Below, piece after piece: positions 1 through 64,000 of a stretch of 64,000 nt of DNA. Position 1 is the first letter of the stretch. Each line of letters begins with the position of its first letter. The translations under genes were made by a program, and so were the position numbers. This DNA comes from Azoarcus sp. GTDB taxonomy: Bacteria; Pseudomonadota; Gammaproteobacteria; Burkholderiales; Rhodocyclaceae. The notes under the pieces are model-generated. The model saw nothing but the letters and a program-made list of their open reading frames with translations. It was not told the DNA's origin and did no database searches. The stretch lies in the NCBI GenBank assembly GCA_031285965.1, contig JAITVD010000015.1:1-64000 (forward strand), written 5' to 3'.

Positions 1-2
1 TC

Positions 3-390
3 GCGGCGAAGGCGGCTATCGGGTTCGCGGCGGCGGCGGGGCTTTCCAGCATGCTGGGCGGCGGCGGGCGCGGCATTGTGAAAGGGGCCGGGCGGATATT
101 GGGCGGCATCGCCGGGCGCGTCGGGGCGGCGGCGGGATTCGGCGCTGTGGCCAGCCGTGCGTCGGCGGGCGTCGCAACCGCCGGGGTCGCCTCAAGGCTC
201 GGCAAGGGGGCGCTGAAAATGGCGGGCAAGGGCGGCATCGCGGCGGTCGGGACAATGGCCGGGGAATACGCGCTCGGGAAGGCTTTCGGCGAGGATTCCG
301 CCGTGACCCGCTACGGCAGCGCGGCCCTGTCCGGCGCGGGGATCGGGGCAACGGTCGGCAGCATCATCCCAGGGGTCGGCACGGCCAGCC
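3..390 (+). other. phage tape-measure-like segment (C-terminal fragment)
   Basis: Low-complexity Gly/Ala-rich protein with repeated small hydrophobic blocks, ending GIGATVGSIIPGVGTA. In tape-measure proteins this motif is usually followed by further Gly/Ala repeats; here it is interrupted by the CzcA sequence. It suggests prophage DNA lies to the left of the window. The assignment rests on composition and motif only. Confidence 0.45.
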
Positions 391-1235
391 GGCGCTTTGC
401 CTTGGTCGTCCGCCTGCCGGAATCTGCCCGCTCGCTGGACGGATTGGGGCAAATTCTGCTGGAGACGCCCAACGGCCACATTCCGCTCTCCAGAATCGCC
501 ACCATCGAAGACAGCGACGGCCCCAACCAGATCAGCCGCGACGACGGCAAGCGGCGCATCGTGATTTCGGCGAACGCCCAAGGGCAGGCGCTCTCCCAAA
601 TCGTTGCCGACATCCGCCGGGCCGTTGGCGAAACGCCCCTGCCAGAAGGCTATTTCGTCACGCTGGGCGGCCAGTTCCAGGCGCAGGAGGACGCTTCGCG
701 CCTGGTCGGGCTGCTCTCCATCGTCTCGCTGGCGCTCATGTTAGTGGTGCTGCACAGCCGCTACAAATCCGCCACGCTCTCGGCGCTCATCATGGCGAAC
801 ATCCCGCTCGCGCTGGTCGGCGCGGTCATCGGGCTGTGGATTTCCGGCCAGCCGCTGTCGGTGGCCGCCCTCATCGGCTTCATCACGCTGGCGGGCATCT
901 CGGTGCGCAACGGCATCCTCAAGGTCAGCCATTACATCAACCTGATGCGCATGGAGGGCGAAGGCTTCGACCACAAAATGATTCTGCGCGGCTCGCTGGA
1001 GCGCCTCTCGCCCGTTTTGATGACCGCGCTGGTCACGGCCTTCGCGCTGGCTCCGCTGCTGTTTGAAGCCGAGCGGCCCGGAACGGAAATCCTGCATCCG
1101 GTCGCGGTCGTGATTTTTTCGGGCCTCATCAGCTCAACCCTGCTCGACACCTTCCTGACGCCCGCCATGTTCTGGCTGTTCGGGCGCAAAAGCGCGGAGC
1201 GCCTCACCGCCGACCGCGATGCCGACGCGCTTTGA
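3..1235 (+). CDS. chimeric ORF: phage tape-measure tail fused to C-terminal CzcA/CusA RND efflux permease
   Basis: One open frame enters from the left edge and stops at 1235; the first ATG inside is at 51, but the frame is open upstream, so the gene is cut by the window. Up to about base 390 the protein is Gly/Ala-rich and ends in GSIIPGVGTA, the usual look of the C-terminal tail of a phage tape-measure protein. From about 391 it becomes the C-terminal ~280 residues of a heavy-metal RND pump: RRFALVVRLPE, then a porter-domain segment, then several membrane helices with the family-typical stretch NGILKVSHYINLMR. The family is normally about 1,040 residues and drives cation export with periplasmic and outer-membrane partners. 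This copy lacks its N-terminal two thirds and cannot be a working pump. It is convergent with the restriction module, only 16 bp away. Confidence 0.75.
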   Translation, partial: AAKAAIGFAAAAGLSSMLGGGGRGIVKGAGRILGGIAGRVGAAAGFGAVASRASAGVATAGVASRLGKGALKMAGKGGIAAVGTMAGEYALGKAFGEDSAVTRYGSAALSGAGIGATVGSIIPGVGTASRRFALVVRLPESARSLDGLGQILLETPNGHIPLSRIATIEDSDGPNQISRDDGKRRIVISANAQGQALSQIVADIRRAVGETPLPEGYFVTLGGQFQAQEDASRLVGLLSIVSLALMLVVLHSRYKSATLSALIMANIPLALVGAVIGLWISGQPLSVAALIGFITLAGISVRNGILKVSHYINLMRMEGEGFDHKMILRGSLERLSPVLMTALVTAFALAPLLFEAERPGTEILHPVAVVIFSGLISSTLLDTFLTPAMFWLFGRKSAERLTADRDADAL

Positions 1236-1251
1236 GTTTTTGGCAAAAGGC

Positions 1252-2217
1252 TCAGGCAAGTGCTTTGAGAAGCAATTGGCCGCGATGCTCATCGCTAACG
1301 GCTTCCCACGCGGCGAGCAACTGAACGTGCGCTTCCTTGCTGATGTCTATGGCAACCGCGAGCACAGCGTCCTCTTCGGGAACCTGCGTCATTTTTCCCG
1401 CATGCTCAATGGACTTGAGGATAGCCGTGCTCACGGTTGCGGAATCAAGCGAGCCGAGTTTGTTCCTGAGTGCACGCGCCGTCGCCGCAGAAACCCATAG
1501 GCGGACAGTTGCCGCATCTACAGGCTCGCTCTGGACACGGAAATAGCAGAGGTTTTTGTCCGAGGGCAGCGGCACATCAAAGTAGGGCTGAATCTTGATG
1601 CCCGCACTGGTGGTAACGGAATAGCGTTTCTGTCCCGTGTTTTTGTCGTATATCCAAAGGCTCTTGCTGGCCTTGCGCACGCCCTTGGCTGGCGTGACGT
1701 TCCATTCGGCAGTGAACTGCTCCGGGTTGGGCGGAAGCATCTGCTCTTCAAAGTAAAGAAACTCCGTTAGGCTATCTTCCCAAATCAGCCAGCCCATTCG
1801 CATATCAGGTGACTTGTTGGGCGTGGCTTCCTTAACGCGGCTGGTACGCTCGTGAATCAACTCGGCATACTGCTTAAACACGTCACGCATAACATCGGTC
1901 GCATTGCGCGAGGTATCATCAATGCGAATGGAGCGCGTGGCTGCCGGGTGCATGAGCGTCGTGCCGCAAACAGACTTGATGGTTTTGTCCCGAAGTCCCG
2001 CGACACGTAAAAGTTTCATCTCAAGTCCGAGACCTTCGTAGTTAATGTCGATGTGCAGGTTGCTCCAGCCCCCATCTGGGATGTTCTTTGCAAGACAATA
2101 GACGCGGCTCCAGTCTCCTTCTTCCAATTTCCTTCCCATCATCGACGCGACCTGCGTCGCAAGCCACCGCTTTGCAAGTTCCTTTTCCGGGTCTGTAAAT
2201 GCTTGCAAATAAGACAT
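1252..2217 (-). CDS. putative restriction endonuclease partner of the adjacent DNA methyltransferase
   Basis: A 321-residue soluble protein of no family I can name. Its ATG overlaps the stop of the upstream methyltransferase by one base (TAATG), which implies translational coupling, and it is the only gene that follows it. That position, the size and the mixed hydrophilic composition fit a type II restriction enzyme. The middle contains MGWLIWEDSLTEFLYFEEQM, with acidic residues that could be catalytic, and a KNTGQKRYSVTTSAGIKIQP stretch reminiscent of a beta-rich core. I cannot place a PD-(D/E)XK or HNH motif with confidence. The cleavage function is inferred from context, not seen directly. 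Confidence 0.5.
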   Translation of the reverse strand: MSYLQAFTDPEKELAKRWLATQVASMMGRKLEEGDWSRVYCLAKNIPDGGWSNLHIDINYEGLGLEMKLLRVAGLRDKTIKSVCGTTLMHPAATRSIRIDDTSRNATDVMRDVFKQYAELIHERTSRVKEATPNKSPDMRMGWLIWEDSLTEFLYFEEQMLPPNPEQFTAEWNVTPAKGVRKASKSLWIYDKNTGQKRYSVTTSAGIKIQPYFDVPLPSDKNLCYFRVQSEPVDAATVRLWVSAATARALRNKLGSLDSATVSTAILKSIEHAGKMTQVPEEDAVLAVAIDISKEAHVQLLAAWEAVSDEHRGQLLLKALA

Positions 2218-4373
2218 TACGCTACCCCTTTCTTATTTTCGAGAATATCCATTGCTTGAGACCTGAACAAGGCGAAGTCCAGCATTTTGCCGTACCGCAG
2301 AAGACTTTCGGCTAGATATTCGCTGTACAGCGTTCGATAGTCGATGTCGGCCTCCCGTTTGACATGCAGGTAAGGCAAAACGGGAATAGCACTGCGGCGG
2401 CTATGGAGAAAATCCTTTACAGAGATCACGTTAGCAGCGTCATTCGCTGCTTTCACGGAATTCGCATACACGGGCTTATAGCAATGCAGCATGAGGTCAG
2501 CACCCGCTGTGTTGTCGCTGACGAACTGCTTAAACGTACCGTGCTGCTTGTCGAAAATATCGATTCTCTCGATGCTGAAACCAGCGTCAAGCACAGCGCG
2601 ACGAATGCAGTGCCAAATGTCTTTGGAAGAGTTCATGAAAACGAGCACAAGCCAATGACCATGCCGCAGAACGCGATAACACTCTTCAAGGCTCTGCGTC
2701 ATTAAGTCCTGATACTTTTTGGCATCCTTCTTTTGGACGCGATTCACAATGACCTCATTCGTGGTATCCGTATAGGCTCCAAGCCACGACTCCCACAGCA
2801 TGTTCATCTCGCTATAGTTGATGTTGGCTCCGAAAGGTGGGTCAGTGAAAATCAGGTCAATGCAGTTATCTGGCAGGAAAGAAAGGTTTGTTGCGGTTCC
2901 CGTGTTGACAATGCACCGCCCCGCATAGGACTGAGCAGTTGTCTCAAGATGGTCAATAATTGAGCGTGCCTTGCGCTCAAAAGTCACGAAAACATTTGCC
3001 TCATTGAAGATATAGGGAACATTGAAGTTCGCGGTATTCCCGCTCCCTCCCCAAAACCTGTACTCGGAAAGTTTCGTCACGCGCTGATAGAGCGATGTAA
3101 AGACAAAGCCAAGAAATGCCGCGAGGTTAGTATCCTCAATCCTGTGGATCGCTTTCCAAAGCTGGCTCATAGCCGCAAGATTCCTTGCGGTGTAGAAGTG
3201 TTTGATATTGACCAAACCGTGGCGCTTGGGCTGCGAGAGGTTCACACCGCCGGGCAACGCGCAGTCTGGAACAAAGTCCGCTGCGATGAATCTATCCGCT
3301 TCAATTGAAGCAATGCGCTTGAGGTCTGCTTCGCTGGGCGGAACCTCGGACTGAACCTTGCTGCAACACTTGTAGCCAATAAGAACAGGAACTGGGGTTG
3401 TGCGAGCAAGACGCGACTTCTTTAGCGGGCGCTTGCAATGAGGGCAAGGGAATTCGCGCAAAAATTTGTGTTCCCGAACAGTTTTGCCATAGCTTCGGCA
3501 TTCGTCCCAAAGAACGAACTCTTTATTGCAAGCACTGCAAACAACTTTATATGACCAGACTGTAAATAATAGCTCTGTATCCTTGCCGCACGTGCGGCAC
3601 TGCGTCGTGTAGAGGTCGTTGCGCAGTCCAGCAAGACTGCCGATCACTGCCTTGACTGCCGCTTGCAATGCTGCGGGGTCGCATTGGGACGTAAAGCAAT
3701 CCGCTATGAAGCTCGCGGCGGGCGAAAGCTCGTTGAGGATGACATCGTGTCCCGTCGTCAGGGCGGCGACACCAGTCATGCCGCTTCCCGCAAAGGGATC
3801 GAGCACCAATCCGCCAACGGGCAGATACTTCCGCAAGACTTGGGCGATGCCTTGCGGCGGCATCTTGGTGTGATAGGTATGAGCGTCATAGGTGTAGGTG
3901 TTCTTGCCGGCGGAAACACCCTCCGCTACCGCTTCCTCGACCGTCTGCGCAGCGGCAGCATGGGCGGACAGAATTGCCGCAAGCCGCTGCTGCCCGCTGC
4001 CCCAAAGCGAGCCATTCCTAAGCCGAGAGAACAGGCACGGACCAGGCGCGTCCCACATGACAACTGTGCCTTCATAACCATTCGCCGCAGAGACATGACG
4101 GATACGATGTGAGGCAAATGTGCGGTTCATGCTCAAGCAGGCAAGGTCGATCACGCGCCCAGCCTTGATGTCAGCAAGCAGACGATGCAACTGATTGATG
4201 ACTTCTGCCCTAGGTTCAATGTCTCCGCGCTCCCATCGAACAACGGAAAAGTAGGATGTGCCAAGGTACTGAGCCAAGCCCCTCTGATCGAGACCGCTTT
4301 CATCAAGGACTTCCCGCAACAGCGACTGGTTAGTTTTGTTGCGGTTTATCGCTTCTTGTGTTGCCCTAATCAT
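2217..4373 (-). CDS. DNA (adenine-type) methyltransferase with N-terminal HTH and internal zinc ribbons
   Basis: A 718-residue methyltransferase. The start at 4373 is chosen because GGAAAG lies just upstream and residues about 13-60 then form a Cro/XRE-like helix-turn-helix (GLAQYLGTSYFSVVRWERG). The AdoMet motif DPFAGSG is at residues 192-198 and the catalytic motif TDPPFG at about 510-515. DPPF rather than SPPY favours N6-adenine methylation. Between them are Cys pairs CRTC...CSAC and CPHC...CC that look like zinc ribbons and may belong to the target-recognition region. The HTH suggests the enzyme represses its own promoter, as known for several type II methyltransferases. It begins 92 bp after uvrD on the same strand and is coupled to the downstream putative endonuclease. 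Its target sequence cannot be read from the sequence. Confidence 0.85.
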   Translation of the reverse strand: MIRATQEAINRNKTNQSLLREVLDESGLDQRGLAQYLGTSYFSVVRWERGDIEPRAEVINQLHRLLADIKAGRVIDLACLSMNRTFASHRIRHVSAANGYEGTVVMWDAPGPCLFSRLRNGSLWGSGQQRLAAILSAHAAAAQTVEEAVAEGVSAGKNTYTYDAHTYHTKMPPQGIAQVLRKYLPVGGLVLDPFAGSGMTGVAALTTGHDVILNELSPAASFIADCFTSQCDPAALQAAVKAVIGSLAGLRNDLYTTQCRTCGKDTELLFTVWSYKVVCSACNKEFVLWDECRSYGKTVREHKFLREFPCPHCKRPLKKSRLARTTPVPVLIGYKCCSKVQSEVPPSEADLKRIASIEADRFIAADFVPDCALPGGVNLSQPKRHGLVNIKHFYTARNLAAMSQLWKAIHRIEDTNLAAFLGFVFTSLYQRVTKLSEYRFWGGSGNTANFNVPYIFNEANVFVTFERKARSIIDHLETTAQSYAGRCIVNTGTATNLSFLPDNCIDLIFTDPPFGANINYSEMNMLWESWLGAYTDTTNEVIVNRVQKKDAKKYQDLMTQSLEECYRVLRHGHWLVLVFMNSSKDIWHCIRRAVLDAGFSIERIDIFDKQHGTFKQFVSDNTAGADLMLHCYKPVYANSVKAANDAANVISVKDFLHSRRSAIPVLPYLHVKREADIDYRTLYSEYLAESLLRYGKMLDFALFRSQAMDILENKKGVA

Positions 4374-4465
4374 TTCGTCTTTCCGTTTTCTCTCTTGATA
4401 ACGGCCTTCGCCGCCGCGCTTTTCATTGCTTCCTGCACTCGGCGCTTGTGCACCATGCGCAAGCC

Positions 4466-6685
4466 TCAGCCCGCCTCCAGTTTTGCCGCTGACAGCAGCA
4501 GCCATTTGACGCCCGCGTCGCCGAAGTTGATTTGGAGTTTGGCATCCTTGCCGCTGCCTTCGGCGGCGAGGATAACGCCGTAGCCGAAGGCGGGATGGCG
4601 CACGTTCTGCCCGATGCGCAGGCCACCGGGCAGTTCGCGGGACGGGCGCGGCGGGGCTTGCAGCGCGGAAACGGACGGGTGGCGGGAGGCGCTGCCGCCC
4701 CAGTGTCCGCCGCCGTAGCCATGCGTCAGGTGGGCGGGCGGCGTAAGCGGCTTGAGCAGTTCGGGCGGGATTTCGTCGAAGAAGCGCGAGCGCAGGTTGT
4801 ACTGCACCTGCCCGCGTGTCATGCGGCTTTGCGCCCATGACAGGTACAGCCGCTCGCGGGCGCGGGTCACGGCGACATACATCAGCCGCCGCTCCTCTTC
4901 CAAGCCGGAGACGGACTCGAAGAGGCTGTTCCAGTGCGGGAAAAGCTCTTCTTCCAGACCGGACAGGAAAACGATGTCGAATTCCAGCCCTTTGGCGGCG
5001 TGGACGGTCATCAACTGCACGGCTTCTTCCTGCGCCCCCGCTTGGCGCTCCCCGGCTTCGAGCGAGGCATGGTCGAGGAAATCCGCCAGCAGCCCGTGCG
5101 GCGGCGCCAGCGTCTCGGGCGAGGCGCGGGTTTCGAGGTGGTAGCTTTCGGCGGCGCGAACAAGCTCGTCGAGGTTCTCCAGCCTGTCCTGCCCTTCCCT
5201 TTCCGCCTGATAGTGGGCGCGAAGCCCGCTTTGGTCGAGGATGTGCTCTATCAGTTCGGGCAGCGGCAGGGTTTGGGTCTCGCGGCGCAAGGTTTCCATC
5301 AGATGCACGAAGCGCCCGAGCGAGACGGCGGGCTTGCCGGACAGGCGCGGAACCGTGTCGTACAGGCTGCCGCCCCACTGCCGCGCCGTGTCTTGGAGCA
5401 TTTCCTGCGCGCGCGCGCCGATGCCGCGTGTCGGGAAATTCATCACGCGCATGAAGGCGGTGTCGTCCCCTGGGTTGATAAGCAGCCGCAGGTAAGCGAG
5501 CGCGTGCTTGATTTCCTGCCGCTCAAAAAACCGCAGCCCGCCGTGCACGCGGTAAGGCACGCCGTTTGTGAAAAGCTGGTGTTCGAGCACACGCGACTGG
5601 GCGTTGGAGCGGTACAGCACGGCCATGCCGCTGCGCGATGCGCCGTCGCACAGCAGGGATTGGATTTCTTCCACAATCCATCGCGTCTCGTCCGTGTCGC
5701 TGAAGGCCTCGAATACACGGATTGGCTCGCCTTCGCCCTGCTCCGTCCAGAGGTTCTTGCCCATGCGCTCGCCGTTGTGGCGGATGATGGCGTTGGCGGC
5801 ATCGAGGATATTGCCGTGCGAGCGGTAATTCTGCTCCAGCCGGATGATGTCCCGCACCTGGAATTCCCGCTCGAAATCGCGCATGTTGCCGACTTCCGCG
5901 CCCCGAAAGCGGTAGATGCTCTGGTCGTCGTCGCCAACGCAGAAAAGCGCCGCGCCGCCCGCTTCCCCGTCCGTGGCCAGCAGTTTCAGCCAGCGGTACT
6001 GGAGGATGTTGGTATCTTGAAATTCGTCGACCAAGATGTAGCGGAAACGCTGCTGGTAATGCCGCCGGATGGGTTCGTTGCGCTGGAGCAGATCAAAGCT
6101 GCGCAGCATCAGTTCGGCAAAATCCACGACCGATTCGCGCTGGCACTGGGCTTCGTATTCCTGATACAACTCGACGCGCTGGCGGGTGTATGTGTCCGTC
6201 GCGTCCACCGCGTGCGGGCGCAGCCCCGCTTCCTTGTGGGCGTTGATGAAGTGCTGTAGCTCGCGGGGCGGAAACTTCTCGTCGTCGACGTTCAGTCGCT
6301 TCAACATGCGCTTGATGGCCGCAAGCTGATCGACCATATCCAGAATTTGGAACAGCCGCGCCAATCCAGCATCGTGGAAATGCACGCGCAGCAGGCGGTT
6401 GCAAAGCCCGTGGAACGTGCCGATCCACATCCCGCGCAGGCTCAACGGCAGCAGGGCTTCGAGCCTCGACGCCATCTCTCGCGCCGCCTTATTGGTAAAC
6501 GTCACAGCCAAGATGCCCGCCGGACTGACCATGCCTTGGCTGAGCAGCCAAGCGATGCGGGTGGTGAGCACCCGCGTTTTGCCGGAACCCGCTCCGGCGA
6601 GCACCAGCGCGTGCCGGTCGGGCAGGGTCACAGCCTCAAGCTGCTGCGGATTCAGGTGGGCGAGCAGGGGGTCAGGCATGGACAT
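4466..6685 (-). CDS. uvrD: DNA helicase II (UvrD/PcrA type)
   Basis: SF1A 3'-5' helicase used in nucleotide excision and mismatch repair. It has the N-terminal LNPQQLEAVTL Q-motif, Walker A GAGSGKTR, AVTFTNKAAREM (Ia), DEFQDTN (Walker B), GDDDQSIYRFRGA, the VTRAR region, and the UvrD C-terminal Tudor-like end (GQNVRHPAFGYGVILAAEGS). It is 739 residues long, a normal family length. I use the ATG at 6685 because AGGAG sits at the correct distance; an in-frame ATG at 6709 would add eight residues. It is divergent from leuS, and the restriction module follows on the same strand after 92 bp. Confidence 0.96.
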   Translation of the reverse strand: MSMPDPLLAHLNPQQLEAVTLPDRHALVLAGAGSGKTRVLTTRIAWLLSQGMVSPAGILAVTFTNKAAREMASRLEALLPLSLRGMWIGTFHGLCNRLLRVHFHDAGLARLFQILDMVDQLAAIKRMLKRLNVDDEKFPPRELQHFINAHKEAGLRPHAVDATDTYTRQRVELYQEYEAQCQRESVVDFAELMLRSFDLLQRNEPIRRHYQQRFRYILVDEFQDTNILQYRWLKLLATDGEAGGAALFCVGDDDQSIYRFRGAEVGNMRDFEREFQVRDIIRLEQNYRSHGNILDAANAIIRHNGERMGKNLWTEQGEGEPIRVFEAFSDTDETRWIVEEIQSLLCDGASRSGMAVLYRSNAQSRVLEHQLFTNGVPYRVHGGLRFFERQEIKHALAYLRLLINPGDDTAFMRVMNFPTRGIGARAQEMLQDTARQWGGSLYDTVPRLSGKPAVSLGRFVHLMETLRRETQTLPLPELIEHILDQSGLRAHYQAEREGQDRLENLDELVRAAESYHLETRASPETLAPPHGLLADFLDHASLEAGERQAGAQEEAVQLMTVHAAKGLEFDIVFLSGLEEELFPHWNSLFESVSGLEEERRLMYVAVTRARERLYLSWAQSRMTRGQVQYNLRSRFFDEIPPELLKPLTPPAHLTHGYGGGHWGGSASRHPSVSALQAPPRPSRELPGGLRIGQNVRHPAFGYGVILAAEGSGKDAKLQINFGDAGVKWLLLSAAKLEAG

Positions 6686-6709
6686 GGGCGCTCCTCGGAC
6701 ATCCCGCAT

Positions 6710-9734
<3,025 letters not shown>

Positions 9735-9738
9735 CAGC

Positions 9739-10260
9739 ATGACTCCTTCATTCCCATTCCAGCCCCTAGCCCGCCGCTCGCTGCTCGTCCTTCTCGCCGT
9801 CAGCCTTGCCGCGCTGGCGGGCTGCGGCTTTCGCCTGCGCGGCCCGCAGCCGATGGATTTTTCCACCGTCCACGTCAACGTGAGCCAATATTCCCAATTG
9901 GGCATCGCCCTGCGCCGCCAGATTGCGCTGAGCGGCTCAACCAAAATCGAAGAGGATGCCGCCCGTGCCGAAACCCAGCTTCAAATCATCGCCAACGAAC
10001 GCGGGCGCGACATCCTGAGCCTGACCGTCTCCGGCACGGTGCGCGAATATGAACTCACCCAAACCATTCGCTTCCGCCTAATCGACCGCGAAGGCAAGGA
10101 ACTGATTCCGACCGCCGCAGTCTCCGCGAGGCGTGAATACACCTTCAGCGACGAACTCATCCTTGGCAAGGAACAGGAAGAGGCCCTGCTCTATAACGAC
10201 ATGGAAAGCGACCTCGTGCGCCAGCTCATGCGTCGGCTGGCCGCTTGGCGGCGTTCGTGA
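9739..10260 (+). CDS. lptE: LPS-assembly lipoprotein LptE
   Basis: Outer-membrane lipoprotein that plugs the LptD barrel and helps insert LPS. The protein is 173 residues with a signal peptide and lipobox LAGC (Cys29), then the diagnostic CGFRLRGP start of the mature part. It lies 4 bp after leuS and its TGA overlaps the likely GTG start of holA. The leuS-lptE-holA order is the conserved proteobacterial arrangement and supports the call despite the low sequence conservation of LptE. Confidence 0.92.
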   Translation: MTPSFPFQPLARRSLLVLLAVSLAALAGCGFRLRGPQPMDFSTVHVNVSQYSQLGIALRRQIALSGSTKIEEDAARAETQLQIIANERGRDILSLTVSGTVREYELTQTIRFRLIDREGKELIPTAAVSARREYTFSDELILGKEQEEALLYNDMESDLVRQLMRRLAAWRRS

Positions 10261-11261
10261 GCCTGCGCCCGGACGGCCTCGCCCGCCAGCTTGAAAAGCC
10301 GCTCGCCCCCTTGTGGGTGCTGCATGGCGACGAGCTGCTGACGCTGGAAGCGGCGGATGCCGTCCGCGCCGCCGCCCGACGGCAAGGCTTCGACGAGCGC
10401 GAAACCTTGGTCGTGGACAAAAATTTCCGCTGGAATGCCCTGACGCTGGCCGCTGGCAATCTGTCGCTCTTTGGCGGCGCGAAGCTCGTCGACCTGCGCA
10501 TCCCCACCGGCAAGCCCGGACGAGACGGCGGCGACGCGCTCCAGCGTTACGCCGCCGCGCTGCCCGACGGAACGGTCACGTTGATTACTTTGCCCGCGCT
10601 CGACTGGACAACGAAAAAAACCGCATGGTTCAAAACCATTGCGGAAGCAGGCATCCATATCGAATTTGAAGCACCGCCGCGCGAACGGCTGCCCGCCTGG
10701 ATTGCCGCGCGCCTTGCCGCGCAGCAGCAGTCCGCGCCCAATGCCGCGCTGGAATTCATCGCCAGCCACGTTGAAGGCAACTTGCTCGCCGCGCATCAGG
10801 AAATTCTCAAGCTCGGGCTTCTGCATGGCGAAGGCGAACTGACGATGCCTCAAGTCGAAGCGGCGGTGCTCAATGTTGCCCGTTACGACATCGACATGCT
10901 GCGTCAGGCATTGCTCGCTGGCGACGCCGCCCGTTGCGCCCGGCTGCTCGACGGGCTGCGCGGCGAAGGGATGCCCGCGCCGCTGGTGCTGTGGGCCATC
11001 GCCAACGAAATCCGAACGCTCGCTCTGCTGCGCGGCGGCGCTGACTCGGGGCAACCGCTGGCCGCGCTTTTCAAAGCCGAGCGCATATTCGACTCCGCCC
11101 GCCAGCAGGGCTGCCGCGCCGCCCTTTCCCGGCTGGCCCGCCCAGCCCTGCAAACCGCCCTGCTCCACGCCGCCCGCATCGACCGCATGGTCAAGGGGCT
11201 TGTCCGTGGCGAAATATGGGACGAATTCCTGCACCTGTCCCTGCGCCTCTGCCGCCGCTGA
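10257..11261 (+). CDS. holA: DNA polymerase III subunit delta
   Basis: Clamp-loader delta subunit, which opens the beta clamp. The 334 residues align along the family: VSLRPDGLARQL at the N-terminus, PLWVLHGDELLTLEAADAVR, SLFGGAKLVDLRIP, and a C-terminal collar. I choose the GTG at 10257, which overlaps the lptE stop as GTGA and gives the expected N-terminus; a TTG at 10245 would add four residues. Translation is probably coupled to lptE. Confidence 0.93.
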   Translation: MSLRPDGLARQLEKPLAPLWVLHGDELLTLEAADAVRAAARRQGFDERETLVVDKNFRWNALTLAAGNLSLFGGAKLVDLRIPTGKPGRDGGDALQRYAAALPDGTVTLITLPALDWTTKKTAWFKTIAEAGIHIEFEAPPRERLPAWIAARLAAQQQSAPNAALEFIASHVEGNLLAAHQEILKLGLLHGEGELTMPQVEAAVLNVARYDIDMLRQALLAGDAARCARLLDGLRGEGMPAPLVLWAIANEIRTLALLRGGADSGQPLAALFKAERIFDSARQQGCRAALSRLARPALQTALLHAARIDRMVKGLVRGEIWDEFLHLSLRLCRR

Positions 11262-11333
11262 ACGTCCGTCCTGTACGGCATTCGCGTTCAGTGCTTTAAT
11301 CTCAGCTTCTTTTTTTCTGGAACGCTCATCCAG

Positions 11334-12611
11334 ATGGACATCCCGCTTTTCATGCGCACTCTGGGCCGTCAGGCACGCGAAGCGTCGCGTGTGCTCGCCA
11401 GCGCCTCCACTGAAGCCAAGAACAGGGCGCTCGTTGCCACGGCGGAAGAAATCCGCCGTCAGCGCGACGCCCTCGTCGCCGCCAACGCCAAAGACCTCGC
11501 CCTGGCGCGTCAGGCCGGACTGGAACCCGCCATGCTCGACCGCCTGACCCTGAACGAAAAAGGCGTCGAAACAATGGCCACCGGGCTTGAGCAGGTTGCC
11601 TCGCTCCCCGACCCGGTGGGGGAAATGACCGAAGTCCGCCGCCGCCCTTCGGGCATTCAGGTCGGCAAGATGCGCGTCCCCATCGGTGTCGTCGGCATCA
11701 TTTATGAGGCGCGTCCCAACGTGACCGCCGATGCCGCCGCGCTCTGCCTGAAATCAGGCAACGCCGCGATTTTGCGCGGCGGCAGCGAAGCCATCGAATC
11801 CAACCGCGCCATCGCCGCCTGCATTCAGGCGGGGCTGGCCGATGCCGGACTGCCCGCGACCGCCGCGCAGATCGTCGGCATCACCGACCGGGCAGCCGTC
11901 GGGGCGCTCATCACGATGCCGGAGTTCGTCGATGTCATCGTCCCGCGTGGCGGCAAGGGGCTGATCGCGCGCATATCAAGCGAGGCGCGTGTGCCGGTCA
12001 TCAAGCATCTCGACGGCAATTGCCATATCTATATAGACGATGAGGCCGATCCCCTAAAAATCGTGCCGATCGTCGAAAACGCCAAAACGCAACGCTACGG
12101 AACCTGCAACACCGTCGAAACGCTCATTGTCGCCCGCAATGCCGCCGCTGCCGCGTTGCCGAAAATCGCCGCCATGCTGTCCGCCAAAGGCGTGGAAATG
12201 CGCTGCTGCGAAACCTCGCTCGCCCTGCTGCGGCAAGCGTCCATCCCCGGCGCGAAGCTCGTCGCCGCCCGCGAAGAGGACTGGGGCGAGGAATATCTGG
12301 CTCCGATCATCGCGGTCAGGATTGTCGACGGGCTGGATGAGGCTATTGCCCACATCAACGCCTACAGTTCCGGGCATACCGAGGCCATCATCACCGAAAA
12401 TTACACACGCGCCATGCGTTTCCTGCGCGAAGTCGATTCTTCCTCCGTCATGGTCAACGCCTCCACCCGCTTCGCCGACGGTTTTGAATACGGGCTTGGC
12501 GCGGAAATCGGCATTTCCACCGACAAATTCCATGCGCGAGGCCCTGTCGGACTGGAAGGGCTGACCAGCCAGAAATGGATTGTTTTCGGCAACGGCGAAA
12601 TACGCCGCTAA
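11334..12611 (+). CDS. proA: gamma-glutamyl phosphate reductase
   Basis: NADPH-dependent reductase making glutamate-5-semialdehyde in proline synthesis. It is 425 residues, normal for the family, with the catalytic Cys258 in GTCNTVET, the [16 protein letters not shown] segment and [10 protein letters not shown]. It begins 72 bp after holA, and xerD starts 4 bp after its stop, so the group is likely co-transcribed. ProB was not seen in the window. Confidence 0.97.
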
Positions 12612-12615
12612 GGCA

Positions 12616-13563
12616 ATGAACTCCCGCGCCCCACGGGCAAGAGCCGGTTCCGTGCCCGCGCTGCCCGCCGCGCTCGCGGACGCGCTCGATGCTTTCTGCG
12701 ACGCGATGTGGCTTGAGCACGGGCTGGCGCGGAACACTTTGGCGGGCTACCGCAGCGACTTGGCGCTCTTTGGGCGCTGGCTCCTCGATACGCATGGCCG
12801 GAACATCGACGCGGCAAATGGCGAAGACTTATCCACATGGCTCGCCGATTTCAGCAACCGCGCCAAATCGGCCAGCCAGCACCGACTGCTGGCAGCATGG
12901 CGGCGCTATTACCGATACCTGCTGCTCAACGGGCGCATTGACGAAGACCCGACGCTGAAACTCGACTCGCCGATGCCCACCTTCCGCTTCCCGCGCACCT
13001 TGAGCGAGGCGCAGGTAGAAGCCCTTCTGGCCGCGCCCGATACTGGCTCCGCGCTCGGCCTGCGCGACCGCTGCATGATTGAGGTCATGTACGCAAGCGG
13101 CCTGCGCGTCTCGGAACTGACTGGGCTAAAAATCTTCGCGCTCGACGTGCGGGAAGGCATCGTGCGTGTTCTCGGAAAAGGCAGCAAGGAGCGGCTCGTG
13201 CCGCTTGGCGAAATCGCCGCCGACTGGGTGCACCGCTACCTTTCCGACGCGCGCGCCACATTGCTGAACGGACACGCCTGCGATGAATTGTTCGTCTCCC
13301 GCCTCGGCGCGGGCATGACCCGCCAAAGGTTCTGGACCATCATCAAACGACACGCTATCTCCGCCGGTATCGCCCCGAAACAAATTTCCCCCCACACCCT
13401 GCGCCACGCATTTGCGACCCACCTGCTCAATCACGGCGCGGATTTGCGTGTCGTGCAAATGCTGCTTGGACATGCCGATATTTCGACCACCCAGGTCTAT
13501 ACCCACGTCGCCCGCGAACGGCTCAAGCAACTGCATCAGCGCCACCATCCACGTGGTTCGTAA
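12616..13563 (+). CDS. xerD: site-specific tyrosine recombinase XerD
   Basis: Chromosome-dimer-resolution recombinase acting at dif with XerC and FtsK. The 315 residues have a SAM-like N-terminal domain and a catalytic domain with Arg164 (SGLRVSEL), the beta-hairpin Lys in GKGSKER, H260-xx-R263 (HTLRH), His286 (LLGHAD) and nucleophile Tyr295 (TQVYTHV). The ATG at 12616 lies 4 bp after proA; the frame extends upstream inside proA but that part is a shadow. XerD is preferred over XerC from the overall sequence and its stand-alone position; a XerC identity cannot be fully excluded. Confidence 0.92.
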   Translation: MNSRAPRARAGSVPALPAALADALDAFCDAMWLEHGLARNTLAGYRSDLALFGRWLLDTHGRNIDAANGEDLSTWLADFSNRAKSASQHRLLAAWRRYYRYLLLNGRIDEDPTLKLDSPMPTFRFPRTLSEAQVEALLAAPDTGSALGLRDRCMIEVMYASGLRVSELTGLKIFALDVREGIVRVLGKGSKERLVPLGEIAADWVHRYLSDARATLLNGHACDELFVSRLGAGMTRQRFWTIIKRHAISAGIAPKQISPHTLRHAFATHLLNHGADLRVVQMLLGHADISTTQVYTHVARERLKQLHQRHHPRGS

Positions 13564-13953
13564 AATAAGCAAGAAAAACAAAAAATTGCCACGCAGATCT
13601 AATGCTGTTTCTCGTCATTCTCTTTTGGCATCGCTTTCGCCTCTCTAAGTACCTTTTATGAATTCATAAACAACGCCGCAAACATCTCGGCATACAAACC
13701 AATGCGGTTAAATCTCTTTTGCTTTTATTTGCCAATGAATGCCAGAATAATTTCCGCCATAAAATATATTAAAAATATTTGAAAAAAGTTTTGCTTTTAC
13801 GAATCAATACTGGCAGAATGCTGTTCGTGTTGTTTTTTCAAGCCGTTGTGCTTGTAGTTTGAGGCACAGCATTTATTAGGTGTCCGCATCGCCATTGCCG
13901 TGACACCTCTTCCAACACGGAAGACCAATCTTAGAACTCATGGAGAGCACAAA
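13564..13953 (+). promoter_or_regulatory. AT-rich regulatory region upstream of the H-NS gene
   Basis: About 390 bp without a gene. It contains many A/T runs (for example around 13740-13800), giving the intrinsically curved type of DNA that H-NS proteins bind, so autoregulation is plausible. GGAGAG lies 7-12 bp before the ATG at 13954. No specific -35/-10 pair could be assigned with confidence. Confidence 0.4.
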
Positions 13954-14283
13954 ATGATCGACCTCGAAACGATGCCTTTGCCTGAATTGCGCACTTTGCG
14001 TGCTCAAATCGAATCGGAAATCCGTCGGCGCGGTTCTGCCACGCAACGCCTAATTAGGCGCGTACAGAAACTCGCCGCCGACCAAGGCCTGTCCCTTAAC
14101 GAATTGCTCACCGTCGCGGGCAGTTCTTCAGATGCGGTTTCGACCGTTTCCCGCACCGGAGCCGCAATCAAATACCGCAACCCGGTCAATCCCGCCCAAG
14201 GCTGGACGGGGCATGGCCGCAAGCCGGGCTGGGTCATTGATTACCTTGCCAATGGCGGCACGCTGGACAAGCTCGCTGTTTGA
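13954..14283 (+). CDS. H-NS family nucleoid-associated protein
   Basis: A 109-residue histone-like protein that binds AT-rich DNA and silences transferred genes. The N-terminal half is a charged coiled-coil oligomerisation region (LPELRTLRAQIESEIRRRG). The C-terminus carries the H-NS DNA-binding signature KYRNPVNPAQGWTGHGRKPG. The start is fixed by GGAGAG upstream. A terminator follows at 14369-14393. It is a natural candidate for silencing the AT-rich polysaccharide island in this window, though that link is inference. Confidence 0.93.
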   Translation: MIDLETMPLPELRTLRAQIESEIRRRGSATQRLIRRVQKLAADQGLSLNELLTVAGSSSDAVSTVSRTGAAIKYRNPVNPAQGWTGHGRKPGWVIDYLANGGTLDKLAV

Positions 14284-14368
14284 GCCAAATGAATGCGGGG
14301 CGAAAGCGTCTTTTGTTCGCCCCGCCGCTCATCCCAAAATAACCCAAAAGATACTGATTTTATGATTA

Positions 14369-14393
14369 AAGTCCGGCTGGATCGGGCTTTTTT
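14369..14393 (+). terminator. Rho-independent terminator after the H-NS gene
   Basis: Stem AAGTCCG / CGGGCTT (one G-T pair) with a 7-nt loop, followed by six or more T on the + strand. It lies 86 bp after the H-NS stop and 33 bp beyond the folB stop, so it separates the two convergent genes. Confidence 0.7.
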
Positions 14394-14425
14394 GTCTCTT
14401 ATATTCACCTAAAATATATTCACAT

Positions 14426-14806
14426 TTATTCAAAACCACATTCCGGTTTCTGCCCGTCCTGACTTTTTCGCTGAATATATACGCCCACTCTGCGTGCGCC
14501 TTTCATCACTCCGGGCTTTGAAACCCATAGCCTGACCCAGGGTGTTAAAAACTTCACGCACAAGAGATCTGCGACAAATTCCCCCAGCGTCTCTATTAGA
14601 TTAAAGCGCCGCCGCGCAAGCTCCGCACGGATAAGGTCTGCCACTTCCGCATAATCTATGCTGTCCGCAATATCATCACGAAGGGCGGCAGACTCTGGAA
14701 TACCAAACTTCAAATCGAATTCGACCGTCTGGGGAGCAACGCGCTCGCGGGGATATATTCCAACCCAGGCATCAACACGCAAGCCCTCGATAAAGATGAA
14801 ATTCAT
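14426..14806 (-). CDS. folB: dihydroneopterin aldolase
   Basis: Folate-pathway enzyme converting dihydroneopterin to 6-hydroxymethyl-dihydropterin and glycolaldehyde. The 126 residues start [21 protein letters not shown], with the family's [11 protein letters not shown] segment, the conserved [10 protein letters not shown] and the [10 protein letters not shown] helix. The ATG at 14806 is preferred over 14818 because it gives the usual N-terminus. It is divergent from plsY with 80 bp between starts, a pairing common in proteobacteria. Confidence 0.93.
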
Positions 14807-14886
14807 TGCGGTTATCAATAGAATCAGCGAATTGCTATGATTCTAACCGCGCCCGCGCCGCTGCGCACGCCACTCACGGAGAAACA

Positions 14887-15513
14887 ATGTCTTTCGTCCC
14901 CCTCTTCTTGCTGGCCATTGCCGCCTATCTCATCGGCTCCATCCCTTTCGCCATTGTTTCGAGCCGCCTATTCGGTCTCAGTGACCCGCGCAGCTACGGC
15001 TCTGGAAATCCCGGGGCCACCAACGTGCTGCGCAGCGGAAATAAAGCCGCCGCCGCGCTGACATTGCTGGGGGACTGCCTGAAAGGCTGGCTGGTGGTCT
15101 GGGCGGCGGGGGCACTCGGCTTTGACGCCGCAGCCGCCGCGTTCGCGGGGCTGGCCGCTTTCATCGGCCATGTATTCAGTCTTTTTCTGCGTTTCAAAGG
15201 CGGCAAAGGCGTGGCCGTCGGGCTAGGCGTTCTGGCGGGACTACACTGGCAAATCGCGCTGGCGGGCATTGGAACTTGGCTGCTGGTCGCCCTGGCCACC
15301 CGCTACTCCTCCGCCGCCGCGCTCTCGGCGGCGCTCGTTGCACCGCTCGCCACCGCCCTTGTTTTAGAAAACCTTGCCGTCACGCTCATCGTGCTGGGCA
15401 TCAGCGGCATCCTCATCTGGCGACATGCCGCCAATATCCGCCGCTTGCTGGCTGGAACAGAAGGAAAAATAGGCAAGCGCAAGCAAACAGAACCGGCTTC
15501 GGCACGCGATTAG
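14887..15513 (+). CDS. plsY: acyl-phosphate:glycerol-3-phosphate acyltransferase PlsY
   Basis: Inner-membrane enzyme that makes lysophosphatidic acid from acyl-phosphate. It is 208 residues with several membrane helices and the three glycine-rich motifs: [17 protein letters not shown] and [20 protein letters not shown] precedes the ATG at 14887. Divergent from folB. The basic C-terminal tail (GKIGKRKQ) is cytoplasmic. Confidence 0.95.
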
Positions 15514-15540
15514 GGATGAAAAATAAGGCCAATAAAAATA

Positions 15541-15566
15541 ACAGACCCGCACGAATGCGGGTCTGT
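15541..15566 (-). terminator. strong hairpin, terminator-like on the minus strand
   Basis: Perfect 10-bp stem ACAGACCCGC / GCGGGTCTGT with loop ACGAAT. On the minus strand it is followed by TATTTTTATT, as in an intrinsic terminator; on the + strand no T run follows. It sits 27 bp after the plsY stop and may be a bidirectional or remnant terminator. Confidence 0.5.
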
Positions 15567-15662
15567 CCGTACCTAGTGTCATCACCAGCACGGTATCTGG
15601 GAGAGGACTGAACATAGGGCTGCATCTGAATTATAGGTTTTATATATCAAAGGTTGCAAAAA

Positions 15663-16296
15663 ATGGACTGGAACGACCTAGAGAAACACTTTTCCTCAGC
15701 CCGGTTGAGCCGCTACCGCGCAGCGTCAGGCGGTGATGTGGCGAAGGCGGTGACGGACTACTCTTGAACATCCTGCTGGCCGAGGCGATGGTGTCGATGC
15801 TAAACGTCTTGGAAATCACGCTGCGTAACGGTATCCATACCCGCCTAACCAATCTCTATGGCCGGACAGATTGATGGGAAGCATGGGCTGGAAGCCAACA
15901 GTTCAATTTGCAGAATGGCGAAGTGAGGCGTGCCAAGAAAAAGCTATCAAAGCGAAAAGAGCAGCAAAATCAGGACAAGGTATTGGCAGAGCTAAACTTT
16001 GGTTTCTGGACTTCTCTCTTCAACGCCAAAGTTGAGCGCATCCTCTTGAAAGACTTGCGCCTCGTGTTTGCGCACTGCCCGAAGGAGAAAAGGCAGCGCG
16101 GCGAAATCTCGCCCGAACTGAACACGATTCGCAACCTGCGCAACTGAGTTTTTCACCATGAGCCGCCGCTGCGAAGCCAGCATGGAGCGGCATGAAACTC
16201 ATCATCTGGGTTGACCCACAGCCTGCACAGTGGCTTGGCAAGCATGATCGTCTGCCTGCATATTGGGGCAATGAAATAAGCTCCCCCTGCGATTAG
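15663..16296 (+). pseudogene. decayed Abi-like (AbiD/AbiF, Abi_2) abortive-infection gene
   Basis: Conceptual repair yields an Abi_2-type protein: MDWNDLEKHFSSARLSRYRA, then LLAEAMVSMLNVLEITLRN, GFWTSLFNAK, ISPELNTIRNLRN, VFHHEP and a C-terminal WVDPQPAQWLGKHDRLPAYW. It is broken by at least four lesions: a frameshift near 15760, a TGA replacing a probable Trp codon at 15872-15874, a TGA replacing the Arg codon of the RN-R-VFHHE motif at 16145-16147, and another frameshift near 16185. Intact members are phage-defence or toxin-like proteins of about 220-350 residues. The accumulated lesions mean it is inactive here. Confidence 0.8.
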
Positions 16297-16386
16297 GGCA
16301 TCGCCTGTCCAAATGCCGCCGCGCCCTCGCCTGCCTGTGGGAGAGGAGCGGGGATAAGGGAAAACCGCACCCTCTCCGTGTTTTCC

Positions 16387-16743
16387 CTACCGCGACATGT
16401 AGTCCAGCAAGCTCCGGCAATCTTCCTCGCGCCCGGTGACGCGCCCAAAAAGAGCCAGCCGTTCGCGCACGAAGTCATCGGACAGTTCTTTATTCGCGCA
16501 GTAATCGCGCAAAATCATCGCCTGCGCCATGTTTCGCGCCGCCGCAACCGTATCCGCCAACGCGGGAAATGGGTAGCCAGAAACATCGCGCCAGTCTTTT
16601 TTGGATGAAGCGTTGGGCGTTTTGCCCGCTTCGGCGACGGAAATCGCGCCGCTTGCTTGCGCAGCGCCATCCGGCGCAGGCTGCCCCATCACCGAAGTTG
16701 CCGCGAAAAGCAGCAAAAACACAGGGAAATTACGGAAAAACAT
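16387..16743 (-). CDS. small exported hypothetical protein
   Basis: A 118-residue protein with a clear signal peptide (MFFRNFPVFLLLFAATSVMG) and no family I recognise. The mature part is polar, with an Ala/Ser-rich linker then a helical region (ALADTVAAARNMAQAMIL) and two Cys residues (DYCANKE, EEDCRSL) that could form a disulfide in the periplasm. It lies 45 bp after the M23 peptidase gene on the same strand, so the two may be co-transcribed. Confidence 0.65.
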   Translation of the reverse strand: MFFRNFPVFLLLFAATSVMGQPAPDGAAQASGAISVAEAGKTPNASSKKDWRDVSGYPFPALADTVAAARNMAQAMILRDYCANKELSDDFVRERLALFGRVTGREEDCRSLLDYMSR

Positions 16744-16788
16744 CGCGCTAGCATCTCATCCAAGGATAGCGCCACGATAGGACAGGCT

Positions 16789-17649
16789 TCAGTCTGCCGT
16801 AATCCGCATCTGTTGCTTGAGCGTGATCTTTTTCCCTGATTTCTGCCGAAAAAAAGCAAACGGCAAGGATTCCTGCCTCACGACGCCATCCACGCCAATA
16901 CGCGCCCGCCGCAGGTCGAAATGCAGGTGAGGCCCGCCCGCAAAGCCGGTATTGCCCGACTTGCCGATCATCTGACCCGCCTCGACACGCTCGCCGGGGC
17001 GCGCCACGATGCTGCGCGGGGCAAGGTGCGCGTATTGGGCAAACGTGCCGTCGCTATGGAGGATGGAGACGAGATTGGTTTTTTCGGCGAGCCTCGGGTC
17101 AGGCCGCCCCTCATCAAAGCGATCCCTGACTTCAATCACGGTTCCCGCCCGCGCCGCCAGCACGGTCGTCCCCAAAGGGACACCGAAATCGACGGCATAA
17201 CGGCTCAAGGCATCCTTGTGGGTTCCCAAAACGCCAGTGGGTTCCTGCGTGACGCGGGCAACAGTGCCTTCCCTGAAAGGAAGAAAGTATCTGTAATGCC
17301 TGTCGGGCACGGCAAACGCATCGCCAACGCTGTGCGAATAGGCCATCTCCGCCCCGCAAGGTGTCCGGTTTCTTTCCGCGTAAATCCGGGCAATCTCACG
17401 GGAGGAGTTCGGCGCGATGACATCCCGCAGAGGCCATGCCCGGTTAGACCGATATTGATACGCGCCCGCAACCATCCCGGCCATGACAGTGACCGGCGCA
17501 AAACTTCTGTTGACAGCGACTATCCGGCACGCCGTCCCGGATTCAATCTTGTCGACCTTGAAAGGAATTTCCTCCGCGCCCCGCGCCAAAGACACCGCGC
17601 AGGCCAGCACAACGGGAACGGACAAAAGGTTTTTGAATGCGGACATCAT
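16789..17649 (-). CDS. secreted M23 family (lysostaphin-like) peptidase
   Basis: A 286-residue protein with a signal peptide (cleavage likely after ...SLARGA), a beta-rich N-terminal domain and a C-terminal M23 domain. The second zinc motif is clear (GPHLHFD), as are YAVDFGVPLGTTVLAARAG and AQYAHLAP. The position where classical M23 enzymes have the first His of HxxxD reads R-Y-A-V-D. Related secreted M23 proteins may share this, so zinc binding may use another residue, or the enzyme may be inactive and act as an amidase activator. A small exported protein follows in the same direction; the WG-repeat gene is divergent. Confidence 0.85.
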   Translation of the reverse strand: MMSAFKNLLSVPVVLACAVSLARGAEEIPFKVDKIESGTACRIVAVNRSFAPVTVMAGMVAGAYQYRSNRAWPLRDVIAPNSSREIARIYAERNRTPCGAEMAYSHSVGDAFAVPDRHYRYFLPFREGTVARVTQEPTGVLGTHKDALSRYAVDFGVPLGTTVLAARAGTVIEVRDRFDEGRPDPRLAEKTNLVSILHSDGTFAQYAHLAPRSIVARPGERVEAGQMIGKSGNTGFAGGPHLHFDLRRARIGVDGVVRQESLPFAFFRQKSGKKITLKQQMRITAD

Positions 17650-17913
17650 TTATTGCGCTAAGCGCGAAAACACGCACGATACCAGAGCCAACCCGCGTTA
17701 CGCCATGCGCATTCAAGCCCGCCAAGTTGCGGTGCAATCCGAGCACAAACAAGTCCGTGTATACGTAAAAACACTCTATCGCCACGTCCCCTATGCCGTG
17801 TTACCCTAAGCCAACATATTTCGGAGAACAACTATTCAACCAACTTTTGCTTTGGCGTTAAAGATTTGCGTGTACGGTTCTGCCTTTCTTTTTGAAAAAC
17901 TTCTTGCCTTGCC

Positions 17914-18999
17914 ATGAACAGCCTGAGTGTATTCAATACGCGCCCTCCAAAAAAATCGCCAAAATACCGACTGCCGATTCTCATTGGCATCCTGTTGCTG
18001 ACTGCGGTCGGCATTTTTTTGGCTCAGCCCTGGATAAACTCGGTCGAGCCATCCGCCATCAAAACAAGCTGCGACAAGATCAGGCAGTGCTTGAGGGTCG
18101 AACAGGCGTGGCCACCGGGCATGGAATACTGCCCCAGAGTGCTGGTTCCGGGCGCGGCCAGGCATCGCGCCAACGGAAAATGGGGCTATTCGGTGAACTT
18201 CGAGGAATGCGGCGCGGATTCGATCATCCCCGCCAAGTTCGATGTCGCGGAAAAGTTCGCGTTCAATGGGCTGGCAAAAGTCAGCCAAGGCGGCAAATGG
18301 GGCTATGTCAACCTCAAGGGCGGGGAAGCCATCCCTCTCAACTATGACGAAGTCGGGGATTTCGATCACGGAATGGTTCCCGTCAAGCGGAACGGCAAAT
18401 GGGGCTATTCCGACGCGCAGGGCCTCATCACGGTTCCCACCCATTTCGACGCCGTTTCGGGCATTTGGCAGGACGGGCTTTCCGCCGTGCTGGTTCAGGG
18501 AAAATGGGGTTACGTCAATCCTCACGGCGAAATGGCCATCAAGCCCGGTTTCGACAGGGTGACGAAATTCCAGGATGGCTTGGCGAGAGTCCAGATCAAG
18601 AGAAAATGGGGCATCATCAATACTGCTGGCGAACTCGTCATCCAGCCAAGTTTCGACGCCATCTTCCAGACCAGCGACCCTCACCTGCTGCTCGTGGCGC
18701 GCAACCAGAAATACGGCTATTTCGATGACAAAGGCAAAGAAATCATCCCGCCCCATCTGATTAAGCCCGTCAGGGCCAGATACAACAGCGGAGGCTGGCA
18801 GATTGTCCTCAACTCGGCGGCGCTGTCCTCGGCCAGTTCCGCCGCAGCCGCTTCCTACAATGTCCTGCTGAGCGCGTGGCATTTTCTCGACACGCCCAAC
18901 GAAAAACTGCGCTTCGACGAAAACGGCAAAGCCCAGCTTTGGCGCAACGGGGAATGGTTCCATGTCAGTCAGGCGGGCAAACTAATCAACATAAAGTAA
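17914..18999 (+). CDS. membrane-anchored WG-repeat protein
   Basis: A 361-residue protein with one N-terminal membrane helix (LPILIGILLLTAVGIFLAQP). It is followed by six WG-type repeats built around G-K-W-G-Y (NGKWGYSV, GGKWGYVN, NGKWGYSD, QGKWGYVN, KRKWGIIN, NQKYGYFD), each about 45 residues. WG repeats form beta-structures in surface or periplasmic proteins; function is unknown. The repeats sit on the periplasmic side if the helix is a signal anchor. Divergent from the M23 gene across a 264-bp gap. Confidence 0.85.
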   Translation: MNSLSVFNTRPPKKSPKYRLPILIGILLLTAVGIFLAQPWINSVEPSAIKTSCDKIRQCLRVEQAWPPGMEYCPRVLVPGAARHRANGKWGYSVNFEECGADSIIPAKFDVAEKFAFNGLAKVSQGGKWGYVNLKGGEAIPLNYDEVGDFDHGMVPVKRNGKWGYSDAQGLITVPTHFDAVSGIWQDGLSAVLVQGKWGYVNPHGEMAIKPGFDRVTKFQDGLARVQIKRKWGIINTAGELVIQPSFDAIFQTSDPHLLLVARNQKYGYFDDKGKEIIPPHLIKPVRARYNSGGWQIVLNSAALSSASSAAAASYNVLLSAWHFLDTPNEKLRFDENGKAQLWRNGEWFHVSQAGKLINIK

Positions 19000-19157
19000 A
19001 AATCTTTCCCTTTTCCGCAACGCCCGAATGGAGCCTGTTCCGGCGGATTGGCGGCTTGTTCCGCCCACTACTCCCGCAATCGCCGCCACAAACCTTGATA
19101 CACTTTCGCCCCTCATCCTGAAGCTCCCGCAAGGGAAGCGACCCGCAGATTTCCGAC

Positions 19158-20594
19158 ATGGCTCCCACGCAAACTCCCCCTCCCGAATCCCCTAAAACAT
19201 GGTCTGGCCTTTTCAGCGAGCCAGTATCGGATTTGGTCAAACGCTACACCGCGTCGGTCTTTTTCGATTGCCGGATGGCGGCGCAGGACATCCGAGGCTC
19301 GCTCGCCCACGCGCGGATGCTCGCCAGACAAGGCATCCTGTCCGAAAAAGACCTTGCCGACATCGAGCGCGGCATGGCGCGGATTTCGGATGAAATCGCG
19401 GGCGGCACGTTCCAGTGGAACCTCGGCGACGAGGACGTGCATCTCAACATTGAAAAGCGCCTGACCGCGCTCGTGGGCGACGCGGGCAAGCGGCTGCATA
19501 CGGGGCGCAGCCGCAACGACCAAGTTGCCACCGACATCCGCCTGTGGCTGCGGGAAGCCATCGACCAAATCCTTGAACTCATCAAAGCCTTTCAAGCCAG
19601 CCTGCTCGACATGGCGGAACGGCACGCCGACACGCCGATGCCCGGCTTCACGCACCTTCAGGTCGCGCAGCCGGTCACGTTCGGGCATCACCTGCTCGCC
19701 TATTTCGAGATGACCCGCCGGGACGCCGAACGGCTCAAGGACTGCCGCCGCCGCCTGAACCGCCTGCCCTTGGGCGCGGCGGCGCTGGCGGGAACCACTT
19801 ACCCCATCGACCGCGAATCGGTGGCCGCCGAACTGGGGTTCGACGAAGTCTGCCGCAATTCGCTGGATGCCGTGAGCGACCGCGACTTTGCCATCGAATT
19901 CTGCGCCGCCGCCGCGCTGCTGATGACGCATCTGTCCCGGCTGTCGGAAGAAATCATTTTGTGGATGAGCCCGCGTGTCGGCTTCATCGACCTCGCCGAC
20001 CGCTTCTGCACCGGCTCCTCAATCATGCCGCAGAAGAAAAACCCGGACGTGCCCGAACTCGTGCGCGGCAAGACCGGGCGCGTGAACGGGCATCTCGTGG
20101 CGCTGCTCACGCTGATGAAAGCCCAGCCGCTCGCCTACAACAAAGACAACCAAGAGGACAAAGAGCCGCTGTTCGACACGGCGGAGACCGTCATCGACAC
20201 CTTGCGCATCTACGCCGACATGATCGGCGGCATCCAGGTCAAGCCCGACAGCATGCGGGCTGCGCTCGCGCAGGGGCATGCCACCGCCACCGACCTTGCC
20301 GACTATCTGGTCAAAAAAGGGCTGCCTTTCCGCGACGCGCACGAAGCCGTGGCGCGGGCGGTGCGTACCGCCGAGGAACGCGGCCTCGATTTGTCCCGCC
20401 TGAATTTCGACGAACTGCGCAAGGCGCTGGACGAGCTGCCCGGCGTTGCCGAAAAGCTCTCCGAGGACGTGCTCGCGGCCCTCTCCATCGAAGGCTCGCT
20501 GCGCGCGCGAAGCCATGTCGGCGGCACGGCACCCGGCACGGTACGCGCCGCCATCGCCCGCGCCCGCGCCGAACTGGGCGTCCGGGATGCGTGA
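19158..20594 (+). CDS. argH: argininosuccinate lyase
   Basis: Last step of arginine synthesis, releasing fumarate and arginine. The protein is 478 residues with the fumarase-superfamily signature [12 protein letters not shown], the [13 protein letters not shown] motif and [10 protein letters not shown]. The ATG at 19158 gives a short polar N-terminal extension before [11 protein letters not shown], the usual start of the conserved domain. Its TGA overlaps the ATG of the following kinase gene by one base (TGATG), so the two are translationally coupled. Confidence 0.96.
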
Positions 20595-21886
20595 TGGCTC
20601 TTGAGCGGATTGGCAAATACGAAATCCGCCGCCTGCTCGGCGAAGGGGCGACGAGCAGCGTCCATCTGGCATGGGACCCGTTCAATCGGCGCGAAGTCGC
20701 GCTCAAGCAAATCAATCCCATTTTTTTCAGGCCGCCGCACCGGGGACGGCTGTTCCGGCAGCTTCTGGTCAATGAGGCATCGCTCGCGGGCAAGCTCAAC
20801 CACCCGCATATCGTCAAAATCTACGACGCGGTCGTCGAGCCGGACAGTGCCTATGTGGCGATGGAATACGTTCCCGGCGGAACATTGGAGGCGCTCACGC
20901 ATCCCGCCAAGCTGTCGCCGTTCGACCGCGTCATTGAAATCATCTTCAAATGCTCGCGGGCGCTCGATTACGCGTTCCACAACGGCATCACCCACCGCGA
21001 CATCAAGCCCGCCAACATCCTGCTGACCACGGCGGACGGCACCGACATCCGCATCACGGATTTTGGCGCGGCTTTCCAGATGGAAAGCGACGTGACGCAG
21101 ATTGCCAACCTCGGCTCGCCCGCGTACATGTCGCCGCAGCAGGTGCGCGAAGCGCAGGTCGACCACCGCTCGGATATTTATTCCCTTGGCGTGGTGATGT
21201 ACCAGTTGCTCACCGGCCATCTGCCGTTCGAGAGCGACAACAATTACAGCCTGGCGTACCGCATCGCCAGCGAAATACCGCCCCCCGTCACCGAATACCG
21301 CCCGGAAATTCCCGAGGCGTTGGACATCATCGTGAGGCGGGCAATGGAAAAAGACATTGAGCACCGCTATCAGGCGTGGGCCGAGTTCTCGCATGACCTC
21401 ACGCTCGCCTTCCGCAACTGCATCCTGAAACCCGACCAAGAGGCGCTGCCCGAAACCGAGCGATTCCGCCTGCTGCGCGGCCTGCCTTTTTTCAAAGATT
21501 TTTCCGACGCCGAGCTATGGGAAGTCATCGGCTTTTCGCAATGGCTCCAGATACAGCCCGGCACGGTCATCCTCAGGGAAGGCGAAGCGGGCGACCACTT
21601 CAGCTTTCTGGCCGAGGGCGAAGCCCAGGTCAAGCGAGGCCATGCCCTGCTCGGCGTGCTCACGCCCGGAGACTGTTTCGGCGAAATCGCCCTGTTCTCC
21701 GGCGGCAAGGGCGTGCGCTCCGCCTCGGTCGAGGCCACCAGCACCGCCCGCCTCGTCACCATCCGCAAGCAGGCATTGGAACGCGCTTCCGAAACCTGCC
21801 GGATGAACTTCTACAAAGCGTTCCTCGCCGTCCTGGCCACGCGCCTCTCGCTGGCCAGCTCCCGAATCGCCAATCTGGAGGTCTGA
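20594..21886 (+). CDS. Hanks-type Ser/Thr protein kinase with C-terminal cyclic-nucleotide-binding domain
   Basis: A 430-residue soluble kinase. The N-lobe has GEGATSSVHLAW and ATP Lys38 (VALKQ); the catalytic loop is H134-R-D-I-K-P-A-N, the metal motif D156-FG, and the activation segment GSPAYMSPQQV is complete, so it should be active. Residues about 290-400 form a Crp/EPAC-like cNMP-binding fold (PGTVILREGEAGDHF, GDCFGEIALFSGGKG) with the phosphate-binding FGEIAL motif. This predicts a kinase gated by cAMP or c-di-nucleotide, or simply a regulatory cupin. There is no membrane segment. The start codon overlaps the argH stop. The substrate is unknown. Confidence 0.92.
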   Translation: MALERIGKYEIRRLLGEGATSSVHLAWDPFNRREVALKQINPIFFRPPHRGRLFRQLLVNEASLAGKLNHPHIVKIYDAVVEPDSAYVAMEYVPGGTLEALTHPAKLSPFDRVIEIIFKCSRALDYAFHNGITHRDIKPANILLTTADGTDIRITDFGAAFQMESDVTQIANLGSPAYMSPQQVREAQVDHRSDIYSLGVVMYQLLTGHLPFESDNNYSLAYRIASEIPPPVTEYRPEIPEALDIIVRRAMEKDIEHRYQAWAEFSHDLTLAFRNCILKPDQEALPETERFRLLRGLPFFKDFSDAELWEVIGFSQWLQIQPGTVILREGEAGDHFSFLAEGEAQVKRGHALLGVLTPGDCFGEIALFSGGKGVRSASVEATSTARLVTIRKQALERASETCRMNFYKAFLAVLATRLSLASSRIANLEV

Positions 21887-21924
21887 GGGGCGCTGCCGCA
21901 TGGGCGGCAAAACGGCTTGGCGTT

Positions 21925-22428
21925 TTATCTGCCGCTTTTTCCGTCTGAACGCCTGTTCGCCCAGCGGTATTTCCACGGCGGCACGGGCGACGGGTCGACC
22001 CATAGCCCCCGGCGGGCGGCTTTTGCTTCGGCCTCCAGTTCGCGGAGCACCTCATTTTTGCACTGGCTTCGATACATCCACGCAAGGCCGAGCCGCACCA
22101 TTTCCGCGTTGATGTCCTGCCTACCGAGCCAGACGCGGGCGAGCGTCCGTCCGTACTGGTCGCGCCCCTGCACGTCCAAATCAACGTTCTGCCGGAAAAC
22201 GAGCTTTGAGAGCGCCTGCCGCGCCCGGTTTCCAAAGGCTTGCCGACGCTCCGGGGCATCGATGCAGACCAGCCGCACCCGCACGGACGCGCCATTGATA
22301 AGCACGCGCAGCGTGTCGCCGTCCGCGGCGCCAATCACGCGCCCGCTGGCGGCGGATGCCGGCGCGGCGGCGAAAAGCAGCGCCAGAAGCGCGGCGCGAG
22401 CCATGTTCTTCATCTTTTTGCAGCGCAT
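21925..22428 (-). CDS. secreted thermonuclease (SNase) family nuclease
   Basis: A 167-residue protein with a signal peptide (AALLALLFAAAPASA) and a staphylococcal-nuclease OB-fold. It has the substrate loop GAADGDTLRV, VRLVCIDAPE (catalytic Arg and Glu) and GRDQYGRTLARV (second catalytic Arg). It probably degrades DNA/RNA in the periplasm or outside the cell. The ATG at 22428 is chosen because AGGA lies 8 bp upstream; 22413 and 22404 are alternative starts. It is convergent with the kinase gene. Confidence 0.9.
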   Translation of the reverse strand: MRCKKMKNMARAALLALLFAAAPASAASGRVIGAADGDTLRVLINGASVRVRLVCIDAPERRQAFGNRARQALSKLVFRQNVDLDVQGRDQYGRTLARVWLGRQDINAEMVRLGLAWMYRSQCKNEVLRELEAEAKAARRGLWVDPSPVPPWKYRWANRRSDGKSGR

Positions 22429-22657
22429 CTTTCTTGTCCTGTGAGGTTTGACGCACAACGCCTTTACTTTAGCCCGGTTGCCTCGAAGCGCGGGATGCGC
22501 GAGAGCGTTCCGAACGGATGCCATCTCAAAGCCTCCCTAAAAGGAAGCTCACAATTAACAGGCGTTGTGTGATGGGACATCATTTGAAGGACTGAATCAT
22601 GGAGAGAGGCAGCACAGATAGCTATCTGAAATGCTTATAGAATAAAAAGGCGAGCCC

Positions 22658-22900
22658 CTAGAAACCAAAGCATAGAAAAATACATGCGCGGTGGCGTCCG
22701 TTGTGCCTGAACCTATGAAGGGGTCGAGGATGTCGCCGCCACAGGCGGATACCAGCCCCTACGCCATCCATTCCTGATAGCGCACCATCAGGGCAGTGAG
22801 CGATGAGTTCGGGTTCTGTCATGGCGGCGGAAAAACCATAGAGCTTCATCACGGCACGGTCAAGATTCTGACACGCTTTCAGCATCCCAGTGGTTTTCAT
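22658..22900 (-). pseudogene. frameshifted DNA methyltransferase fragments
   Basis: Two pieces that look like methyltransferase parts lie in different frames. First comes NLDRAVMKLYGFSAAMTEPELIA, which continues after a frameshift as LTALMVRYQEWMA and a stop, typical of a methylase C-terminus. Next to it is a segment reading GGDILDPFIGSGTTDA, an AdoMet-binding motif of N4/N6 methylases. No complete domain remains. The fragments are probably remnants of a restriction-modification locus. Confidence 0.5.
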
Positions 22901-22920
22901 TAAATTTGGTTATTCCTTTT

Positions 22921-23100
22921 TTATTCCTCATCACTTGAGGGGAAAGATGCTGGCGGCTTTAGTGCATTGAAATGATGGAGAACTCTTTCACCATTCTTAT
23001 TTTCGGAAAAACAGAATCCTCCTGAGTAATGATGGCTTTCATCAAAACGTTGTTTGATAAAATGACCTCCGATGCTAACACCATATAAAACATTGGGGAA
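22921..23100 (-). pseudogene. unidentified C-terminal protein fragment
   Basis: Sixty open codons ending at TAA (22921-22923) encode NVLYGVSIGGHFIKQRFDES..HHYSGGFCFSENKNGERVLHH..SSDEE. It has protein-like composition but no usable start codon, so it appears to be the tail of a truncated gene. I do not recognise the family. It lies between the 27-residue ORF and the methyltransferase remnant. Confidence 0.35.
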
Positions 23101-23139
23101 TTACACCCTTAACTCCCTGCCCTCTGCACCAATCCGATG

Positions 23140-23223
23140 CTAGAATGCCGTTAGCGTTTTGGTTAATAGACTGACCACGAGTACGGCTGATGCCGCATCA
23201 ATGGTGAGGGTGTAGTTGCACAT
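23140..23223 (-). CDS. 27-residue hydrophobic small ORF with strong RBS
   Basis: Encodes MCNYTLTIDAASAVLVVSLL followed by TKTLTAF. AAGGAG stands 7 bp before the ATG, an unusually good ribosome site for random sequence. The middle (AASAVLVVSLL) is hydrophobic enough for a short membrane helix, as in type I toxins or small regulatory membrane peptides. A 12-bp hairpin lies 53-84 bp upstream in the same transcript direction. No homology is claimed; it could be a chance ORF. Confidence 0.4.
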   Translation of the reverse strand: MCNYTLTIDAASAVLVVSLLTKTLTAF

Positions 23224-23275
23224 AAAGTGCTCCTTATCAAAGCCGCCCTGTCAGGGGTGTTAGTTCGTACAACTT

Positions 23276-23307
23276 GGAGAGCCGCTGTTACCAAGCAGCG
23301 GCTCTCC
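23276..23307 (-). other. 12-bp perfect hairpin between two small ORFs
   Basis: GGAGAGCCGCTG / CAGCGGCTCTCC with an 8-nt loop (TTACCAAG). On the + strand it is followed by GCTTTT, a weak T tract; on the minus strand it precedes the ribosome site of the 27-residue ORF. It may be a terminator, an mRNA-stabilising or translation-control element. Confidence 0.55.
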
Positions 23308-23357
23308 GCTTTTGCAGCCTGTGAAGCTGCTACTCGGTCAAGTTTATACGCCATGCG

Positions 23358-23396
23358 GAAAACGGTAAACCGCGCTGAACGCGGCTTGCCGTTTTC
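23358..23396 (-). other. two-step hairpin, possible structured RNA
   Basis: Outer stem GAAAACGG / CCGTTTTC (8 bp), a small internal loop, inner stem CCGCG / CGCGG and a CTGAA loop. Only 50 bp from the 12-bp hairpin and 12 bp from the end of the 52-residue ORF. A terminator-like or regulatory RNA structure. Confidence 0.5.
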
Positions 23397-23408
23397 ATCC
23401 GAAGTCGG

Positions 23409-23567
23409 TTAATTGTCAATGCCGTCCTTGACCGTTTGCGTCACCTGCACTTTATCGTTGCACCTGCAACTATCCAAAGGGTATTGATAAGGGCTCACTT
23501 GTTGTGTTAAATCTTTATTTATATCATTGTTTTTATTATGCTTACCGGGGTTCACTTCGTTTAACAT
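23409..23567 (-). CDS. 52-residue polar small ORF with strong RBS
   Basis: Starts MLNEVNPGKHNKNNDINKDL and ends CNDKVQVTQTVKDGIDN. AGGAG lies 7 bp before the ATG. It is Asn/Asp/Lys-rich with a CRC motif and has no membrane segment. It follows the toxin-like gene by 77 bp on the same strand and is preceded by a small GCGGC/GCCGC hairpin (23599-23613). I do not recognise it. The ribosome site and position argue for translation; absence of homology keeps confidence moderate. Confidence 0.45.
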   Translation of the reverse strand: MLNEVNPGKHNKNNDINKDLTQQVSPYQYPLDSCRCNDKVQVTQTVKDGIDN

Positions 23568-23644
23568 TTTATGCTCCTATGCTGTCACATAGCTATCAGC
23601 GGCGTGATGCCGCGCCAGACCCGTTAGCGAGATAAACAAGGTTG

Positions 23645-24070
23645 CTAAAGCTGGGCGTGTAGATTTTTACGCGCCGTATTGACGATGTGTTTTTGTACTG
23701 AAGCAACGTCCTCACACATTAAAACACACTCCAGTAATTGTTCCAACAACTCGTTTTCAAGAGTGCCGATGTGCTTCAACTCTTTTGAAAAATAGCTTTG
23801 TGATATATGGTTATCGATAAGTTCGTAAAATTCATCAAGACAAATCCATGTTGCCTGTTTTAGAATAGACTGTCCTTTTGGTATATGGAAACATGGAAAT
23901 TTATTACTAGGTTGAGATCCGTAGCTGTTGCTGAATCGACCTCCTTTTGACCTGGTTTTTGCAACTAGCATCACATCGCCATTTATACCGAGACATACTA
24001 AAATATTATTCGCCTTATTTCCATCATGAAAACGAAAGTTTTGATGAAATAACAATGTTCCGGGTGTCAT
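23645..24070 (-). CDS. probable toxin partner of the Panacea antitoxin (PemK/MazF-like?)
   Basis: A 141-residue protein starting MTPGTLLFHQNFRFHDGNK. A beta-rich N-terminal half (ILVCLGINGDVMLVAKTRSK, then QATWICLDEFYELI) resembles the PemK/MazF-like small-barrel fold seen in partners of Panacea-domain proteins. The C-terminal half is helical. Its ATG overlaps the stop of the upstream Panacea gene by four bases (ATGA), the antitoxin-first order expected of a toxin-antitoxin pair. Toxin activity and the fold are inference; I cannot see a definite active-site residue. Confidence 0.55.
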   Translation of the reverse strand: MTPGTLLFHQNFRFHDGNKANNILVCLGINGDVMLVAKTRSKGGRFSNSYGSQPSNKFPCFHIPKGQSILKQATWICLDEFYELIDNHISQSYFSKELKHIGTLENELLEQLLECVLMCEDVASVQKHIVNTARKNLHAQL

Positions 24071-24672
24071 GCGTGTTCAGGTTTCACTGATTGAAAAAAT
24101 TCAAGAAATTCATTTCGCTCTCTAATCACTTGAGCCATATTTTCTTTTTCATCCTGTGAAACTGAATACTCATAAGGAATTTTCCCGCCATTTTTGCCTT
24201 CTTCGTTGTATACCTTATGCCACGGCAGCGTTTCAGAATGAGTATCTTCGATTATCTCTTTGGCGAGAGTTTGGCGGTATTTTTTCGCAAGGTTCGTCAT
24301 GATTCGCATTTCGCGTTTTGTAAAATGTGAATCGTCAAATGCAGATCGCGGCTTTATGATAAGCATGTTTGTGCCGTGATCCGTCATCTCTTCATCGAAA
24401 CGAACTTTTTTCTTCAAGTCCGGTTCCGGTTCTGTGTCGATCTCATAGGAAAGGGTCGCTGGCGCAGGCCCCATTTTCCAAGCATAGTAGTCAAGAGCCG
24501 TCACAGACCGCCCAGTCTCTTTGAAGTGTTCAAAATCAAGGAAGTAAAGCAGCTTGAACAGCTTGATTTTTCCAAGATGTTTGACGTTTTTTGCAAAAAA
24601 TATGATCGCGTTGATGAGTTTTTTGCGTTCGTGCGTGATAAGCATGACGTTTTCCATAAGTTCACTATACAT
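24067..24672 (-). CDS. Panacea (DUF4065) domain protein, probable antitoxin
   Basis: A 201-residue protein whose residues about 15-100 match the Panacea/SocA-like domain: KLINAIIFFAKNVKHLGKIKLFKLLYFLDF, then VTALDYYAWKMGPAP. Panacea domains act as antitoxins paired with many unrelated toxins. The start is uncertain: ATGs at 24672, 24657 and 24645 are in frame, and GGAA lies before the last. It overlaps the downstream putative toxin by 4 bp. The gene is AT-richer than the chromosomal core, consistent with acquisition. Confidence 0.8.
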   Translation of the reverse strand: MYSELMENVMLITHERKKLINAIIFFAKNVKHLGKIKLFKLLYFLDFEHFKETGRSVTALDYYAWKMGPAPATLSYEIDTEPEPDLKKKVRFDEEMTDHGTNMLIIKPRSAFDDSHFTKREMRIMTNLAKKYRQTLAKEIIEDTHSETLPWHKVYNEEGKNGGKIPYEYSVSQDEKENMAQVIRERNEFLEFFQSVKPEHA

Positions 24673-25013
24673 GTACCACTAGTTGCGGGCTACAAAACAG
24701 CGGAAAAATCACGCCCGCGACGAAGCTCTCTGTATCGCTTCCGCCTTCTCTTCATCATTGCGCCTGTGGAAGCAGCGCGGCAGCCTCGCCTCATCGCTGC
24801 CTTCCGCATGGGAGGGGGGTTGGCATGCCAAGCCGCGTCCTCTCCGGCATGAAAAGCTGTGCGACAGGAAAGATTGAGAATCCGGCGGACATCATAGCCT
24901 TTGACGGTCTGAGGGAAGCGGCGCGGGCGGCGGGTCAAAAGCGGCAGCCTATTCCTGCCTGCTTCATAATCTAGTTGTCCATGTGGCGGCTAGGCATATT
25001 GCGGGAAACTGGC
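24673..25013. other. intergenic region between Panacea pair and a divergent gene
   Basis: About 340 bp with no supported gene. The centre (about 24770-24960) is GC-rich like the chromosomal core, unlike the flanking genes, and may be a remnant of original chromosome. It must contain the promoters of the two divergent genes, but I cannot place them. Confidence 0.3.
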
Positions 25014-25508
25014 ATGAAACTTGATCGTAAATTTCAAAATCAATTTCTTAACGAGCTAGGGGAACATTATCCACGTTCATATTGCCCGTCGTTAATTGAA
25101 ACCTTAGAGAAACGGATTGTTGAGATAAACGTGGCCTATCTAACCGAGCATGGTCTGATAGAGCGCCAACAAAGCTCACCTGTGCGACCTACAGCATCGT
25201 CACCGTTAGGATGGAGGATTACAAAAACTGGAATTGATTTTCTTCAAGACGACGGTGGGCTTTCCGCAATTCTTGGCACTGTGGTTGTCAAACTTCATGC
25301 TGAGACAGTTCGTGAATTGCTCGAAGCCCACCTCCTCAAATCTAAGCTAAGCCATGACGAAAAGAACGGATTGACGAATCGGCTTCGACAGCTTCCTGCC
25401 GACGCCATAGGACACCTGTCCAGCAAACTTCTGGAAAAGGGGTTGGATCATCTGCCTGATGCAGCGCAGACAATTCAAAAATTCCTTCAGTCTCTTCCGC
25501 TGGTGTGA
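25014..25508 (+). CDS. hypothetical protein with possible winged-helix N-terminus
   Basis: A 164-residue protein beginning MKLDRKFQNQFLNELGEHYP. Residues about 30-80 (VAYLTEHGLIERQQ..., GWRITKTGIDFLQDDGG) have the helix-turn-helix-wing pattern of small DNA-binding proteins. The C-terminal half is two or more amphipathic helices (LRQLPADAIGHLSSKLLEKG). The ATG at 25014 with GGGAAAC upstream is preferred over 24975. I do not recognise a named family. Its 3' end overlaps an opposite-strand ORF. Confidence 0.55.
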   Translation: MKLDRKFQNQFLNELGEHYPRSYCPSLIETLEKRIVEINVAYLTEHGLIERQQSSPVRPTASSPLGWRITKTGIDFLQDDGGLSAILGTVVVKLHAETVRELLEAHLLKSKLSHDEKNGLTNRLRQLPADAIGHLSSKLLEKGLDHLPDAAQTIQKFLQSLPLV

Positions 25509-25629
25509 AAACAAGTTTGCCAGCTTTCGGAACCTGAACAAAGAAGCCGTCTTTCGGAAGCTCGTGTTTCCCATCTTTAATAAAAACTCCGTTTTTATGA
25601 AAAATGAGATTGGGCGCGATTTTTCCCAT
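25342..25629 (-). CDS. short hypothetical ORF
   Basis: Ninety-five codons starting MGKIAPNLIFHKNGVFIKDG, with AAGG 8 bp upstream. The first ~55 residues look protein-like (KAGKLVFTPAEETEGIFELS), but the rest runs antisense through the end of the 25014-25508 gene and is probably a non-coding extension of a truncated gene. No family recognised. Confidence 0.3.
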   Translation of the reverse strand: MGKIAPNLIFHKNGVFIKDGKHELPKDGFFVQVPKAGKLVFTPAEETEGIFELSALHQADDPTPFPEVCWTGVLWRRQEAVEADSSIRSFRHGLA

Positions 25630-26035
25630 GTGTTTACCTTTTGAGAGTGCAGGAAATCTGATTTTACAGCTTTATATGGGAATGACAACCGAGTACTTTA
25701 AGTATCTAGGAAGTTCTTTATTTAAGCAGTCAATGCTTTATACGTAGTTCTTGCTTTTGTCACCTTGCGCAAAAAAAGCGACAATTCTGTGAGTAGCCAT
25801 GCGTGGATTGTGTATGTAAGGAAACTGCTTGACAATGTTTTGTAAGAAACATCCTCAAAATCTGGTAGTGGGGCAGTTTGAAATTTGATCAGGGGTCGGG
25901 ACTGTCGTCACTGAACTGAACAGATACCAATCCTATGAACCTGCATGGCGTACTGAGTGCAATGTCTCTTAGACAAGCCCCATTCGTCAGAACTCCTCCT
26001 GTTCTTGAAATTCCTATCCCAAAATGCGACCCAAG
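25630..26035. other. AT-rich region without a supported gene
   Basis: About 400 bp, AT-rich, no convincing ORF, RNA gene or repeat seen. It may carry promoter sequence for the 25342-25629 ORF. Confidence 0.3.
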
Positions 26036-26702
26036 TCATCTTGGGCAAGTTGCTTTGCGGAATAAATCCCTTTCTTTCTGGGTACGGAAAATATCGTTCT
26101 TTTTTGTACCATGCGATACAGCCTCGATATCAGCAGAGCTAGGCTCCGTTTCGCATTTGCTCTTACTGCCTTTGGGCAAATTTTCTTTACTGCTTGAATC
26201 GTTGAGAAAATCTTTGAGCACAGCCTGTAATTCATGCAAACGATATGATGACTTTTTGAATTTCTCTTTCGATGAAAAGAAATCAAACATAGCATAGTCG
26301 ACAATGATATTAGCCTGCCCTTCCATTGGGTAATCCGATAATTTAGTATTTGGCTTGAGGGCATAGTCATATCCGTATCCAACAGAACTCTGGAAAATTC
26401 CAGCTAACTTGACTAAGTAACCTAGCTGGTATTGCAGACATGCGCCATTTCATGAATGAATAAATAAATAAATGTTTTAGCTCAGGTTTTAACGTAGAAG
26501 AATAATCATCCTCATAGAATCTCGTCGGAAAATAAATTTCCCCATTGGGCGTCATCACGACATGCTCTGGCTGAAACCGCATGTACTTTCCATGATGAAT
26601 CTTGACCCACGTATATTGGATGGAAGCGCCAAATATTTTTTGAGCGAACATGATTTCGCCGTGGGGCAGGTTTCTGGATTTTCCGTAGGGCAGCGGGGGC
26701 AT
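26036..26702 (-). pseudogene. broken HExxH metallopeptidase gene (vgr-related protein type)
   Basis: Read through lesions, the minus strand encodes MPPLPYGKSRNLPHGEIMFA, IQYTWVKIHHGKYMRFQPEH, MTPNGEIYFPTRFYEDDYS, KHLFI, then the zinc motif HEMAHV and WQYQLGYLVKLAGIFQSS..., YPMEGQANIIVDYAMFDFF and a polar tail. This matches zincin-like proteins often annotated as vgr-related and found with type VI or toxin loci. The active-site region is broken by an 8-base expansion of tetranucleotides (ATTT ATTT ATTT ATTC ATTC) immediately before HEMAH and by a missing G in the TGG of W-Q. A good ribosome site (GGAAAAAGG) precedes the ATG at 26702. Confidence 0.7.
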
Positions 26703-26939
26703 GATGCCTTTTTCCTTTGAGCGGGGCGAGAGTCTGATGGCAACAGCTCCAGTTTTGTTGATTTAGAAGGGTGTGTTTCTGCCCAAGCCTCAGCCCGCTG
26801 TGATATGACCGCCATCCGTGACATACCGCCAGTGGATAAAACGATATTGCAGGCTAAAGCATTGGCATGGTGCGCGTAGAGAACCCGCAGCGCAATGGCT
26901 CAAAAAAACGGCGCTTCTCTGTTTGTAATGCCTGCCCCC

Positions 26940-27752
26940 CTACCAATCCACCCGCTCGATTTCTCCCAGCGAGCGGCCCAGAAAACGCTCGCCGATGGTC
27001 TGGAAGCGCAAGGGTACGTCGGTAACGAAGTAGCGGCAGGCGGCGGGAGCTTGCCCGGCGGCGGCTTGCCCCATTTCCCGCAGATGGGCGGCGGCCAGTT
27101 CGGCGGTGGTTTCCGCCGAATCGATGAGCTGGATTTTTTCACCGACGACATCGCGCAGCAGCGGCTTGAGCAACGGGTAGTGCGTACAGCCCAGCACGAG
27201 GCTGCCGATGCCTTCCGCCAGCACCGGGCGCAGGTACTCCTGCGCCGTCAGCCGCGTGACGGGGTGGTCGAGCCAGCCTTCTTCCACGAGCGGCACGAAG
27301 AGCGGGCAGGCTTGCGAATAGACCCGTGCATCGGGGTCGAGCGCGTGTATCCGCCGCGCATAGGCGTTGCTGTTGATCGTGGTCGGCGTGCCGATGACGC
27401 CGATGCGCGTGCCGTTCGCCCCCGCGACAGAGGCGCGCGCGCCCGCTTCAATCACGTCGAGCACCGGAACGTTCCCCGCCCGCTGGACAACGGTTTTCAG
27501 GGCAACCGCCGCCATCGTGTTGCAGGCGACGATCAGCATTTTGACTTCCCGCCGCAGCAAGAAATCGACGATTTGCCCGGTAAATTGCCCAATTGTTGCC
27601 ACTGACTTAACGCCGTAAGGCACGCGGGCAGTGTCGCCAAAATAGATGATGTTTTCCAGCGGCAGGCGCTCCATCAGCGCCCGGACGACGGTCAGCCCGC
27701 CGACGCCCGAGTCGAAAACGCCAATGGGGCGGTCGCCGCCCTGCGCATCCAC
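26940..27752 (-). CDS. murI: glutamate racemase
   Basis: Makes D-glutamate for peptidoglycan. It is 270 residues with the two catalytic cysteines Cys77 (IVACNTMAA) and Cys189 (LGCTHYPLL) and the N-terminal IGVFDSGVGGLTV. The start is a GTG at 27752, three bases after the tyrS stop, so it is co-transcribed and probably co-translated with tyrS. Downstream about 240 bp separate it from the broken metallopeptidase, with no gene seen. Confidence 0.95.
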   Translation of the reverse strand: MDAQGGDRPIGVFDSGVGGLTVVRALMERLPLENIIYFGDTARVPYGVKSVATIGQFTGQIVDFLLRREVKMLIVACNTMAAVALKTVVQRAGNVPVLDVIEAGARASVAGANGTRIGVIGTPTTINSNAYARRIHALDPDARVYSQACPLFVPLVEEGWLDHPVTRLTAQEYLRPVLAEGIGSLVLGCTHYPLLKPLLRDVVGEKIQLIDSAETTAELAAAHLREMGQAAAGQAPAACRYFVTDVPLRFQTIGERFLGRSLGEIERVDW

Positions 27753-27755
27753 CGC

Positions 27756-28952
27756 TTACTCCAGCGTGACGGCGGCAAACTTCCGCTTGCCGACCTGCAA
27801 AACGACGCGGCTGCCCGCGAAGAGCAGCCGTGCGCGATCTTCAACACGCTCGCCGTCGAGCTTCACCGCGCCTTGCTCGATCATGCGCGAGGCTTCTGAG
27901 GTGGTTCCGGTCAAGCCCGCTTCTTGGATGACTTTGAACACGGGCATCCCCTCGCCTACCGCCACCCGTACTTCCGGCATGTCGTCGGGGATTTCGTTTT
28001 TCCGAAAACGCGCCTCGAAATCCGCCAGCGCGTCGTCCGCCGCTTTTTGCCCGTGGAAACGCGCCACGAATTCCTGCGCCAGCATCACTTTGAGGTCACG
28101 CGGGTTGCGTCCGGCTTCGACTTCGGTTTTCAGCGCCGCGATTTCGTCCGCGCCACGGAACGAAAGCAATTCGTAATAGCGCCACATCAGGCTGTCGGAA
28201 ACGGACATGGTCTTGCCGAAAATCTCCTTCGGCGGCTCCGCGATGCCGATGTAGTTGCCTAGCGATTTGGACATTTTGTTGATGCCGTCCAGCCCTTCGA
28301 GCAGCGGCATCATCAGCACGCACTGCGGCGCTTGCCCAACATGCTTTTGCAGTTCGCGCCCCATCAGGAGGTTGAACCGCTGGTCGGTTCCGCCCAGTTC
28401 GATATCGGCCTTCATCATGACCGAGTCGTAGCCCTGAATGAGCGGGTAAAGAAATTCATGAATCGAAATAGGCTGCCCGCCCGCGTAGCGTTTGGCAAAA
28501 TCGTCGCGTTCGAGCATCCGCGCCACGGTCTGCTGCGCGGCCAGGCGAATCATTCCCGCCGCGTCCATTTCGTTCATCCATGTCGAGTTGAAACAGATTT
28601 CCGTTTTGTCCGGGTCAAGAATTTTGAACACCTGCTCGCGGTAAGTCGCGGCGTTGGCGAGCACTTGCTCGCGTGTGAGGGGCGGGCGGGTCGCGTTTTT
28701 GCCGCTCGGGTCGCCGATCATGCCGGTGAAGTCCCCGATCAGGAACAGGATGTGATGCCCAAGTTCCTGAAAATGGCGCAGTTTGTTGATTAGGACAGTG
28801 TGGCCAAAATGCAGGTCGGGCGCGGTCGGGTCGAATCCCGCCTTGACCCGCAGCGGTCGACCGCTCTTCAGCTTTTCAATCAGTTCCGCCTCAATCAGCA
28901 GTTCTTCCGCCCCGCGCCGGATGACATTCATCACGGTTCCGATGTCTTTCAT
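27756..28952 (-). CDS. tyrS: tyrosyl-tRNA synthetase
   Basis: Class I synthetase for tRNA-Tyr. The 398 residues have HFGH at 48-51 ([13 protein letters not shown]), the KMSKS loop in [11 protein letters not shown], and a C-terminal S4 RNA-binding domain ([20 protein letters not shown]). The form with HFGH and a single compact S4 tail resembles the TyrZ-type enzymes. The ATG at 28952 follows GGAGAAAGG; an ATG at 28979 would add nine residues. Divergent from the MepM-like gene. Confidence 0.95.
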
Positions 28953-29078
28953 TCCTTTCTCCAACAAGGTCACACTCACGCATCCAAGTACATCTTTAGA
29001 CTTTGGGCAAGCTCTCCGATAAGAGGGCTAGGCTCTCCGGCAGAGAGAGAGAGAAATACCCCAACAGAGAGTTCTCAG

Positions 29079-30611
29079 ATGAAAATAAAAAGAAGAAGGA
29101 TTCTAGCCGAACTGCGGTGGCGGCTTGAAGAATCGCGCTGGATGTTCGCCAGACTTTTCGGGCAGGCGGGCAAAAAAAAGCCGCATCCCGCCGAATTGCG
29201 GTGGCAGATGAATGAGCTGCGCTGGCGAATTATCAGAACAGGCCGCGCGCGCCGCGCCGTTCCCATCCCCCTTTCGGAGAGCGTGGCGGAATTGCCGTGG
29301 CGGCTGTTTGGCGACAAACGGCGGCTCATTGCCACCGGCATCGCGGGATTTTCCGCGCTGGGCGTGGCGGCGGCCACTGCCGTGGTGGAGCCTTCGGTTC
29401 CTGTCGGCGCACAGCCCGTCCTTGAGAGGCTCATCGTCACCCCGGAAGCGATTCCTGCGGAAGAAACGCCCTATATTTATGAAGGCCACGTCAGCGCCGG
29501 CGATACGATGCAGTCCCTCTTCGAGCGCCTAAGCATTTCCGACGCGCAGTCGCTCGCTTTCCTTCAGAAAAACCCGGATGCCGTCCGCGCCATACAGCAA
29601 TTGCGCAGCGGCCATTCATTTACCGCAACCGTCGATACTTCCGGGCGGCTTCTCTCCATGCGCCTGCCTATCACGGCGGGGGGCGATTCTTTTGAGATTT
29701 CGCGCAAGGCGGCCCATCAGGCATTCACCGTTCTCAGCGCGCCCATCGCGCTGGAAAACGGAACCGAAATGCGCAGCGGAGTCATCCAGAATTCGATCTT
29801 TGCCGCAACGGAAAGCGCGGGCATTCCCGACAGCATCACCCGCCAACTGACCGATCTTTTTGGTTCCGAAATCGACTTTCACGTTGATTTGCGCCAAGGC
29901 GACACTTTCGCCGTCATTTACAAAACGGCGTATGACCGCGGATCGCCCGCGCAGGTAGGGCAAGTCGTTGCCGCCGAATTCGTCAATCAGGGCGTGCGCT
30001 ACGCCGTGTTCCTCCACACAAGCTCCAACGGGCAGTCGGAATATTACAAGAGCACGGGACAAAGCCTGCGCACGGCCTTCCTGCGCTCCCCGCTGGAGTT
30101 CTCAAGGGTCACGTCCACCTTTGGCGGGCGCGTCCACCCAGTGCTCGGCGGCTGGCGCAACCATACCGGCGTGGATTTCGGCGCACCCACCGGAACGCCG
30201 GTGCGGGCAACGGCGGACGGCGTGATTACCTATATTGGCCGTTATGGCGGCTACGGCAAATACATCACCCTCAAACATCGGGACAACGTCACCACCAGCT
30301 ATGCCCACCTGAATGCCTACGCGCCCGGACTGAGCCTCGGCGAAACCATCAGGCAGGGCGAAATCATCGGGGAAGTGGGCGCGACGGGCCGGGTGACGGC
30401 GGCTCACCTGCATTACGAGTTCCGTGTTAACGGTGTCGCGCAGGATCCGATGACGACCGTGCTGCCGAATCCCGAGCCGCTGAAAGGCAAGGAGCTTGCC
30501 CGCTTCCGCGAAAACACGCGCATCCAGCTTGCGCGGCTGGGGCTGCTGAACCATCGCATCGCGTCCAACAAAAACGAGGGCGAAACCGGAAAGGCGTCCC
30601 GCAGGCTATAG
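29079..30611 (+). CDS. MepM-like M23 D,D-endopeptidase with repeated cytoplasmic N-terminus
   Basis: A 510-residue inner-membrane-anchored murein hydrolase. A basic cytoplasmic N-terminus precedes one membrane helix (about residues 88-106, IATGIAGFSALGVAAATAVV). Then come a LysM/OapA-like region (YEGHVSAGDTMQSLFERLSI), a second beta-rich domain and the M23 domain with complete zinc motifs NHTGVDFGAPTGTPV and AHLHYEF. It likely cleaves peptide cross-links during cell-wall growth. The N-terminus carries three near-copies of AELRWRL (ILAELRWRLEESRW, PAELRWQMNELRWR, VAELPWRLFG), not usual for the family. The tyrS-divergent position is common for this gene. A run of GA dinucleotides lies just upstream of the start. 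Confidence 0.9.
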   Translation: MKIKRRRILAELRWRLEESRWMFARLFGQAGKKKPHPAELRWQMNELRWRIIRTGRARRAVPIPLSESVAELPWRLFGDKRRLIATGIAGFSALGVAAATAVVEPSVPVGAQPVLERLIVTPEAIPAEETPYIYEGHVSAGDTMQSLFERLSISDAQSLAFLQKNPDAVRAIQQLRSGHSFTATVDTSGRLLSMRLPITAGGDSFEISRKAAHQAFTVLSAPIALENGTEMRSGVIQNSIFAATESAGIPDSITRQLTDLFGSEIDFHVDLRQGDTFAVIYKTAYDRGSPAQVGQVVAAEFVNQGVRYAVFLHTSSNGQSEYYKSTGQSLRTAFLRSPLEFSRVTSTFGGRVHPVLGGWRNHTGVDFGAPTGTPVRATADGVITYIGRYGGYGKYITLKHRDNVTTSYAHLNAYAPGLSLGETIRQGEIIGEVGATGRVTAAHLHYEFRVNGVAQDPMTTVLPNPEPLKGKELARFRENTRIQLARLGLLNHRIASNKNEGETGKASRRL

Positions 30612-30626
30612 CGGCATCTTTTTCAA

Positions 30627-31088
30627 TCACACCAACATATCCCCGTCTGCCACTTCCACAAGCTGCGCCCTCTCCTGCTCCGGCTCGACACGCAGCCACC
30701 AGAGGGCGCTTTTGCGGAAGGCTTCGGGGTGGGGATGCCCCGCCAGCAAGCGGGCGGCCAACGCGCCAATCAGGGGTTGATGGCCAACAACGAGCGTGGG
30801 CAGGGGCATGTTCGGCCAGCCGATGATGCCTAGGATTTCATCGGGCGACACGCTCTCATAAAGCGGCGGGCAAAACTGGATGTCGCTTTCGTCATCGTGG
30901 AAATGCGCCACCGTCTGCCGGGTACGGGTCGCGGGGCTGACCAGAAGACGCAATTCCTCCGGGGCGCGGGCGCTCAGCCATGCCGCGACCTTGCGGGCCT
31001 GCTCGTTCCCCTTGGGGGAAAGTTCGCGTGTAAAGTCAGGCGCGCCCGGCAGCGCGTCGGCATGTCGCCAAAGAAAAAGCGCCGTCAT
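30627..31088 (-). CDS. sixA: phosphohistidine phosphatase SixA
   Basis: A 153-residue histidine-phosphatase-superfamily protein. The catalytic RHADA motif is at the N-terminus (FLWRHADALPG), with the second Arg in SPATRTRQT and the second His in VVGHQPLI. Members dephosphorylate phosphohistidine on signalling or phosphotransferase proteins. Its ATG overlaps the recD stop by four bases (ATGA), placing it last in a psd-recB-recD-sixA operon. Convergent with the MepM-like gene at a 15-bp gap. Confidence 0.9.
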   Translation of the reverse strand: MTALFLWRHADALPGAPDFTRELSPKGNEQARKVAAWLSARAPEELRLLVSPATRTRQTVAHFHDDESDIQFCPPLYESVSPDEILGIIGWPNMPLPTLVVGHQPLIGALAARLLAGHPHPEAFRKSALWWLRVEPEQERAQLVEVADGDMLV

Positions 31089-32971
31089 CCTGACCCTCCG
31101 TTCCGGTTACGCAATTTTTCGCCCAAGCCGCTGAATCGCACGCTGCGTGTGGCGCAGCCCGCCTCAAAAACCGCCGCGCTGCCCGCGATACTCACACGGC
31201 GAGCGGCGCGGGTAACGCCAGTATAAAGAAGCTCACGGCTCAATACGCGCACGGTCTGGCTCGGCAGGAGAAGCAAAACTTCTGAAAATTCGGAGCCTTG
31301 GCTTTTGTGGACGGTGAGGGCAAAAGCGGTATCGTGCTCCGGCAGGCGGTGCGGCGGAATAGCGCGAACGCCGCCGCCGGAGGCGGGAAAAACGGCCATG
31401 AGCGCACCGTCCTGCCAAGGCAGGCACAAGCCAATATCGCCATTGAACAGCCGGGTGACAGGGTCGTTTTTCAGCACGATGACAGGACGGCCCGCCCAAA
31501 ATGCCCCGGATGCCGCGCCGCTGCCCACCTCAGTGCGGGCATGCTGTTCCAGATGGGCATTGACGGCCATCAGCCCATGCCGCCCCTGATGCACCGCCAC
31601 GAGGACGCGAAAACGCCCGAAAGCATCGAAAAGCCTGTTGAACCGCGCATCCGTCGGCTCATCGGCGCGAATATCCCGAAACGCGGAAAAATAAGCGGCA
31701 TAGCCTTTTTCCATCGCCGCTAACACGGCAGCGGAGAGGGGCGCGTCGGACGAAGAGGAGCCGGTTTCGTCCTCGATCCATTCCACTTCCGGGTCAGCAT
31801 GTGCTCTCATCCAGCCGAGCGCCGCCGCGCCGTCGCCCGCGTTGATGTTCCGCGCAAGGCGGCCAATGCCGGAATCGTCGCGGAAGCGGTAGCTTTCCTG
31901 TAGCCAGACGACGCTATCGGGCAGCGCCGCTTCGCTTCCCGCGCCCTGTAATAAAACTTTTTCCGGCGCGTCCGCCAGCTTGGCGAGCCGCGCCGATTCA
32001 TCCGCGCCAAAGCGCCATCCAGAGGAAAGTTCGCCAAATACCGCGCCCGCTTCGACGGCGGAAAGCTGGTCTTTGTCGCCGAGCAGCACCAGCCGAGCCT
32101 GCGGGGGCAAGGCATCGAACAAGCGGGCGGCAAGGGCGAGGTCGAGCATGGAGGCTTCGTCGACGACGACCAGGTCGAGCGCGAGGGGGTTGCCAGCGTG
32201 ATGCCGGAAGCGCCCCGGCGTGGCGCTTGCGCCAAGCAGCCGATGGAGGGTGTAAGCCTCAGCGGGCAGCCGGACGCGCACGCTCTCCCGCAGATGGCGG
32301 GTGCGTTCGCCCAAGGCTTCACGCAGCCGGGCAGCCGCCTTGCCAGTGGGCGCGGCAAGGCCGATGCGCAGTTCCGGTTCGAGTTCGAGGAGACAGCCGA
32401 TGAGCGCCGCGACGGTCGTGGTTTTGCCCGTGCCGGGACCGCCGCTGATGATGGTCAGCCGTCTGGTGAGCGCGAGCGCGGCAGCCGCTTTCTGCCAATC
32501 GACGCCTTCACGCGGGGGAAAAGCTGTGCCAAGCGTGGCACGGGCGGCATCCAACGCTGCCGCATCAACGGGCAGCGGCACGGCCAAAGTCGTCAAGGCG
32601 CGGAACAGGCTGGATTCGAGATCGAAAAAAGCGCGTAGATACAAACGGCCTTGGTCGATGACGAGAGGGAAGGCCGTGGCGGGCAGGGCGCGGCAAGATG
32701 CCCCCATTTCGGCGGCCATGCCGCTTTCCAGCAAGATGCGCTTCGCGTCGGCAACGCTTACGTTCGAGAGGGCATCGAGCGGCAGGCAGACATGCCCATC
32801 ACATGCGGCGAGTGCCAACTCCCGCGCAATGCGTGCCAGACAATCCATGTCGGCGGGGCAAACCGCGCCTTCTGCCCAGTTTTTGACTTGGGAGGCAAAC
32901 CCGTCGGCAAGCCCTTCGCTGGCCGCTTGCGGCGAAGCGGCGGCAAACCGCCGGTCAGAAAACCCATTCAT
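31085..32971 (-). CDS. recD: exodeoxyribonuclease V subunit alpha (RecD)
   Basis: 5'-3' SF1B helicase of the RecBCD double-strand-break enzyme. The 628 residues have Walker A GGPGTGKTTT, VVVDEASMLD (Walker B), GDKDQLSAVEAGAVFGEL, and the C-terminal LTVHKSQGSEF and YTGVTRA motifs. The ATG at 32971 overlaps the recB stop as ATGA and is preferred to a TTG six bases upstream. sixA overlaps its end in the same way, so recB-recD-sixA are translationally coupled. Confidence 0.95.
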   Translation of the reverse strand: MNGFSDRRFAAASPQAASEGLADGFASQVKNWAEGAVCPADMDCLARIARELALAACDGHVCLPLDALSNVSVADAKRILLESGMAAEMGASCRALPATAFPLVIDQGRLYLRAFFDLESSLFRALTTLAVPLPVDAAALDAARATLGTAFPPREGVDWQKAAAALALTRRLTIISGGPGTGKTTTVAALIGCLLELEPELRIGLAAPTGKAAARLREALGERTRHLRESVRVRLPAEAYTLHRLLGASATPGRFRHHAGNPLALDLVVVDEASMLDLALAARLFDALPPQARLVLLGDKDQLSAVEAGAVFGELSSGWRFGADESARLAKLADAPEKVLLQGAGSEAALPDSVVWLQESYRFRDDSGIGRLARNINAGDGAAALGWMRAHADPEVEWIEDETGSSSSDAPLSAAVLAAMEKGYAAYFSAFRDIRADEPTDARFNRLFDAFGRFRVLVAVHQGRHGLMAVNAHLEQHARTEVGSGAASGAFWAGRPVIVLKNDPVTRLFNGDIGLCLPWQDGALMAVFPASGGGVRAIPPHRLPEHDTAFALTVHKSQGSEFSEVLLLLPSQTVRVLSRELLYTGVTRAARRVSIAGSAAVFEAGCATRSVRFSGLGEKLRNRNGGSG

Positions 32972-35900
32972 CGGCAAGCCTCCATGCCGTGACCCGCCAG
33001 CAAGGCATCAAGCGATTCAATGGCCGCTTGCGGCGCGTGGTGGCGAAAAACGCCCGCCGCCACGCCATCCGCCCGCCAATGGGGGCGCACGCCGCGCACA
33101 AAAAGGTAAAACGTGCCGCCAACGTGCCGCGTATAGCCGTAATCCGGCAAGCTCTGGCGCAAATGCCGATGCAGCGCCACGGTGTAGAGCAAGTGCTGGA
33201 GGTGATAGCCATGCTGCCGCATCGCGCCCTCCAGCGCCGCCGGGGCGTAGGCGGACGGCGTGTTGCCGAGGGTGTTGGTTTTCCAGTCGAGCACCCAATA
33301 GCGCCCTCCATGCTCGAACACGAGGTCGATGTAGCCCTTGAGGTAGCCGTTCAGGCTGCGGGCGGAAAGCCGGGGCATGCCGTAGCCGTGACGGGCAAGC
33401 CATTCGCCGAGCTTTTCCGTTTCCAGCCGGGGCGACGGCAGGCAAAAACCAAATTCGGACAGACGCTTTGAGAGCGGAACCGTTTCAAGGCGCAAGGAAA
33501 CGTCCCCATCGCCCAGAAGCGGCGTGGCAAGGACATTGGCAATCAGGCCGGAGAGCATTCGCGCCAAAAGAGCAGGTTCCGCCGCCGTGCGCAGCGGATG
33601 AGCCGCAAGCGCCCCGCCAATGCCAGCGGGGAAGGTTTCGGGGCGGGTGAAGTCAATGCCCTCAAACAAGGCATGTACGCAATCGCCCGCCGCCGCGCCA
33701 CGCGGGAAACGCAAAATATCGTCCTCCGGCATGGATACGGCTGTTTCCGGCCCGGCAGTAAGCTCGACGCGGGCATCGTGGTCTTGCGCCGCGCCTTCGT
33801 GGCTTGCGCCTGAAACGAGCGCGCTGTAGCTGCCCATCCGCCAGCCTTCCGGCACGGCCGGCGATTGGGGCGCGGAAAAAGTTATTTGCCCTTCCCCAAA
33901 AGGCAGCGGCTCGCCTTCGCCGGAAGGCAAATCTTCCAAACTGATCGTGCCTTCGCTCTGGTCGGCCAGCGCCCGCCATCGAGCGTCGATGTCCGCCGGG
34001 GACATCTTCGACTTCTTCCATTGCGCCGCGTCCATCCCGCCGCCCGCCGCCATCCAGTTGAGCAAGCTGCGGGTACTTTCCGTCGTGCTCACGCTCTCCT
34101 TGGACGGCTTTTCATAGCAGCCAACGACGAGCACGCAACGGTAAATCGCCCTTGTGAGCGCCACGTAGATGAGCCGCAAGGCTTCGGTATTGCGCTCAAA
34201 GGTGAGGCGCTCTTTGATGGCCGCAGCCGTTTTTTTGTCCAACGCATCCCGCCAATCCATCACCTGGCCGCCTTCTTTTTCGTGCCAGATTCGCGCTGGC
34301 CCCGTCTGGCCTTTTGGCGGATGCGCATCGAACAGGAAGGGGCAAAAAACGATGCCGTATTGCAGCCCCTTGGAACTATGGACAGTGACGATCTGCACCA
34401 GATTGCGGTCGGATTCCAGCCGCAGCAGGGCTTCTTCGCCCTTGCCGCTTTCAGCGCGGCGGGCGGCAAGCGTCCTGAGCAGTTCGGCGGGCGAATCATT
34501 GCCCGACTCGCGCTGCAAAAGCTCGGCCAGATGCAGGAGGTTAGTGAGCCGCCGCTCGCCGTCCTCCTGCGCGAGCAGCTTTGAGGCGGCTTGCGTGTCA
34601 TTCATCCAGCGCCACAGCATGAAGGCGAAGCCGTGCCGCTGCCAATCTTCGTTCCAGTCGCGGAAACGCTCGGACTGGCGGACGGATTCCCCGTCATCTT
34701 CAATGAGTTTCGCCAGCGCCACGGCGTCCCAGCCCATCAGCACGGTGGCGAGCGCGCGGCGGCACAGCCGTTCGCGCCCCGGCTCGGCGATCGCGGCAAG
34801 CACCTGCGCCAGTTCCTCGGCTTCAAAAGATTCAAAAACGCTTTCCTGCGAAAGCTCGACGCTGCCCACGCCCCTTGCCGACAGCGCCGAGCGCATCATC
34901 CTCCCCTCACGGTGGCTGCGCACCAAGACGGCAAAATCAGCGGGCGCGAGCGGACGTTCGCCGATCTTTATTTCTCCCCGCCTGCTCGCCGCGAGCAATC
35001 GGGCAATTTCTGTGGCGCTGGCCGCTGCGGCGCGGTTTTTGGCATCTGCCCGAAGCAGCCCCGGAATGCGCCACAGCCGCAGGGCGGTTTCATTGCCGGA
35101 TGAGGCATGCGTTTTGTCCTCAAGAATTTGCGCGGGCGCTGCCGCCTTGACGGGGCGGAAATCCAGCCCTTTTTCCATGAACACGCTGGGATTTTCGCTG
35201 AAAAGCCGATTACAGGCCGCGACCAGTGCCGGCGTGGAGCGGTGGTTGATGCCCAGCGTGTAATGTGCGCCCGCGAGCGCACGAGCGCCGAGGTAGGTCT
35301 GCAAATCCGCGCCGCGAAAGCTGTAGATGGCCTGTTTGGGGTCGCCAACAAGGAAGAGATTCCCGTGGCGGTTCCCGCTTGCGTAAATACCTTGGAAAAT
35401 TGCCAGTTGCAGCGGGTCGGTATCCTGAAATTCGTCAATCAGCGCCACCGGGTAGCGTGCTTGCAGCGCCGACGCGAGCCACGGGCGGGAAGAGACCGCA
35501 TCAAAGGCATTCCATAAAAGATCGTCGTAGCTGATGCGCCGCTCGGACTGCTTGCGGCCCCGCAGCTTGGCTCCCGAGCCTTCGATGAAGCGGCGCAGGA
35601 GTTTTCTACGGCTGCGCTCCAGTTTTTCTTCCTCGCTCAAGCTCTGGCGCAAAAGGGCGTCGCTTTCGCTTTCTTCGCCGACGGTTCCCTCATCCCAGCG
35701 CGTTTCCGCCAGAGGATGAGAGTGCGCCTGCCCAAGCCATTTGGCCCAGTTTTCGGGGCTGTCGCGCTTCTCCAGCAGGTAATCGGCAAGCATTGGTTCG
35801 ATGCCCGAGACTTCGCGCCGCCAGAAATCCCGTGCCACGTCGAGCCGCTGTTCGGCATCGTCCTCGCTGACTTCAAACGCGCTGGACAAGCCCGCAGAAA

Positions 35901-36306
35901 AAGACGCATCGGCAAGCGCCCGCTGGCAAAAACCGTGAATGGTGAAAACAGCGGCCTCATCAAACGAAATCAGGGCATCGCGCAGCCGCCGCGTTATTTC
36001 TTTTTCATCAATGCCTTTGCCGCGTGCGCTGGCCAGCAGGGATTGGGTAAAAGGGTCGATTTCCGCCGAGCCGCCTTCAAGCACCCGCAAAGCGGCGCGG
36101 ATGCGCCCCAAGATACGGGCGGAAAGCTCGGCAGTCGCGGCGCGGGTAAACGTCACCACCAGCAGGTTGCTGACCGGCAAATCCTTTTCCAGAAGCTGGC
36201 GCAGGTAAAGCCCGCAGATGTTCCAAGTCTTGCCCGTGCCTGCCGAAGCCTCTATCAGCGCAATGCCGTCGAGTGGGCAGGCAAAAACATCGAGTTCTTC
36301 AACCAT
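32968..36306 (-). CDS. recB: exodeoxyribonuclease V subunit beta (RecB)
   Basis: 3'-5' helicase and nuclease subunit of RecBCD. The 1,112 residues (E. coli RecB is about 1,180) carry Walker A EASAGTGKTW, VVTFTRAATAEL, IDEFQDTDPLQ, GDPKQAIYSFRGAD and YVALTRA. The C-terminal RecB-family nuclease core is complete: GYLKGYIDLVFEH and VLDWKTN supply the Asp-Asp-Lys triad. The ATG at 36306, seven bases after the psd stop, gives the expected MVEELDVFACPLDG start; the frame extends upstream inside psd as a shadow. recC, usually next to recB, is not in the window. Confidence 0.95.
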   Translation of the reverse strand: MVEELDVFACPLDGIALIEASAGTGKTWNICGLYLRQLLEKDLPVSNLLVVTFTRAATAELSARILGRIRAALRVLEGGSAEIDPFTQSLLASARGKGIDEKEITRRLRDALISFDEAAVFTIHGFCQRALADASFSAGLSSAFEVSEDDAEQRLDVARDFWRREVSGIEPMLADYLLEKRDSPENWAKWLGQAHSHPLAETRWDEGTVGEESESDALLRQSLSEEEKLERSRRKLLRRFIEGSGAKLRGRKQSERRISYDDLLWNAFDAVSSRPWLASALQARYPVALIDEFQDTDPLQLAIFQGIYASGNRHGNLFLVGDPKQAIYSFRGADLQTYLGARALAGAHYTLGINHRSTPALVAACNRLFSENPSVFMEKGLDFRPVKAAAPAQILEDKTHASSGNETALRLWRIPGLLRADAKNRAAAASATEIARLLAASRRGEIKIGERPLAPADFAVLVRSHREGRMMRSALSARGVGSVELSQESVFESFEAEELAQVLAAIAEPGRERLCRRALATVLMGWDAVALAKLIEDDGESVRQSERFRDWNEDWQRHGFAFMLWRWMNDTQAASKLLAQEDGERRLTNLLHLAELLQRESGNDSPAELLRTLAARRAESGKGEEALLRLESDRNLVQIVTVHSSKGLQYGIVFCPFLFDAHPPKGQTGPARIWHEKEGGQVMDWRDALDKKTAAAIKERLTFERNTEALRLIYVALTRAIYRCVLVVGCYEKPSKESVSTTESTRSLLNWMAAGGGMDAAQWKKSKMSPADIDARWRALADQSEGTISLEDLPSGEGEPLPFGEGQITFSAPQSPAVPEGWRMGSYSALVSGASHEGAAQDHDARVELTAGPETAVSMPEDDILRFPRGAAAGDCVHALFEGIDFTRPETFPAGIGGALAAHPLRTAAEPALLARMLSGLIANVLATPLLGDGDVSLRLETVPLSKRLSEFGFCLPSPRLETEKLGEWLARHGYGMPRLSARSLNGYLKGYIDLVFEHGGRYWVLDWKTNTLGNTPSAYAPAALEGAMRQHGYHLQHLLYTVALHRHLRQSLPDYGYTRHVGGTFYLFVRGVRPHWRADGVAAGVFRHHAPQAAIESLDALLAGHGMEACR

Positions 36307-36313
36307 CCGGCAC

Positions 36314-37171
36314 TCAGCCCTCTCTAAGGCTTCCCATTGCCTCGCCCATTCTGACTGGCTTTCCGGGCATCCAATCCGACGCGAAACGCACGTCCGGGCG
36401 GGCAAAAAGCGCCACGACGGTTGAGCCGAGCCTAAAGCGCCCCATCTCCGCTCCCTGCGCCAGTTCGATGGCGTTTTCGTTGACCGCGTAATTCCAGAGG
36501 CTCACCCGGCTGCTGTGCGGAGGCGTCACCACGCCATGCCAGACGGTTTCCACGCTGCCGACGATGACCGCGCCAACCAGCACGAGCGCAAACATCCCCC
36601 GCGCCGATTCAAAAACGCACACGACCCGTTCGTTGCGGGCAAACAGCCCCGGTATCTTGCGGGCCATCAGCGGATTGACCGAGAACAGTTTTCCCGGCAC
36701 ATGAATCATGCGGACAAGCCGCCCCGCGCAGGGCATATGGATGCGGTGATAGTCGCGTGGGCTGAGGTAGAGCGTGGCAAAGCCGCCGTTTTCAAACTTC
36801 TTCGCCAGTTCAGCATCGCCGCCGAGGAGGGCATGGGTCGTGTAATGATGCCCTTTGGCCTGAAAAATTTTATCGCCCGCAATGGCTCCATACTCGCTGA
36901 TTGCGCCATCGACCGGACAAACGATTTCCGCGTTGGCGAGCGGGCGCGCGCCGGGGCGCAACGCACGGGTGAAAAAGTCGTTGAAGCTCGCGTAGGCAAG
37001 CAAATCCGGCTCTGCCGCCTCGCCCATATCGACACGGTAACGACGCGCAAACGCGGCGATGGCCGCCGCTGTGGCCGCCCCCCCGTGCCAGTTCGCAAAC
37101 CAGCCCGCCAAGCGGCTCAACATCTTTTTCGGCAGCAGGTACTGGAACAGGACAGCAAAAAACTCGTACAT
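36314..37171 (-). CDS. psd: phosphatidylserine decarboxylase proenzyme
   Basis: Makes phosphatidylethanolamine. The 285-residue proenzyme self-cleaves at the LGST motif (GRFRLGSTVVALF) to form the pyruvoyl group on Ser. Conserved LSPRDYHRIHMP, FARNERVV and VGSVETVWHG are present. The N-terminus (MYEFFAVLFQYLLPKKMLSR) is the membrane-associating helix; the ATG at 37171 fits the family better than the TTG at 37183. It heads the psd-recB-recD-sixA operon, with only 7 bp to recB. Confidence 0.95.
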   Translation of the reverse strand: MYEFFAVLFQYLLPKKMLSRLAGWFANWHGGAATAAAIAAFARRYRVDMGEAAEPDLLAYASFNDFFTRALRPGARPLANAEIVCPVDGAISEYGAIAGDKIFQAKGHHYTTHALLGGDAELAKKFENGGFATLYLSPRDYHRIHMPCAGRLVRMIHVPGKLFSVNPLMARKIPGLFARNERVVCVFESARGMFALVLVGAVIVGSVETVWHGVVTPPHSSRVSLWNYAVNENAIELAQGAEMGRFRLGSTVVALFARPDVRFASDWMPGKPVRMGEAMGSLREG

Positions 37172-37261
37172 GGAACAACCCAAAAAATAAAACAGTGGAG
37201 CAATGATTATGCGCCACGATGGTTACATAATGCGCGTTTCGCCCAACCACCCCTTCACGCC

Positions 37262-38452
37262 ATGCCGTTCTCCAATCTGGCATCGACTGCCCGCATCGCA
37301 TTTTTCGCCTGTTTCCTGTCCGCGTGGATGTCGTCCGCGCACGCGCTGGACTGGCTGCTGGCCGCGCCCACGACGCAGGTCGTGCCGGGGCAGGTTTTCG
37401 AGGTCATCGTCATCGGCGAGCCAGCTAACAAAGACTGGCCGAAGCGCCTCTCCGCCCTCATTGAGCAGCCCGGCAGCGCGTCGCGTCTCATCGTTGAGCT
37501 TTCTGCGGCAGGCGAACCCGCCACAGCGCGTCAACGCTATGTGGGTCAATGGCCCGCCGAAATCGAGGGAACCGCCACGCTGGCACTGGCCGACGCGGCT
37601 GGGGCGCGGCTGCTGCTCGAAGCAGCGCCCACGATTTCGGCAGACGCGAAACCCAGCGATTCTCCCCAAGAAGCCGCCGCAGAATCGTCCCCTTCGGATT
37701 CCGCCCTTGCCGCCGCGCCGGAAACCGCCACGGTCAGCCCGCAGGCATTGAGCTTCCATGAACCCATGTACTTCGTATTCGGGGGCAACTCGCCCAAAGC
37801 GGCGCGCTACCAAATCAGCTTCCGCTACCGGATATTCGACGACTACGGCATCGTCAGCGAAAACCTGCCCGTCGCGCGCGGGCTTTATTTCGGCTACACG
37901 CAGACTTCCCTATGGGACCTCGGCTCCGAATCCAAGCCCTTCCGCGATACGAGCTATCGGCCTTCCCTGTTCTACCAATGGAAGATCTCCAACCCGCCAT
38001 TGGGCGACTCGCTGGCGCTGTCAGGCGGCTACGAGCATGAATCCAATGGCCGCGACGGCGAAAAATCGCGCAGCATCGACACCTTGTTTGCCCGTGCCGA
38101 ATGGCGCTACCGCCTGTCCGACAACCGTACCTATATTGGCATCGAGCCAAAGTTCTGGTTCTATCTCGACAAGGACGAAAACCCCGACATCCAACGCTAT
38201 CGCGGCTATGCCCAGCTTGGGCTGCGCGTCGGGCGCGACGACGGCCTGATGCTCGCCACGCTCCTGCGCCGAGGCACTTCCGGGGCAAACAGCGTCCAAG
38301 CCGACCTGTCCTACCCGATACGCCAAAGCATGTTCTCGGGTGTCGGCACCTTCGTCCAGTTGCAGTACTTCCGTGGCTACGGCGAAACCCTGCTCGAATA
38401 CAACGAATCCCGCCGCTCTCAATTCAGGCTGGGAATTGCGTTCGTGCGGTGA
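37262..38452 (+). CDS. pldA: outer-membrane phospholipase A
   Basis: A 396-residue outer-membrane enzyme that hydrolyses phospholipids misplaced in the outer leaflet. Signal peptide IAFFACFLSAWMSSAHA; an N-terminal extension of about 140 residues (residues 110-150 Ala/Pro/Ser-rich) precedes the barrel. The active site GYEHESNGRDGEKSRS carries the His and Ser of the OMPLA family, and the chain ends in Arg after an aromatic-rich strand. E. coli PldA is about 290 residues, so the N-terminal domain is extra, as in other betaproteobacterial homologues. Divergent from psd. Confidence 0.9.
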   Translation: MPFSNLASTARIAFFACFLSAWMSSAHALDWLLAAPTTQVVPGQVFEVIVIGEPANKDWPKRLSALIEQPGSASRLIVELSAAGEPATARQRYVGQWPAEIEGTATLALADAAGARLLLEAAPTISADAKPSDSPQEAAAESSPSDSALAAAPETATVSPQALSFHEPMYFVFGGNSPKAARYQISFRYRIFDDYGIVSENLPVARGLYFGYTQTSLWDLGSESKPFRDTSYRPSLFYQWKISNPPLGDSLALSGGYEHESNGRDGEKSRSIDTLFARAEWRYRLSDNRTYIGIEPKFWFYLDKDENPDIQRYRGYAQLGLRVGRDDGLMLATLLRRGTSGANSVQADLSYPIRQSMFSGVGTFVQLQYFRGYGETLLEYNESRRSQFRLGIAFVR

Positions 38453-38517
38453 GAATGTTTCTTTCTAATATTTAAAAATATTCAGTCAGCCTTTACCCTT
38501 TCAGCATCGAATGGAGA

Positions 38518-39365
38518 TCACCAGACAGACTTTTCCATTCCTAGTTTCGCACATATTTGAGAAACCTTTTGATCAAGTTCAATACCTATAGACGAACACC
38601 CAAGCAAGACTCCCAGTACCACACCATGAAAACGCGCAGAGATATAAAACTTATATTTATTCAATCTTTCGATATAACTGCTTGGCGAACCAATATCAGG
38701 ATTCCAAGAATCAACTTTAAATCTATTGTGTTCAAAAAAATCAATTTCCAATTTATCGACTACTACACAAAAAGCAAGCGCATGAATGACATGACATATT
38801 TCAATCAATCTTTTCAAAATAACCACTAATGAATTTAGAAAAGAATCAGAATGTTTAGCAAATCTCCATCCGCAAATTATAATCCCAAAACGACTTCTTG
38901 AAGCACAAAAATTTTCCGACGGAATATCAACAAGGGATGTTTCAAAGTAGATGTATGCTCCCAATTTAGCCGTCTGTAGATTCCATTTATTTGGGTAATA
39001 AAGACTTTTTGAATATCAAGTTCATATAGAATACATTTTACTTAAAATGCGCTTTGACATATTTTCATTTCCTATATCAAAAGGCCCTATACTAATCCCA
39101 ATTACCAAGTGTATTGGTGATAGAGGAAGAGTTTGTTTTAGCATTCGTACTATGAAATGAAAAATGGATCGAAACCTCCTTTGTATACCTATATTTTCAA
39201 TACTTTTAGCGACATATTCCGTATTATATAGATTTTTTATAGCAACCGAAAAGTTTATTTAAAATAATAATTTACGTATATTTTTCAGATAGAGCACATT
39301 AATAAATCATCACCAAAATTTCGTTCCCCAAAAACGTCAACTACACGTAATTTATGCTTAAATCT
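38518..39365 (-). pseudogene. decayed polysaccharide pyruvyl transferase gene
   Basis: Three frames read in order on the minus strand give family-typical pieces. The first is LRVVDVFGERNFGDDLLMCS (N-terminal G-x-x-N-x-GDD motif). The second is IHLVIGISIGPFDIGNENMS. The third, open from 38964 to 38518, is YKFYISARFHGVVLGVLLGC followed by SSIGIELDQKVSQICAKLG, the conserved C-terminal RxHG region. Frameshifts and stops lie near 39270-39290 and 39000. Such enzymes add pyruvate ketals to EPS or O-antigen sugars. The lesions imply this strain lost the modification. Confidence 0.7.
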
Positions 39366-39473
39366 CAAAATAGTTAAATTTTTTTGGTTTGAAAACACTA
39401 ATAAATCCAAGCATTGGCATGGTATCAATATAAAATCAGAAGAGAAAATTGTTATTGTGTAATAATAATATGG

Positions 39474-40811
39474 TTATATTATATACTGAATAAATACTAA
39501 CAATGCTATTGCTAGTATAGCCTCAACGATTGTCAAAGCAGTATAAACACTCCGAAATAATAAAAAATTTGATAAATTCATATATTTGGCGAACAAGAAG
39601 AAAATAATTAAAATTGAAAGAAATTGTCCTAATAGAATAGACAACACCACACCCAACAACCCTTTATCGAGCATCAGCCATACAGATATAAAAGTAACAA
39701 TTACACGCACTATACCTGCTTTTACAACCGCACTCACATCACCAATAGCTTGTAATGCCACTACAAGTAGAAACCCTCCCGCTCTCAATGCCCCCAACAA
39801 ACACAGAAATTGAAATGGAACAATTACAGCAATCCATTTTTCTCCAAATGCCAAGGGTATTAATATATCAGATGTTGCAAAAACTATTAAAAATAACGGA
39901 GCAATATAAAGTTCTGTAAATTTTGTTTTTTGTTTTAATGTATCAAGAAATCTCTCACGCTGCAACTGTAATCTTGCAAGAATTGAAATTGATGAATCCC
40001 ATAATGGAGCCGCAAATAACTGGTTAAGAGCTTGAAAAAGCTTCATTGCAAGCATATAATAGCCAAGTATTGTTACCCCAAGAATGCGTGCAACAATAAG
40101 TTCAACCCCTCTTGTTTCTACTAAATCAATAAATTTTGTAAAAGCAATATATCCAGAATATCTGAATAACTCTTTTAGTGAAACGAATGAAAAAACAACA
40201 TTTGGTCGCCAAGGTTCGTTACACCAAAGCACGATAAAATTTAATATGTAAAAAACAAATAATTGAATAACAAAAGTCCACACTCCAAAGCCGTTAAAAG
40301 CAACTGCAATTGCTGTCATACCACTTATAAAGTTAGCAAACATTGTACGAAAAGCTAGTACTTTATAATTCAATTTCCTGCGTAGCAAAGCCGGATGAAT
40401 ACTCGACAAGCCCATCAATAGAAAAATGGGTGACAGTGCCGCGATAATAGGTTCAATGCTTTTAATTTTGAATACTTCCGCATACCAAGGAGCAATCAAA
40501 TACACAGCAACACTTAAAATAAGACCGAGACCCATCGCCCCCCAAAAAGCACTACTCAAATGAAGCTGTGTCAGTGTTTCTCGCTGAACAATGACTTGTG
40601 CAAAAATTTGTTCGACAAATACTTCTCCGAGTGTAATAAAAAGCAGTGCAACCGCAAAAGCACCAAATTCTTCTGGGCTGAGGAGGCGTGCCAAAATTAA
40701 AAAGACTAGAAATGTGACACTTCGCCCGAGCCAATTTTGAGCATAAGCCCAAAATGTAGCCATCCATGCATTCGCTTTAGTCTGAATTTCAATAGGGACT
40801 TTATTATTCAC
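39474..40811 (-). CDS. Wzx-type polysaccharide flippase
   Basis: A 445-residue membrane protein with about 12-14 predicted helices, matching the WzxC/Polysacc_synt family (ARLLSPEEFGAFAVALLFIT near the N-terminus). It flips lipid-linked repeat units across the inner membrane. The start is a GTG at 40811 that overlaps the upstream glycosyltransferase by 8 bp. Strongly AT-rich compared with the chromosomal core. A decayed pyruvyl transferase follows after 108 bp. Confidence 0.85.
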   Translation of the reverse strand: MNNKVPIEIQTKANAWMATFWAYAQNWLGRSVTFLVFLILARLLSPEEFGAFAVALLFITLGEVFVEQIFAQVIVQRETLTQLHLSSAFWGAMGLGLILSVAVYLIAPWYAEVFKIKSIEPIIAALSPIFLLMGLSSIHPALLRRKLNYKVLAFRTMFANFISGMTAIAVAFNGFGVWTFVIQLFVFYILNFIVLWCNEPWRPNVVFSFVSLKELFRYSGYIAFTKFIDLVETRGVELIVARILGVTILGYYMLAMKLFQALNQLFAAPLWDSSISILARLQLQRERFLDTLKQKTKFTELYIAPLFLIVFATSDILIPLAFGEKWIAVIVPFQFLCLLGALRAGGFLLVVALQAIGDVSAVVKAGIVRVIVTFISVWLMLDKGLLGVVLSILLGQFLSILIIFFLFAKYMNLSNFLLFRSVYTALTIVEAILAIALLVFIQYII

Positions 40812-41976
40812 CGAAAAGCCTCATTAAAATAGTATTCACTCTTACAGCCCATGCCTCACCTGAAAAATTGGCTATCACATGGTTTCGTACCGCAGCGGCA
40901 AGAGAATCATCCAGAACAGACATGACCGCATCCGCAAAACTGTCTGCCTCAGTAGCCACCAAGGCATTCAATCTAGTTTGCGAACCCACTCCCACAACAC
41001 CTAGCTGGGTAGAGACAACGGTTGACGCCCCTGCCAACATCGCCTCAACTGTCTTAATTTTTACGCCTCCACCGCTTATCAATAGCACAACGGTGACAGG
41101 ATTAGAGTCATAAAATTCAGCAATGTCCCGCATAAAACCCACAAACTCCACTGAGGCATCACTATTTGTAACAAACGCACGTGGAGGATGGCTGTCCGCC
41201 ACGATAAGCCGAGACTCAAGGATGACGTAAACAATTTGCGGCCAAATAAAATCTAAAAACCAGACAAGCCCACCCACATTAGGGCTGTGCGCAAACGATC
41301 CTGCAACCCTTACTTTGTAAGGAATAGGACACCCTTTCGGAAAATCTATCGGCAGCCCCATGTTTGATGATCTAACTGCGTGGCTAAGACCACTCAAAAG
41401 CGTCGCGTCTTGTTTTGATAAAGTAAGTGCGCACAAAAACTGTTCATAAAATTTAGCTTCGTAGTGCGTCCAATATATCCAATTGATACATTCTTTATAT
41501 TTCTGTAGAGATTTTTTAAGTTTCGCTCGGCGAAAAGAAGAAATAATGTAAGCATCCTGCACATTCATCACTGTTTGTACAGAAGTATAAACAGTGATGA
41601 ATTGTACTATTTGAGGAAATAGTATCCAAATAATATTCAGATCATATCCAGCAAGAGACGATGATAAAGCAGATGGTTTATGAAAACAGACAATACGAAG
41701 AAATTTCAAAAAAAAATAAAAAATATTGGTCTTTATGACATCAATTTTTGATATTTTTAAGGACACTATTTTTATCCAATCATAATATTCCTTCAATGCA
41801 TCAAACTGCCTAACTTTATCCTCATATCTTTTTAGGTCAGAAAAACAGAGAAACCCTATAGAATTATATTTTTTTAACTGTTTCAACTGTGCAAAACAAA
41901 AAACACCCTCACTATGTGCCACTTTTTGACCATATGTGGATGAAGACACCACAAAAATGCGAAGGTGTTTGTTCAA
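40804..41976 (-). CDS. glycosyltransferase (GT-B, family 4-like)
   Basis: A 390-residue cytoplasmic protein with the GT-B layout: N-terminal RIFVVSSSTYG, a middle AGSFAHSPNVGGLVWFLDFI typical of sugar-transferase linkers, and a C-terminal donor-binding region with ISGGGVKIKTVEAMLAGAST (the GxG-K-E motif). Likely adds one sugar of the EPS repeat. The start is a TTG at 41976 supported by AGGAG 9 bp upstream. It overlaps the wzx gene downstream. Confidence 0.85.
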   Translation of the reverse strand: MNKHLRIFVVSSSTYGQKVAHSEGVFCFAQLKQLKKYNSIGFLCFSDLKRYEDKVRQFDALKEYYDWIKIVSLKISKIDVIKTNIFYFFLKFLRIVCFHKPSALSSSLAGYDLNIIWILFPQIVQFITVYTSVQTVMNVQDAYIISSFRRAKLKKSLQKYKECINWIYWTHYEAKFYEQFLCALTLSKQDATLLSGLSHAVRSSNMGLPIDFPKGCPIPYKVRVAGSFAHSPNVGGLVWFLDFIWPQIVYVILESRLIVADSHPPRAFVTNSDASVEFVGFMRDIAEFYDSNPVTVVLLISGGGVKIKTVEAMLAGASTVVSTQLGVVGVGSQTRLNALVATEADSFADAVMSVLDDSLAAAVRNHVIANFSGEAWAVRVNTILMRLFGE

Positions 41977-42246
41977 TTTTCAAACTCCTCTCAAACAGTC
42001 CATAACAACAGAAATTGTTCCACTGAGCCCCCTAACCCGAACCATCCACCACCATACCCTAAGTTCTCTAAGCATACCAAAAACATCCAAACAAAACCAC
42101 TGCACCGCTTTCCGTTCACCTACTGCTCACTGATAGAACCCACTTCGCCTGTGTCGCCAAAATAATGAAACCACGATGGTTGGTAACGGAAAGATCAAAT
42201 GGTCTGATCGCAGGATGGGCATCCTCACCTTCCTCAAAACGCACAC
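41977..42246. other. 270-bp gap between glycosyltransferase genes
   Basis: No gene recognised. Composition changes abruptly from the AT-rich neighbours to a C-rich stretch on the + strand (about 42000-42130). It may be an old insertion or deletion scar. Confidence 0.3.
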
Positions 42247-43569
42247 TCAATTCCAGACTGCCTTACGATATATCTTCGCAATTTCTGCCTCATGTTCCAT
42301 CATCGTTTTTAGTTTGCTTCTCACGATGCGTGGTACGCTTGTTGGGGCATTATTTATTTGTTTCAAGAGTTCCTCTTTTGAATTAAAAATCCACTCAGTA
42401 GGCAATAAATCTTTGATTCCGGCATTACATGAAGCCAGCACGGGTACACCGTGGTCAAGTGCCTCAATGGCAACCAAACCAAATGTCTCTTGCCATCTGC
42501 TTGGAAAAATCAGAACATCTATACTCGAAAAAACCCGGTCTATATCATCACGCCGAAATCGACCATGATTGATTACCTTAGGCGAAATAATTTTCCTATC
42601 ATCACCCCAAAGATGAAACTCAAGATCAGAGTTGGTATATTCATGTGCTAAATCAAAAAAATCAAAAAAACCTTTATATTCTAGATACGGCCCAATATAG
42701 CTAACCCGCTTGGGTGAATTGGTCAGACGCTCTGATATGGGATAGTTCATTACGCTAGAATTAGTAACTGGAACTAAATCAAACGATTTTAACTCGAATA
42801 GCAAATTATATTGATAGACATCACGAGCGATTGTGCTATTAAAATGAAATCGGGTTATCATCGAAAAAATGTCCTGATAGTAAGCATGTAGTGCCTCCAT
42901 ATTGGAGATATATTTTTTGTCCCATGTATGAGTATCTTGTGATAACAGACCAGTAGCAGCAGGTCTCGCACCACGTAAGCGTTTCAAAAAATCACGCAAT
43001 TGTGGGTAAATTCCTAATTGAAAAACACGGAGAGCAGATGTACTCATAGCCCGATTCATCCCGACATTGCACCAAAACTCAGTACTATTATCGTTATGCC
43101 AGCTTCTACCCGAAAAATAAAAATCTGGCACAGGTGATAAACCAAAATAATCGTGGCTCGTAAAAATAACAGGAATGTGGCATTGCTTGGCCGCAAGCAT
43201 GAATTCCCTGTACAAACCCATCAAAGTGTGGATATGGATAACATCTGGCTGAAAATCTTCAAACAAACGCAAAAAAATACCCATATCGGAAGGTTTGCAA
43301 AAATCTCTTGGTTGCCGAATGCCTCCAAATAAGGGCAACGGCAAAGAATTTACTAATCCGAACCGGATCAGTCCAGCAAAACCCGTTTGGGCTGGCTTTA
43401 TATAGGCACGACGAACAAGTGGATTTAGGCTCTCGGGATAGACACAGGCTACCGTATGTCCTGCTGCGACCTGTTGTTGCAACAAATCCAATACATACCA
43501 TGTCTGTCCACCAGTGCGAGCAGGCGGAAAGCCTAGCGCATAATGCAAGATACGTAATGTTTTCTTCAT
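42247..43569 (-). CDS. glycosyltransferase family 4 (GT-B)
   Basis: A 440-residue protein with the GT4 N-terminus RILHYALGFPPARTGGQTWY (the P-x-x-GG-x motif) and a C-terminal donor site including SIDVLIFPSRWQETFGLVAI and EALDHGVPVLAS. Predicted retaining transferase using a nucleotide sugar to extend the EPS unit. It lies 85 bp after the secreted WbsX-like gene and 270 bp before the next glycosyltransferase. Confidence 0.88.
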   Translation of the reverse strand: MKKTLRILHYALGFPPARTGGQTWYVLDLLQQQVAAGHTVACVYPESLNPLVRRAYIKPAQTGFAGLIRFGLVNSLPLPLFGGIRQPRDFCKPSDMGIFLRLFEDFQPDVIHIHTLMGLYREFMLAAKQCHIPVIFTSHDYFGLSPVPDFYFSGRSWHNDNSTEFWCNVGMNRAMSTSALRVFQLGIYPQLRDFLKRLRGARPAATGLLSQDTHTWDKKYISNMEALHAYYQDIFSMITRFHFNSTIARDVYQYNLLFELKSFDLVPVTNSSVMNYPISERLTNSPKRVSYIGPYLEYKGFFDFFDLAHEYTNSDLEFHLWGDDRKIISPKVINHGRFRRDDIDRVFSSIDVLIFPSRWQETFGLVAIEALDHGVPVLASCNAGIKDLLPTEWIFNSKEELLKQINNAPTSVPRIVRSKLKTMMEHEAEIAKIYRKAVWN

Positions 43570-43654
43570 AATTCGTTAAAATTCTCTTATTAGAATTGGG
43601 TCAATATCACTTTTTCTCGAATTTTTGAGAGCCTTCATTTTAATGTGCACTCGT

Positions 43655-44725
43655 TCATTTTTCGAATACTTTCTGAATACGCTGCAAATATTCAAAGCCA
43701 TACCGCTTGGTTGGTTCGATAACAGACCCTTCTTCATATTCGTTCCAACAGCATAACATTCCGATACCTTTTGTTTTTGCTATGTTACGGATGATTACAT
43801 CGTACCCTGATCGCAAGTGCATTTCAAACTCCTGCGGTGTCGATATTGAGTTATCATGAAGAGCATCCTTGCTCCCTCCCCACAGACGCTTATTCCACCC
43901 TGAAATCATCGGCACAAAATAAGATAAGCTGCTATTTTTCAAAATCCAGTCCCACTGCATGCGACAATTAGCATCCAGTTCAACAAAACTGTGTGAGGGT
44001 CGTGTTGCTGTATGAAAATCTCCGCTCATGTCGAAATAATAGTTATAAGCAGAAATCGCATCAAATCCAGATTTTCGCGCAAAATCTTTAACCCAAAACT
44101 CAGAGGCTTCCGTACAAAGCACAAAGTAAATACCGTCCAAACCCACTTTATGCGCAGCACGTTGTGCCCGTTCCAGCATTTCTGCTGGCAGCATTCCAAT
44201 TGCTTTGGCTTGATTTTTCAAAAATTCACCTGAAAAAACAAAAAGAACAGGTTTGTTATCAATACGCAAATACTCAGTATTTCGCATGTGCAATTTGTCC
44301 CATTCCGCAAGTGATGCAGGAGAGCGAAAATGGTTTGCCCATAGCAAAGAATAACGCACACGTGATCGTGCGGATGCTTTAAGATAGGCACGCACTGATA
44401 TCTCCTGCAGAGGACGTTCTTCTTTCCAATACCAGCAAAAAGTAACAAAATCAATTCCATAATCAGCCATCCAGTTTAATTGCTGATTAAGTGTTTTCGG
44501 TTTTTCGTCGTTATACCAACCAAGCAATGGCTCCAGATCAGGGTAAGGCTTGATGACTTTCCACGGATCAGGTTTATATAATCCCATCGCGGCAGACCAG
44601 CCTGGATAATAATATACACCAATAGATACTTCCCCCAATGCGGCTCCACTAGCCATTAGAACAAGAATTGAAAACAGCACTTTGAACCACGCCCCCTCTC
44701 TTTCCGTAGCGGAAATACTTTTCAT
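43655..44725 (-). CDS. secreted WbsX/GH99-like protein, copy 1
   Basis: A 356-residue protein with an N-terminal signal or anchor helix (VLFSILVLMASGAALG), then the WbsX/GH99-like domain: GVYYYPGWSAA, CWYWKEERPLQE, LLWANH, and the C-terminal CWNEYEEGSVIEPTKRYGFE. The family is named for putative glycosyltransferases but is structurally akin to endo-acting glycoside hydrolases. The exported form suggests action on polymer in the periplasm or outside. AGGAG precedes the ATG. A paralogue lies at 48648-49736 on the other strand. Confidence 0.75.
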   Translation of the reverse strand: MKSISATEREGAWFKVLFSILVLMASGAALGEVSIGVYYYPGWSAAMGLYKPDPWKVIKPYPDLEPLLGWYNDEKPKTLNQQLNWMADYGIDFVTFCWYWKEERPLQEISVRAYLKASARSRVRYSLLWANHFRSPASLAEWDKLHMRNTEYLRIDNKPVLFVFSGEFLKNQAKAIGMLPAEMLERAQRAAHKVGLDGIYFVLCTEASEFWVKDFARKSGFDAISAYNYYFDMSGDFHTATRPSHSFVELDANCRMQWDWILKNSSLSYFVPMISGWNKRLWGGSKDALHDNSISTPQEFEMHLRSGYDVIIRNIAKTKGIGMLCCWNEYEEGSVIEPTKRYGFEYLQRIQKVFEK

Positions 44726-44755
44726 CTTGCGCTCCTAAAGCACTTTGGCGCGGTT

Positions 44756-46057
44756 TTATCCATTAAAACTCCTTGAATAAGAATATATAAACAAGAAGAA
44801 TATGATTATATCTGGTGAAAAAACATAAGGCAAGAACATCGCAGGTACGGCAAACCCTACGAGTACCGCTATTTGGCTAGGATGCCGGTACATACATCCG
44901 AGGAGAAGAGATGAAAAAACAATAAAAGCTATTCCAAGCGGAATACCCATATCATAAAATATGCTGAGCATGCCATTCTCTACGTTTTTGAGATCAGCTT
45001 CTTGAACAAGTGCTTTGGGACCAACCGAACCACGAGGATATCCATATAAATAATATTCATCCAATACCTCCCACACCTGCACAAAAGAGTTTCCATGCCC
45101 GACCATAGACGGATCTTCCCCAGACAAATTTAACGAAATCCAGTGAGAAATCTTTCCTCCGCTATAGTCATCAATAAAGTAAACGAGAAAAGAAAGAGCA
45201 AGTATTCCGAACATAATTACTGACATAACACGCATCATGAACACAGCACCTATATTCCATTCCCGTCTACACACAAACAAAAGCGTTATCATACCGAGCA
45301 ACGCAGCAAGCCAAGCACATTCGGGAGAATGTTAAAGCCAGCACGATTCCTGCCATTAGAAAAGCTAACACGCTATAACGTATGCGTAAAACATCTGTCA
45401 TACCAGCTAGTTTTATGCTTGCGATAAAAATAAAAAATAATCCTGTAGATGATTTGGGGCCGTCATTGGCAATCCCATTCTTATCCATCCCCCTGCGATA
45501 AACCAGGCAGTAGCAAGTTGAGCCGTACCCCTTCCTATTATAGAAAAGGATCAACTTGGGTCGCTATATAGAATGCAACTGCGAGAAACAAAAACCCAGA
45601 TCCTAGTATGTAGATAAGTTTTACGATTCGCATAAGCACTTCTTTTTCTGCCGTAAAAAGCCATCCCTTGCATACTATAGCAAATAAAACAGGAAGTGCA
45701 TATAAACGAGCATAATACAATCCTTCAATTTGATAATTGTCAAATGTTGCGATGAACATATTAAAGAATTAATATAAATATTATAAATATATAAAACAAT
45801 TGATTTTCTTTTATTTTTATCCGCCTCAATGCCGAAAAGCTCAACGTTATCAGTAAAATTTCTCTAACTGGGATAAGTACATTTGGCATACCCAGAAAAT
45901 TAAATAAAACTGATCCAAAAAATGACAAAATAAATACAAATGAGATTATACAAGCCAATTCTGCCCCTAGGATTTCTGCACTCCCTTCATTTCGAGCTAG
46001 CAAAATACACTCCCCGTAAAAAAATGCGCCATTCCCACCTGTAGCGTTCTTACACAT
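44756..46057 (-). pseudogene. decayed Wzy/O-antigen ligase-like polymerase gene
   Basis: Four overlapping minus-strand frames (46057-45761, 45759-45538, 45554-45267, 45301-44756) are all hydrophobic and together give one multi-helix protein of about 420 residues. A large loop (GKISHWISLNLSGEDPSMVGHGNSF..) and GHGNSF-type motifs resemble Wzy/WaaL proteins, and adjoining ends match at LALTFS / ECAWLAALLG. Frameshifts near 45762, 45545 and 45320 break it, and perhaps another lies near 45480. It is probably an inactivated second repeat-unit polymerase. Confidence 0.7.
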
Positions 46058-46521
46058 ATTACCATATCGTGATTGAAGCGAAACTCACAATCCCAAAATA
46101 CAGTTTAGCGCACGTTGAAAACTTTGCTAGCTACCTTTTGGCGTAACTCCAGAAAGATTCTCCTGTTCGTACCCCTCTCATTTAAGCAGTCCAAACATGA
46201 TCGTTTCTCCTGCCACCTCGCCCCATTTGCCGCGCATACGGTACGAAGCTCGCCAGCTTTCCCGCTCTCCGCAAAAAACGGCGAACATGCGGCACACCAT
46301 GCAGCTATGCTTTCCGGATGCGCAGGCAGATCGAATTGACCGAGCACACCGAAATGCCGCTCAGCGTCACACATTCTGCTACGGCCAGATTAAGGGATGA
46401 AATGGCGCACAATCACGAAATTTTACCCCACTGATTTTAGAATGGCTCTAATACCTGTTTTTTGCAGTCAAACCACATACTTCATGTGTATGTTTGCCTT
46501 CTAAGATCTTTCAGAAATATA
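46058..46521. other. 464-bp intergenic region in the EPS island
   Basis: No supported gene. Bases about 46190-46380 are markedly GC-richer than the surrounding island. They are spanned by an 89-codon minus-strand ORF (MCDAERHFGVLGQFDLPAHP...) that lacks a ribosome site and recognisable homology. Likely a scar of inserted or original chromosomal DNA. Confidence 0.3.
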
Positions 46522-47244
46522 TCATGGCTGTCTTGATGAGTGATTACCTAAGCCAGAGTTGTATTCTTTAAAAGTAACACTGATACGCTTAGCAATTTCA
46601 GCCATGCCTGCATCACTAGGATGGCTGCCTACTCCGGAATGACTGAATCCTTGATTCACTGCAGTAAAATCAGGGTTGCGATGAATATCTCCAATTTGGA
46701 TATATCTTCCTCCAGCATAGTCACATGCCTGCTCAATGATGGCATCAATGGTCGAATTCCGATACCATGTTGACAGGCAAATAAGCAAACCTTGGATAGG
46801 TTTTGTATTAGACAGTAATTTAATATATGCTGAATTAAAATTTGATATATTTTCCTTTTTTACATTATCGCCAAGTTGAATTACTAAAAGCTGACTCTGG
46901 CGAGCCGTTATCAACATAGAGTTCTGTAGATGCATTCCTTCTGGAACAGATTCCAATGGAGAAATATTAAAAGACTGAGATGATTTTACAAGCAATTTCT
47001 GGGTTACTTGCCAGACATAGTCTTTTTCAGCTACCGAGGCAGCCATACCCCAATTGCCAGTCCAGCCGATAGCCGGAGCAGGCCCATGTCGTGTGATAGA
47101 GTTACCTATAAAAACAGCAGAAATATTCGAATCATCTGCATATGAAGTAGATACTATAAAAGAAACAAGAATGCACGTAATAATGCGGGTGAAAATGTAA
47201 TATTTTTTTTGTCTTTGAATATAATGATTAGCGTTATTTTTCAT
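46522..47244 (-). CDS. exported SGNH/GDSL hydrolase-like protein
   Basis: A 240-residue protein with an N-terminal helix (IITCILVSFIVSTSYA) acting as signal peptide. Block I VFIGNSITRHG supplies the catalytic Ser region, VIQLGDN the Asn block, and SHPSDAGMAEIA the C-terminal Asp/His block. The order of the last motif (HPSD) differs slightly from the usual DxxH. Its ATG overlaps the stop of an acyltransferase-3 gene by four bases, suggesting a joint role in adding or removing O-acetyl groups on the polysaccharide. Confidence 0.75.
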   Translation of the reverse strand: MKNNANHYIQRQKKYYIFTRIITCILVSFIVSTSYADDSNISAVFIGNSITRHGPAPAIGWTGNWGMAASVAEKDYVWQVTQKLLVKSSQSFNISPLESVPEGMHLQNSMLITARQSQLLVIQLGDNVKKENISNFNSAYIKLLSNTKPIQGLLICLSTWYRNSTIDAIIEQACDYAGGRYIQIGDIHRNPDFTAVNQGFSHSGVGSHPSDAGMAEIAKRISVTFKEYNSGLGNHSSRQP

Positions 47245-48305
47245 GTTAACCTCTTGCTAGAGTTTTTAGTCGAAAAACATTTAATTAGGCGATTCAAAGG
47301 CAGTTCAAACCACTTATGAATACCATGCGTTAGCGCAATCGTAACAAATACAGTAATAGCAATTTCTGCCAATATCCCAAACAATGCTACCAGATGGTGC
47401 ACCGCTAATAATACAAGGGGTGTGACTAATGGATGAAATAAGTAGAGCGCATAGGAACTATCACCTAACGCAATGGTGATGCGCAGTAAATTTGGTAGAC
47501 GTTGTCTTATAAAAAGAAACATAAAAGCACTTAAAATCAAGACGAAAGGAGAAAGCGGCAATGCCTTCATCATTTCCGGTAAAAATAATTTCAGCAAGGC
47601 AATAGAGACCAACCCAATAAACAGATACCGTGCTACACTATTATGAAGGATGGCTGAACCAATTACCATACCAATAACAAAATACAAATTGATTGGGTTT
47701 GTGATAACTTTTATCAGTGCGCTTTGCGGAGAAACAGCATAACCCATTATGACAAGTCCTAAGATAATAGCCGAACTCCAGCGTGCAGCACGCATCCCAA
47801 ATAACATTATAGTAGCAAAAATAATATAAAAAAACATTTCATGTAATAGTGTCCATCCTACTCCGTGAATAGGTCGAATTTCTCCCTCTGCATTGAAAGC
47901 AGGAATAAAAAGGAAAGATTTGATGGTATGCAAAAAATCAAAATGATTGTGAAGAACCAATGAAGGTAAAATAAGCGAAATACTTACTTTAAGAAACAAA
48001 ACCGACCAGTACAAGGGCACAATACGCAATAAACGGCGAACAAAAAACGTTTTGGCTCCTATAAAATTACATGGCAATGTGCGCGTACATAGCAGCATGA
48101 CAATTCCACTGATAACAAAAAATACTTCGACGCCAATTGCACCAAAAGGCCATAACGGAAAATCTTTGCTAATTCGTTCGTGATAATAAAAAATAGTGTG
48201 GGTCACCAACACAAGCGTTGCCGCAACAAAACGCATTGCTTGGATAAATTCACTACGCTCAATGGTAATGATTGCACATTCAGTATTCTTTTCAGAAGCA
48301 GACAT
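47241..48305 (-). CDS. acyltransferase 3 (OafA-like) membrane O-acetyltransferase
   Basis: A multi-helix inner-membrane acyltransferase: FIQAMRFVAATLVLVTHTIF holds the conserved R-x-x-A...H, then IGVEVFFVISGIVM, FFVRRLLRIVPLYW and HELFF-like segments. It moves acetyl from a cytoplasmic donor to an extracytoplasmic sugar. I use the ATG at 48305 (354 residues); a TTG at 48380 would add 25 residues. Coupled by ATGA overlap to the SGNH hydrolase, so the two resemble a split version of fused AT3-SGNH enzymes. Confidence 0.85.
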   Translation of the reverse strand: MSASEKNTECAIITIERSEFIQAMRFVAATLVLVTHTIFYYHERISKDFPLWPFGAIGVEVFFVISGIVMLLCTRTLPCNFIGAKTFFVRRLLRIVPLYWSVLFLKVSISLILPSLVLHNHFDFLHTIKSFLFIPAFNAEGEIRPIHGVGWTLLHEMFFYIIFATIMLFGMRAARWSSAIILGLVIMGYAVSPQSALIKVITNPINLYFVIGMVIGSAILHNSVARYLFIGLVSIALLKLFLPEMMKALPLSPFVLILSAFMFLFIRQRLPNLLRITIALGDSSYALYLFHPLVTPLVLLAVHHLVALFGILAEIAITVFVTIALTHGIHKWFELPLNRLIKCFSTKNSSKRLT

Positions 48306-48647
48306 ATTAGACTCAAGTTCAAACAGCAGCCACTTTCGCAGACACAATCTTATTGGAACAAATTTTACATCAAATGTCAACCAGTTGAATTAAAATTAAC
48401 ATAGTTCCCAATGTGTTGTTTTTGATCGCACAATTTCCTACATTTCACCGCAGACCAGATAGGGTAGCATACGCAGTAAATTTTAGGCTCCAGCCTATCA
48501 GAACAGCATCTAATAGGCCAGAAAATGCCATCAAAGTATTTTGTCGTATCAATGGCCTTAACTTTGAGTGCACCATATATATACCTACGCGAAAAAGATG
48601 CTATACTGTATATTGTTTTATGATTCCAAATAAGGATCTGAGCAAAC
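48306..48647. promoter_or_regulatory. divergent promoter region in the EPS island
   Basis: About 340 bp between the leftward acyltransferase gene and the rightward WbsX-like gene. TATACT at 48602-48607 is a good -10 candidate for the rightward gene, and AAGGAT lies before its ATG. No matching -35 box is evident. Probably an H-NS-sensitive, AT-rich region. Confidence 0.35.
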
Positions 48648-49736
48648 ATGGCCAAAAAGACAGCTTTCCTATTTGCATTTATATTGATGGCTGGCCAGTC
48701 CATTGCCAACGACATTTCTCTTGGCATGTATTATTTTGGGGGATGGTCATCCACTTTTGGCCTAGGCGCTCCGACCCCGTGGCGGCGCATCCAAGAATAC
48801 CCAGAAAGGGAGCCATTGCTTGGTTGGTATGATGACTCAAGGCTGGAAACAGTTGGCAGACAACTGGAATGGATGGCTGACTATAACATCGGCTTTGTCG
48901 TATTTTCATGGTACTGGAGTAATAGAATGCCGAAACCTGAGACAGCGGTTCGCTCTTATCTTAATGCCCCGGCACGTGCTCGCATCCCCTATGCGCTGCT
49001 TTGGGCAAATCACGATAAAGCTCCAACGTCAATCGAAGAGTGGGATGAAATGGTTGAATACTGGCTTGCTCGCCATCTGAGCAATCCGGAATATCTAAAA
49101 ATTGACGGGAAACCTGCTGTGTTCATCTTTTCAGCGGACGGTTTTAGAGATCAAGCCAAAGTCATGGGGATAGAACCCGCAAAAATGCTGGAACGTGCCC
49201 GAGATGCCGCTAAGGCGAAAGGGTTGAATGGCCTGTACTTCGTGCTTTGTGTCGCTGCGACTGACTACTGGATCGAAAAGTTTGTTCCGTCCGCTGGTTT
49301 GGATGCGATTACTGGTTATAACTACCACTTCGGCAGAGCGGGGCCTCACAATACCCAAACGCCTCCATCGCATAGTTTTGCTGAACTTGACAGAGGCTAT
49401 CGGATGCAATGGGCATGGATACTGTCGAAATCCAAAATTCCTTATTTTATTCCAATGACATCTGGGTGGGATATGCGCCCCTGGGGAGGAAGCAAGGATC
49501 CGCTCCATGATAATTCCATGTCAGTGCCAGATGAATTTGAGATACACTTGCGTACTGGATACGATGCTATCACTCGGAATCCCGTTAAAACTAAAAGTAT
49601 CGGGATGCTATGTTGCTGGAATGAATATGGAGAAGGTTCAATCATTGAGCCAAGCAAGCGTTATGGTTTTGAATATTTACGGCGCATCCATAATGTTTTT
49701 AGCAGAGAGAAAAATGATATTGTTCATTTTAAATAA
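48648..49736 (+). CDS. secreted WbsX/GH99-like protein, copy 2
   Basis: A 362-residue protein with a signal peptide (AFLFAFILMAGQSIA) and the same domain as copy 1: GMYYFGGWSSTF, FSWYWSNRMPKPE, LLWANHDKAP, GWDMRPWGGSKDPLHDNSMS and CWNEYGEGSIIEPSKRYGFE. It is the only + strand gene in the island and is clearly paralogous to 43655-44725 throughout its length. It is flanked by the AT3 and polymerase genes. Catalysis is unproven; an endo-glycanase or sugar-modifying role on the secreted polymer is inferred. Confidence 0.75.
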   Translation: MAKKTAFLFAFILMAGQSIANDISLGMYYFGGWSSTFGLGAPTPWRRIQEYPEREPLLGWYDDSRLETVGRQLEWMADYNIGFVVFSWYWSNRMPKPETAVRSYLNAPARARIPYALLWANHDKAPTSIEEWDEMVEYWLARHLSNPEYLKIDGKPAVFIFSADGFRDQAKVMGIEPAKMLERARDAAKAKGLNGLYFVLCVAATDYWIEKFVPSAGLDAITGYNYHFGRAGPHNTQTPPSHSFAELDRGYRMQWAWILSKSKIPYFIPMTSGWDMRPWGGSKDPLHDNSMSVPDEFEIHLRTGYDAITRNPVKTKSIGMLCCWNEYGEGSIIEPSKRYGFEYLRRIHNVFSREKNDIVHFK

Positions 49737-49804
49737 ATCATCCGAATATTTTTCATCTATAAGTTTCAGTAGTCGAAAAAATTCTTTTTCGGTTAAATCA
49801 ATAT

Positions 49805-51133
49805 TCACCGTATAGCGGGATCTGTATTCGCCCGTTCGATGCAAGGTTTTGCCGCTTCTTGCAAACGCTGGAGATTTTTTCTTTCCAATATAGCTAATGA
49901 AAATCCAAGCAAAATCTCCATTCCCAATAGGAGTGATTTATTGAATGGACCAGATACAATCCATGTACTAACTAAACAAAAAGCAACAATCCCTTGAATA
50001 ATACGGTTAACCTTCAACCCACTATTTTCAGTATCTATTTCTTTGCGTGCTCTCCAAAATATCCAAAAAAACACATACAAAAATAGAACTAGTCCTAGCG
50101 CACCCGTTTTAACAAGAACGAACATTATTCCGTTATGTAGATGTGTAATATAGCGCTGCGGTTTCCCCGCCAATGGTATGTAAATTCCCAAATCAACTTC
50201 ATAACCTAAGCCATGTCCAAAAAATAAATTAAAAATATTCCCTTCCTTATAAGCTATCAAGGTCCTTGCCGTTTCATAGCCACGAAAATTTAGTGTAATG
50301 CTTGTCTTGTCTGAAAAATCAGCTATTGTCAATTCCTGTTCAATTCGCATAATTTTTCCTAAAAAAGATAAATTATTCTCAGTAAGTGAGTTGATAGAAA
50401 AAGATATGCTAATCAACAATATTATCAAAATACCTGAAAATGCAATTAACTTTCCTAGATGCCTTCCCCATAGATAACCCTTTAATCCAAAATACATAAG
50501 CAGACAGGCTATAATAGAAGTTCTAGAAAACGATAAGATAAAAGATACGGCGCATAGGAAAAAAGCAATACAGAAAATATAGATAGGCATTTTTAAACTT
50601 TTACGCCAATCTCCTAAAGCAGCCAAGAGAAAAGCAAAACTTACGGCTGCCCCCAAAACACCTCCTCCTACTTCTTTTCGGATATCAGTCGCCGTCATTG
50701 AAAATAGTTGTGGATCAATAATAAAATTGGAAATGTGAAATATAGCCTGCACTGTACTTGCATATATAAACATTTTAATTATACCCGTAACGTTCGGAGA
50801 TAGACAACCAAACGTGTACCCTATAAAAATAATTAAAACCGGGTTAAAAAAATACCAAACATCTTTGTAGTAATTATCCCGATTATTATCAATGCTTGAT
50901 ATTGTTCCTGTTACTATCATTAGTAAAAAACAACCTGCAATTAAAAAGAGTGATTTTGGTAAAACTCTTCTTCTAATTATAAAAAATATACTCACTAAAA
51001 TCATAAAATAAATGTTGATAAACGTAATAATTTCAGCAGGAAAATAAGGTGATATTAAAAAAATGATAAATGCGCTATATATAGGCCATACATATTTTGT
51101 ATCGTGCGGGGAGGGGGGGGGGTATTTATTCAT
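49805..51133 (-). CDS. Wzy-like polymerase (O-antigen ligase family) with poly-C tract
   Basis: A 442-residue membrane protein with about 11-12 helices, a large periplasmic loop near residues 250-320 (FRGYETARTLIAY, FGHGLGYEV, ITHLHNGIMFVLVKTG) and the GHG..H motif usual in Wzy/WaaL proteins. It probably polymerises EPS repeat units. The ATG overlaps the stop of the upstream GT2 gene by one base. Codons 4-7 are TAC CCC CCC CCC, a run of ten C that would shift the frame if one base were lost or gained; the copy here is in the open state. Confidence 0.82.
   Translation of the reverse strand: MNKYPPPSPHDTKYVWPIYSAFIIFLISPYFPAEIITFINIYFMILVSIFFIIRRRVLPKSLFLIAGCFLLMIVTGTISSIDNNRDNYYKDVWYFFNPVLIIFIGYTFGCLSPNVTGIIKMFIYASTVQAIFHISNFIIDPQLFSMTATDIRKEVGGGVLGAAVSFAFLLAALGDWRKSLKMPIYIFCIAFFLCAVSFILSFSRTSIIACLLMYFGLKGYLWGRHLGKLIAFSGILIILLISISFSINSLTENNLSFLGKIMRIEQELTIADFSDKTSITLNFRGYETARTLIAYKEGNIFNLFFGHGLGYEVDLGIYIPLAGKPQRYITHLHNGIMFVLVKTGALGLVLFLYVFFWIFWRARKEIDTENSGLKVNRIIQGIVAFCLVSTWIVSGPFNKSLLLGMEILLGFSLAILERKNLQRLQEAAKPCIERANTDPAIR
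51113..51122 (-). repeat. homopolymer tract (C10 on the coding strand)
   Basis: Ten consecutive C on the minus strand, followed after one T by another CCCC. It lies in codons 4-7 of the polymerase gene, in DNA that is otherwise very AT-rich, so it is not explained by composition. Such tracts in surface-structure genes commonly mediate phase variation. Confidence 0.7.
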
Positions 51134-52098
51134 TACAACATCTCTAATAATTTGTTAGCACCCTCATAAAACGCAAAACTCTTTTCTTTCGCAATCAATT
51201 TATTTTTTCCATGCGAAAACAGTGATTTTACTAAAAAAGCTAGTGCCCTTATATGAAAAACACAAGAGAGCGAAAAAAAAGTAATTTTAGATACAATTGA
51301 TGAATAATATTTCAAATAATAGTTTTTATATGAATGTACTGTCCTCAGTAAAGCCATACGACCAACCCAGTCCTTCCCTGCGCCTTCATAATGCGTGACA
51401 GTAACGGATGACAAATAAGCATTTTTTTTCCCTAGCTTACGCACCCGTAAACAATAATCAACATCTTCACAGTACATAAAAAAGTTTTCATCAAACCCCT
51501 TTATAGATTCCCAAATATCTCTGCGGGTTGCCAAGCAAGCTCCTGATATCCAATCAACTCCAAAATGTGAAATTTTATAAAAAACAGAATTCGTCTGAAC
51601 TCGCCTGAAAATAGATGGAAGCCAAAAGTATTTTTCCAAGCCAATCCACGAAAGCACCAGCCTTAGGGGTGTATGGTCTAACCCTACAGAAAATTGCGGG
51701 CGACCATCTCCATAAATAAGTCGGCAACCCACAGCACCTGCATCCTCTTTTAGGGCAAAATCAATTAGAGGATCAAGACAAGACTCAATACGTGTGTCAT
51801 TATTCAGAAGCAAGATAATTTTTCCATGAGCACTGGAATCTATAGCTCGATTATTTCCTTTTGTGAAACCTAAATTTTCAAGCGATTCAATATATTGAAT
51901 ATCTTTTCTCTCCCGTAAATAATATTGACTTCCATCAGTAGAGGCATTATCAATGACAATAGTTTCAAACGTATATCGCTCAAATGCTGTACTCAAAGAA
52001 TCTAAGCATTTCTCCAAAAAATTCATGCCATTAAAATTAACAATTACTACAGAAACATCAGGCGTTGATTTATCTGACTGAGAAAAATTTTTATCCAT
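51133..52098 (-). CDS. glycosyltransferase family 2 (rhamnosyltransferase-like)
   Basis: A 321-residue GT-A enzyme: VSVVIVNFNGMNFLEKCLDS, ETIVIDNASTDGS, ENLGFTKGNNRAI and LLLNNDTRI (metal-binding acidic motif), then FMYCEDVDYCLRVRKLG. This pattern is typical of the rhamnosyltransferase-like GT2 subgroup. It overlaps the upstream GT4 gene by 8 bp and the downstream polymerase by 1 bp, so translation is coupled. Confidence 0.9.
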   Translation of the reverse strand: MDKNFSQSDKSTPDVSVVIVNFNGMNFLEKCLDSLSTAFERYTFETIVIDNASTDGSQYYLRERKDIQYIESLENLGFTKGNNRAIDSSAHGKIILLLNNDTRIESCLDPLIDFALKEDAGAVGCRLIYGDGRPQFSVGLDHTPLRLVLSWIGLEKYFWLPSIFRRVQTNSVFYKISHFGVDWISGACLATRRDIWESIKGFDENFFMYCEDVDYCLRVRKLGKKNAYLSSVTVTHYEGAGKDWVGRMALLRTVHSYKNYYLKYYSSIVSKITFFSLSCVFHIRALAFLVKSLFSHGKNKLIAKEKSFAFYEGANKLLEML

Positions 52099-53209
52099 TA
52101 TTCAACCCTTTTTCCATAAAAGAAATCAGTAATTCTTCATATTGTTTAAGGATATGACTCCAAGTAAACTCGTCCAAATAACGTTGCAAGTTTTTCTCAC
52201 GTATCATGTCCAGAATATCTGGTTTAGACAGAACAAACTCCAGAACTACAGATAAAGACTCTGCGTCTGCGAAATAATAACCTGACTCGCCCAATACCCA
52301 ACGGTTAAAGCGGTTATTGTGCGCTATGACTACATTACTAGCCGCCATTGCTTCTACTAGGGACGGATTAGTCCCCCCCACCTGATGACCGTGAAAATAG
52401 GCTAGACAATAAAAGCGTAGTGACTGCACAATACTTTTATCATAAATTGCACCTATAAAAATAACTTCATCACTTGCAGCTTCTAGTACTTTTCTTTGAA
52501 AATCATTATTGCTTATATTGTAATTTCCAAGCACCACAAGATTCATGTTACGGGGTTTCTTTGAAAATTCTTGCACAATTTCAAGTATTGAATTTTCAGG
52601 TTCTGGCCGCGCAATCAGTGTAAAATAATTGCGCGGTTTCAAACCCCATTTTTCCAGATGAGTTTCAGATACCTGACCAATGCCTTCAGCGCCATAAAGA
52701 ATAGTTGTTATTTTTTTCGGATATGTATGAGAACTTAAATGATTTTTGATTTCTGGATGATCGGCAATCAAATAATTTCCAAAATAACAAGCGGCTCGCT
52801 CATTCAACCAAAGCCATATTTTTGCGACAATATTCCATTTAGAACGCCGCCACTCAATACCATCCATACAGACAATATTTTGAATGCCACTCAGACGCAA
52901 GCGAACCCAAAAGATAGCCGTATTATATCCACATGTAAGGCATAGATCTTTATGCTTCGCGGCATGCTTAATCGTCAGCCAATCAAACACAACCGTTCCC
53001 AAAGCACCTTGCTGGCGCACAGGAATATGGACACGTTCTACTCCGCACCACTCATCGCACCAAAGGGAACCACTCCCTTCTTCTTGGCAATAGACTGTGA
53101 CCGGCCATCCTTTGGAGACTAAATAAAGCGACAATTGCTCCGCAAAAGTTTCAAACCCACCATGTGCCCCCGGAACACCACGGGTACCAATAATTCTGAT
53201 TTTTTTCAT
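52091..53209 (-). CDS. DUF1972-type glycosyltransferase family 4
   Basis: GT-B enzyme with the DUF1972 N-terminus KIRIIGTRGVPGAHGGFETF and IVCMDGIEWRRSKW, followed by a GT4 donor domain (FTLIARPEPENSILEIVQEF, GGTNPSLVEAMAAS). These proteins are usually rhamnosyl or fucosyl transferases of EPS units. The start is taken at the ATG 53209 (372 residues), 11 bp after the epsI stop; in-frame TTG 53224 and ATG 53218 are alternatives. Confidence 0.88.
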   Translation of the reverse strand: MKKIRIIGTRGVPGAHGGFETFAEQLSLYLVSKGWPVTVYCQEEGSGSLWCDEWCGVERVHIPVRQQGALGTVVFDWLTIKHAAKHKDLCLTCGYNTAIFWVRLRLSGIQNIVCMDGIEWRRSKWNIVAKIWLWLNERAACYFGNYLIADHPEIKNHLSSHTYPKKITTILYGAEGIGQVSETHLEKWGLKPRNYFTLIARPEPENSILEIVQEFSKKPRNMNLVVLGNYNISNNDFQRKVLEAASDEVIFIGAIYDKSIVQSLRFYCLAYFHGHQVGGTNPSLVEAMAASNVVIAHNNRFNRWVLGESGYYFADAESLSVVLEFVLSKPDILDMIREKNLQRYLDEFTWSHILKQYEELLISFMEKGLNNG

Positions 53210-53220
53210 CTTGTCCATCC

Positions 53221-53904
53221 TCAATTCATCACTTTAGAGCCAAGCAAAATTTTTCGGGATTCGGGCGACAATGCAGGAAGCAATTCATTGATAAACTTAT
53301 CCTGCAACGCATAAGAATCATGAGCATCTGGATTTATTTCAGAAACACGAAACAAGATTCCATCTGGAATATGACCACTCAAACCATACCGAATACGGAC
53401 TAGCGTCTGTTCTACCAAACCACGTACCAACACATCCCCTAAGCGTATCCAATAAGTCACAGGCTCATGCCGCTTTCCCAACTGAGCTACGACTCGCATA
53501 ACCGGGAATGAAACTGTTCCTGCCTGAAGCATGTCTTTCCGCTTGCTTGCTATCTGAAATCCTTGAGCGGGATAACAAACTTCCGGCTTATGAATCTGTT
53601 TGTCATGCGATTGATCCGCACCATATGCAAGAGATAGCATGATGCGCCGCCCTTCAGTATTGACGTAAGTACGAGATAATAATTTTGAATAAATCTGGTC
53701 AAGGATAGTCTGGGTCTGTGGATTGATGACTCCTGCCGCATTCCTCTCTTCCATTTGCCAATCAGCAAATTTCTGCGGAATGATAGCCTCAATATCAAAC
53801 TCAACCACCTGAACTCCTGCACTCGGCGTTAACACATGCGCCAGAATTGATGCAAAAAGCATCGCCAAAGCAATCAAAAGTGCACGGAAAGTTATAGAAG
53901 GCAT
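53221..53904 (-). CDS. epsI: EpsI family exosortase-associated protein
   Basis: A 227-residue protein with an N-terminal membrane helix (ALLIALAMLFASILAHVLTP) and the EpsI domain: IIPQKFADWQMEE, HKPEVCYPAQGFQIAS and PVTYWIRLGD. The C-Y-P motif is the family's hallmark. EpsI is found fused or adjacent to exosortases in EPS loci; its exact role is unknown. It lies between the acyltransferase and the DUF1972 glycosyltransferase in the xrtB operon. Confidence 0.92.
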   Translation of the reverse strand: MPSITFRALLIALAMLFASILAHVLTPSAGVQVVEFDIEAIIPQKFADWQMEERNAAGVINPQTQTILDQIYSKLLSRTYVNTEGRRIMLSLAYGADQSHDKQIHKPEVCYPAQGFQIASKRKDMLQAGTVSFPVMRVVAQLGKRHEPVTYWIRLGDVLVRGLVEQTLVRIRYGLSGHIPDGILFRVSEINPDAHDSYALQDKFINELLPALSPESRKILLGSKVMN

Positions 53905-53982
53905 AATCTTTCCACCTGAATTGCAGAAAACTCGCAGAAAATATTTCTCATCTATTTCTCCTAGAATATACTTTTTGCATCT

Positions 53983-54534
53983 TCAGTCATCTCCAACCGA
54001 TAGGTTTTTAATCCGTTGGGCAGGTGTCCCTGCATAAAGACCATTTGGCAAGGTAGACTCAATAACGGTCGCATTTGCTGCAATAACACAACCTTCCCTG
54101 AGCGTTATACCTGGAAGAATAGTGGCTCCCATACCAATCCAGCAACCACGTTCAATAATAACGGGCTTTTTTATGTCAACCGATCCAGAGCCTCTCCTAA
54201 AAACGTTATTCGCATATTCATGTGTGCCAGTAAGGATTCTCACATACGGACCTATGCGTACATTTTCTTCTAGTTTTATCATAGAAGATCCGTCTAAAAA
54301 ACAACCTATATTTATAGCTACATTTATATCACAATACAACTTATTCGACCCAATAAATACACCTTCCGCAATTATGGAGGAAGGATGAATTTTGCATCCA
54401 ATCAATCTTAAAAATATAACTCTAATTCGCCTAGGAAATATTGCGGACATTTGAAAAGAATTTAGTATCCGCCATGTATAAGTCAAGAATCTGGACTGCT
54501 TGTTATATCTCGGAAATATATGAAACATCTTCAT
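53983..54534 (-). CDS. left-handed beta-helix (hexapeptide-repeat) acyltransferase
   Basis: A 183-residue transferase with the WcaF/maltose-acetyltransferase layout: hexapeptide repeats from about residue 50 (SSIIAEGVFIGSNKL, VRIGPYVRILTGTHEY with catalytic His), then KPVIIERGCWIGMGATILPG and YAGTPAQRIKNL. It probably O-acetylates an EPS sugar in the cytoplasm. AGGAGGT just before the ATG is a near-perfect ribosome site. It lies 8 bp after xrtB. Confidence 0.9.
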   Translation of the reverse strand: MKMFHIFPRYNKQSRFLTYTWRILNSFQMSAIFPRRIRVIFLRLIGCKIHPSSIIAEGVFIGSNKLYCDINVAINIGCFLDGSSMIKLEENVRIGPYVRILTGTHEYANNVFRRGSGSVDIKKPVIIERGCWIGMGATILPGITLREGCVIAANATVIESTLPNGLYAGTPAQRIKNLSVGDD

Positions 54535-54542
54535 GCCACCTC

Positions 54543-55433
54543 CTACTGTTTTTTACTCTGCCAATTGCAGGTAAAAATAACACGTATTAGCGAATCAACA
54601 CCTATGATAAGCAGCAGTGCGCTCAAGAACAGCACCATACCTGCAAATCCATGTAGAAAACCTTGTCCCACTTCATCTCCAAAGTAATAGGTGACTAAAG
54701 TCAGCACCATCACACGAATGACATTGGCAGCAAAAGAAATCGGTACAATAAGAATTGCAAGGGCAACATTCCTGACAAGCGATTCGTGCCTTACCAAGTT
54801 GAGATAAAGCAGCCCTAGAGATTCCAATGTAAATAACGTATGCAGACCCGCGCAAGCATCCGCAACAAGTAATTGGTATTGACCTATTTGGAGAACAACT
54901 CCTGATCTAGCAATTGGATAACCCACCTGATAGAGCACATTTTCAGCGACAGCGGACACGGCTATTTTCATCGGCATCGTTACCGCATCGACCAACGACC
55001 CGGGCAACGGAACCATGAACATCATGAAAAATAGGGGAAACCAGCCTATTTTCATTGCGCGTGCGCCCAGCAAGACCAATCCTGCGCCGAGCAGTATCCA
55101 GAGCAAGGAACCCACCTCAAGAATAGGTACGTCCTGTGAGCGACCAAGAATGTATGCCAACAAACCAACAACTATGAAGAGCCAACCCGCGCTGGTTCCT
55201 TTTTGCCTTTCCCTTGCGGCAAAGATTTCTGGCCACTTGCGATAGAACAACCACACCGAGATAGCTAGCACGATTGGCCCGTGCGCTTGATCGTCTGAAC
55301 TCCAGATTCCTTGAAACAGCCTGACACCAGTCGGGATGTACATGACGCACAGCCCTACCAGCACAATCAACCACGGAGCAAATTCTTCTATTTTCTGGCG
55401 AACCGAAACTGAGTCATCGAAGTTCAAGACCAT
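54543..55433 (-). CDS. xrtB: exosortase B
   Basis: A 296-residue membrane peptidase with about eight helices. Catalytic triad motifs are all present: Cys in VADACAGLHTLFTLESLGLL, Arg in AANVIRVMVLTL, His in FLHGFAGMVLF. The N-terminal SSDDQAHGPIVLAIS is typical of exosortases. The B subgroup is assigned from the sequence near GRSQDVPILEVGS and from the adjacent epsI. Exosortases process PEP-CTERM proteins during export; in EPS loci they are tied to polymer production. It heads the EPS operon, with a 195-bp gap to greA. Confidence 0.9.
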   Translation of the reverse strand: MVLNFDDSVSVRQKIEEFAPWLIVLVGLCVMYIPTGVRLFQGIWSSDDQAHGPIVLAISVWLFYRKWPEIFAARERQKGTSAGWLFIVVGLLAYILGRSQDVPILEVGSLLWILLGAGLVLLGARAMKIGWFPLFFMMFMVPLPGSLVDAVTMPMKIAVSAVAENVLYQVGYPIARSGVVLQIGQYQLLVADACAGLHTLFTLESLGLLYLNLVRHESLVRNVALAILIVPISFAANVIRVMVLTLVTYYFGDEVGQGFLHGFAGMVLFLSALLLIIGVDSLIRVIFTCNWQSKKQ

Positions 55434-55628
55434 ACGAACCGCCTTTTGATAAAGCCAAAGAGCACACTAAGGATTGGAGAATACTAGCATATCGAGAGAT
55501 ACAAAATATCGTTTCACGCATCCGACGGCTTCATCAAGCCATTCTCTCCTTGCACCCGCCCTCAAGGCAATCTCTATGGATAATCATGGCGACGGGTAAG
55601 CGCGGCAGCAAGGCTTCCAACCCCCCGT

Positions 55629-56105
55629 TCAGACATACTCGACTTTGATGATTTCGTACTCCCGTGTGCCGCTGGGCGCTTGCACTTCGGCGATGTCTCC
55701 GGCGTACTTGCCGATGAGCGCACGAGCTACCGGGGAATTGACGGAGATTTTGCCGACACGGATGTCCGCTTCATCATCGCCGACAATCTGGTAAGTCGTG
55801 GTCTGAGCGGAATCCATGTCTTCCAGCGTGACCGTGGCGCCAAACACGCAGCGGCCATCCGCGTCGAGCAAGGCCGGGTCGATGATCTGGGCATTGGCGA
55901 GCTTGTTTTCGACATCGAGGATGCGCCCTTCGATGAAGCCTTGGCGGTCCTTGGCGGCATCGTATTCGGCGTTTTCGGAAAGGTCGCCGTGCGAACGCGC
56001 CTCGGCGATAGCGGCGATCACTGCCGGACGCTCGACGGTTTTCAGGCGATGCAGTTCGGCGCGCAGGGCTTCAGCGCCCGCGAGGGTCAAAGGTATCTTT
56101 ATCAT
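55629..56105 (-). CDS. greA: transcription elongation factor GreA
   Basis: Rescues backtracked RNA polymerase by stimulating transcript cleavage. The 158 residues form an N-terminal coiled coil with the acidic tip [20 protein letters not shown] and a C-terminal FKBP-like domain ([20 protein letters not shown]). It begins 9 bp after carB, the classical carA-carB-greA order. Confidence 0.96.
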
Positions 56106-56114
56106 CGGCTTGGT

Positions 56115-59100
56115 TTATTTGAGTTTCGCGTGAAGTTCTTGCAGGGCGCAAACATCCATCCTGGCAAGATGGCGCATCCCCATGCAGGCTGCCTGAGCGC
56201 CTTCAATGGTGGTAAATACGGTGACTTTGGCCGCCAAGGCGCTGACACGGATGGAACACGAGTCGGCCACCGCCTGACGCTTGCCTTCCACCGTATTGAT
56301 GACAAGGGCAATTTCGTCGTTCTTAATCATGTCGACGATATGGGGACGGCCTTCATTCACCTTGTTCACTGGCGTGACTGGCAGTCCGGCGGCTTCGATG
56401 ACGGCTGCCGTGCCGCGTGTGGCGACGAGGGAAAAACCGAGTTCCACCAAATCGCGGGCGATTTCGACTGCGGCGGAGCGATCCGAGTGCTTGACGCTGA
56501 TGAACGCCTTGCCGGAAGTCGGCAGCCGCACTCCCGCGCCCAGTTGGCTCTTGATGAAAGCCTCCGGGAAACTCTTGCCCACGCCCATGACCTCGCCGGT
56601 CGATTTCATCTCGGGGCCGAGAATCGTGTCGACGCCGGGAAATTTGATGAAGGGAAACACGGCCTCTTTCACCGAGTAGTACGGCGGCACGACTTCGCCC
56701 GCGACTCCTTGGCTCTTCAGGCTTTGCCCCGCCATGCAACGGGCAGCAATTTTCGCCAGTTGCAGCCCGCAAGCCTTGGAGACGAAAGGCACGGTGCGCG
56801 ATGCCCTTGGATTGACTTCGAGCACGTAGACGGTGGCCTCATCCCCTTCGCCCTGAATGGCGAACTGCACGTTCATGAGGCCGCAGACATTGAGCGCGCG
56901 GGCAAGCAAGCGTGTTTGCCGCCGCAGTTCGTCCTGAAGCGCGGGGGTCAGCGTGTAAGGCGGCAGCGAGCAGGCCGAGTCGCCCGAGTGCACGCCCGCC
57001 TGTTCGATGTGCTCCATGATGCCGCCGATGATGACCTCTTCCCCGTCAGAGAGCGCGTCGACATCGACCTCCGTGGCATCGTTGAGGAAGCGGTCGAGCA
57101 GCACCGGGGATTCGTTGCTGACCTTGACGGCCTCGCGCATGTAGCGTTCGAGGTCTTTCTGCTCATGGACGATTTCCATCGCCCGCCCGCCCAGCACATA
57201 GGAAGGGCGCACGACCAGCGGATAGCCAATTTCGGCGGCAAGGCGCACGGCGGCCTCGGGCGTGCGCGCGGTGCGGTTGGGCGGCTGGCGCAGCCCCAAA
57301 TCGTTCAGGAATTTCTGGAAACGCTCGCGGTCTTCGGCGGCGTCAATCATGTCCGGGCTGGTTCCGATGATGGGCACGCCGTTTTCCTCAAACGCGCGGG
57401 CGCGTTTGAGCGGCGTCTGCCCGCCGAACTGGACGATAACGCCGTCGGGCTTTTCGATATGGACGATTTCTAGGATGTCCTCCAGCGTAATCGGCTCGAA
57501 ATACAGGCGGTCGGAGGTGTCGTAGTCGGTGGAAACGGTTTCGGGATTGCAGTTGACCATGATGGTTTCATAGCCATCTTCCCGCAGCGCCAGCGCCGCA
57601 TGGACGCAGCAGTAGTCGAATTCGATGCCTTGCCCAATGCGGTTCGGCCCGCCGCCAAGCACCATGATTTTCTTGCGGTCGGTGGGCTGGACTTCGCACT
57701 CTTCCTCGTAGGAGGAATACAGATAGGCGGTGGCGGCGGCGAATTCTCCCGCGCAGGTATCGACCCGCTTGAACACGGGACGCACGCCGAGCATGTGCCG
57801 AGCGAGCCGCACGCTGGTCTCGTCGCTGTTCAGGAGCTTCGCCAAGCGGCGGTCGGAAAAGCCCTTGCGCTTGAGTTCCCGCATTTCATCGGCGGAAAGC
57901 GCCTTGAGCGAACGTCCCGCGAGCGCCTTCTCGCTGGCGACGATGTCCTCGATCTGGGCGAGGAACCACGGGTCAATGCCCGTGAGCTGGTTCAGCTTCT
58001 CGATGCCATAGCCTTCGCGCAACGCCTGCCCCACATACCAGATGCGCTGCGCGCCGGGGTTGGCAAGCTCGTGCTCCATGTCCTCGTGGTCGGTCTCAAT
58101 CTCGTCCAGCCCATACGCGCCAACTTCCAGCCCCCGGAGCGCCTTCTGGAAGGTCTCCTGAAAAGTGCGTCCGATAGCCATGACTTCGCCCACGGATTTC
58201 ATCTGCGTAGTCAGCCGGTCGTTTGCCTGCGGAAATTTCTCAAACGCGAAGCGCGGAATCTTGATAACAACGTAGTCAATGGTTGGCTCAAAGGAAACCG
58301 GCGTCGCGCCGCCCGTAATCTCGTTCTTCAGTTCATCGAGCGTGTAGCCCACAGCCAGCTTGGCCGCGACCTTGGCAATCGGAAAGCCCGTGGCCTTGGA
58401 GGCGAGCGCCGAGGAGCGCGACACGCGGGGGTTCATCTCAATCACAATCATGCGCCCGTCTTTAGGGCTAATCGCAAACTGCACGTTCGAGCCGCCAGTA
58501 TCCACGCCGATTTCGCGCAGGATGGCAATCGAAGCATTGCGGACAAGCTGGTATTCCTTGTCGGTCAAAGTCTGCGCGGGCGCGACGGTAATCGAGTCGC
58601 CCGTGTGCACCCCCATCGGGTCGAGGTTTTCGATGGAGCAGATGATAATGCAATTATCATTTTTGTCGCGCACCACCTCCATCTCGATTTCTTTCCAGCC
58701 CAGCAAAGATTCTTCAATTAAGAGTTCGTTGGTGGGGCTAGCCTCCAGCCCGCGCCTGCATATCTCATGGAATTCTTCCATGTTGTAGGCCACGCCGCCG
58801 CCCGTGCCACCCAAGGTGAAGCTGGGGCGGATGATGGCGGGAAAGCCGATGCCGCCCTGCACCTGCAAGGCTTCTTCCATGCTGTGGGCGATGCCGGAAC
58901 GCGCGGAACCCAGCCCGATGCGGGTCATCGCGTCTTTGAACTTGAGCCGATCCTCGGCTTTGTCGATGGCCGTTCGGGAAGCGCCAATCAGTTCGACGCC
59001 GTATTTTTCCAGCACGCCGTTTTTGGCAAGATCCAACGCGCAGTTCAGCGCCGTCTGCCCGCCCATCGTCGGCAAAATCGCGTCGGGGCGCTCTTTTTCG

Positions 59101-59333
59101 ATGATGCGCTCGACGACCTGCCACGTGACAGGCTCGATGTAGGTCACATCCGCCGTGCCGGGGTCGGTCATGATCGTGGCCGGATTGGAGTTGACCAGCA
59201 CGACCCGGTAGCCCTCCTCGCGCAGCGCCTTGCATGCCTGCGCGCCGGAATAATCGAATTCGCAGGCTTGGCCAATGATGATCGGGCCTGCGCCGATAAT
59301 CAGGATAGAGTGGATGTCTGTGCGTTTTGGCAT
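56115..59333 (-). CDS. carB: carbamoyl-phosphate synthase large subunit
   Basis: Makes carbamoyl phosphate for arginine and pyrimidines. The 1,072 residues contain two tandem ATP-grasp halves: [20 protein letters not shown] and later [20 protein letters not shown], each with its EMNPR or EVNPRASR motif. A C-terminal MGS-like allosteric domain follows. The ATG at 59333 with GAGG upstream gives the usual MPKRTDI start; the frame is open to 59354. Gap of 59 bp to carA, 9 bp to greA. Confidence 0.97.
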
Positions 59334-59392
59334 GTTTTGCCTCGGATAAAACAAGGCAGCGGCAACGCGCCGCCGCCCAGCAGGGTGCGAAA

Positions 59393-60532
59393 TCAGCGGG
59401 GAGCGAAGAGGCTGATGAATTGGTCGAACAAATGCAGCACATCGTGCGGGCCAGGAATCGCTTCCGGGTGGCCCTGGAAGGAAAACGCGGGCGCGTCCGT
59501 GCGGGCAATCCCCTGGATGGAGCCGTCGAACAGCGACCGATGCGTGACCCGCAGCGTGTCCGGGAGCGTGTCCGGGTCGACCGCGAAACCGTGGTTCTGG
59601 CTGGTGATGAGCACTTCCCCGGTCTCGACTTCTTTCACTGGATGGTTCGCGCCGTGGTGGCCGAACTTCATCTTCATGGTCTTCGCCCCAGATGCCAGCG
59701 CGAGCAATTGATGCCCCAAGCAGATGCCGAAGGTCGGCATCTTCGCCGCCACGATTTCCCGAATCGCTTCAACCGCATAGCTGCAAGGCTCAGGGTCTCC
59801 CGGGCCGTTGGAAAGGAAAACGCCATTGGGCTTCATCGCCAGCACGTCGCGGGCGGGCGTGTCCGCTGGCACGACGGTCAGGCGGCAGCCCCGCGAAGCA
59901 AGTACGCGCAGGATGTTGCGCTTCACGCCAAAGTCATACGCCACCACATGCCAGCGCGGCGCGTCCTGCGTGCCGTAGCCTTCCCCGAGCCGCCATTCGC
60001 TCTGCGTCCATTCAAACGGCGCGGAGGTCGTCACCTCTCGTGCCAAATCCAGCCCGTGCAGCCCGGTGAAGGCTTTTGCGGCGGCAACCGCCGCTTCGGC
60101 ATCGAGCGCCCCGTCCGGCGCGGCGGCGGCGATGCAGCCCGGCTGTGCGCCTTTTTCGCGCAGCAGGCGGGTCAGCTTGCGGGTATCCAGTCCGGCGATT
60201 GCCACCACGTTTTCGGCTCGCAGCCACTCATCGAGCCTCTGCGTCATGCGGAAATTGGATGCCAGAATCGGCAGGTCGCGGATGACGAGGCCAGCGGCAT
60301 GGACGCGGGAGGACTCCATGTCCTCATCATTTACGCCAGTGTTGCCGATATGCGGATAAGTGAGCGTAACGATCTGTTTGCGATAGCTTGGGTCGGTCAG
60401 GATTTCCTGATAGCCTGACATGGCGGTGTTGAACACCACCTCGCCCACCGCGCTACCCGCCGCGCCAATGCTCTTGCCATGAAAAACAGTGCCGTCCGCA
60501 AGCGCGAGAAGGGCTGGAGGAAAAGCAGTCAC
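59393..60532 (-). CDS. carA: carbamoyl-phosphate synthase small subunit
   Basis: Glutaminase subunit that feeds ammonia to CarB. The 379 residues have an N-terminal interaction domain ([20 protein letters not shown]) and a class I glutamine amidotransferase domain with nucleophile Cys in [12 protein letters not shown] and the His-Glu pair in [11 protein letters not shown]. The start is a GTG at 60532 with GGGAG upstream. A terminator-like hairpin lies about 66 bp upstream of the start. Confidence 0.97.
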
Positions 60533-60597
60533 GAAAAACTCCCGGATGCGGCAACGGCGGACACGGGCAAAAATTCGGGCGCGTCCGCCCTATACGC

Positions 60598-60629
60598 GAA
60601 AAAACGGGACGGCCAGTAGCCGATCCCGT
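60598..60629 (-). terminator. Rho-independent terminator between the GGDEF gene and carA
   Basis: On the minus strand: stem ACGGGA...TCCCGT extended by CGGC/GCCG with one bulged base, a short loop, then six T. It ends the transcript of the GGDEF gene, or could act as an attenuator in a carA leader because it is only about 66 bp before the carA start. Confidence 0.65.
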
Positions 60630-60808
60630 AGCAGAAAGATCGCATTCTAGCGCCTCGGCGCGGACAAGGCAAACCCGCCATCAAACGCTGCCGAATTCTG
60701 TCCGCTAAAATTACCGCAGGCTTTGCGGGGAGCGCACGGCACGGCTTCTTTATATGCCATCCTCATTTCACTTCCATCTGGCAGCCGCTCGATTCAAGGC
60801 GGGAAAAA

Positions 60809-62245
60809 TTATTTTTTAAGCCGGACAATCTCGCCATCGGTGAAGCAGGCGATGCCGCGCCCATGCTGCTTTGCCTTATACATCATCAAATCGGCGTTGC
60901 GCAGCAGGTCATCCAGCGCCCTGCCGTCATCCGGGCTGGAGGCAATGCCGATGCTCACCCGGCAGACAGGGGAGACATCTTTAAGCTGCCAAGGCTGCAC
61001 GAAGCGCCCAAGCAGGAAATCAACGACCCGCTGCACATGTTCGCGTCCGGCATTCTGGTAGAGAAGGACGAACTCATCGCCCCCGAGGCGGTAAATATGA
61101 TTGCTGGTCAAAGGATTCTGCGTGAGGACGATGCTGATTTGGGTCAGCAGTTCGTCGCCAACCATATGCCCCATGCTGTCGTTCAGCTTTTTGAAATTGT
61201 CCAGGTCGAAAAACAGAAGATAGGCACGGCTTTCATTGCCTTCAGCCAAACGTTCTGCTTCTTTGTAATCGATAAATAGCTTGCGCCGATTTGGAAGATT
61301 GGTCAGCGCGTCATAGTTGGCCATACGCGCAATGATGGCCTCGTTCTTTTTATTTTCGGTGATGTCAACGCTGCTGACGATATGCGCCAACCGACCGTCA
61401 GTCCAGCGGAAAGCGGTTGAAAGCACCCTGAACCAAGAACCGTCGAACGGGCGCTGGTAATCCCAAGAATATATTTTGGTGGGATTGCCGTCCTCATCGA
61501 TGATTTTTTTCGCGGGGCAATACTCGCATTGCCCGGTTTTGTCGGAATACAGCGCGTCCCAGCATTTCTTGCCCAGCATTCTTTCAAGGCCGCCGTAAGG
61601 CTTGGCCATTGATTTGTTGACATACAGGATTTCGTGGGTGGCGAAATCGTTTACATAAATATCGACCCCCATATTGTCCAAGATGTTGCCCAAAGTTCCG
61701 TGCGCATACTCCACGCGCTTCTGGAATATGCGCAGTTTGACGCTATTGCTCAATAGGTTGAGAACCATTTTCGCCGCGCGCCGCGCCTGTTCGCTTGTCA
61801 GGACATTGCGGCGGCGATCCATCATTCCGACCAGACCGACGATGCCACCGTCATCGTCTGTCACCGGAACCAGCATGACGGTGCTGGATTTGAAAAGATG
61901 GGCGCAGCTACCCAGTTTTTTCTTTTCTCTATCGTCGATATCTTGGAAATAGCCCGCCGAACTCAGCAGCGTGCTGATTTGCTCGACGGAAAGATGCTTT
62001 TCCAGTTTGAAAGATTCTGGAAGGGCGCTGGCCGCGTAAATGGCAAACCGCTCCTTCAAGATAAAGGTCTGCTCATGATCCGCCTCGTACACGAAGCCGC
62101 ACCCAAATCTGAAGTGCTGGCACACATCCACAAGAATGTGGAGTATTGCGCCTTTCGCAAGTTCATAAGCACTGAGCCGCTCGATGATTTTCTCGAACAG
62201 CACTTGCACGCCGCCTACGTCATAGCTGTACCGCCTCGCGTCCAT
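60809..62245 (-). CDS. GAF-PAS-GGDEF diguanylate cyclase
   Basis: A 478-residue soluble signalling protein. An N-terminal GAF-like sensor (about residues 15-170) precedes a PAS domain (about 185-300) with GNILDNMGVDIYVNDFATHE and a Cys-rich loop (CWDALYSDKTGQCEYCPAKK) that could bind metal or sense redox state. A GGDEF domain with an intact active site RLGGDEFVLLY and DALTNLPNRR follows. It should make cyclic di-GMP. No membrane segment or EAL domain. Near an EPS island, c-di-GMP control of polymer is plausible but inferred. Confidence 0.92.
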   Translation of the reverse strand: MDARRYSYDVGGVQVLFEKIIERLSAYELAKGAILHILVDVCQHFRFGCGFVYEADHEQTFILKERFAIYAASALPESFKLEKHLSVEQISTLLSSAGYFQDIDDREKKKLGSCAHLFKSSTVMLVPVTDDDGGIVGLVGMMDRRRNVLTSEQARRAAKMVLNLLSNSVKLRIFQKRVEYAHGTLGNILDNMGVDIYVNDFATHEILYVNKSMAKPYGGLERMLGKKCWDALYSDKTGQCEYCPAKKIIDEDGNPTKIYSWDYQRPFDGSWFRVLSTAFRWTDGRLAHIVSSVDITENKKNEAIIARMANYDALTNLPNRRKLFIDYKEAERLAEGNESRAYLLFFDLDNFKKLNDSMGHMVGDELLTQISIVLTQNPLTSNHIYRLGGDEFVLLYQNAGREHVQRVVDFLLGRFVQPWQLKDVSPVCRVSIGIASSPDDGRALDDLLRNADLMMYKAKQHGRGIACFTDGEIVRLKK

Positions 62246-62352
62246 AGCAAAACCTCACAGCAAGCAGCGGAGAAATTTACTCCCCGCTCGGGCTTTTTTG
62301 TAACTCGATTAGCCCATGCCACAAGAAACCCGTCACGCCTTCCAGCAATCCA

Positions 62353-63528
62353 TCATGACGACGCGGCGGCATCCGCCCGCAGCGTCGGCACGAGGTCGAT
62401 CAGCAGGATTTCAGGGCGACCGCTCGTGCGCATCCGCGCGCCCCAAGCGCCAATGCCGGAACTCACCCAGACGTGCGTCTGCCCCCGCCGGGAGTAGCCG
62501 TGCGCGTTCTCGAACAATCTCTGCACAAGGAAATTGAGCGGGAAAAACTGCCCGTTATGCACATGGCCGGAAAGTTGCAGGAAAACCCCCGCCTCTGCCG
62601 CGCCCTTCAAGTCGGTCGGCTGGTGGTCCAGCAGGATTTTCAGGGCATCCTTGTGTTCTTCGGGAATCTCCGAGACGAGTTCCCGCACGGGCTTGCGCCC
62701 CACGGAACGATCCTTGCGCCCGATGAGCATGAATTTTTCGCCGGGTTTCTCCCCGATGGTCGCCCATTGGTCGATGAGCGTGCGGATGCCTATTCGGTTG
62801 AGCGCGTCCCGGCTCTGCGCGCCGACGCCTCCGATGTATTCGTGGTTCCCCATCACGCCCCAGATGCCGAGCCGGGGATTGAGCCGCCGCAAGGCTTCGG
62901 CATTGGCTTGTGTCTCGGAAGGGTGAAAATCATGTTCGAGGATATCGCCCAGAAACAGCACCGCGTCAGGAGAAAGCGGCGCAATCAAATCGACCGCGCC
63001 GGAAAGGAATCCGGCGGATGCCAGACGGCCCAAGTGCAGGTCGCTGAGCGCGACGATTCGCAGCGGCGCGGTTCCAGCGGGTACGGGCAGCTTGATTTCG
63101 CGCACGACCGGAAACTGCATGTTCACCATGCCCGCGACGCATATCGCCAGCGATGCCGCAACGATGCCCGCGCAGCAGCGATGCCGCCAGCGCACCCGGT
63201 CTTCCTCCGCGATGGCTATCCAGCGAAAGCGCCAATTCAGCAGCCGGAAAAGCCCGACGAGCATCCACGCCAGCACGGCATAGAACAGGAACGCGAACCA
63301 GAAATTTCCGATGTGCGCCAGCGCCCTGACCCAAAGGGCGTTTCCGTCCAGCACGCGCGCGGCGGGGAAAGCCAGCGACATCGCCGCCGCGAGAAAGCAA
63401 AAACCGATCCGCGCCCGCCGCGAAATCCCCGGCCCCCGCAAGGCGTAATAAAAACGGACGAGAACAGCCACGTTGCAGACAACATAGATCACTTTGACGA
63501 GGGTAACAAGGTATGGAAAGCTGGACAT
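62353..63528 (-). CDS. membrane-anchored metallophosphoesterase
   Basis: A 391-residue protein with four or five N-terminal membrane helices and a C-terminal calcineurin-like phosphoesterase domain. Metal motifs are complete: SDLHLGR, FLGDILEHD, GNHEYIGG and SGHVHNGQ. Homologues of this type include YaeI/YkuE-like phospholipid-related phosphoesterases, but the substrate is not certain. The ATG at 63528 (MSSFPYLVTLVKVIY) is preferred over 63585, which would add a basic 19-residue leader. Divergent from the MATE gene. Confidence 0.85.
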   Translation of the reverse strand: MSSFPYLVTLVKVIYVVCNVAVLVRFYYALRGPGISRRARIGFCFLAAAMSLAFPAARVLDGNALWVRALAHIGNFWFAFLFYAVLAWMLVGLFRLLNWRFRWIAIAEEDRVRWRHRCCAGIVAASLAICVAGMVNMQFPVVREIKLPVPAGTAPLRIVALSDLHLGRLASAGFLSGAVDLIAPLSPDAVLFLGDILEHDFHPSETQANAEALRRLNPRLGIWGVMGNHEYIGGVGAQSRDALNRIGIRTLIDQWATIGEKPGEKFMLIGRKDRSVGRKPVRELVSEIPEEHKDALKILLDHQPTDLKGAAEAGVFLQLSGHVHNGQFFPLNFLVQRLFENAHGYSRRGQTHVWVSSGIGAWGARMRTSGRPEILLIDLVPTLRADAAASS

Positions 63529-63645
63529 GCGAAGCGGATCGGCAGGCAAAAAAGCGAATGGTAACTTGCGTCTCTTGCCAAGCAATCAAATAATCTCAGT
63601 TTTTTCCGTGCCAGCCCTTCCCGCGCCGAACGCCCTCTCGTACCG

Positions 63646-64000
63646 ATGCTAAGCATTTTCCACAGCCGCCCCCTTGTTCGGCCTATCCTCAAAAACGCTT
63701 GGCCGGTGCTGGTCGCGCAAATCGTTAACATCGGCATGATGCTGGCCGACACCATTATTGTCGGGCATCACTCCACGCAGCACTTGGCCGCCGTCGCGGT
63801 CGGCTCGGGGCTGTATGCCACGCTGGCACTGAGCCTCGGCGGCGTGCTGCAAGCCCTTGCTCCCATCGTCGCCCAGCATTACGGGGCAGGGGAGCGGGCG
63901 CGGATCGGGTCGGACATGCGGCAGGGCTTGTGGCTCGCGGTACTGCTCGCCCTGTTCGGCATCGCCTTGCTCATCCAGCCTCGCTGGCTGCTCGCGCCCG
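63646..64000 (+). CDS. MATE family efflux transporter (N-terminal part)
   Basis: The window cuts this gene after 118 codons. The start MLSIFHSRPLVRPILKNAWP is followed by PVLVAQIVNIGMMLADTIIV, LAAVAVGSGLYATLALSLGG and VLQALAPIVAQHYGAGE, the conserved first helices of NorM-like multidrug exporters coupled to Na+ or H+. Divergent from the metallophosphoesterase. Confidence 0.88.
   Translation, partial: MLSIFHSRPLVRPILKNAWPVLVAQIVNIGMMLADTIIVGHHSTQHLAAVAVGSGLYATLALSLGGVLQALAPIVAQHYGAGERARIGSDMRQGLWLAVLLALFGIALLIQPRWLLAP

Follow-up and report, generated by a model that had tools for sequence, protein, structure and literature searches.

A ten-cytosine tract in the first codons of a Wzy_C-family gene of Azoarcus sp.: a candidate slippage site in a glycan island

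The phase-variable genes of Campylobacter are the nearest described counterparts of the locus reported here, since they carry a G/C homopolymer of like length within the open reading frame and are frameshifted when that homopolymer slips (PMC6321876). The PhasomeIt survey of Campylobacter used a cut-off of 7 or more for G/C tracts and found lengths of 9 and 10 to be the commonest, and poly-G/C tracts of 7-8 or more are regarded as slippage-prone (PMC6321876). Neisseria meningitidis likewise possesses SSR contingency loci, in which slippage-prone repeats lie in surface-structure genes, and variable repeats were found in its metabolic genes too (PMC5084427). A parallel in position is offered by the 5' poly-A of Listeria inlA, a homopolymer in the first codons whose slippage leaves a very short peptide (Orsi et al. 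2010, PMC2831843). Across 99 genomes, the same study found that poly-A/T but not poly-C/G tracts were placed towards the 5' ends of genes. Here we describe a run of ten cytosines at the start of a Wzy_C-family gene in a 64,000-nucleotide stretch of Azoarcus sp. DNA, the whole of which was analysed and is referred to as the window. In the part of the literature that was searched, we found no report of a phase-variable wzy gene beginning with a poly-C tract.

The tract, its gene and the predicted effect of a slip

On the sense (minus) strand the start of the Wzy_C gene contains ATGAATAAATA-C10-T-C4, its first codons being ATG AAT AAA TAC CCC CCC CCC TCC CCG CAC and the N-terminus of its product M N K Y P P P S P. 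The plus-strand equivalent consists of G10 at 51113-51122 together with A at 51112 and G4 at 51108-51111. The C10 run occupies nucleotides 12-21 of the ORF, which correspond to the last base of codon 4 and the whole of codons 5-7. An earlier note on this DNA had described ten Cs in codons 4-7 of an intact Wzy-like gene and a glycosyltransferase family 2 (GT2) stop overlapping its start, and both were confirmed, the Cs at 51122-51113 within the minus-strand ORF and the overlap as listed in Table 1. The further claim that translation is coupled up to the tract is anatomically right, because the last A of the GT2 stop TAA is the first base of the Wzy_C ATG. The structure of the mRNA near this start was unremarkable (z +1.0), and scans for promoters and terminators yielded matches at chance level only.

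Table 1. Features of the Wzy_C locus and the surrounding glycan island (coordinates of the window).
Feature	Position	Strand	Evidence
Wzy_C-family (O-antigen polymerase/ligase) gene, 442 aa, intact	49805..51133	-	Pfam PF04932, residues 189-352; ORF
C10 homopolymer, codons 4-7 of Wzy_C gene	51113..51122	-	Sequence and chance estimates
T then C4, lengthening the C-rich stretch to C10-T-C4	51108..51112	-	Sequence
TAATG, GT2 stop and Wzy_C start, one-base overlap	51131..51135	-	Sequence, ORF ends
Glycosyltransferase family 2 (GT2) gene, upstream	51133..52098	-	Pfam PF00535, 63.4 bits
DUF1972/GT4 glycosyltransferase gene, upstream	52091..53224	-	Pfam PF09314
DUF3485 gene, same glycan/exosortase locus	53221-53904	-	Pfam
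Hexapeptide transferase gene, same glycan/exosortase locus	53983-54534	-	Pfam
Exosortase EpsH gene, same glycan/exosortase locus	54543-55433	-	Pfam
Wzx-like flippase gene, same AT-rich glycan island	39474-40811	-	Pfam (PF13440, PF13692, PF13439 for the 39474..43569 set); GC profile
GT4 glycosyltransferase gene, same AT-rich glycan island	40804-41976	-	Pfam; GC profile
GT4 glycosyltransferase gene, same AT-rich glycan island	42247-43569	-	Pfam; GC profile
Degraded second Wzy_C gene, in pieces	44756..46057	-	Sub-threshold PF04932 at 44921-45316, E 2.2e-4; fragmented ORFs

A match of 45.5 bits to PF04932, against a curated cut-off of 31.7 and covering the full 149 positions of the model, places the gene in the Wzy_C family. 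PF04932 covers both polymerases and ligases, and does not separate Wzy from a WaaL-type ligase. Genes for a Wzx-like flippase and for glycosyltransferases share the island with it, which suggests a role as Wzy polymerase. Outside the tract the gene has a GC content of 34% and only one more CCC codon, its remaining prolines being encoded by CCA (4), CCG (4) and CCT (5), and it was probably acquired horizontally. The middle of the island is flanked by two WbsX/GH99-like genes in opposite orientation, at 43655-44725 (minus strand) and 48648-49736 (plus strand), which are apparently related copies.

To describe the consequence of slippage, we translated the gene with altered tract lengths. Tracts of C8, C9, C11 and C12 give computed peptides of 18, 25, 19 and 26 aa, respectively, and C7 and C13 remain in frame. 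After the start codon, the reading frame has no further ATG until codon 44, which is situated beyond the first hydrophobic stretch. Thus, the expectation that a one-base change would truncate the protein is borne out, with computed products of 19-25 aa and codon 44 as the earliest possible rescue start. With truncation this early and no ATG ahead of that codon, the tract might work as an ON/OFF site, for which it is predicted to be mechanically competent. C10 is also long enough for slippage by the usual measure for G/C repeats (7-8 or more), and the early frameshift with no nearby rescue start predicts that slippage would alter expression. Matches to MutS and MutL are present in the genome, so slippage should be dampened. 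The earlier note had additionally proposed that loss of the frame switches polymer length or production off. The effect on the polymer is uncertain because the genome contains another intact Wzy_C gene elsewhere (L231) in addition to the degraded one at 44.8-46.1 kb, and the ambiguity of PF04932 adds to the uncertainty.

Rarity of the run and its conservation

No G or C run in the window is longer than the C10 tract, two C7 runs coming next, and the tract lies in an AT-rich island of 34-41% GC. Markov simulations of the 38-55.5 kb block (orders 1-3) produced a G/C run of at least 10 in 1, 1 and 0 of 101 trials, and extrapolating the lengths of the runs present in the island gives 0.005-0.008 expected runs of this size. 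Overall, about 0.005-0.01 such runs would be expected in the island. Both estimates agree with the view, put forward before this analysis, that such a run is unexpected in AT-rich DNA. C10 is less exceptional genome-wide than within its island. The whole 2.34 Mb draft genome (90 contigs) has 33 bounded C/G runs of at least 8, and five runs 10-12 long are found inside contigs, the Wzy_C tract included. The other four internal tracts of at least 10 comprise a C10 at the start of a T2SSE-family ATPase gene (MQPPPQ), one tract just before a pilX gene, one just before a UPF0093 gene, and one in the intergenic stretch ahead of a galE-like gene; 0/4 are inside a glycan gene.

Two further homopolymers were observed. 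A C7 on the plus strand (G7 in the sense direction) at 52373-52379, inside the upstream DUF1972 glycosyltransferase gene, is the second longest G/C run of the AT-rich island. The end of contig C8 of the same draft (G000:C8:11244-11349, L010) is a poly-G roughly 106 bases long, which is probably a sequencing or assembly artefact.

To find relatives of the Wzy_C gene, we searched 61 related genomes and 399 genomes of the order, scanned the GTDB genomes twice, and included viral contigs and plasmids. Outside the gene's own genome, these sets gave only matches of ~30% identity or weaker, and the genomes of the same genus yielded no relative at E 0.001. In relatives of 28-31% identity the alignment begins, for the most part, at residues 13-21, and the N-terminal tails of these proteins vary in both length and sequence. 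In nine Wzy relatives, no C/G run of at least 6 was found near the start. Additionally, no such run was found near the start of the 29 other Wzy_C matches in the genus, leaving the gene at 49805-51133 as the only one with a start-proximal tract among the 30 matches listed. Retention in homologues would support, without strictly defining, membership among phase-variable loci, and the tract is not kept in these homologues. Among the genes compared, only this one has the tract, which is located in a non-conserved tail preceding the part that aligns. Recurrent poly-C as a mark of the glycan-polymerase genes of the genus was considered and rejected, the other Wzy_C genes having no tract near their starts.

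Sense-strand poly-C at gene starts across the genus

We surveyed 22 genomes of the genus, which gave about 130 loci with C/G runs of at least 10, and 112 tracts were placed relative to genes. Gene starts were taken from a simple codon-score caller and are approximate; the caller fails in AT-rich DNA and missed the window's own Wzy_C gene. Runs of at least 10 occur at about 2.8 per Mb in the genus (150 in roughly 53 Mb) and at roughly 0.75 per Mb in a sample of 60 genomes of the order, although the ratio between the two is rough, with many of the genus runs at contig ends. Long tracts were found within 60 nt of a called start in 27 of 112 cases, compared with 257 of 2544 for runs of 4-7 at the same loci (Fisher p 3e-5). 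The sense base was C in 24 of these 27 start-proximal tracts, as against a ratio of 138:119 for the short runs. Random placement in the same loci gave 7.4 +/- 2.5 sense-C tracts at starts, with a maximum of 17 in 2000 trials, compared with the 24 observed. About half of the start-proximal tracts are located just upstream of the called start, untranslated or in another gene, and most of the intragenic sense-C tracts encode PPP or PPPP in frame. Loci with a start-proximal sense poly-C include L049, L090, L098, L102, L111, L128, L151, L154, L158, L170 and L211.

The genes bearing these tracts are of mixed function, among them feoB, two TetR genes, a D12 methylase and TonB receptors. A class I E/Q tRNA-synthetase-like (glutaminyl/glutamyl) gene, which we read as glnS, carries C14 in frame (MTSAATPPPP), and a start-proximal tract is also present in an AA-kinase/GNAT protein gene that we read as acetylglutamate synthase. 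In the case of Dus, Maf, MreD and UPF0093 genes, the tract is found shortly before the gene. The N-terminal tail of a TetR orthologue contains C10, C12 and C14 in three species (L253, L256 and L259, from genomes G008, G019 and G002), all of them in frame, and the orthologues in the seven other species read have no tract. As they appear in these sequences, the in-frame TetR tract lengths fail to separate selection from tolerance. An ON/OFF switch would hardly be expected in a tRNA synthetase gene, which indicates that the genus class, taken together, is not a set of contingency genes. Some of its members (the methylase, the receptors and the Wzy_C polymerase) could be contingency genes.

One tract of the class stands in an AAA-ATPase gene (L090:1450-1530, minus strand). 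Here the ATG with the better-spaced RBS reads to a stop right after C11, and another frame is open; the C11 is possibly an OFF-phase allele or a length error.

Competing explanations and comparison with known systems

With moderate confidence, we interpret the tract as a slippage-prone C10 in its ON phase, located in a tolerant, non-conserved tail and belonging to the genus-wide class. The run would most likely have arisen by slippage expansion in an N-terminal tail tolerant of prolines, in a genus that is prone to such runs on the sense strand near gene starts, irrespective of gene function. We infer that slippage is elevated at C10. A slip of one or two bases would then leave a peptide of 18-26 aa in place of the polymerase, slippage in the other direction would bring the polymerase back, and the Wzy_C gene would probably be incidentally hypermutable, mutated more often at this site than elsewhere. 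From the sequence comparisons, the presence of the tract appears best explained by tolerance. Against tolerance, the composition of the island makes the tract unexpected by about a hundred-fold, so that drift alone would have to rely on a rare event. Additionally, a surface polymerase is the type of gene classically under phase variation. By analogy with poly-A/T tracts (PMC2831843), the clustering near starts could itself reflect selection for switchability.

It is possible, if rather doubtful, that the C10 is instead a contingency locus kept by selection, where slipped-strand mispairing would toggle the polymerase and so alter the length or presence of the surface polymer. This phase-variation switch was what the earlier note had proposed, and a good part of its basis stands: the tract is of slippage length and within the Campylobacter switching range (PMC6321876), its early position leads to the truncation described above, the start of the gene is coupled to a stop, and the tract belongs to a surface-glycan gene in a glycan locus where a run of this length is strongly unexpected. 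The proposal is weakened by the lack of a start-proximal tract in any relative or other Wzy_C gene of the genus, by the location of the four other long internal tracts of the genome outside glycan genes, by the presence of MutS/MutL, and by similar tracts in housekeeping genes. On a broader scale, long sense poly-C at or just before start codons might be a genus-wide device that selection has placed so that many genes, from regulators, methylases and transporters to housekeeping genes, form heritable variants in expression, the Wzy_C tract being one case; we consider this unlikely. The genus-wide clustering of sense poly-C at starts is relevant to the question of whether these tracts serve as switches or are mutational debris that is tolerated.

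Two other readings were considered. The true tract length may differ from ten, or the C10 may consist of read errors in a draft of 90 contigs. The poly-G of at least 100 bases that ends contig C8 and the many long tracts at contig ends in related drafts indicate that homopolymers are troublesome in these assemblies. However, the C10 is mid-contig with normal sequence on either side, and its assembled length keeps the 442-codon frame, which a wrong length would do only one time in three; we consider an artefact improbable. We give very little credence to the proposal that the proline run YPPPSP is what matters, either to the protein or to its translation (through pausing at consecutive prolines near the start, for instance), with the C run as a by-product. 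While the PPP or PPPP encoded by most start-proximal intragenic sense-C tracts of the genus would fit such a role, all three prolines of the run are CCC though the gene uses the other three codons as well, the prolines are absent from relatives, and the upstream half of the start-proximal tracts is untranslated or lies in another gene.

Compared with the rest of the Wzy_C/PF04932 family, the gene has the conserved domain in common, and differs from relatives that have no tract at the start. In N. meningitidis, deep sequencing of colonies and comparison between strains confirmed the variation (PMC5084427), whereas the Wzy_C tract is known from one assembled sequence. If the tract does switch, it would give an environmental and probably uncultured betaproteobacterium the kind of surface-polymer variation known from host-associated bacteria. 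Unlike the genomes of the 99-genome survey (PMC2831843), the genus described here has sense poly-C at gene starts, and its 5' bias of sense poly-C would be unusual against that survey if upheld by better gene calls. Were a genus-wide device to prove true, it would stand in contrast to a survey in which poly-C/G had no bias to 5' ends.
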